From positions 1-25,791 of the IMG/VR virus record IMGVR_UViG_3300044949_000637: 25,791 nt of DNA; one strand, given 5' to 3'. Positions within the stretch are counted from its first letter, which is position 1, and every line of letters begins with the position of its first letter. Source of the DNA: a virus. A program made the translations under genes and the position numbers. The notes under the pieces were generated by a model. The model ran no database searches. It worked only from the letters and a program-made list of their open reading frames with translations, and had not been told where the DNA came from. Of the stretch, positions 1-25,791 are shown one piece after another.

Positions 1-12
1 AGTGATGTATAA
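1..12 (+). CDS. possible last codons of an upstream gene cut by the window edge
   Basis: The triplets agt-gat-gta-taa fill positions 1-12. Their TAA shares its last base with the ATG at 12, giving a TAATG stop-start overlap like the one at 15355-15359. A rightward gene upstream would therefore end here, perhaps the portal or a neighbour by synteny. Only three residues would be visible, so nothing can be said about function and the call rests on the overlap alone. Confidence 0.3.
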   Translation, partial: SDV

Positions 13-638
13 TGAGTTACTACGTTGCACCGTTCACCTTCAACTTCCAAACCAATCTTATTGAGGTTGATTCTGGAGTCGTAGATGTCGACTGCAACGT
101 ACTTTATGATGCCATTAAGCTGGCCCAATGGTCAGAAGAGGGAATTATATATGCCAGAATCGGAAAAGGAGCAGGACTCGACCAGCTTGGTCCAGGTGTC
201 CAGGTCGGTATCACCGTCGAACTATTGGGGTCGTGGCAACTTAAATTTCCAGCAGGGAACTACGTCGCCCGCATTGCAGGAGGGAACCTTATCGGTGGCC
301 CAGGAGGAGACCCCATCGCCTACTCAGCCGGAGTCCAAGCCCTCTTAATTCAATCGGCTAATGCGACGGTAGTGACAGCTGCCGGAAGTATTCCTACTGC
401 CGTAGAGGTAGCAGATACAGTATTACGACGTTCTACCACTAATATAGAAACTAGCGGAACTGGCGACACGTTAAACATTCGCTCGCTTTATGGATTAATT
501 GCACAGGGGGTTCACAACACACAGGTAAGCGGAAATACTTTAACTGTAACAAAATCGGATGATACTACTGTATTGGGAACCCGTACGGTAACAACAGACG
601 CATCAGCTCAACCGATAACAGGAATTGATAGTGATTAA
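12..638 (+). CDS. putative virion structural protein (208 aa)
   Basis: I recognise the general pattern of a phage structural protein found near the portal/scaffold region. The N-terminal half is beta-rich, with a motif around residues 60-120 that reads GVQVGITVELLGSW, then AGGNLIG, then YSAGVQALLIQSANATVV. The C-terminal part (about 130-205) has the VADTVLRR stretch and ends with GNTLTVTKSDDTTVLGTRTV, typical of such proteins. There is no signal peptide or membrane segment. It lies at the start of the rightward late block, upstream of the scaffold and major capsid genes, which supports a virion role. The exact site in the virion (capsid, neck or tail) is not decidable from sequence. The stop overlaps the next gene. 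Confidence 0.7.
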   Translation: MSYYVAPFTFNFQTNLIEVDSGVVDVDCNVLYDAIKLAQWSEEGIIYARIGKGAGLDQLGPGVQVGITVELLGSWQLKFPAGNYVARIAGGNLIGGPGGDPIAYSAGVQALLIQSANATVVTAAGSIPTAVEVADTVLRRSTTNIETSGTGDTLNIRSLYGLIAQGVHNTQVSGNTLTVTKSDDTTVLGTRTVTTDASAQPITGIDSD

Positions 639-939
639 CGGAGGATTCCAAAACTACCTGCATTTAATGTACGGCTTACCCAACGGCTTTATTCAAGCCA
701 AGACGCAAGTCGATACATCTGATATTCTTAATAGAGGATTAAGAAAACGGCGTAAACGTAAGACCGAAGAAGAGTTACTAGAAGAGTATTTAGCTGCTCA
801 AATCCTAGCTGGGAGACGAGAAGAGGCGCTTGCAGCAAAAAGAGCAGCAGAAGAAGTATTAGAACAAAAGAACTTAAAAGCAGAAGAAAAAGCAAAACAA
901 GTAAGATTTTTAATGTTGTTTATGCTAATGGATGACTAG
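631..939 (+). CDS. small charged coiled-coil protein, unknown function
   Basis: About 102 aa. The open frame extends to a TTG at 625, but GTG at 631 is the better start because AGGA (619-622) lies 8 nt upstream of it; an ATG at 667 is too far from the GGAGGA at 640. The protein begins with a short uncharged segment, then a basic patch (LRKRRKRK, about residue 40), then a long Glu/Lys/Ala helix (EEELLEEYLAAQILAGRREE...) that looks like a coiled coil, and ends with a hydrophobic FLMLFMLMDD tail. It overlaps the previous gene and runs directly into the next (tag then atg at 940). A virion assembly role is plausible from position only. I do not recognise a family. Confidence 0.55.
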   Translation: MINGGFQNYLHLMYGLPNGFIQAKTQVDTSDILNRGLRKRRKRKTEEELLEEYLAAQILAGRREEALAAKRAAEEVLEQKNLKAEEKAKQVRFLMLFMLMDD

Positions 940-1266
940 ATGAGCCAAAAATACAGATTGTTTCAATACTGTCCAGTTAAAGAAAAAGTTGTTCCTGTGG
1001 AAGAAGTGCAGCGTCGTGCTCAATCCAATGCTCGTGATTTGTTCATACAAGACGAGATGGAGCCAACGCGCAATCCGCTAAATCCAAAGGAAATCTATAC
1101 CAGTAAATCAAAGCTCAGGGCGGCGTATCGCGCTGCTGGAGCTATTGAAGTTGGTGACTCCTACGATAGAGGGTACATCCCAGACCAAGAGTCTGGCGCA
1201 TCCACTCGTAGTATGGCCAAGCATTTAACTAACCAAATAATTGATAGGTATAGAAATGGAAGATAA
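940..1266 (+). CDS. conserved phage hypothetical protein between neck and scaffold genes
   Basis: 108 aa, soluble, mixed charge. The middle carries the motif EIYTSKSKLRAAYRAAGAIEVGDSY (paraphrased: a Tyr-x-Ser-Lys-Ser-Lys helix followed by Ala-Ala-Gly-x-Ile-Glu-Val-Gly), which I associate with small phage proteins next to portal and scaffold genes. An N-terminal YRLFQYCPV has only one cysteine, so the FmdB-type zinc ribbon sometimes fused to such proteins is absent here. The ATG follows immediately after the upstream TAG, suggesting translational coupling, and the 3' end overlaps the scaffold gene. Function unknown. Confidence 0.6.
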   Translation: MSQKYRLFQYCPVKEKVVPVEEVQRRAQSNARDLFIQDEMEPTRNPLNPKEIYTSKSKLRAAYRAAGAIEVGDSYDRGYIPDQESGASTRSMAKHLTNQIIDRYRNGR

Positions 1267-2290
1267 CAACACCCTTAATCCCTCTGATACTGAAGTTACC
1301 GTAGAGCGTGAGCCTGCTAGTTTGTCTATTAGGCAATCTTTAAAACAACAGTTGAAAAATAAGAGTGATGAGCAGGAGAGTAGTAGCAGTACTGAAGAGA
1401 CACAAGATACGCCCGATAGCCCTCCCGTAGCACAGGAGCAACCTGCGGCACCAGCTCCGACACCTATGGCGCCTCCTGCGGATATGAATGCCGTAGAAAA
1501 AGACGCTTTTCTTAATCCAACTCCAGCTAATGCTCATATTCTGCAATCCTATCTAAATCGTAGGGCTTATGAAACACGCTCTGATTATAGCCGTAAAATG
1601 CAAGAGGTTGAACAACTAAAACGCCAAACCTCCGGCCTATACGAGACTATCAAACAATACGAAGATGAATATGCCAAGGATGGTATTTCAATAGCTGATG
1701 TAGCTAGAAGGGCAGTTGCTTGGGATAAGGCCATGCAAAAAGACCCAGTTGCTACAGCGCTTGATTGGCTGGACTCCTACGGAATAAGGGTCGATGACCT
1801 GGTAAATACCAACCAGCAACAACAGCAACAACAGCCAGAATACATCACAAGGCAGGATGCAGAACGCCTTGCTGAAGAGCGTTTGCAACGGCTGCAAGAT
1901 GAACAACAAAAAAAGGCTCTTGAGTACTACAATCAACAGGTTGTAAACTCGTTTATGAGTAACAAGCCGTTATTCAGAGATCCAGAAACAGCTTCGCAGT
2001 TAGAGGCTGAGATGGCTCCAGTTGTTCAGGCTCTTAATGCCACAGGGCGGTATACCTCCCCTGAGCAAGTTCTAGAGACTGCTTACAACTATGTAGTAAA
2101 CGGCAATCCGACTTTTTCCGGCCTAGTTCAAAAGATGGCCGCAAAGCCGGTAATACAACAGCAGCAGCAGGTCGTACAAAAGGCCAAGCAAGCTGCAAAA
2201 TCAATCTCTGGCTCCGCAGGTAGCGGTACTCCCAGAATACAGTCGAAATCACTAGGGGATAATCTGCGTCGGCGATTCGTAGGAGAGTAG
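1256..2290 (+). CDS. putative capsid scaffolding protein
   Basis: About 344 aa from ATG 1256; the open frame reaches TTG 1241, but the ATG has TAGG 8 nt upstream and overlaps the stop of the previous gene. It is highly polar and low-complexity: acidic/Ser-rich N-terminus, a Pro/Ala linker (PPVAQEQPAAPAPTPMAPP), a helical core with heptad-like DYSRKMQEVEQLKRQ and DEYAKDGISIADVARRA, a Gln tract (7 Q, 1814-1840), and a second coiled-coil region of E/R/Q. The basic C-terminus ends LRRRFVGE, which suits the capsid-binding tail of scaffolds. Composition and position directly 5' of the major capsid gene are the evidence. No protease domain is seen, so scaffold removal would need another factor. Function is inferred from synteny. 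Confidence 0.7.
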   Translation: MEDNNTLNPSDTEVTVEREPASLSIRQSLKQQLKNKSDEQESSSSTEETQDTPDSPPVAQEQPAAPAPTPMAPPADMNAVEKDAFLNPTPANAHILQSYLNRRAYETRSDYSRKMQEVEQLKRQTSGLYETIKQYEDEYAKDGISIADVARRAVAWDKAMQKDPVATALDWLDSYGIRVDDLVNTNQQQQQQQPEYITRQDAERLAEERLQRLQDEQQKKALEYYNQQVVNSFMSNKPLFRDPETASQLEAEMAPVVQALNATGRYTSPEQVLETAYNYVVNGNPTFSGLVQKMAAKPVIQQQQQVVQKAKQAAKSISGSAGSGTPRIQSKSLGDNLRRRFVGE

Positions 2291-2297
2291 CCACAAG

Positions 2298-2324
2298 GTT
2301 ATCCCACAAACTTTAAGGGATAAC
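2298..2324 (+). promoter_or_regulatory. hairpin that would sequester the capsid-gene ribosome binding site
   Basis: GTTATCCC (2298-2305) and GGGATAAC (2317-2324) are perfect 8-bp inverted arms with an 11-nt loop. The right arm contains the AGGGAT Shine-Dalgarno of the capsid gene, 8 nt from its ATG at 2329. If the RNA folds, the ribosome site is paired. It could act as a translational switch or RNA-stabilising 5' structure; there is no T-tract, so it is not a terminator. Confidence 0.5.
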
Positions 2325-2328
2325 TAAA

Positions 2329-3285
2329 ATGGCTAACTTAGAAGAGGCAATCGTATCGACCCTCTGGGATCAGTCAGAAGAGATAGCGGATCTTGTGTTG
2401 CATCACAATCCCGTTACCTCAACTCTGGACGAGAAGGGAAGAATTAAGAAAATTGGCGGCGGCTATGAGCTGCGTAAGCCAGTAATGTATAACGATGCAG
2501 CAGTAGGTGGATTCTATCAGGGTTACCAGGCGTTTGACCTGTCCTCGATTGATGACCTTACAGCTTTCCGTTTTCAGATCAAGCAGTGCTATGAGCCTGT
2601 TGCTATGAACGGACGTGAGCGTCGTGCAAATCGTGATGAGGCAGCTCTCCTTGACTTGGCTGAGGCTAAGATGGAAGCAGCTATCGAGCGATTGAAGAAC
2701 ACAGTATCTACCTCCCTTCGTGGCGATGGTACTGGTGCTGGTGGACTAGAGTTTGACGGTGTTAAGAAAGCCGTTTCAACTTCGCCGTCCTCTGGTACTT
2801 ACGGTGGAATCGATCGTACTGCTAACCTTTGGGCTAGAAACTACGCTACAAACGTAACGCTTTCTGCTTCAAATGTTCAGGAGACTATCACCGATGTTAT
2901 CAGCCGCCTAACTCGTGGCTCTGAGGCACCGGATCTTGGTCTTATGGATCGTACTGCGTGGAAGTTTCTACATAGCTCGCTTACGGCTATTCAGCGCATT
3001 CAGCTTCCTACAAAGAAGGCTGTAGCTGGTTTCCGTACTCTTAGCTATGACGGATGCGACTTCGTATTCGACGGTGGATTTGGATCGTCAGTTCTTGAGT
3101 CGAATTCATGCCGATTGCTCAATACTAAGTATTGGACATTCGATATGGTTCGAGGCGCTGACTTTAAGCCGCTAACACCAACTATGGATCGTCCGATTGA
3201 TCAGGATGCTTTCTTCACCGTAATCATCGTTGAAGGAAACCTCTGCTGCTCAGCTCCGGCTCTCCAGGGTGTAATTTACGCTTAA
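2329..3285 (+). CDS. major capsid protein (HK97-fold type)
   Basis: 318 aa, forming the icosahedral shell. It has the features of the small HK97-fold coat proteins of podoviruses: N-terminal helix (MANLEEAIVSTLWD), an early beta region with GGGYELRKPVMYND and GGFYQGYQAFDLS (E-loop area), a spine-helix candidate at about 110-135 (AKMEAAIERLKNTVSTSLRGDG), the characteristic LEFDGVKKAV...GGIDRTANLWARNY at about 138-172, and a C-terminal beta segment (FDMVRGADFKPLTPTMDRPIDQDAFF). Length is normal and no N-terminal delta-domain precursor is evident, in keeping with a separate scaffold gene. SD AGGGAT at 2316-2321. The next gene follows after 15 nt. Family recognised from motifs and synteny rather than a search. 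Confidence 0.85.
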   Translation: MANLEEAIVSTLWDQSEEIADLVLHHNPVTSTLDEKGRIKKIGGGYELRKPVMYNDAAVGGFYQGYQAFDLSSIDDLTAFRFQIKQCYEPVAMNGRERRANRDEAALLDLAEAKMEAAIERLKNTVSTSLRGDGTGAGGLEFDGVKKAVSTSPSSGTYGGIDRTANLWARNYATNVTLSASNVQETITDVISRLTRGSEAPDLGLMDRTAWKFLHSSLTAIQRIQLPTKKAVAGFRTLSYDGCDFVFDGGFGSSVLESNSCRLLNTKYWTFDMVRGADFKPLTPTMDRPIDQDAFFTVIIVEGNLCCSAPALQGVIYA

Positions 3286-3300
3286 TAGGAGGATTGGAAT

Positions 3301-3786
3301 ATGTCACAGGTAGGATCATTTGGTGTTAATTATAAGAAAACTTTCACAGCAGATACTCTGCCGTTGCCTGTTCCGGTAACGACTGTAGGATCGCTTGTAG
3401 AGGGTGACTTTGTATTTGTTCAGGCTGATGGAGCTATTGACCAGTACGGTTTCGTGAAAATCGAGGCTGATGGTCAGGCTGCTATGCTGACAACTACAAA
3501 CGCTGGATCTAATGCACTTATGGTTGGAGTAGCTCAGGTAGCTGCTGCTGACAATGAGTATCTTTGGGTCTGGGTAGGCGGCCCTATGGGTGGCGGTGTA
3601 GGAAAGGGTATTCGTGGTAAGGTAGCTGCAAGTTATGTTGCTAAAGCTAACCTTAACACAACTGCTACGGCAGGTGTGGCTGATGATGCTTCGACTACGC
3701 TTATCAAGGGTGGTGTTGGACTTGCTTCAACAACTCCTGCGGCTGCTGTAGAGCTTGGCTCAGTAGATCACCTACGAGTCAACTAA
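3301..3786 (+). CDS. putative head decoration / capsid-stabilising protein
   Basis: 161 aa, small, neutral, beta-rich, Ala/Gly/Val-heavy, no cysteines. It has repeated short strands (VEGDFVFVQADG, NEYLWVWVGGPMGGG) and a C-terminal AAVELGSVDHLRVN. Position immediately after the capsid gene, with a strong AGGAGGA ribosome site (3288-3296), matches capsid decoration or cement proteins, which are needed in amounts similar to coat protein. A strong rho-independent terminator starts 8 bases after the stop, so capsid and this gene end a high-level transcript. Decoration role is inferred from position, size and composition. Confidence 0.65.
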   Translation: MSQVGSFGVNYKKTFTADTLPLPVPVTTVGSLVEGDFVFVQADGAIDQYGFVKIEADGQAAMLTTTNAGSNALMVGVAQVAAADNEYLWVWVGGPMGGGVGKGIRGKVAASYVAKANLNTTATAGVADDASTTLIKGGVGLASTTPAAAVELGSVDHLRVN

Positions 3787-3793
3787 CCTAAAT

Positions 3794-3818
3794 GGGGGGT
3801 AGCAATACCCCCCTTTTT
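3794..3818 (+). terminator. strong rho-independent terminator after capsid/decoration genes
   Basis: GGGGGGTA (3794-3801) pairs perfectly with TACCCCCC (3806-3813) around a GCAA loop, a GNRA-type tetraloop, followed by TTTTT (3814-3818). It is a textbook intrinsic terminator for rightward transcription between two genes on the same strand. Partial read-through would set lower expression of downstream genes. Confidence 0.9.
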
Positions 3819-3828
3819 GTGAGGATTT

Positions 3829-4134
3829 ATGCCAACAGTTTCAAATCTTATTGGACTTGGTATGCCACCTGAGCACGCAGTGCAGATATGCGACGGGGTA
3901 CAACCTGCCGTAGTAGATGCCACCGCTGCCGGTGTTCGTACTAAGCAAGCAGTAAATAACGTAAACGACACAACCCCAACAGCGGCAGAGCTAACAACTT
4001 CGTTTGGCGCTCCTGCTACTGTAGGAACGGGATTTGTGGGTATTGTTAAAGATGCTGATGCTGATACTAACTGTTTTGTAGTGGTATCAAACGGAACGTC
4101 TTTCTTTTACCTCAAGTTTACTAAGGCTTTATAG
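3829..4134 (+). CDS. small capsid-associated / head-fibre-like protein
   Basis: 101 aa. The N-terminal PTVSNLIGLGMPPEHAVQI resembles the short helical motif (NLIGLGMP..A..I) that opens many small phage head proteins and head fibres. The rest is beta-rich, with GFVGIVKDADADTNCFVVVSNG then FFYLKFTKAL, a small beta-sandwich-like domain. ATG follows GAGGA, 7-8 nt upstream. The gene is bracketed by two intrinsic terminators (3794-3818 and 4142-4165), so it is either transcribed by read-through or has its own promoter, which I cannot see. A minor virion component is most likely (inference). Confidence 0.6.
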   Translation: MPTVSNLIGLGMPPEHAVQICDGVQPAVVDATAAGVRTKQAVNNVNDTTPTAAELTTSFGAPATVGTGFVGIVKDADADTNCFVVVSNGTSFFYLKFTKAL

Positions 4135-4141
4135 CTTTATA

Positions 4142-4165
4142 GGGGGGCTTAGTCCCCCCGTTTTT
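4142..4165 (+). terminator. second rho-independent terminator
   Basis: GGGGGG (4142-4147), loop CTTAGT, CCCCCC (4154-4159), then G and TTTTT (4161-4165). It is a rightward intrinsic terminator 8 nt after the 3829-4134 gene. The next gene's ribosome site (AGGAG) follows directly, so downstream expression needs read-through or a promoter overlapping this hairpin. Confidence 0.85.
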
Positions 4166-4176
4166 ATAGGAGCTTT

Positions 4177-4494
4177 ATGACTTCTTTTGCCGGTAATACC
4201 ACAACAACTACTCCAACAATGGCAACTGCTACTAGCGTTACTATTGCAGCAGCTAAGTCATTTCGTAATTTTCTTCTTATTCAAAACAATTCCGCTGCTA
4301 ATATAGCTATTAGCTTTAACGGCGCTACTCTTACTGGAATAGTCCCAACCTCAACAAATTTTTGTTATGTCTTGCCAAGTACGGCAGGTTCTAACGTAGT
4401 AAGGTTTGATTCGGGTTTTATACCGGCTGGAGCTATAACGGCCTACCAGACAAGCGGTAGTCCTATTAACACAGTTACAGTAATTGAAGGATAG
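4177..4494 (+). CDS. small beta-sandwich virion protein
   Basis: 105 aa, Thr/Ser/Ala/Asn-rich with no charged clusters and a single cysteine. The centre reads KSFRNFLLIQNNSAANIAISFNGA, a pattern I associate with small phage structural domains that form a beta-sandwich (RNFLLIQNNS followed by an I-x-I/V-x-F strand). The C-terminus alternates hydrophobic residues. It is likely another capsid accessory or decoration protein, given its place between capsid and neck genes. Ribosome site AGGAG at 4169-4173. It lies between a terminator (4142-4165) and a leader hairpin (4499-4528). Precise role unknown. Confidence 0.55.
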   Translation: MTSFAGNTTTTTPTMATATSVTIAAAKSFRNFLLIQNNSAANIAISFNGATLTGIVPTSTNFCYVLPSTAGSNVVRFDSGFIPAGAITAYQTSGSPINTVTVIEG

Positions 4495-4498
4495 TGCT

Positions 4499-4528
4499 AT
4501 AAATAGGTGGGCACTAACGCCTATTTAT
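4499..4528 (+). promoter_or_regulatory. leader hairpin abutting a ribosome binding site
   Basis: ATAAATAGG (4499-4507) pairs perfectly with CCTATTTAT (4520-4528); a G-U and a G-C pair can extend the stem inward. GGAG (4529-4532), the ribosome site of the gene at 4541, begins at the last stem base. There is no T-tract, so a processing site or translation-modulating structure is more likely than a terminator. Confidence 0.5.
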
Positions 4529-4540
4529 GGAGATTAAGCA

Positions 4541-5191
4541 ATGGCACAAGTAGACTGGGGGAGCATAATGTCAGGCCAGCAGCAGCAGAAAAAGCGCTAT
4601 GCTGGAATGAACGTACAGTTTTTCTATGCTTATAACGAGAACGAAGAGAAGTCGCTAAAGGAAGGCCGCCCTATATTTGATGAGATTCCGTCTATTAGCA
4701 TTCAAGTTCCAGGTGGCGATACTACCGTAAGACGTATTGAGCCACAGGATATTCAAGAGTACCCAGAAAAATACCAGGCTTTTAAAGCTGGTTCTGAGCC
4801 CGTAACTGAGGGGACTCCACTTGCTGAGTGGCCAATGATGACTGGTTCCGCTATGCGTGAGTTTCAGTACCTTGGCTTTAAGACAGTAGAGCAGGTGGCC
4901 AATGCAACAGAAGATGCTAAGCGCAAACTAGGGACACTATCCAAGTTTGTAAAGATGGCTAAAGAGTGGCTGGCTGCTGCTAATTCTGACCAGAACGATG
5001 TGGCTAAGTTGCGCGTTCAGTTGGAGCAGTATCAGACAAAGTACGCAAAGCTAGAAGAGAAGTTAGAGCTTCTTATGCAGCGTATTGAGGCTAACGAGGG
5101 TACAGACTTGCGCGATGAGCGTACATCTGACCCGCTGGATGATGAGCCTGTAAGTACACCTAGACTAAGGGGTAGACCAAGGAAAGTATGA
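4541..5191 (+). CDS. conserved podovirus-type protein with coiled coil and AT-hook-like tail
   Basis: 216 aa. The first 120 residues match a phage family I recognise but cannot name by function: VQFFYAYNENEEKSLKEGRP, then IPSISIQVPGGDTTVRRIEP, then EYPEKYQAFKAG, then GTPLAEWP, then the GFKTVEQVANA helix. Residues about 150-190 form a coiled coil (DVAKLRVQLEQYQTKYAKLEEKLELLMQRI). The end, PRLRGRPRKV, contains the Arg-Gly-Arg-Pro core of an AT-hook and could contact DNA. It overlaps the adaptor gene by 4 nt (ATGA). A virion morphogenesis or DNA-contact role is an inference from position and tail. Confidence 0.6.
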   Translation: MAQVDWGSIMSGQQQQKKRYAGMNVQFFYAYNENEEKSLKEGRPIFDEIPSISIQVPGGDTTVRRIEPQDIQEYPEKYQAFKAGSEPVTEGTPLAEWPMMTGSAMREFQYLGFKTVEQVANATEDAKRKLGTLSKFVKMAKEWLAAANSDQNDVAKLRVQLEQYQTKYAKLEEKLELLMQRIEANEGTDLRDERTSDPLDDEPVSTPRLRGRPRKV

Positions 5192-6045
5192 GCATAGCTA
5201 CGGTTATACAGAATGTCGCTAATGAGGCTGGCTACACCGTAGAGTCTAATATCTTTACCTCTACGGAAACTACAACTAAGCAGCTTTTAGCGATAGCTCA
5301 ACGTATCAATCGTGATATTTTTGAGGCGTATCCTTGGCCTAAGTGTTACGCCGCTGGCTCAATAACGCTGGTAGCAGGACAGTCAACCTATCCTCTACCA
5401 GCGGCTTTTTCTAATTATCAATACGAGACCTTCTGGAATCAAAGCACAAGATGGCGTGTTCTTGGCCCTATTTCAGAGCAGGATTATGCTCAAATTCAGG
5501 GCTACGGCGTTTTGCCTACAATTTACCAAAGGTTTCAAATTAGAGGGCTAAGCAATAACGAACTTTACATTAGCCCCACTCCTGGTAGTTCAGGCGAAGT
5601 GCTTATATTTGAGTACATCGCTGACCGTTCCATAGTGCCTAAAACTTGGACTACTTCAACCCCATTTGCAGCCAATACCTACTGCATATACAACGGCAAC
5701 TACTATGTAACTACTGCTGGAGGCACCACAGGAGCCACAGCGCCAACGCACACAAGCGGAAGTGTGTCAGATGGTGGCGTCACATGGACTTACTACAACG
5801 GCCCATACAGCGAGTTTAGAGCCGATACAGACACAAGCATATTCCAAGAGAAGTTGCTTGAGCAGGGCATACTCGAGCGTTTTGCCCAGATACATGGCCT
5901 AGAAGGTGTAAGACCACAGTTTGATATGCAACTGCACGATGAGTACGGTCGCACCAAGGGTGGCAAAGTAGTTTATGCTGGTGGGTTTAGTAGGCCTACT
6001 CAGTTTGCGAGAAGTGGTATAGCAGCATTTGGAACTTGGATTTAG
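5188..6045 (+). CDS. head-to-tail adaptor (P22 gp4 / T7 gp11-like) with inserted small beta module
   Basis: 285 aa. The N-terminal region (SIATVIQNVANEAGYTVES, then TKQLLAIAQRINRDIFEAYPWP, then YPLPAAFSNYQYETFWNQ, then LGPISEQDYAQIQGYGV) and the C-terminal ADTDTSIFQEKLLEQGILERFAQ helix follow the pattern of podovirus adaptor proteins that dock on the portal ring. Residues about 150-205 contain an insert (FAANTYCIYNGNYYVTT, then GATAPTHTSGSVSDGGVTWTYY) like the small Trp/Tyr-rich carbohydrate-binding-like modules seen in other phage tail proteins. It is coupled to the preceding gene through ATGA. Family assigned from motif pattern and order. Confidence 0.75.
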   Translation: MSIATVIQNVANEAGYTVESNIFTSTETTTKQLLAIAQRINRDIFEAYPWPKCYAAGSITLVAGQSTYPLPAAFSNYQYETFWNQSTRWRVLGPISEQDYAQIQGYGVLPTIYQRFQIRGLSNNELYISPTPGSSGEVLIFEYIADRSIVPKTWTTSTPFAANTYCIYNGNYYVTTAGGTTGATAPTHTSGSVSDGGVTWTYYNGPYSEFRADTDTSIFQEKLLEQGILERFAQIHGLEGVRPQFDMQLHDEYGRTKGGKVVYAGGFSRPTQFARSGIAAFGTWI

Positions 6046-6050
6046 GTACT

Positions 6051-7196
6051 ATGGAACAAAGAACTGAGCCAGAACTCACCCAAACAGATCCTAAGGCATA
6101 CTTTCTTTGGCTGCGTGCTCAAGGGTTAAATCCTGTTGATGCTGCTACTCAAGTACAGCAAAGGTTTGGTAAGCCTAAAAGCCCAGAGGAAATTGCAAGA
6201 GATAACGCTAAGGCTCAGGAAGCCGCAGGGCTTGCACAAGCTGCTGGTGGTGTAGGTGGCGCATTTATAGCTTCAGAGGCTATGCGAGGATTTCCTAACA
6301 TTGGCGGTTTATTTAGTTCCGGCGGGGCTAGTGGCGCTACTGGAGCTACTGCTGTTCCTGGCGCAGTTCCAGTACCTCCATTAGCAGGTGGAGAAGCTGC
6401 ATTGGGCGCACAAACTGGCAGTTCTACTTTAGGTTCTATTGGTTCTTATGCATTACCAGTAGCAGTTGGCGCAGCGTTAATTAACAATGCTTGGGAAACA
6501 GGCATGAAAGACATAGTTCGTGGCAAGGGCGACAGGGCTGACTGGGCTAACCAAGCTGCAAACATGACAGGGATAGGCGGTATTGCAAACATCGGACTTC
6601 GCTTAATGGGCAAGCGCTCTATTGGCGCTATGATGAAATCTGGCAAATCAGCACCACAGCAAATACGCGATGATTTTCGTGGCGACCTAAAAGAAGCTGG
6701 CGTAGTTGATGATAATTATCATGTAACTCTAGCTGATGGCTCCAAGTTTAATGTAGGGCTAGACGGCAAAACTAAATACACAAATGCTGATGGCAAAACT
6801 AAGCGTAATGCCTGGGATGGTGATTCTAGTAATCCATTGTCAAACTTTGCTACTCAACAACTAGACCCGATGATTCGTAATATCTACGGCGCTGATAACG
6901 CAAAGTCTAAGTATTTCCCCAGTCAATTTACAGGAATGCTTGTAAACGCTGCTATTAGTAACGCCAAAAATGAGCAAGATGTTCTAAGCAACATTAAGTC
7001 CATTATTGGTACTTCTAAGTTTGCAGAGGCGGCAGGGGTTGGAGTTAAGCCACCGCCTCCACCAAAAGCACCAAAGGGAGAGGTAATACGGGTATCTCCT
7101 GGCATGTACGTTAATGATAAAGGGCATGTAGGGCCAGCTAAAACTGTTAGTGAGGCTTTGCGTGCTAATTACAAGTCTAAGTCTAAAAACAAATAA
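6051..7196 (+). CDS. putative internal virion / DNA ejection protein A
   Basis: About 381 aa. The frame opens at TTG 6036, but ATG 6051 is preferred (TAGGT 6044-6048 upstream) and lies just after the adaptor stop. The N-terminus is a soluble helix (DPKAYFLWLRAQGLNPVDAATQVQQRFG). Residues about 65-160 are Gly/Ala-rich and hydrophobic (GGVGGAFIASEAMRGFPNIGG; YALPVAVGAALINNAW), suggesting membrane-active segments. A conserved-looking block follows: VTLADGSKFNVGLDGKTKYTNADGK, then PLSNFATQQLDPMIRNIYG. The C-terminal tail has RVSPGMYVNDKGHVGP, a motif echoed in the next genes. Location between adaptor and tail hub and the membrane-prone composition suggest an ejection protein; this is an inference. 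Confidence 0.55.
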   Translation: MEQRTEPELTQTDPKAYFLWLRAQGLNPVDAATQVQQRFGKPKSPEEIARDNAKAQEAAGLAQAAGGVGGAFIASEAMRGFPNIGGLFSSGGASGATGATAVPGAVPVPPLAGGEAALGAQTGSSTLGSIGSYALPVAVGAALINNAWETGMKDIVRGKGDRADWANQAANMTGIGGIANIGLRLMGKRSIGAMMKSGKSAPQQIRDDFRGDLKEAGVVDDNYHVTLADGSKFNVGLDGKTKYTNADGKTKRNAWDGDSSNPLSNFATQQLDPMIRNIYGADNAKSKYFPSQFTGMLVNAAISNAKNEQDVLSNIKSIIGTSKFAEAAGVGVKPPPPPKAPKGEVIRVSPGMYVNDKGHVGPAKTVSEALRANYKSKSKNK

Positions 7197-7204
7197 GGAC
7201 AATT

Positions 7205-7675
7205 ATGCGAAAAGGTGCAACTACTAGAGATCCAGTTTTAAGAGGCAGTGCTAGAAGGCAATACAAAAAAGATGCTGCTGCTGCTGTTGCAAGCGGTAAA
7301 GAGATGCCACGTCAAAGTCAATATCAACCAGCGCAAACAAGAACTCCGGCACCTCAAGCTCAAGCTCAACCTCAAGCTCAACCTCAAGCCACATCTTTAG
7401 TAGGGCCTCCAATAGATCTTGGATACTTTAATTCAATTTCAGGAAATCAATTAAATCCACAATTAGCGGATATAACCCAGCAAATACCGCAAATTCAGCA
7501 AATGCTGCAAATGTCGCAAATGCCACAGCCATCAGCAAACAATGGCGGCCAATATCGCCTAAGTCCTGGTGTATATGGCACTCAGCAGCAAGCTATGAAT
7601 CAGTACAATCAGCAGTTGCAGCAGATGGGCGTTCAAAATGCTGGACAGTTTGCACCGCAAATAAGAAGAGGATAA
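7205..7675 (+). CDS. Gln/Pro-rich low-complexity virion protein
   Basis: 156 aa. It has a basic N-terminus (RKGATTRDPVLRGSARRQYKKD), then an Ala-Gln/Pro-Gln repeat (about residues 50-62) encoded by a 12-bp tandem DNA repeat, then QQIPQIQQMLQMSQMPQ, and a C-terminus with GGQYRLSPGVYGTQQQAMNQYNQQLQQMG. The RLSPGVY motif matches RVSPGMY in the upstream protein. No enzyme motif. ATG 7205 follows AAGGAC, 6 nt upstream. It is likely a small internal virion protein from composition and its place among ejection-type genes. It could also be a linker or chaperone used in assembly. Confidence 0.5.
   Translation: MRKGATTRDPVLRGSARRQYKKDAAAAVASGKEMPRQSQYQPAQTRTPAPQAQAQPQAQPQATSLVGPPIDLGYFNSISGNQLNPQLADITQQIPQIQQMLQMSQMPQPSANNGGQYRLSPGVYGTQQQAMNQYNQQLQQMGVQNAGQFAPQIRRG
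7352..7390 (+). repeat. 12-bp tandem repeat encoding Ala-Gln/Pro-Gln
   Basis: Units of CCTCAAGCTCAA occur in tandem (full unit at 7370-7381, partial at 7382-7390, variant copies from 7352). The period is a multiple of three, so it expands the protein repeat without frameshift. It is a typical slippage-prone coding microsatellite. Confidence 0.7.
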
Positions 7676-7678
7676 CTA

Positions 7679-9223
7679 ATGGCCTTTCAAGGCTTTACAA
7701 TGTCACCGCCCTATGGCGGGTTGGACGCAGTAAGTCCAATAGACAATATGGATCCTTCCTTTGCGTTGGAATTGGTAAACGTGTTTCCTGGTGCTGGTGC
7801 TCCATCAGTTAGACTTGGCTATACTAAGTTTAACAACACTGGCACCACTATTCCTGCTACGCCAATTAACTTTATGCGAGAATTGCCACTCGCAGATGGA
7901 ACTAAGCATCTAATTGCAGCTACAGATACTAACCTTTACAAGATATTAGTAGACGGTTCTGTATCAACTGTAACTAATGCTACACCCCATACAGATGGTA
8001 AATTCAACTCTGAGATATTTGCCAATAACTTATATCTTTGTAATGGAATTAACACACCGCAAGTTTACACAGGCACAGGCAATGCCGCTAACGTAACGTT
8101 TACCTGTAGTGCCGGACTAAGTAATCTCATTACTTGCGCAGCCTGGAAACGCAGACTTTACTTTGTGCAAAAGAACTCAATGTCAGTTTGGGTGCACGCT
8201 TCAGTAGACGTGCCTGGAACTGGAGGCTCTCCAAAACTAGATGAAATTCTAGATATTAAGTATGTAATGACCAAGGGTGGCTACCTGTTATTTGCTGGTA
8301 GTTATACCAATCAAACAGCATCTACATCACAAGACCTATTCTTTGCTTGTAGTTCTGAGGGTGAGATAGTTTTTTATAGTGGCAATAGCCCATCAGATTG
8401 GTCATTAGTAGCGCACTATTACATAGCAAAACCAGTTGGATTTAGAGCTTTTATCAGAGTTGATGCTGATGTTTGGATAATTACTCAAGATGGAATAGTA
8501 CCATTATCTGCCCTATTTCAAAGTGATTCTGTATCTGCATTAACACTTGTAAGCGGGAAAATTAACCCTATTATTTCCGCTGCTGCTGAAACCTTTAAAT
8601 TCTCTCACGATTGGGCTGGCTTTGTATGGCCTAGAGGTAGAAGAATCTATATCTCTGTCCCGCAATCTAGTACAGAAAACTACTTCCTAGTTTATTCGAT
8701 GGATACTAGGGGCTGGACTATTTTTAGACTGTTTGACGGTGCTCACGCTAACTCATCCTGCTACGCCTTTGAACAGCCGTTTTATAGCTCTCTAACCGGA
8801 ATAGTTTATCAGGGAGAGTATGGTCAGGCTGACGCTATAACCTCTACTTCAACTGGCCAGGCCATTACATTCTCTGGTCGTACTGCATTTAGTTTTTATG
8901 GCAGCAGGGGCAATTACAAAGCCTTTAAAGACATCAGGCCGTTGCTAAAAGTTAAAAAAGGCGTAACCCTAAGTCTAGGACTGGATACTGATTTTAAGAG
9001 ATCGGCAGTGGTTACTAGCGTTACAAGTCCACCTAGTACATTTACGGCGTGGGGTAGTCCTTGGGGTAGCCCTTGGTCTGCTGATGTAGAGTATACGTTT
9101 GATAGGTATGCTGTTAAGGGGCAGGGGCATTGTGCAGCAGTAAGATTTGGTGGTGCTATTAAAAACACTACCTTAGATATTTTTGGATTTGAAATTCGGT
9201 ATGATTTAGGTGGTCAGGTATAA
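7679..9223 (+). CDS. tail hub / DNA-stabilisation protein (P22 gp10- and T7 gp12-like beta-propeller)
   Basis: 514 aa. The opening GFTMSPPYGGLDAVSPIDNMDPSFALELVNVFPGAG is characteristic of podovirus tail hub proteins, which sit below the adaptor and close the DNA exit channel. Throughout, short strands recur with aromatic ends (LYKILVDGSVS, FNSEIFANNLYLCNGIN, WKRRLYFVQKNSMSVW, GEIVFYSGNSPSDWSLV, DVWIITQDGIVPLSALF), the rhythm of a propeller. The C-terminal DFKRSAVV...WGSPWGSPW...RYAVKGQGHCAAVRFGG is also typical. ATG begins 1 nt after the previous stop (TAACTAATGG). Length matches the family. Recognised by pattern, not search. Confidence 0.8.
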   Translation: MAFQGFTMSPPYGGLDAVSPIDNMDPSFALELVNVFPGAGAPSVRLGYTKFNNTGTTIPATPINFMRELPLADGTKHLIAATDTNLYKILVDGSVSTVTNATPHTDGKFNSEIFANNLYLCNGINTPQVYTGTGNAANVTFTCSAGLSNLITCAAWKRRLYFVQKNSMSVWVHASVDVPGTGGSPKLDEILDIKYVMTKGGYLLFAGSYTNQTASTSQDLFFACSSEGEIVFYSGNSPSDWSLVAHYYIAKPVGFRAFIRVDADVWIITQDGIVPLSALFQSDSVSALTLVSGKINPIISAAAETFKFSHDWAGFVWPRGRRIYISVPQSSTENYFLVYSMDTRGWTIFRLFDGAHANSSCYAFEQPFYSSLTGIVYQGEYGQADAITSTSTGQAITFSGRTAFSFYGSRGNYKAFKDIRPLLKVKKGVTLSLGLDTDFKRSAVVTSVTSPPSTFTAWGSPWGSPWSADVEYTFDRYAVKGQGHCAAVRFGGAIKNTTLDIFGFEIRYDLGGQV

Positions 9224-9225
9224 TT

Positions 9226-10386
9226 ATGGGAAACGCACCAAGTAAATGGACAAGAACTGGGTCTGGTACTTACAAAGACCAATACGGCAACATTTTAAAG
9301 AATCAAAATAGCACCCCTACAAAAAACATGGCTCCTGCTGCTGGAGGTGGGAAATCACCTGGAGCATTAGCAAAAGATCCTACGCCAGCACCTCAAGCTA
9401 ATCAAAGTGCCCAACAAGCTCAAGGAAATGCTAATACTCAAAAAGTAGATGATACAAAATTTAAGTATAAAGAGAATGAGGAAGCATACGCTGGTTTAAC
9501 TCCAGAACAACAAGCTAGGTATAGAAGAATTTTAGCAAATAAAGATAGAACTCGTGCTAACGAGTATTTAGCTAAAGTATCTGGCAAGCCTGTTATTATG
9601 CCAGGGCAGAAACCTACTCCAGCAGCCGCAGCAGCAGCAGCGCCAGTAGAAGCTCAAGCAGCACAACCAACTCCTGAGTCTGTAACAGAGCAGGGCTTTA
9701 TGGGTGCTGCTGATGCTTATGGTGGAATGCTTGAGCGCTTTCAAGGCGAGCAGTACCAGCCTAACTTTGAACAGGAAATGCAGCGTTCTAGAGAAAACAT
9801 AATGAATCAGTTTGAGCGTCGTAATGCTCAAGCCTTTGCTCAGCAACGTCAGGATTTTGACACAGCAATGGCTAATAAAGGTATTGCGCCAGGTGGTGAG
9901 CAGTACAACAGAGAGCTTAAAGCACTGACTGACAGACAGGATATGGCTCGTCAAGAGGCTATGAGCGCAGCAGAGCAATCAGCTTACGGCGTGCAAGCTC
10001 AACAGTTTGGACAAGCCAATACTATGGCTATGAGGCCGTATGAGCAGTTTGGTGTATTACTGCAACCATACCTTGCTGGAGTTGGGGCGCAGTACAATCA
10101 GCAAGCTGCTGAGCAACAGCAAGGTTATGCAAAGGAGCTTGCAGCATTACAGAACAAGTATAACTTGCAACAGATTAAGGCTACACCTCGTGGCGGTGGA
10201 GGCGGTGGAGGCGGTGGTGGTGGCAATCCTTACGCTGCTTTAGATCAGTATATAGCGCAGCAAATGATGGGTGGTTACGGGCAACAGCCACAAACACCAA
10301 ATCCAGTTGCTAGTGGAGTACAAGGATTTGTTACAAATTTTGGTCAGGGACTGGGGTTAGGACTTGGTAAAAAGGTTGGAAGCTAA
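9226..10386 (+). CDS. putative internal virion protein B (Gln/Ala-rich, coiled coil, poly-Gly)
   Basis: 386 aa, mostly predicted helix. The N-terminus holds KWTRTGSGTYKDQYGNILKN, a variant of the S-P-G-x-Y motif of the two genes upstream. A long disordered Ala/Pro/Gln linker (residues 35-150) follows. Residues about 165-310 form an amphipathic coiled-coil-like region (NFEQEMQRSRENIMNQFERRNAQAFAQQRQDFDTAMANKG; QEAMSAAEQSAYGVQAQQFGQ). Residues 323-333 are eleven glycines, followed by a Gly/Leu-rich, possibly membrane-interacting tail (NFGQGLGLGLGKKVGS). It starts 2 nt after the tail hub stop. Ejection-protein role is inferred from synteny and composition. Confidence 0.55.
   Translation: MGNAPSKWTRTGSGTYKDQYGNILKNQNSTPTKNMAPAAGGGKSPGALAKDPTPAPQANQSAQQAQGNANTQKVDDTKFKYKENEEAYAGLTPEQQARYRRILANKDRTRANEYLAKVSGKPVIMPGQKPTPAAAAAAAPVEAQAAQPTPESVTEQGFMGAADAYGGMLERFQGEQYQPNFEQEMQRSRENIMNQFERRNAQAFAQQRQDFDTAMANKGIAPGGEQYNRELKALTDRQDMARQEAMSAAEQSAYGVQAQQFGQANTMAMRPYEQFGVLLQPYLAGVGAQYNQQAAEQQQGYAKELAALQNKYNLQQIKATPRGGGGGGGGGGGNPYAALDQYIAQQMMGGYGQQPQTPNPVASGVQGFVTNFGQGLGLGLGKKVGS
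10192..10224 (+). repeat. poly-glycine codon run (11 Gly)
   Basis: Eleven consecutive glycine codons, mixing ggc, ggt and gga with a visible 9-bp sub-period (ggc-ggt-gga three times). It acts as a flexible hinge between the helical body and the C-terminal tail of the 9226-10386 protein. Slippage could vary its length between isolates. Confidence 0.7.
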
Positions 10387-10388
10387 TC

Positions 10389-11738
10389 ATGGCAGATACA
10401 CTATTTGACGCATTGTCAGGTTTAAACATGAGCGCAGCCGAAAACCCATACGGCATGGCTGCAATGTCACTTGGTCAAAGCACACCTCAGCTTATAACGC
10501 CCTACACCTCCACTGGTAAGGCTATTGGTATAGGCCTTGGTTCTGTATTGCTTCAGTCGTTACTTGGCTACCAGGCTAGACAAGAAGCCGCTAGAGATAC
10601 GCTAGAAATGAATACCCTAGCCAATCAAATGATAAAGATGCAAACACCAGAAGAACGCACTTCGTTTATTGGTGGCGTTGATGACCCAATGTATCAGGGA
10701 CGTTTGTCCACGCTATCAACTGCACTAATGCAGCAAGAGGCAGCTAGAAAAGTTAAGCAAGCTGAAAAACTAGCAGACTTAACTACAGCAGCAGAGTTTG
10801 AGGTAAGTCCTCTTGCTGAACAAGTAGCTGCAACAAAAGCAACAAGAGAGGCAGATGCAAAGCGTAAGTTGCTACAAGCATTAGTTCCTGGTGGCTCTGT
10901 TAGCGTTGCTGGTGCAGAGGCAGCTCCAATGCCAGGTGCTACAGAAATGCAAGCAAAGCGAGATGCGTTAATTGCTCGTGGTGTTGCTATGGGAATGACG
11001 CCCAATGCAGCTTTAGAGTATGCAGAAAAAAATACCAGGTTTGAAACAAAAGCAACTGGAGAAGCTGGAAATAAAATAGAAAAGTCAAGAGAGAGAGGCG
11101 TAAACCTAGAAGAAATTGCTGCTACAGCTAGAGCAGGAATGGAAGGCGCTGGCATGACTGGCGGTATACTTGCCGGACCAAGGCAGTTAGCCTCTAGGTT
11201 AGCTGCGGTCGTAAGTCCAAGCGAGCAAGAAAAGCAAGATTTTCAAAAAGTTCTTGATAGCGTTAAGCCTCGAATAGTGCAGATTTTGCGATCTCCTGGT
11301 GCAGTAACAGAAATGGAGAACAAATTGCTAATAGGAGCTGGCCCTAGTTCTAACAATACCCCTACAGAAAACGCTCGCATTATTGCTGGCATGGAAACAA
11401 TAGCGCAATTAGAGCAAGACTACGCTGACTTTTTAGAAGCCTTTGTAACTCAAAAAGGTAGCTCAATAGGTGCGGATACTGCTTGGAGACAGTACAAGAG
11501 CGAGGAAGTATTTCCTGCTGGAGTTTACAATCCACAGCGACAAGATTGGAGTTCTTGGATGGCCGAAAAGGGAGGCGTAGCTAGTATTGGTATGGCAAAT
11601 GTTAATGCCGTTCAGCAATCAGGAGCAGAACTTGTTTCTCAGCTTAAATCAAAGTATGGGACTGATTGGAAAACTAAGCTAACTGATACTGAAAGAACTA
11701 CGTTAAAAACACTTGTTGACGCAGCTAAAGGACAGTAA
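10389..11738 (+). CDS. putative internal virion protein C
   Basis: 449 aa, Ala/Glu/Lys-rich and mostly helical. A hydrophobic stretch near residues 46-62 ([17 protein letters not shown]) could insert into a membrane. The centre is coiled-coil-like ([20 protein letters not shown]). The C-terminal half carries a block I associate with phage internal proteins: [19 protein letters not shown], then [16 protein letters not shown], then [24 protein letters not shown], then [24 protein letters not shown]. It starts 2 nt after the preceding stop and its TAA overlaps the next ATG (taATGG). It is probably one of three ejection proteins that form the trans-envelope conduit; assignment is by position and composition. 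Confidence 0.55.
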
Positions 11739-13843
11739 TGGCTGATTGGTTAGACGAAGCTGAATCATTGTTTGCAGAGCCGGATATGTCGGCTATGTTT
11801 ACCCCTGCGCCAGCAGCTCCAGCACCTACACAGTTGCAAAGTTTAATAAATCAACCAACTCGTACGCCTACTGACGTAGAATTGGGCGTAGCTCAATTAA
11901 GGGCTATGTCTCCGCTTGAACAAGCTGCGGCAGATTTAGAAGGTCGCAAGTTATTATTTCAAGAAGGATTAAGCTTTGGCGTATTACCTAAAGTTGGGGC
12001 TGCTGCTACTTCGCTAAAAGAAGCATTATATGGAACTCCTATTACAGAGGCTTTTGGGCAAGCCGTTACTCAACAAGACATATTAAAAGAATTTACTAGG
12101 CAACAAGAATTAGAAAAGGAAAATTTAATACTTGGACTTACTGGTCCTGAATTGGCTGGCGGATTAGTTTCTCCTATTGGGCGTTTATACACCCCGACTA
12201 AAGTTGCAGCGGGAACTCCCTTAGCATCAGCACTGGCAACTCGTGGGTTAAACATAGGCAAAGCCGCAGGTACTGGCGCTGGTGCTGCTGGATTGCAAAC
12301 ATTCTTATCTACTCCTGGCACATTGGAAGAAAGACTTGCAGCGGCAGGTGAATCCGCTGAAACTGGAGCAATGTTTGGTGGTGGATTTGGCGCATTAGGC
12401 GAAGGACTTAGCGCTGGATTATCAAGGCTAGAAGCACCTGGTATGGGCTTACAACGTAAAGCTAGAGGCGCAAGGGTTTCTGATTACAAGCTAGCTAAAA
12501 ACGCTATTATTGAAACAGTAGAAGGCGATACTACTACTCAGCTTAAAAAGAGTTTTGATAATCTTATTGAAAAAGGCACTCTTGGTAAAAGCATAGATCC
12601 TGAGTCTATGTATCCAAAGTTACAAGCCGCTAAGGAAGCAGCAGAAGATTCAATTCAATCTGTTCTAAAAGGAGCAGAAGCTAAGGTAGGACCAGTCCCT
12701 TCACCTTCGTTTGATAAAACGCTTGAATATATTTCTAAAAATATAGCAGCTAACGATGTTGATAAATACCTAAACGAAGTTATCAGTTTTCAAGATGCTT
12801 TACGTCGAGAAGGCAAAGGAAGTCTTGTATATTTAAACCAGCAAAAAAAGATTGTTGGTGAAAATTGGAAAAACTCACCTCAATCTGACCCTGGATTTTG
12901 GCGCACTCTTTACGGAGATATGAAAGGGCATATTGAAAAGTATGCGCCTGAAGTTAAAGACCTTAACAAGCAAAAGCAAGACTTGATTGTAGTTAGCCCT
13001 ATTATCGAGCGTGGATTTAAGGCTACTGGTGCTGATTATGATATCGGCAAAGTAATGCAATTATTATATACGTCTGGTGGCGCTGGTTTAGCTGGAGGGG
13101 CAATTCTTGGGGCAGCAACCGGAGACACCGAAGCTGGTATTTTAGGCGCTCTTACTTTGCGTGGTTTAGCTACTCCTAAAGGGCAAAATTTACTTGGTAG
13201 AGGTTTGCAAAAAGCGGCACAAAGCGCTTCAAATATAGGAACTAAAACAGCCACATCTGGACTATTAGCTGGTCAATTAGCTAGTAGGCCAAAAATAGAA
13301 CTTATTCCTAGAGAAGCTGCTGTAGTTGAAGAAGCCGCAATGCCTGAGACTGGCGATTGGCTTAATGAGGCTGAATCTTTATTTGTAGAGCCTACACCTA
13401 CATTAGCCCCAGAATCAGTTAAGGTAGGCAAGCAGAACATTAGCATTCCAGAAGGCGATGACTTTGCTCCACCTAGCTTTGTTAAAGCTGTAATGAAAGT
13501 AGAGTCAGGTGGCAAAGCTGATGCTGTTAGTCCTAAGGGTGCAAGAGGCCCAATGCAGCTTATGCCAGCTACAGCTAAAGACCTTGGCGTAGATATTGAT
13601 GACCCAAAAGAAAACATAGAGGGTGGCAGCAGGTATTTGAAGCAGATGCTTAACAAGTATGGCAACAAAGAGCTGGCACTAGCTGCATACAACTGGGGGC
13701 CAGGTAACGTTGATAGGGCTATTAAGAAAGTTAAGGCTAATGGTGAGCGTGCAACCTGGGCTAACATTATGCAGTCAGTTAAAGTGCCTATGGAAACTAG
13801 GCTATACGTTAATAAAGTTTTGAATAACGAAAGAGAAGCATAG
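11738..13843 (+). CDS. large internal virion protein with C-terminal lytic transglycosylase (SLT) domain
   Basis: 701 aa. Residues 3-15 are [13 protein letters not shown], and the motif recurs as [13 protein letters not shown] at 540-552, just before the enzyme. The middle is Ala/Gly-rich helix with membrane-prone segments ([29 protein letters not shown]). The SLT domain spans about 575-695: [13 protein letters not shown] with catalytic Glu589, then [18 protein letters not shown], then [17 protein letters not shown], then [16 protein letters not shown]. Such virion-borne transglycosylases cleave peptidoglycan during DNA entry, like the T7 gp16 N-terminal domain, though here the enzyme is C-terminal. 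Its start overlaps the previous stop. Enzyme domain is firm; virion location is inferred. Confidence 0.85.
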
Positions 13844-13852
13844 GAGATAATT

Positions 13853-14941
13853 ATGTGTGCTTGGTCAGGTGGAAGCTATACAAAGGGTAATAACGGTACT
13901 GGTGGTTGGGCTGGTGATGCAGCACTTGGCATAGGCATTGAGGCGGGGCGACATGATACGCAGGATAATGATTTTGCTACAGGTATCAACCAGTGCATTA
14001 ACAAAGATGGCTCTAATGCTTTTACTGGCAATCCTAATCTTGGTGGGTACATTCCTACAAATATCGGTGCTGGCTCTGCTGGCGCTCCTGCTATATGTCC
14101 AGGTAACGATGTAAACACAGGCATGTACTCTGCTGGTGCAGACTTTCTAGCATTTGCTGTAAATGGAGTTCGGCGCTTTTACTCTACTGGCGGTCACACT
14201 GCCATCGAAAGCAATATAGCCAGCAATTTCGCGCTAAGCGTAATTAACGCTAATACAGGTGCCAATAGTTACGGACTAATAATTGACCAAGCCAGAAGCG
14301 CTTTTGCTCTTGCTGTTAGAGATAACACTAATACATATAGACACGTTTGGAACGCTGATGGCAGCTTTTCTATTGGTGGCAACGGTAGTGCATTAAATTG
14401 TAATACTTCTGGTGATATTTTAATTAACAAAACAGCAGCAAATACGACAGATGCAGGAAGTTACTTTACCAAAGGTGGAGGGGCTACAAATCCTGCTACT
14501 TTGGCATTTGTAAAAACCGTCAGCGGATTAGTAAATGGTATTGTAAACTATTATGCTGGTACATACGTTGGTGGAGTTGATTTTAGTAATACAGCTACAT
14601 CGTTTCCTACATCATCCGACTATCGACTAAAGGAAAATGTAGTTCCTATTTCTAATGCTGTTACCAGGCTTAATCAGCTAAAGCCAGTGCGGTTTAACTT
14701 TATTGCTGAGCCAGATAAAACGGTTGATGGTTTCCTAGCGCATGAGGTTGCTGAGGTAGTACCTAACGCTGTATCTGGTGAAAAGGATGCAGTTAATGAT
14801 GATGGCACGATTAAGGTGCAAGCACTGGATCACAGCAAGCTAATCCCGCTACTTGTTGGTGCGCTACAGGAGCTTAGCACCAAAGTAGAAACTCTTGAGT
14901 CTCAAGTAGAAATGTTACAAACACAGGTGGCAATAGGATGA
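13853..14941 (+). CDS. tail fibre/spike-like protein with S74 intramolecular chaperone domain
   Basis: 362 aa. The N-terminus (SYTKGNNGTGGWAGDAALG, then HDTQDNDFATGINQCINKDGSNAFTG) is a common virion-anchoring segment of phage fibres. The middle is beta-rich and Gly/Asn/Thr-heavy. The C-terminal ~110 residues are a Peptidase_S74 / endosialidase-type chaperone: SSDYRLKENVVPI with Ser255-Asp256 as the expected self-cleavage site and Lys260, then LKPVRFNFI, then DGFLAHEVAEVVPNAV, then a trimeric coiled coil (LSTKVETLESQVEMLQTQ). The domain trimerises the fibre and is then cut off. Ribosome site AGGAGA at 13842-13847. The short body lacks an obvious receptor-enzyme domain, so it probably binds rather than degrades its receptor. 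Confidence 0.85.
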   Translation: MCAWSGGSYTKGNNGTGGWAGDAALGIGIEAGRHDTQDNDFATGINQCINKDGSNAFTGNPNLGGYIPTNIGAGSAGAPAICPGNDVNTGMYSAGADFLAFAVNGVRRFYSTGGHTAIESNIASNFALSVINANTGANSYGLIIDQARSAFALAVRDNTNTYRHVWNADGSFSIGGNGSALNCNTSGDILINKTAANTTDAGSYFTKGGGATNPATLAFVKTVSGLVNGIVNYYAGTYVGGVDFSNTATSFPTSSDYRLKENVVPISNAVTRLNQLKPVRFNFIAEPDKTVDGFLAHEVAEVVPNAVSGEKDAVNDDGTIKVQALDHSKLIPLLVGALQELSTKVETLESQVEMLQTQVAIG

Positions 14942-15357
14942 CACGTTTAAGGCTTGTCAGAGTATCGGAGTTTAACGGTGCAACTATGGGCGTGTTGTGT
15001 GTTAATGACATGCCTGAGTTTGTAACGTTAGAGGATGCCTGGCGAGCCAATGAGCGTAGGATCAGTTGCATACCAGTAGGCAGATACAAAGTACTTCCAA
15101 GGCAGAGCCCTAAATTTGGGCGCACTTGGCAGGTAATGGATGTACCAGAGCGTGACCATATCCTCTTTCATGCGGGTAATACGCATAAGGATACGCATGG
15201 TTGTATCTTGCTTGGTATGCAGTTTGGCAGGGTTGGAGATGAGTCGGCTATCTTAGCCAGCAGGTCAGCGTTTAATCGCTTTATGGATCTGATGGCGGGT
15301 ACTCCCGAAGCAGAATTAATTGTAATTGATGCTTACGGAGGGGGGCGGGTTCACTAA
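14938..15357 (+). CDS. DUF5675 family protein, probable envelope-acting enzyme
   Basis: 139 aa. It fits DUF5675: LEDAWRANERRISCIPVGRYKV, then a beta core ending in HILFHAGNTHKDTHGCILLG. His78, Asn81, His87 and Cys89 resemble the H-x-x-N...H-G-C layout of L,D-transpeptidase-like enzymes; that similarity is my observation and the catalytic activity is unproven. No signal peptide. It overlaps the fibre gene by 4 nt (ATGA) and is followed by TM and secreted proteins, so a role in lysis or cell-wall handling is plausible. Its stop overlaps the next start (TAATG). Confidence 0.75.
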   Translation: MTRLRLVRVSEFNGATMGVLCVNDMPEFVTLEDAWRANERRISCIPVGRYKVLPRQSPKFGRTWQVMDVPERDHILFHAGNTHKDTHGCILLGMQFGRVGDESAILASRSAFNRFMDLMAGTPEAELIVIDAYGGGRVH

Positions 15358-15596
15358 TGACTGGCGATATTACTGAGCTTAGATACTGGCTTGATATTAT
15401 TATTAAGGCTGCCATTGGCGTGCTAGTGTCAATTATTGGATTAGACTATAGAGCGGTAAAGAATAGTCTGCATGAGCTTGAAACTCATAAATATACTGTT
15501 ACGGCAGAGGTGCAGGTTATTCAGACAGAGCTAGCTTACATTAAGGGTCGGCTAGATAAGATTGATGCAAAGCTGGACAAGGCTTTAGACAGATGA
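15357..15596 (+). CDS. small TM plus coiled-coil protein of the lysis region
   Basis: 79 aa. One transmembrane helix at about residues 12-29 (LDIIIKAAIGVLVSIIGL) is followed by a long coiled coil (AVKNSLHELETHKYTVTAEVQVIQTELAYIKGRLDKIDAKLD). The short N-terminus and cytoplasmic/periplasmic coiled coil fit the small membrane proteins found next to phage lysis genes, such as holin-associated or i-spanin-like proteins; sequence alone does not separate these. Both ends overlap neighbours (TAATG upstream, ATGA downstream), showing tight coupling. Function inferred. Confidence 0.6.
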   Translation: MTGDITELRYWLDIIIKAAIGVLVSIIGLDYRAVKNSLHELETHKYTVTAEVQVIQTELAYIKGRLDKIDAKLDKALDR

Positions 15597-16402
15597 GAGC
15601 GCTTTTAGTGCTGCTGGCACTAACTGCTGTAGTTGAGGCTCAGGCACCTAGTTTGCTGGGCATTTGTCACAAAGATTTTAACTGTAGCGGCGTGGAAAGC
15701 CTTTACGCTGGTCAGGATAAGCTAATTGTTAGCTGGCTAGAGAACACGTTTGGGACTGAGTGCAAGTGTCTAGAATCGCTGTTAAATGACGCTAGACCAA
15801 AGATAATTAGAGCCCACCTGATACAAAGCCCATGCATGAGAAACAAGCGTTGTGGCCGTTATGAGGCTTTATGGGGCTATACAGCGGCATCAGCCAATAG
15901 GGCAGTAAAGAATCCAAGAAGCAGGTTAAGAAAAAGGTTTGCTATAATACTAGAGCGATTTAGGCAGCGGATACAGGGTAAAGAACTTACCTGTTACGTT
16001 AGCCCCTGTCTGGAGTGTGACCTAAATGGAAGAGCTAGAGGAATGCTTGCCGATATTGTATCTGCTAATTTGCCTATGTGTAACGTTGTGGACAATCCAT
16101 ACAGGCAACGCTGTCTACCAGGATACACCTGTGAGCAGCATGGAGTTAATCCTCGTTTATCTGCCCCTTGTATAGTTGACCTAGATGGGATTGATGGCAC
16201 TACGATTGACCTAAAGAAATGGGTGGCTAAATACCAGCACTGTGATTTATCCTTTTATTGGGAGCTTTGGATGAACTGCATAAGGGGTGACTTTACTGAC
16301 CCTAGAAAGCGTAATTGCAGGTATCCAGTTAGTTTGTTTGAATCAACAAGGGAATTATTATGCCAATACTTTTATCCATTGTACGACATCTGCTCACTCT
16401 AG
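15593..16402 (+). CDS. secreted cysteine-rich protein, possible glycosidase-like fold
   Basis: 269 aa with a clear Sec signal peptide (MRALLVLLALTAVVEAQA, cut after residue 18). The mature chain contains 18 cysteines, an even number, suggesting up to nine disulfides in the periplasm. Patterns HLIQSPCMRNKRCGRYEAL, LTCYVSPCLECDL, NVVDNPYRQRC, CIVDLDGIDG and DLSFYWELWMNCI recall strands of a TIM-barrel hydrolase (Glu in CLECDL and the FYWELW end strand), but this is a tentative reading. It is coupled to the upstream gene by ATGA, and the holin-like gene starts within its last 43 nt. A periplasmic lysis or envelope role fits the context. I know no close family for certain. Confidence 0.7.
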   Translation: MRALLVLLALTAVVEAQAPSLLGICHKDFNCSGVESLYAGQDKLIVSWLENTFGTECKCLESLLNDARPKIIRAHLIQSPCMRNKRCGRYEALWGYTAASANRAVKNPRSRLRKRFAIILERFRQRIQGKELTCYVSPCLECDLNGRARGMLADIVSANLPMCNVVDNPYRQRCLPGYTCEQHGVNPRLSAPCIVDLDGIDGTTIDLKKWVAKYQHCDLSFYWELWMNCIRGDFTDPRKRNCRYPVSLFESTRELLCQYFYPLYDICSL

Positions 16403-16545
16403 CTGCTGGTAGCTTGCTTACTATCGGTGTTAGCGAGGATCAGGCAGAGGGGCTTGTTAAAGCTGCTGAGCCTGTAGTTGCTGGTGCTGTACTTTACGGT
16501 GCTACTCAGGCTTGGTCAGTTATTGAGAAGAAAAAGCGTCGCTAA
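16360..16545 (+). CDS. putative holin (Pam3-gp28-like small membrane protein)
   Basis: 61 aa. A first hydrophobic helix (PILLSIVRHLLTLAAGSLLTIGV, about residues 2-24), an acidic connector (SEDQAEGLVKAAEP), a second hydrophobic helix (VVAGAVLYGATQAWSVI), then a KKKRR tail. This matches the holin-like phage proteins with R-H-x-L-T-x-x-G-x-x-L and a Lys/Arg C-terminus, which make membrane lesions at lysis. It starts within the preceding secreted-protein gene behind AAGGGAA (16349-16355), and its stop overlaps the stop of the convergent leftward gene (shared ctaa). It is the last rightward late gene. Confidence 0.75.
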   Translation: MPILLSIVRHLLTLAAGSLLTIGVSEDQAEGLVKAAEPVVAGAVLYGATQAWSVIEKKKRR

Positions 16546-16847
16546 AAACTACTACTGCGGTAGGAGCGTATCTTTTCCGGTAGCTTTATTTCTGTAATTC
16601 TTTTACGAATTTTAGCTACTGCATCCTCTCTGTCTAGTAGCATAGAGCAGATATAGATTAGGTTGTACGGCCTGGGTGAATCCTCAAAGAAAAAGCCGTT
16701 TAATCCCATAGAGTATTTTAGCGTAAGCTCTTGAGATGGAGCGCAATAATCTGCGATAGCTCTATCTATTACGGCTAGCCATAAAATATGTTCTGGTGTG
16801 GCTTCTTGTTCTTCAAAGTATTCAGCTACTAATGGTGGCTCTTTCAT
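16542..16847 (-). CDS. conserved phage hypothetical protein (terminal gene of leftward block)
   Basis: 101 aa, soluble. It belongs to a phage family I recognise by ATPEHILWLAVIDRAIADYC, then GFFFEDSPRPYNLIYICSMLLDREDAVAKIRKRI; no function is known to me. The aromatic FFF and the NLxYIC-x-x-LLD-x-EDAVxKIRKR helix are its marks. It overlaps the nuclease gene upstream by 4 nt and the last rightward gene's stop by 3 nt. It often sits beside DNA-metabolism genes, which is also true here. Start ATG 16847, with ATGA coupling to the upstream gene's end. Confidence 0.65.
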   Translation of the reverse strand: MKEPPLVAEYFEEQEATPEHILWLAVIDRAIADYCAPSQELTLKYSMGLNGFFFEDSPRPYNLIYICSMLLDREDAVAKIRKRITEIKLPEKIRSYRSSSF

Positions 16848-17152
16848 TTCACCAGCTTTAGAAAATCCTCTATGTATAGCGTAACCAGCCAGGGGCGATT
16901 ATTCTTGCGGTGACATACTATAGGCGTTTTATCTCCGCAATCCCTCGTGGCTTGGTCTATAGCCTTGTCCACGTTTAGGTTCTGCACCATCTTGCACTCA
17001 ATATGGTATGATGCCAGTTCTGTGCAAACGACGTCAGGATCTCCGTTAGCACCGCAGAATTGTTGCCCACGCCTGGCGGTAAAGCCATGCTCTTTTAGTT
17101 TATTGGCTAGCTCTCGCTCTGCTCTAGCGCCCTTGGCTCTTGAGTTTACCAT
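16844..17152 (-). CDS. PD-(D/E)XK nuclease, Holliday-junction-resolvase-like
   Basis: 102 aa. It has the layout of small archaeal-Hjc-like phage nucleases: basic helix SRAKGARAERELANKLKEHGF with Glu13, then GDPDVV (Asp38, Asp40), then HIECK (Glu52-x-Lys54) as the PD-(D/E)XK metal site, then TPIVCHRKNNRPWLVTLYIEDFLK. It would cut branched DNA during replication, recombination or packaging, in line with RecT and an SSB-like protein in the same strand block. No convincing ribosome site precedes ATG 17152 and no other canonical start exists upstream in frame before a stop, so translation may depend on coupling. Confidence 0.8.
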   Translation of the reverse strand: MVNSRAKGARAERELANKLKEHGFTARRGQQFCGANGDPDVVCTELASYHIECKMVQNLNVDKAIDQATRDCGDKTPIVCHRKNNRPWLVTLYIEDFLKLVK

Positions 17153-17178
17153 AATGAATTGGTGAGCAGTCAGGGAGT

Positions 17179-17259
17179 TTATAACCGTACTTTATGGGGA
17201 TCAGACATCGTGTCATCACCATTATTTACATTCGGTAAAACCTTTTCCCTGCTGCTCAT
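17179..17259 (-). CDS. possible 26-residue peptide between two leftward genes
   Basis: ATG 17259 lies 3 nt after the stop of the 17263-17868 gene and opens a frame of 26 codons (MSSREKVLPNVNN... ending SDPHKVRL). It fills most of the 110-bp gap before the nuclease gene. No Shine-Dalgarno is visible; translation could be re-initiation. It is hydrophilic with no domain. It may be spurious. Confidence 0.25.
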   Translation of the reverse strand: MSSREKVLPNVNNGDDTMSDPHKVRL

Positions 17260-17262
17260 AAG

Positions 17263-17868
17263 TTAGTAGTACGTCTTGTCACTATTTGCTACTGACCAGC
17301 GGTTACAGTCCTCTGCTGACCAGATTGTGTCCAGTGTAACATACTCTTTTGTTGCTGCGCTTGGATTATTTCCGATAAAGAAGGCATCTTTGAAAACGAT
17401 TCTGTTGGTAGGCAGAGCTGCAACTTGTCCGTTATCAAGCAGAATGACGTGGGCACATTTGTTTTGGTCGGGCTGGAGCAGGAAAGCAGACTCAGCATCA
17501 GAGTCAGGTAGCCAGTCAATCGTAAACCAGTAGGTACCGGATACCTTGGTTTTGTCTTTGAGAATTGCGTCACACTGGTAGCCATTAAACATGTCAAACG
17601 TAGTTACAACGGGGCGGTAACTGAAACAATCCCATAGTTGAAGTAGGTCCAAAGAGTACTCAGCAGCGTTGCTAGCATCAGTATCATGCCAAAGCCAATG
17701 CAGAGGGATATGACGAAAGTGAGCACCTGATTCAAGTAGGACGTGAAACTGTAGCGCTCTTGCTTTGTAAGATTGTATTGCGAATGCGTAGCCATGTTCG
17801 AAACCTTCTTTACCGTTTAAGTTTTTGTTCTCTATCCAAACTTTTAGGGGCGGTATATCTGCGTTCAT
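17263..17868 (-). CDS. conserved phage hypothetical protein (201 aa)
   Basis: Soluble, aromatic-rich. N-terminus PPLKVWIENKNLNGKEGFEHGYAF; then GAHFRHIPLHWLWHD; then LQLWDCFSYRPVVTTFDMFNG; then SGTYWFTIDWL; then HVILLDNGQVAALPTNRIVFKDAFF. I have seen this pattern (LxLWDCFSY...V; GxYWFTIDW) in phage genomes but no function is known to me. The compact beta-rich pattern suggests a small single-domain protein. ATG 17868 is preceded by GGAG at 17873-17876. It sits in the leftward early-type block between the nuclease and the DUF551 gene. Confidence 0.6.
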   Translation of the reverse strand: MNADIPPLKVWIENKNLNGKEGFEHGYAFAIQSYKARALQFHVLLESGAHFRHIPLHWLWHDTDASNAAEYSLDLLQLWDCFSYRPVVTTFDMFNGYQCDAILKDKTKVSGTYWFTIDWLPDSDAESAFLLQPDQNKCAHVILLDNGQVAALPTNRIVFKDAFFIGNNPSAATKEYVTLDTIWSAEDCNRWSVANSDKTYY

Positions 17869-17913
17869 CTACTCCATCTCCCCATGTAGAAAAACAAAAT
17901 ACAAACACACATT

Positions 17914-17932
17914 AAAAAAACTGAATCCCAGT
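17914..17932 (-). terminator. weak terminator-like hairpin (leftward)
   Basis: On the minus strand ACTG-GGATT-CAGT is followed by seven T (plus-strand A run 17914-17920). The stem is only 4 bp, so termination would be weak. It lies 67 bp between the 17936-18388 gene and the 17263-17868 gene, where partial attenuation could occur. Confidence 0.3.
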
Positions 17933-17935
17933 GAA

Positions 17936-18388
17936 TCATTCTTTCTCCTTTGGTGGCTCAGGTAGCGGCATCCAGTGGGTGACTTGATCCTTATTGTAGT
18001 GTTTCCATCCACTGCACTCACTAGGATCTCCTGATGCAGTTTCAATAAAAACATATTCGCTTGTCCCGCATTTTATCCATGCTAATACATTAGTGTTTCG
18101 ATCTGGCAATCTAGTCCTTACTGAAATCCAGTTATTAAGAGTTGCTGAACTACTGACATCCACCATTTTGCTGACATCGACAATATGCTCGCAAGTATCC
18201 GGCATCACCTTGCTGACGCCAGCAAGCTGATCCTGTAGCTCTTGTATCCTAACCTCAGCCTCCTCTAGCGCTGCGTGCGCGTGTTCCTGCGCTGCTTTGT
18301 AGCCAGCGAGGAAGTGTTCTTCGCAGCCCCAAGGTTGACCTTGTTTTTTAGCATACTCCTCCGCCATCTCTTCAGGTGTTTTACTCAT
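17936..18388 (-). CDS. DUF551 protein with coiled-coil N-terminus
   Basis: 150 aa. Residues 1-65 are acidic and helical (MSKTPEEMAEEYAKKQ..., then AALEEAEVRIQELQDQLAG). The C-terminal ~65 residues are a DUF551 domain: WISVRTRLPDRNTNVLAWIK, then YVFIE, then GWKHY, then VTHWMPLPEPP. DUF551 is a common phage and prophage accessory domain without established function. The first seven codons and start context are identical at DNA level to those of the next gene upstream (18391-18783). Ribosome site GGAG at 18396-18399. A second DUF551-like gene lies at 23591-23809. Confidence 0.75.
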   Translation of the reverse strand: MSKTPEEMAEEYAKKQGQPWGCEEHFLAGYKAAQEHAHAALEEAEVRIQELQDQLAGVSKVMPDTCEHIVDVSKMVDVSSSATLNNWISVRTRLPDRNTNVLAWIKCGTSEYVFIETASGDPSECSGWKHYNKDQVTHWMPLPEPPKEKE

Positions 18389-18390
18389 CT

Positions 18391-18783
18391 TTAGTCTCCT
18401 GCTTTGGTAGTTCTTTCTGGATATGGATACATTCGGTTTCCTTTATCTGCTTCGGCCCAAATCTCTCTTTGCTTTGCTTGCATTTCCTCAGTCAAACCTG
18501 GAAGCTCGCACCAGTGTTTATATTCATCTGCTGGCAGGTAAAGAGGTTCTGGATCCTCACCAAATGGATTTTTAAATCCAGCTACAAGAATCTTTTTGCC
18601 ATCCTGAGCTAATGCCTTAAAGCCTAAGACGATAGCGTAATGATTAAAATCGTTTGGTATCCACAACTGAACATAAGAGTCCGGCCATATCTCATCTTCA
18701 TGTTTAAAGATGCCACGGAACTCTTTTCTCTGTTCTGGTGTTATCCACTTTAGTTTTGTTGGCTCTTCAGGTGTTTTACTCAT
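18391..18783 (-). CDS. hypothetical protein sharing the MSKTPEE start
   Basis: 130 aa, soluble, acidic. It begins MSKTPEEPTKLKWITPEQRKEFRG. Later segments include WPDSYVQLWIPNDFNHYAIVLGFK, GFKNPFGEDPEPLYLPADEYKHWCELPG and a helical tail with WAEADKGNRMYPYPER. The LPADEYKHWCELP end faintly recalls the THWMPLP end of DUF551 domains, so it may be a diverged relative; this is tentative. It is 2 nt upstream of the DUF551 gene and shares its 23-nt start region exactly, suggesting local duplication. Ribosome site GAGAGG at 18789-18794. Confidence 0.6.
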   Translation of the reverse strand: MSKTPEEPTKLKWITPEQRKEFRGIFKHEDEIWPDSYVQLWIPNDFNHYAIVLGFKALAQDGKKILVAGFKNPFGEDPEPLYLPADEYKHWCELPGLTEEMQAKQREIWAEADKGNRMYPYPERTTKAGD

Positions 18784-18785
18784 CT

Positions 18786-19259
18786 CTACCTCTCAAACGA
18801 TTCCATGCCCCACAGCTTATCCTGTGGCACAAACCACGCCTCTTTATAGCCTCCAGGATTAGCTCTAACGCCCATTTCTAGTGCAAGGTAGCCTTCCAGC
18901 CAGCCCAACAGTTTAACGCTACAGCGGGTCACATATGTCAGTATGTAGCGTCTATCTTTTGGGTCATTATCTCTAATGACTAGCTTGCCGTCCTCTTTAC
19001 GCACTGCCCTAACCTCTACGTCATGCCCACAATCTGCAACGTTTTTAAACGTGCCATGGGTTAGCTGTACTTTTTTGCCTAGCCACTGGGATACTTTAAG
19101 CTCTGCTAAAGCTCCTACAGTGTGTATCTCTAGCGCATCAAGTACAGACTTAACTGGCATTCTATCTTTGCAGCCTAGTAGCTCTGCTTCGTACTGCCTA
19201 ACCTCAGCAGACTTAACAGCTACGAGCATTTCTTTGAAGGTGTAGGGCAGTGTAATCAT
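18786..19259 (-). CDS. phage protein with PD-(D/E)XK-like nuclease features
   Basis: 157 aa. The order of motifs fits a widespread phage family I regard as nuclease-like: EIHTVGALAELKVSQWLGKK (helix with Glu), then a strand with DCGHDVEVRAV (Asp-x-Glu-x-Arg replacing D...ExK), then KLVIRDNDPKDRRYILTYVTR, then LLGWLEGYLALE, then the PGGYKEAWFVPQDKL end. The family usually lacks annotation; nuclease fold is an inference from the G-A-x-A-E / D-x-E-x-R pattern and activity may be lost since the usual lysine is arginine. It overlaps no neighbour but lies 2 nt from the SSB-like gene's stop. Confidence 0.6.
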   Translation of the reverse strand: MITLPYTFKEMLVAVKSAEVRQYEAELLGCKDRMPVKSVLDALEIHTVGALAELKVSQWLGKKVQLTHGTFKNVADCGHDVEVRAVRKEDGKLVIRDNDPKDRRYILTYVTRCSVKLLGWLEGYLALEMGVRANPGGYKEAWFVPQDKLWGMESFER

Positions 19260-19261
19260 GG

Positions 19262-19648
19262 TTAGAAAGGGATGTCATCCATATCAATGTCAGCGCTCTT
19301 CTTTGGCTGGCCGTTAAACCCACCAGAGGCCATGTGCTCTACGTCATGCTCTGCTCGATTGCTTGCGTACTTTACAGCCTCTTGCAGTAGCTCTATTAGC
19401 TTTTCTACTTCCTCTTTGTAGAGGTACTTAGTTTCTACATACTCTCCAGATTGTTTGTTCTTGTAGGTCTTGCGTACTGTAAAGCTGTAGCCACCGTTTT
19501 TAGCAGGCCACACTGCTACGTCTAGTCCTCTGTCTCTAAAGTTTTGCACTGGTTTATTCATACTTTTCCTTACTTTATTTACTACTTTTTCTACTACTTG
19601 TTTTATCTCGACAACTTGTCTCTTTTTCTGATATCCTGTGTTTATCAT
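19262..19648 (-). CDS. putative single-stranded-DNA-binding protein with DDIPF tail
   Basis: 128 aa. N-terminal 35 residues are a basic helical extension (QKKRQVVEIKQVVEKVVNKVRKS). The core, DRGLDVAVWPAKNGGYSFTVRKTYKNK, then YVETKYLYKEEVEKLIELLQEAVKYA, resembles small phage ssDNA-binding (PC4/SSB-like) proteins that have a strand-rich half and a C-terminal helix. The last residues DIDMDDIPF match the acidic SSB tip that recruits replication and repair partners. RecT is encoded about 0.4 kb upstream in the same direction. Start ATG 19648 sits in a GGAATATATGA context shared by many leftward genes; the internal Met at about residue 30 is an alternative. Confidence 0.65.
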   Translation of the reverse strand: MINTGYQKKRQVVEIKQVVEKVVNKVRKSMNKPVQNFRDRGLDVAVWPAKNGGYSFTVRKTYKNKQSGEYVETKYLYKEEVEKLIELLQEAVKYASNRAEHDVEHMASGGFNGQPKKSADIDMDDIPF

Positions 19649-19656
19649 ATATTCCG

Positions 19657-19693
19657 ACCCCGTTGATTGCTTCGTTAATCTTCGGGGTTTTTT
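19657..19693 (+). terminator. rightward intrinsic terminator inside the leftward block
   Basis: ACCCCG (19657-19662) pairs with CGGGGT (19683-19688); GATT (19665-19668) and AATC (19677-19680) extend the stem past a 2x2 internal loop. TTTTTT (19688-19693) follows only on the plus strand. It would stop rightward, antisense transcription coming out of the late operon, which has no terminator at its own end. On the minus strand it merely forms a leader hairpin between the 44-residue gene and the SSB-like start. Confidence 0.65.
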
Positions 19694-19809
19694 ATTTCCA
19701 TTACTACATCCAGAGCCCAGCGCAGTCCTTCCTCTTGTCCTTTCTCAAACTCAGAGAGAGGTTCCTTGCTGGTTTCTAGTTGTTTAATAAGCGCTTTAAT
19801 GTCTTTCAC
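19675..19809 (-). CDS. small 44-residue protein
   Basis: GTG 19809 opens 44 codons ending TAA at 19675: VKDIKALIKQLETSK, then SEFEKGQEEGLRWALDVVMEIKN, then PED. The FEKGQEEGLRWALDVV helix is like the small phage helical proteins with F-x-x-G-x-E-x-G-x-x-x-A-L pattern. The start overlaps the end of the RHH gene by 14 nt, and AGG lies 3 nt upstream; coupling is likely. It fills the otherwise empty interval between the RHH and SSB-like genes. Function unknown. Confidence 0.55.
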   Translation of the reverse strand: MKDIKALIKQLETSKEPLSEFEKGQEEGLRWALDVVMEIKNPED

Positions 19810-19990
19810 GACCTGATTTAAGACGTTCGATGTATTGTTCAAAGCAATCCCCTATCATGTCTGTGATTCTTAGTTGGTGTTTCTTTGCATAGTTCTTCAA
19901 ATAAGTGACGAATTTCTTTTCCACTATTACGGTGAATCTCATTGCCCCTTCCCTGGGTGCATCCTGTCTTTTTTCTATCTCTATTGTCAT
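19796..19990 (-). CDS. ribbon-helix-helix (Arc/MetJ-like) DNA-binding protein
   Basis: 64 aa. MRFTVIVEKKFVTYLKNYAKKHQLRITDMIGDCFEQYIERLKS at residues 17-59 has the RHH layout: a short strand (RFTVIV), helix A (KKFVTYLKNYAKKHQ), turn, helix B (ITDMIGDCFEQYIERL). Such proteins bind operators as dimers. The N-terminal 16 residues (IEIEKRQDAPREGA) are probably flexible. Ribosome site AAAGGAG lies 12-18 nt upstream of ATG 19990, with a closer AGGG 3 nt away. It sits just downstream of RecT and may regulate the leftward operon; target unknown. Confidence 0.65.
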   Translation of the reverse strand: MTIEIEKRQDAPREGAMRFTVIVEKKFVTYLKNYAKKHQLRITDMIGDCFEQYIERLKSGRERH

Positions 19991-20031
19991 ACCCTATAAC
20001 TCCTTTAACTCTTACTAATAATCGTAACCGT

Positions 20032-20781
20032 TTACGCTTCCAAAGCTGAATCATCCTTAACTCCGTCTGTAATGCACTGCGATAATCGTTGTAGTCTAAT
20101 TGGTGAACGCCATACTGTTTCGTTTATTTGTTTTGCCTCACAGTTTCGCAAGTACCGCTCTGCTGCAAGGCGCTGATCACCGTCAAGGCTGCTGGTATCG
20201 TAGAAGGTCACAACAGCTTTAGGCCGTTGCCCTACCTCGATTACATCGCCATGCACTGCTGGATCGATAGGTGGCGCCTCATAGGCTTTAGGCGGTGCAT
20301 ACTCAGAGGGCATTTCCTCTTGAGTGTAGAGGCCACCCAATTCGTTGATGAACGCCTCTCTTATGGCTAGACTCTTAGCGCACTTGCTTAGCATGATTGA
20401 AGGCATCTGTTTCCAGATAGGCGTTGTTTTGCCGTACTCAGCCATGTAAGCGGTAGCGATGCTAGGGAAGCGCCTATCCTTGCGGTAGACCTTAGCAGTA
20501 GCGCTTACTAGCTGCTTGTCATCCCACTCAAACGTGACCTCCATGCCGTCAAACTGTGCGTGGCTGTTGGCAATCTTTAAGAAGCCATTGATGCCTGTCA
20601 TTAGCTGCAAGCGTCCACCTGCTTTAATAGCCCATATTTCCTTAGTTGCTGGGTTAAGCCCAGTCGCCCGACACATCTCAGCAAATAGCATAAACTCAGG
20701 GTCAGTTAGCCCTGGTGCTACTGTGTTGCGTAATGTTGCCAGCATCTCGAAGTTATTTGTTGTGGTTAGTTCTTTGCTCAT
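20032..20781 (-). CDS. bet: RecT/Bet-type single-strand annealing recombinase
   Basis: 249 aa, close to lambda Bet in size. Conserved pattern: LRNTVAPGLTDPEFMLFAEMCRATGLNPATKEIWAIK, then RLQLMTGINGFLKIANSHAQFDGMEVTFEWDD, then ATAKVYRKDRRFPSIATAYMAEYGK, then WKQMPSIMLSKCAKSLAIREAFI, then GGLYTQEEM. It anneals complementary ssDNA; a cognate exonuclease is not evident nearby, although the PD-(D/E)XK-like protein at 18786 is a candidate partner. The SSB-like gene is downstream. The C-terminal ~60 residues differ from Bet and are variable. Its start overlaps the zinc-ribbon gene by 29 nt. Symbol reflects family similarity only. Confidence 0.85.
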   Translation of the reverse strand: MSKELTTTNNFEMLATLRNTVAPGLTDPEFMLFAEMCRATGLNPATKEIWAIKAGGRLQLMTGINGFLKIANSHAQFDGMEVTFEWDDKQLVSATAKVYRKDRRFPSIATAYMAEYGKTTPIWKQMPSIMLSKCAKSLAIREAFINELGGLYTQEEMPSEYAPPKAYEAPPIDPAVHGDVIEVGQRPKAVVTFYDTSSLDGDQRLAAERYLRNCEAKQINETVWRSPIRLQRLSQCITDGVKDDSALEA

Positions 20782-20983
20782 ACTCTTTTAATTCCTCTTT
20801 AGTTAGTTCCTGCTCGTCATAGTCGAAGCCGTCGATCATAATAATTCTGGGGCCGGAGTCAGTCTCGCAAAACTCGCATTGCTGCCACCTGTTTCCCATT
20901 ATATCGGTGAAGGCTTCGTCATCTCGTATTGGTTGCCAGTTGTCGCAACAACTGCACTGCGTCCATCGTTTTTCCTTGCTCAT
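20753..20983 (-). CDS. small zinc-ribbon protein
   Basis: 76 aa. Cys10-x-x-Cys13 (with an extra Cys12) and Cys36-x-x-Cys39 form a two-knuckle zinc ribbon: WTQCSCCDNWQPI...NRWQQCEFCE. An acidic, helical tail follows (ELTKEELKEYEQRTNHNK). Such proteins bind nucleic acid or partners. ATG 20983 overlaps the preceding gene's stop (shared base), and GAGGA lies 4-8 nt upstream. It overlaps RecT by 29 nt, so both are probably translated in a coupled way. Specific role unknown. Confidence 0.6.
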   Translation of the reverse strand: MSKEKRWTQCSCCDNWQPIRDDEAFTDIMGNRWQQCEFCETDSGPRIIMIDGFDYDEQELTKEELKEYEQRTNHNK

Positions 20984-21207
20984 TATTCCTCGAACTTGTC
21001 AGGAGTTGCGTTATAGATTGCCTCGTCAATAGCCTCTAGCAGCGACTCTGTGTCCTGCTGGCACTCTACTGAGAGATCGTTCCAACCCTGGAGCGGGTCA
21101 AACACCAGCCGTCCATCATCGAGGCGTGATGCCTTGACGGTAAACTCGTGCCCATTACGGTGTCGCAACTTGTAGTGCGGATAGTTTATTTCTAGTATTG
21201 TCATCAT
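20983..21207 (-). CDS. small phage hypothetical protein (74 aa)
   Basis: 74 aa, acidic. N-terminal strands (TILEINYPHYKLRHRNGHEFTVKASRLDDGRLVFDPLQGW) suggest a small beta-barrel or SH3-like fold, followed by a helix (TESLLEAIDEAIYNA). No family recognised. Ribosome context AGAGGGAATATATGATG is the recurrent leftward start cassette; a second ATG follows directly. The upstream 38 bp hold the inverted repeat at 21233-21255, so this gene may begin a transcript. Confidence 0.55.
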   Translation of the reverse strand: MMTILEINYPHYKLRHRNGHEFTVKASRLDDGRLVFDPLQGWNDLSVECQQDTESLLEAIDEAIYNATPDKFEE

Positions 21208-21232
21208 ATATTCCCTCTTAATTGTTTACAGC

Positions 21233-21255
21233 TTGTGTACAGTATCAGTACACAG
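21233..21255. promoter_or_regulatory. inverted-repeat operator candidate
   Basis: GTGTAC (21235-21240) and GTACAC (21248-21253) are perfect 6-bp arms around a 7-nt centre, so GTGTACAGTATCAGTACAC reads as a palindrome. It straddles the stop of the 21245-21736 gene. Related 10-bp elements occur at 22501-22510 and 25133-25142. It could bind a regulator or form an RNA hairpin; no T-tract follows. Confidence 0.4.
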
Positions 21256-21736
21256 TACTGAGCGCTAGTACCTTCTTTGCATATTTTTGCCCCTCAGCGC
21301 ATTTAACTCGCCCACAGTTGTAGACGGTTAGTGCTCGCTGTAAGTCCCCATGCTGATCAAGTTCTTCGCGCAGAATCCTTGCCCCACAACGTAGGTTGTA
21401 AGTCGGATCCCACAAATGATCAGCGTTAGGTAGCCCACAGCGGCGAGCGTTGAAGGGCATGATCTGAGCTATCCCCCTAGCACCGACTTTAGAGACGGCT
21501 TTGGGGTTGTAAGCGCTCTCTACTCTCACCAGAGCTTTAAGCACTTTGCGTGATAGCCCATAAGCATCAGCGGCACGCTCTACTTCAGCCTCCAGAAGGC
21601 CCCTAGAAGCCACCACAGGGCGACGGAGTAACCGCCCCCCATGGTAGACCAAGCCCTCTGGAAGCGTCGTATAGCAAGCGAGTAGGACAAGGGCAGCGAC
21701 TACCCAGCCGCCACCCTCTTTCTTGTCCTCACTCAC
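21245..21736 (-). CDS. membrane-anchored lytic transglycosylase (SLT), possible SAR-type endolysin
   Basis: 163 aa. Hydrophobic, Ala/Gly/Val-rich segment at residues 10-26 (GWVVAALVLLACYTTLP) is a signal anchor of modest hydrophobicity, as in signal-arrest-release endolysins (inference). The SLT domain is about 50-160: LSRKVLKALVRVESAYNPKAV with catalytic Glu73, then GARGIAQIMPFNARRCG, then LWDPTYNLRCGARILREEL, then RALTVYNCGRVKC. Several cysteines (21, and those in the domain) could form disulfides. GTG 21736 overlaps the stop of the small TM gene (GTGA). It cleaves peptidoglycan; it may act in lysis or envelope remodelling. It is distinct from the virion SLT at 13843. Confidence 0.8.
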   Translation of the reverse strand: MSEDKKEGGGWVVAALVLLACYTTLPEGLVYHGGRLLRRPVVASRGLLEAEVERAADAYGLSRKVLKALVRVESAYNPKAVSKVGARGIAQIMPFNARRCGLPNADHLWDPTYNLRCGARILREELDQHGDLQRALTVYNCGRVKCAEGQKYAKKVLALSTVY

Positions 21737-21897
21737 TTTCTACCCACTGTTGCGCGTACTGCCATGGCTGGATCATCGCCTAGCACATAGACTCTAACCC
21801 CAATAGCAGTCGTTATGACCCCCACAAAAAAACAAACGTGCAGGATCGTGACCATGATGCCAGTCGGCGTGAAAAGGAGCTCTTTGATTGCCTTCAT
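21733..21897 (-). CDS. small transmembrane protein, holin-like candidate
   Basis: 54 aa, ATG 21897 to TGA 21733. N-terminus MKAIKELLFTPTG, then a hydrophobic helix GIMVTILHVCFFVGVITTAIGV (residues about 13-34), then a short polar tail (DDPAMAVRATVGRK). It starts 2 nt after the lipoprotein stop behind GGGGAG, and its TGA overlaps the GTG of the transglycosylase. The single TM helix next to a muralytic enzyme and a lipoprotein suggests a holin- or spanin-type role, but this is from context only. Confidence 0.65.
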   Translation of the reverse strand: MKAIKELLFTPTGIMVTILHVCFFVGVITTAIGVRVYVLGDDPAMAVRATVGRK

Positions 21898-21899
21898 GA

Positions 21900-22094
21900 T
21901 TAGCTCCCCTGAACGTTAGTCGGTTGAGAGCAGTCGGCCCATAGGTAGCACTTGAGCGGTACGTTATGGGTTTTCTGCGATTCTTGGCGCTCATCGACGC
22001 GAGTTATCCACAACTTTCCACCAGCTTCAATCCCAGTACAACCGGAAACAGCAGCGGCCAATAATCCAAGTATTCCAAACAATATCTTTCTCAT
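21900..22094 (-). CDS. small lipoprotein (o-spanin-like candidate)
   Basis: 64 aa. Signal peptide MRKILFGILGLLAAAVSG followed by Cys19: V-S-G-C is a lipobox. Position +2 is Thr, not Asp, so outer-membrane sorting is expected in a Gram-negative host. The mature part is 46 residues, with KLWITRVDERQ and two more cysteines (LKCYLWADC). Small lipoproteins beside muralytic enzymes are often outer-membrane spanins such as Rz1, but no i-spanin partner of Rz type is obvious here. ATG 22094 lies in the GAGGAATATATGAG cassette. A superinfection-exclusion lipoprotein is the alternative. Confidence 0.7.
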   Translation of the reverse strand: MRKILFGILGLLAAAVSGCTGIEAGGKLWITRVDERQESQKTHNVPLKCYLWADCSQPTNVQGS

Positions 22095-22124
22095 ATATTC
22101 CTCATCTATTTACACGTTAAACAA

Positions 22125-22445
22125 CTACCTACCCCAACCTAGATCAAGACCTCTCATCGGCTGGCCTAATCCATCATTAGGCACAACACGTTGCACAGTC
22201 TCGCTTCCGGTTAGATCACGATCAAAGATATTTCGTTGTGGCCTTGTAGTGGTCACAATCGAGTATCCTGTACCCCATGGCCCCCTATCTTGCGGTACAG
22301 GCAGCACTGGTTGCACTGGTAGGCCGTAGGCAGGGGCAGGGGTAGCAAACCCGCTATTAGCAATAGCCCAGTCAAGGGCGTTTGGCTCAGACTGCGCAGA
22401 AGCAGCAAGCGGGATAAATGTTAGTGCTATTAGTATCTTTCTCAT
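22125..22445 (-). CDS. exported periplasmic protein (106 aa)
   Basis: The open frame is longer, but the real start is ATG 22445: AAGGAG lies directly upstream and the protein then opens with a signal peptide, MRKILIALTFIPLAASA, cut after Ala17. The mature part is Pro/Gly-rich and apparently disordered (PAPAYGLPVQPVLPVPQDRGPWG), with TTTRPQRNIFDRDLTGSETVQRV. No enzyme motif. It is the first gene of a four-gene exported/membrane set. The first codons (ATGAGAAAGAT) match those of the lipoprotein gene. Function unknown; periplasmic location is well supported. Confidence 0.7.
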   Translation of the reverse strand: MRKILIALTFIPLAASAQSEPNALDWAIANSGFATPAPAYGLPVQPVLPVPQDRGPWGTGYSIVTTTRPQRNIFDRDLTGSETVQRVVPNDGLGQPMRGLDLGWGR

Positions 22446-22472
22446 ATACTCCTTTGCTTGGCTTAATTGCCT

Positions 22473-22510
22473 TACTGTTGACAGTAGCATGTATGATGCC
22501 CTGTGTACAG
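22473..22510. promoter_or_regulatory. two short palindromes in the divergent control region
   Basis: TACTGT-TG-ACAGTA (22473-22486) is a 6-bp-armed palindrome. CTGTGTACAG (22501-22510) is a second. They lie between the leftward exported-protein genes and the rightward initiator. The second matches CTGTATACAG at 25133-25142 in 9 of 10 bases. Operator function is inferred from repetition and position. Confidence 0.4.
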
Positions 22511-22538
22511 AGATATTTTCGGAATATATAAAAATTTC

Positions 22539-22567
22539 TTGAGGGTTTTGTTCTGGAAGGGTATAAC
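22539..22567 (+). promoter_or_regulatory. sigma70-type promoter for the initiator gene
   Basis: TTGAGG (22539-22544), 17-bp spacer, TATAAC (22562-22567). Both hexamers are near consensus with ideal spacing. Start of RNA near 22574, about 60 nt before the ATG at 22634, with an attenuator-like hairpin in between. Confidence 0.6.
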
Positions 22568-22580
22568 TGATTGAAACGAT

Positions 22581-22620
22581 AAAAAAACGCCCCATACCGG
22601 TCAAAGTAATAGGGCGTTTT
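22581..22620 (-). terminator. bidirectional hairpin: strong leftward terminator, leader attenuator rightward
   Basis: AAAACGCCC (22584-22592) and GGGCGTTTT (22612-22620) are perfect 9-bp arms with a 19-nt loop. Read leftward, the stem is followed by seven T (plus-strand A run 22581-22587), a full intrinsic terminator that would stop transcripts from the 25-kb leftward operon after they cross the initiator genes. Read rightward it ends in only four T and lies in the leader of the initiator mRNA. Confidence 0.75.
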
Positions 22621-22633
22621 AAATGAAAATACT

Positions 22634-23098
22634 ATGGCTAAAATACCTCAAGAAACCTCTTTTTTCAACACAAAGAAGCATTTAGTAAGAACACTAGGCC
22701 CATACGAAGCCATCCTTCTTGCTTACGTTGCAGAATGGGAAGCAAAGAATCTCCCTTGTTTTGCGTCACGAAAACATATTTCAGAAGAAACCGGATTTTC
22801 TGAAAAGACTATTCAAAACCTAATCAAGAAACTAGCCGATGCAGGTTATTTGACCGTCTCACATGATGGTCGAAAAAGGGTTATTTCACTTACCAGCAAA
22901 GGGGGTACGAAATACCCCCAGAGGGGGCATAATATACCCCCTGAGGGGGTAAGAGATACTCAGATGAGGGGGTACGAAATACTCAATACTAAGAATAATA
23001 ATACTAAGAATAATATTACTAATAAAAAGATACTAAGTACTGAGTACGAAATACCCCCTCTGGTAAATGATGAAGATGATTTTTGTCCGTTCGATTAA
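22634..23098 (+). CDS. winged-helix replication initiator (lambda O-like organisation)
   Basis: 154 aa. N-terminus KKHLVRTLGPYEAILLAYVAEWEAKN and HTH at about 46-73 (RKHISEETGFSEKTIQNLIKKLADAGYL) form a winged-helix domain with a wing near VSHDGRKRVISLT. The C-terminal half is encoded by DNA repeats read in different frames (GGTKYPQ, RGHNIPP, RGYEIL, TEYEIPP) plus an Asn-rich stretch, so it looks shaped by DNA function. It ends acidic, NDEDDFCPFD. As in lambda O, an initiator would bind repeats inside its own gene to open the origin. No Shine-Dalgarno is clear before ATG 22634. Initiator role is inferred from HTH plus intragenic iterons. Confidence 0.7.
   Translation: MAKIPQETSFFNTKKHLVRTLGPYEAILLAYVAEWEAKNLPCFASRKHISEETGFSEKTIQNLIKKLADAGYLTVSHDGRKRVISLTSKGGTKYPQRGHNIPPEGVRDTQMRGYEILNTKNNNTKNNITNKKILSTEYEIPPLVNDEDDFCPFD
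22901..23058 (+). other. candidate replication origin: iterons plus AT-rich tandem repeat
   Basis: Four related 19-bp sites begin at 22901 (GGGGGTACGAAATACCCCC), 22923 (GGGGGCATAATATACCCCC), 22945 (GGGGGTAAGAGATACTCAG) and 22968 (GGGGGTACGAAATACTCAA), spaced 22, 22 and 23 bp, about two helical turns. Then comes an almost pure A+T stretch (22985-23039), then a fifth, right-half site at 23040-23058 (CTGAGTACGAAATACCCCC). Site spacing is not a multiple of three, so the repeats are read in different frames and cannot be a protein repeat. The layout matches an initiator-bound origin with an adjacent unwinding element. Confidence 0.7.
22985..23014 (+). repeat. perfect 15-bp tandem repeat, AT-rich (unwinding element candidate)
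   Basis: AATACTAAGAATAAT occurs at 22985-22999 and again at 23000-23014, followed by further A/T-rich sequence to 23039. It encodes two NTKNN units. AT content and location next to the iterons suggest a DNA-unwinding element. Confidence 0.75.
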
Positions 23099-23120
23099 TT
23101 TTTAAGAAGGAGATTATTTT

Positions 23121-23489
23121 ATGCAAAAAGATAAATTCGATACTTGGTACGAGACTGCAACGCCGGACATGCTCGAAGCTGCAAAACAAAAGGCTTACAA
23201 CATCGGCAACGCTTACATTCGCAAAAATCTGGAGAAGGCAGACGAACGTATGTTGAAAGCCATATTACGTTTTACCTGGGACAAATTAACTACAAAAAAG
23301 ATACAGGCAACGATTGAAAGTGATGAGGCTAGGAAAGAATACCTTGCAAAGTTAATGCAAGAACCAACGGGCTGGAACGATCATGGTTCTTTTATGACTA
23401 AGTGGGATGATATAACCAAAACCGTTTTACGAAAACAGAAGCCAGTTTATCAAGAAAGGCGATGGAACTATGATAATGTCCCTGAATAG
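23121..23489 (+). CDS. companion of the initiator, unknown (possible helicase-loader position)
   Basis: 122 aa, soluble, Lys/Glu-rich, helical: DKFDTWYETATPDMLEAAKQKAYNIGNAYIRKNLEKADER, then ILRFTWDKLTTKKIQATIES, then WNDHGSFMTKWDDITKTVLRKQ, ending RRWNYDNVPE. A strong ribosome site AAGAAGGAGA (23104-23113) precedes ATG 23121. In lambda the gene after the initiator (P) loads the helicase, and this one occupies the same place; sequence similarity to P or DnaC is not visible and no Walker motif is present. Function is therefore only suggested by position. Confidence 0.55.
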   Translation: MQKDKFDTWYETATPDMLEAAKQKAYNIGNAYIRKNLEKADERMLKAILRFTWDKLTTKKIQATIESDEARKEYLAKLMQEPTGWNDHGSFMTKWDDITKTVLRKQKPVYQERRWNYDNVPE

Positions 23490-23534
23490 CCCGCTAAGCC
23501 CTCTAGCAGCCCCAAGGTTGAAAGATAATGGTGC

Positions 23535-23585
23535 GGGGTAGGGTTACCCCTAGGCTACGCTAAAGAACGCAGCCTAGAGGCTTTT
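23535..23585 (+). terminator. hairpin pair between convergent genes, terminator candidate
   Basis: GGGGTA (23535-23540)/TACCCC (23545-23550) and CTAGGCT (23550-23556)/AGCCTAG (23571-23577) form two adjacent hairpins; the second is followed by CTTTT (23581-23585). It lies in the 101-bp gap between the rightward gene ending 23489 and the leftward gene ending 23591, where a rightward terminator is expected. Confidence 0.55.
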
Positions 23586-23590
23586 AGAGG

Positions 23591-23809
23591 CTAATACTTA
23601 ACTTGTCCGCAATGCTGACACCGACCAGGTGTCTTAGGGAGTTCGCACCAACGAGTTACCAAGTCACTAATGTCTTTTCCATTGCTATACCATCCTTCTA
23701 GCTTGTCACTATACGTAGCCAAAAAGTGCTTTCCGATTCTTGTATAAACTAGAACTTCTCTATCATTACTAGGCTTGCGAAAATCATTTTCAATCCAAGT
23801 ACAATCCAT
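23591..23809 (-). CDS. short DUF551-like protein with C-terminal Cys pair
   Basis: 72 aa. CTWIENDFRKPSNDREVLVYTRIG followed by GWYSNGKDISDLVTRWCELPKTPG follows the DUF551 layout (W-I-x...P-x...V-L-V; V-T-x-W-x-x-L-P) seen in the 17936-18388 protein. A short C-terminal Cys64-x-x-Cys67 (RCQHCGQ) plus Cys3 and Cys55 might hold zinc. Function of DUF551 is unknown. ATG 23809 shares its base with the previous stop; GAGG lies 6-9 nt upstream. It ends the right-hand leftward operon. Confidence 0.6.
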   Translation of the reverse strand: MDCTWIENDFRKPSNDREVLVYTRIGKHFLATYSDKLEGWYSNGKDISDLVTRWCELPKTPGRCQHCGQVKY

Positions 23810-23994
23810 TATGCCTCTTTTAGTTCATATTTAAGAGTTTCAATTTCTTCCTGAAGCTTTTTCATCTCATCATTTCTAGAATCGTATCCCGCAATAAAAG
23901 CAACTCTTAAACTGATAGAACTTGCGGCGAGTTCCAAATTACGATCCAGCCATTTCTCAAGAATAAACTTGCGTGCTAATTGCTCTTTATCCAT
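23809..23994 (-). CDS. small helical phage protein
   Basis: 61 aa. KEQLARKFILEKWLDRNLELAASS, then SLRVAFIAGYDSRNDEMKKLQEEIETLKYELKEA. The AFIAGYDSRNDEM-x-x-L-x-x-E pattern is common in small phage proteins that end in a coiled coil; no function is known to me. Coupled with the DUF551-like gene at its 3' end. ATG 23994 has no strong Shine-Dalgarno. Confidence 0.55.
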   Translation of the reverse strand: MDKEQLARKFILEKWLDRNLELAASSISLRVAFIAGYDSRNDEMKKLQEEIETLKYELKEA

Positions 23995-23997
23995 AAA

Positions 23998-24258
23998 TTA
24001 CATTTCTCCGTTATGGTCTTTATAATACTCATCGGCACTATCCCAAGCCGTCACAAATCGAGTGAGTAAGGCATCTTTATACAGCTCTTTATTAAATACG
24101 TGCTCAGCGTAGTATTTGATTTCTTTAGCTTTTTGCTCTTCGTACCACTGCGCATCGTATTCCTTACGCCATCCTAAACAAGTGTTGTAATAGGATGAAC
24201 TAGCCTCATCTTCAGCCCAATTATCTTCACATACTTGTTGAAATGATTTCTTGCTCAT
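23998..24258 (-). CDS. hypothetical protein (86 aa)
   Basis: A GTG at 24270 would add four residues (MSKY), but ATG 24258 fits better because it sits in the AATATATGAG cassette used by neighbouring genes, with GTGAG just upstream. The protein is acidic and aromatic (SYYNTCLGWRKEYDAQWYEEQKAKEIKYYAEH; FVTAWDSADEYYKDHNGEM). No domain recognised. It may be an early protein acting on host factors, by location only. Confidence 0.5.
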   Translation of the reverse strand: MSKKSFQQVCEDNWAEDEASSSYYNTCLGWRKEYDAQWYEEQKAKEIKYYAEHVFNKELYKDALLTRFVTAWDSADEYYKDHNGEM

Positions 24259-24273
24259 ATATTTACTCACTAG

Positions 24274-24543
24274 TTATGCTGATAGGTTGAATGTTATCAA
24301 TTGATAGCCACGCCTTTTACTAACCAACGGACTTGGGATTGTAGCGGTACGCATAATTCGATTCCATTCTACCTTGTCACCAAATGACCCATTGCCAATT
24401 TTGCGAGTCAATCCCTCATTGTTGTCGTAACTAATTTTCGTCAGTTTGTCGTAAATTTCTTGTGGACTCTTAGCCAACAGCTCAACTATCCAATTTTCTG
24501 CAATAGTTCGATTTGGTAATAAAAACAATACGTTAATACTCAT
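24274..24543 (-). CDS. hypothetical protein (89 aa)
   Basis: MSINVLFLLPNRTIAENWIVELLAKSPQEIYDKLTKISYDN, then EGLTRKIGNGSFGDKVEWNRIMRTATIP, ending RRGYQLITFNLSA. Mixed alpha/beta, no cysteine, no membrane segment. No family recognised. ATG 24543 is in the recurrent AGGATATATGAG context. It lies among small unknown leftward genes next to the regulatory region, typical for early accessory proteins. Confidence 0.5.
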   Translation of the reverse strand: MSINVLFLLPNRTIAENWIVELLAKSPQEIYDKLTKISYDNNEGLTRKIGNGSFGDKVEWNRIMRTATIPSPLVSKRRGYQLITFNLSA

Positions 24544-24574
24544 ATATCCTACCTAGTTACTAAACAGATTATGC

Positions 24575-24724
24575 CTACTTGTTGCGGTAATAGTTTATAA
24601 TTCGATGCATGCTTGACTGAGTTATACCGAACCACTCAGCGCAACGTGCGACTGTCAAAAAGTCATTTACATAACTTAGGTACATGTTTTCGGTGAGATA
24701 TAATTTGTATTTGTATTTTCTCAT
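24575..24724 (-). CDS. small HTH protein (49 aa)
   Basis: The frame is open further upstream, but ATG 24724 sits in the GGGGAATATATGAG start context. The protein is MRKYKYKLYLTENMYLSYV..., then DFLTVARCAEWFGITQSSMHRIINYYRNK. Residues 22-44 fit a helix-turn-helix (VARCAEWFGITQSSMHRII) of Cro/XRE or MerR-like size, highly basic, so DNA binding is likely. It might be a Cro-like regulator of the divergent region at 25070-25254. The minimal size leaves little more than the HTH itself. Confidence 0.55.
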   Translation of the reverse strand: MRKYKYKLYLTENMYLSYVNDFLTVARCAEWFGITQSSMHRIINYYRNK

Positions 24725-24799
24725 ATATTCCCCTATTGCTCGCACTATTGCGATTATCGGGCACTCCGAAGAGTACCCTGTAATCACACTAGGCTATTG

Positions 24800-25069
24800 T
24801 TAGTTGATGCTACTGGCAAAAAACGCCCACATCTCATGATTGTCATTTTTGCGAGGGAAGTATTCCGTCCAAAGCCTCATTCTATCAGTAGGATTGTTGC
24901 GTAATGGGTCGAGACTCGATAGCGACACCGACCAGATTTTATTGCCAGACCCATCGTACGCCCATTTTGCCTCGTATACTCTTTTATTTGACAAAGTAGT
25001 AAAGGTGATAGCGTTACCGTTATCAGATAATAGCTTTATGCCGTTATATTTTACTTTGTTGATTCTCAT
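24800..25069 (-). CDS. hypothetical protein, first gene of the right leftward operon
   Basis: 89 aa. MRINKVKYNGIKLLSDNGNAITFTTLSNKRVYEAKWAYDG, then WSVSLSSLDPLRNNPTDRMRLWTEYFPRKNDNHEMWAFFASSIN. Mostly strands then a helix; no family recognised. Ribosome site AAGGAG, five bases from the ATG at 25069 in the AATATATGAG cassette. It lies about 34 nt downstream of the predicted leftward start of transcription near 25103. Confidence 0.5.
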   Translation of the reverse strand: MRINKVKYNGIKLLSDNGNAITFTTLSNKRVYEAKWAYDGSGNKIWSVSLSSLDPLRNNPTDRMRLWTEYFPRKNDNHEMWAFFASSIN

Positions 25070-25109
25070 ATATTCTCCTTACTTGGGGTTATTCCCACTC
25101 ACAATTACA

Positions 25110-25142
25110 ATCATACTATATCAGATGAGTATCTGTATACAG
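25110..25142 (-). promoter_or_regulatory. leftward early promoter with overlapping operator candidate
   Basis: On the minus strand TATACA (plus 25134-25139), 18-bp spacer, TATGAT (plus 25110-25115). The perfect palindrome CTGTATACAG (25133-25142) covers the -35 element, so a bound protein would block RNA polymerase. A nearby CAGATGAGTATCTG inverted repeat (25122-25135) lies in the spacer. Confidence 0.45.
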
Positions 25143-25183
25143 GAGATTCGTGTATTTGTAGAAAAAACTTTAAAGATATTTTC

Positions 25184-25244
25184 TTGCAACGTGATATCAA
25201 TAGGTTAGCAATAACGCTTGCAAGGTCTGGGTACAGTAGCGTAC
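25184..25244. promoter_or_regulatory. repeat-rich region upstream of the HTH regulator
   Basis: TTGCAA occurs at 25184-25189 and 25218-25223. GTACAGTAGCGTAC (25231-25244) has GTAC arms and shares GTACAGTA with the palindrome at 21233-21255. It is directly upstream of ATG 25255; a -10 hexamer is not convincing. Autoregulation of the HTH gene is possible. Confidence 0.3.
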
Positions 25245-25254
25245 TCTGAATGAG

Positions 25255-25563
25255 ATGCTGGAAGGATTAAGATATTCAGTGAATGACAAGGCAGAACGTC
25301 TCAAGTCTATTTACTCACAGAAGCTTAGGGCTAGGTTCAAACATACTATCGGCAAGCCCAAGGGCAACATTTACTACGAGCTGAGACGTAGGCTAGGGCT
25401 CACACAAACAGAAGCAGGTGCGCTCGTAGGTATCACACAGAAGGCGTGGCAGTATCGTGAGCGATGGAAGGTTATGTACTATCCGCTTGAGATAGCGATG
25501 CTACACGAGCTGAGCGGTATGAGTAGCGATGACTTTCTGAAGTTACTTAATGATATCGCGTAG
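25255..25563 (+). CDS. HTH (XRE-type) transcriptional regulator
   Basis: 102 aa. The C-terminal half is a Cro/CI-like HTH: ELRRRLGLTQTEAGALVGITQKAWQYRERWKVMYYPLEIAMLHELSGM, where LTQTEAGALVGITQKAWQYRE is the HTH core (about residues 52-72). The basic N-terminal half (KAERLKSIYSQKLRARFKHT) has no known domain. It is transcribed away from the leftward operon across a 185-bp control region, the classic layout of a phage regulator with its target operators. ATG 25255 lacks an obvious Shine-Dalgarno. It could act as repressor or activator; no lysogeny genes are visible. Confidence 0.65.
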   Translation: MLEGLRYSVNDKAERLKSIYSQKLRARFKHTIGKPKGNIYYELRRRLGLTQTEAGALVGITQKAWQYRERWKVMYYPLEIAMLHELSGMSSDDFLKLLNDIA

Positions 25564-25791
25564 TTGCCTATGGTGCTTGGCTAGCTTATTAGTTTTCTAA
25601 TTCTAGTTAGGTAAATATAGGTAGTAAATCCAAGGGTTTAACGTGGGTTCAACAACTACAAATCCCGTTTCGCAAACAAATTCGAAAATGAGCAGGGTAC
25701 CGGTTACATGTATAGCTCATCACCCACAAAAATTTCCGCTATTATTACTCAAACTTTGTTCTGCTATTAGCTTCCCCTCTGGAGGGGTTAG
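25564..25791. other. apparently non-coding stretch to window end
   Basis: 228 bp with no open frame of note. It is A+T-leaning and holds a small CTAATTCTAGTTAG inverted repeat (near 25600-25615) and a final CCCCTC-TG-GAGGGG hairpin (25774-25787) that lacks a T-tract in the window. It may be a control region for genes beyond the edge. I see no tRNA or attachment-site core. Confidence 0.4.

Follow-up and report, generated by a model that had tools for sequence, protein, structure and literature searches.

The window, by which we mean the whole stretch of DNA analysed (25,791 bases, a virus record from IMG/VR with a podovirus-like gene set), carries a four-gene lysis cassette on its plus strand. 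The first gene (14938-15357) encodes a DUF5675 protein, a candidate cytoplasmic endolysin that matches PF18925 above the curated cut-off (E 1e-33, 116 bits). It is followed by the gene of a 79-aa membrane protein (15357-15596) that, judging by its sequence, has one likely transmembrane (TM) helix and then a coiled coil; its PHROG matches were weak only. The third gene (15593-16402), the subject of this study, encodes a 269-aa protein with 18 cysteines, predicted to be exported and to fold as a (beta/alpha)8 barrel; its open reading frame, dN/dS and relatives in IMG/VR mark it as a gene. The fourth (16360-16545) encodes a small holin of the Pam3 gp28 family (PF23987, E 1.1e-8, 35.5 bits, also above the curated cut-off). 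The barrel gene overlaps the TM/coiled-coil gene 5' of it by 4 nt (15593-15596) and the holin gene 3' of it by 43 nt (16360-16402), in agreement with the coupling between a TM/coiled-coil gene and a holin-like gene that an earlier note on this DNA had described. That note had also given the position of the open reading frame and its 18 cysteines; both were confirmed, and the frame lies on the plus strand. It should be noted that the C-terminal tail of the protein, including C267 (16360-16402, plus strand), is coded in two frames together with the holin start, and that this overlap is found family-wide.

The cassette survey covered 82 loci, each with a family protein of its own after deduplication on the last 200 residues. 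Wherever 700 nt or more of upstream sequence is available (74 loci), the DUF5675 and TM/coiled-coil genes lie 5' of the barrel gene. Of the 79 loci that extend 200 nt or more downstream, 78 have a holin that starts less than 60 nt from the end of the barrel gene; in the 79th (L175), the holin lies exactly at the 60-nt limit. All four genes were also found in nine of nine additional, divergent loci. The order DUF5675, TM/coiled-coil gene, barrel gene, holin is kept in every judgeable locus.

Several observations on neighbouring genes are recorded here in their own right. The DUF5675 protein carries an invariant HAGN...DT.GC motif, which we take to resemble the cysteine site of L,D-transpeptidases. 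A search of PDB sequences with the DUF5675 profile gave no match below E 0.1, and relatives occur in 310 INPHARED records, small Microviridae genomes among them. At one locus (L283:4371-4762) DUF5675 is found in two overlapping frames; another (L255), with the same Cys-rich protein, has one frame. Among the virion genes of the window are those of the major head protein (PHROG 9953), a large SLT-domain protein, an adaptor of the SU10 type and a tail fibre that carries a peptidase S74 chaperone. Ten INPHARED records, for example Mx8, BUCT555 and a Bradyrhizobium phage, have a major capsid protein that matches that of the window, at 25-34% identity; these matches name no host. The gene at 7679-9223 (plus strand) matches PHROG 5107, labelled ‘amidase’; this label looks misleading because several INPHARED relatives are annotated as virion structural proteins (neck, stabilisation, tail tubular, head-closure). 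Finally, the minus strand has a second cluster of exported genes (21245-22604), which codes for an SLT transglycosylase of 163 aa whose N-terminal part has a membrane segment, a lipoprotein of 64 aa (lipobox AVSGC) and a secreted protein rich in Pro. A scan of loci L034-L179, a set in which many loci share a contig and overlap, gave relatives of the first in 129 loci, of the second in 24 and of the third in 36, with other SLT domains included in the SLT count. This cluster may be the true endolysin/spanin module, or an exclusion module.

Family, cysteines and predicted export

Pattern-based scans of IMG/VR identified relatives in 32 of 32, 147 of 151 and 167 of 178 candidate stretches, and the family comprises at least 167 stretches in that database. 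Using L175, L187 and a YWE..MNC pattern as starting points added more divergent members. The final alignment consists of 98 rows, three fragments included, and represents 97 distinct proteins, the window protein being present twice (WIN and L001); gapped cells are excluded from all residue counts made on it. The lowest identity to the window protein is 41%, and the sequences form 57 clusters at 90% identity. In ten pairwise comparisons among five members, restricted to the part 5' of the holin overlap, dN/dS was 0.11-0.15; the barrel gene is under purifying selection.

Scans of 54 members against Pfam, PHROGs and NCBIfam gave scattered weak matches only, nothing convincing, and no match to the barrel protein was found in PDB sequences, INPHARED phages or plasmids. 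In INPHARED, the window protein gave no match at E <= 1 and L175 none at E <= 10; L285 gave a single match of 38 residues (E 5). Bacterial genome contigs, scanned with two short peptide patterns, yielded 33 stretches and no relative among them, a scan that relatives with variant patterns would escape. Likewise, no relatives were detected in 398 genomes of the phylum of genome G019 or in two other genomes, in a scan run without a positive control. Within the data searched, the family is limited to one lineage of uncultured phages and three distant BFVD proteins, and, as far as sequence comparison goes, the protein belongs to no named family in the libraries searched. No title among those found in the literature searches describes the family, which is not proof of its being unpublished.

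The first 16 residues of the window protein (MRALLVLLALTAVVEA; 15593-15640, plus strand) are predicted to be a Sec signal peptide without a lipobox, on the basis of a simple rule, set up for this analysis, that combines a hydrophobic core with a cleavage motif. By the same rule, a signal peptide-like N-terminus is present in all 89 family rows that have an N-terminus. The protein is thus predicted to be exported by Sec, with removal of the signal peptide. Cleavage after A16 would leave a mature chain of 253 residues, close to the approximately 251 given in the earlier note. All 18 cysteines lie downstream of the predicted signal peptide. From the background of the window's other listed genes (73 cysteines in 7855 residues, 0.93%), 2.4 would be expected in a chain of this length (binomial P(>=18) = 5e-11), and the barrel gene has the highest Cys fraction among the 44 genes of the window that were counted.

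We found that the cysteines are near-invariant across the 97 distinct sequences, and that the exceptions occur mostly in pairs. In rows with a letter at the position, cysteines 25, 31, 57, 59, 81, 87, 174, 180, 193, 217 and 229 do not vary, and C242 is also constant save in L236, where the change sits at a cut contig end. C134 and C163 are jointly lost in six rows (Val and Ser in L062 and L063; Leu and Ala in L175 and L177-L179), and the predicted model places them at the starts of the adjacent strands 4 (133-140) and 5 (163-167). C139 and C142 are jointly lost in L187, both being replaced by Ser. C257 and C267 are both missing in L032, L186 and L188; this pairing is less sure because L187 keeps C257 without C267. 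Mostly pairwise loss of cysteines, in a protein that appears to be exported, is the pattern that disulfides would predict, and from the conservation and the pairwise loss we infer eight or nine of them. The proposal of a disulfide-rich exported protein, for which cysteine positions not conserved among homologues had been named as the contrary outcome, is therefore strengthened by the near-invariant cysteines, their mostly pairwise loss and the signal peptide-like N-termini. The CxC (C57/C59) and CxxC (C139/C142) spacings would also suit cysteines that bind a metal or iron-sulfur clusters in place of forming disulfides; we consider this very improbable, given the N-termini of all 89 rows and the joint losses at C134/C163 and C139/C142.

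Predicted fold and candidate active site

An AlphaFold2 model of the mature chain, built with a 54-row alignment (pLDDT 89.2, pTM 0.86), has eight strands: in window protein numbering, 18-19, 44-49, 70-78, 133-140, 163-167, 179-183, 193-196 and 219-222, the first of which comprises two residues only by DSSP. An earlier full-length model built with 22 rows (pLDDT 73) was rejected as too weak for fold work; a Foldseek search with it had weakly indicated GH5 and GH29, the same direction as the later model. For the later model, the best Foldseek matches in the PDB were GH29, GH35 and GH5 barrels (probability up to 0.97), and no match reached E <= 0.001. Re-alignment with VIA-align, confined to the 1000 best Foldseek chains, placed the GH5 mannanases 1qnp and 3wh9 at the top (Z 14.0, rmsd 3.4, 222 aligned residues, 7% identity), where the best Z of models without a clear match is typically 7-8. 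Carbohydrate-active barrels, among them GH5, GH35, GH164 and LacZ, filled ranks 1-38 of the list, and rank 39 was a putative aldo-keto reductase (Z 11.2). The (beta/alpha)8 barrel is a well-supported prediction, and the TIM-barrel fold that the earlier note had tentatively read from sequence motifs is upheld by a confident model and by the fold comparison.

These matches bear on whether the protein is a secreted endolysin, that is, a Sec-exported muralytic glycosidase that membrane energy or the disulfide state would restrain in the periplasm until the holin fires, whereupon it would cleave the glycan strands of peptidoglycan. Its place in the lysis cassette beside the holin and its signal peptide-like N-terminus are what such an enzyme would have, and Sec-exported, holin-independent lysis proteins exist, as an account in PMC7143992 indicates. 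However, the fold comparison places beta-mannanases and beta-galactosidases at the top, and not lysozymes; moreover, the cassette already has its DUF5675 protein and SLT transglycosylase domains were detected in 18 of 18 large related records, and a third muralytic enzyme would be unneeded. We regard a secreted endolysin as rather unlikely, though the strongest of the competing explanations.

The candidate active site was sought among residues that are invariant across the family. Across the 98 aligned rows, the invariant polar residues number sixteen: K70, R73, H75, R83, N84, E141, R149, D167, E181, H183, D196, D198, Y222, W223, N228 and R240. Of these, seven map to a zone of 40 residues where the strands have their C-terminal ends (odds ratio 4.5, Fisher p 0.008), and the N-terminal zone contains a single one (p 0.06 for the comparison of the two zones); the zones were defined by us. 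The motif CLECDL (residues 139-144; 16007-16024, plus strand) brings E141 just after strand 4, flanked by C139 and C142. E141 is present in every row that has a letter there (97 of 97), and is retained in L187 despite the loss of C139, C142 and D143; L140, just before it, is likewise present in all rows with a letter. On strand 6 lies E181-x-H183 (16133-16141, plus strand), and at the end of strand 7 D196-L-D198-G199 (16178-16189, plus strand), in which G199 is invariant as well as the two Asp. The motif FYWELW (residues 221-226; 16253-16270, plus strand) marks the end of strand 8, with Y222 and W223 invariant and E224 replaceable.

Both motifs are present as claimed in the earlier note, which had taken them as hints of a hydrolase and had looked to a conserved Glu pair across homologues. 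The clustering of invariant polar residues at strand C-terminal ends supports the hydrolase reading indirectly; the Glu pair itself did not hold. E224 is present in only 93 of 98 rows; four of the others (L175, L177-L179) have Asn at this position and L285 has Ser, and a catalytic pair of E141 and E224 was rejected on account of these five rows. On the model, a putative site would instead combine E141, E181/H183, D196/D198 and W223 at the active-site end of the barrel. This grouping argues against the idea that the barrel is a mere scaffold and the protein a catalytically silent binder, such as a periplasmic antiholin or a superinfection-exclusion factor. That idea has in its favour the overlap of the barrel gene with the holin gene, membership in the cassette, which would fit an antiholin or an exclusion protein too, and the precedent of T4 RI, described in PMC8385771 as an antiholin that is located in the periplasm and has a signal peptide that can be cleaved. 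Overall, we think a silent binder unlikely.

Proposed role and relation to known systems

With moderate confidence, we propose that the protein is an exported, multi-disulfide (beta/alpha)8-barrel enzyme of the host-exit block, which most likely cleaves an envelope glycan. The gene order suggests that it would be made late, together with the DUF5675 protein, the TM/coiled-coil protein and the holin. It would be exported by Sec and lose its signal peptide, after which the periplasmic Dsb system would close the eight or nine disulfides. The barrel would then present a glycosidase-type site, with E141 as the putative acid/base. When the cell bursts, the holin and the candidate endolysin, DUF5675, would breach the inner membrane and the peptidoglycan, and the barrel enzyme would loosen a glycan layer outside the inner membrane, allowing virions to exit. 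The candidate substrate is peptidoglycan or another envelope glycan; a third, redundant peptidoglycan enzyme is somewhat less likely because SLT domains (in all 18 records) and DUF5675 are present.

An exported Cys-rich barrel of no named family in a lysis block suggests an unstudied mode of attack on the cell envelope. If the protein is an enzyme, phages would have in it a new means of attacking an envelope glycan, its site would comprise E141, D196 and E181/H183, its disulfide scaffold is possibly useful in its own right, and the lysis cassette would contain a soluble exported enzyme as constant as the holin.

The nearest known proteins in fold belong to clan GH-A. In this clan, a Glu acid/base after strand 4 is directly preceded by Asn, a His lies on strand 6, the Glu nucleophile on strand 7, and a Trp after strand 8. 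With the closest members, the GH5 beta-mannanases 1qnp, 3wh9, 3wfl and 3ziz, the barrel is shared along almost the full length of the protein (Z 13.9-14.0, rmsd 3.3-3.4, 219-222 aligned residues), and on the model E141, H183 and W223 occupy the corresponding places after strand 4, on strand 6 and after strand 8. Conversely, strand 7 carries an invariant Asp (D196) and not Glu, with D198 also Asp, and the residue before the strand-4 Glu is Leu (L140) and not Asn; compared to the GH5 mannanases, the family protein is 7-9% identical, shorter, and has 16-18 cysteines. PF00150 (GH5) found no match among the 54 members, and a local hhalign comparison to a small GH5 profile (the seed plus at most 14 extracted domains) gave a probability of 0.1%. 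Membership in clan GH-A was rejected on these grounds: because two clan residues and profile similarity are missing, the protein is best described as putatively working like a glycosidase without being filed under GH-A.

The same two departures, at strands 7 and 4, would be in keeping with another barrel chemistry, such as that of a lyase, epimerase or transferase, which would modify an envelope glycan or lipid, with changed receptors on the dying cell or on debris as one conceivable effect. Aldolase and epimerase barrels do appear in the Foldseek list, mostly lower, whereas the top-scoring solved structures are glycoside hydrolases, and we assign this alternative a low probability.

Also similar in predicted structure are three uncharacterised proteins of uncultured Caudovirales phages in BFVD, A0A6J5M538, A0A6J5SYH0 and A0A6J5MYV4 (Foldseek E 4.6e-18, 1.4e-14 and 1.1e-12; TM-score on the query 0.84, 0.76 and 0.70), which are 23-26% identical to the window protein, two of them being longer (451 and 375 aa). 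Because all three match strongly, a wider phage superfamily exists.

Among lysis proteins, secreted endolysins, with a signal peptide or SAR domain, share with the barrel protein the N-terminal Sec signal, which our rule calls in all 89 rows that have an N-terminus; an example is M4Lys of phage BSPM4, presented in PMC7143992 as lysis-related and exported independently of holin. They differ in that the barrel protein has no match to a lysozyme or amidase family and has a separate endolysin candidate in its own cassette.

Spanins, according to PMC6139136, have their role in the last step of lysis, outside the inner membrane. A bolder version of our proposal would have the barrel enzyme take their place: a Sec-exported, disulfide-locked glycosidase of a new family (E141 plus the strand-7 Asp) would break down the outer glycan layer and may be kept inactive by the CLEC cysteine pair on either side of E141 until periplasmic redox or energy collapses, a putative gating. 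Consistent with this, no lipobox ORF was detected in the cassette region of 80 of the 82 loci scanned, and the two others have one on the opposite strand. However, the only lipobox ORF found in the window, the lipoprotein gene at 21900-22094 (minus strand), which is distinct from the barrel gene, could be an o-spanin, and we consider this version doubtful. In the reading that we favour, the barrel protein resembles spanins in that it is proposed to act outside the inner membrane in the final step of lysis, and differs from them in having neither a lipobox nor a second membrane anchor and in being a globular barrel.
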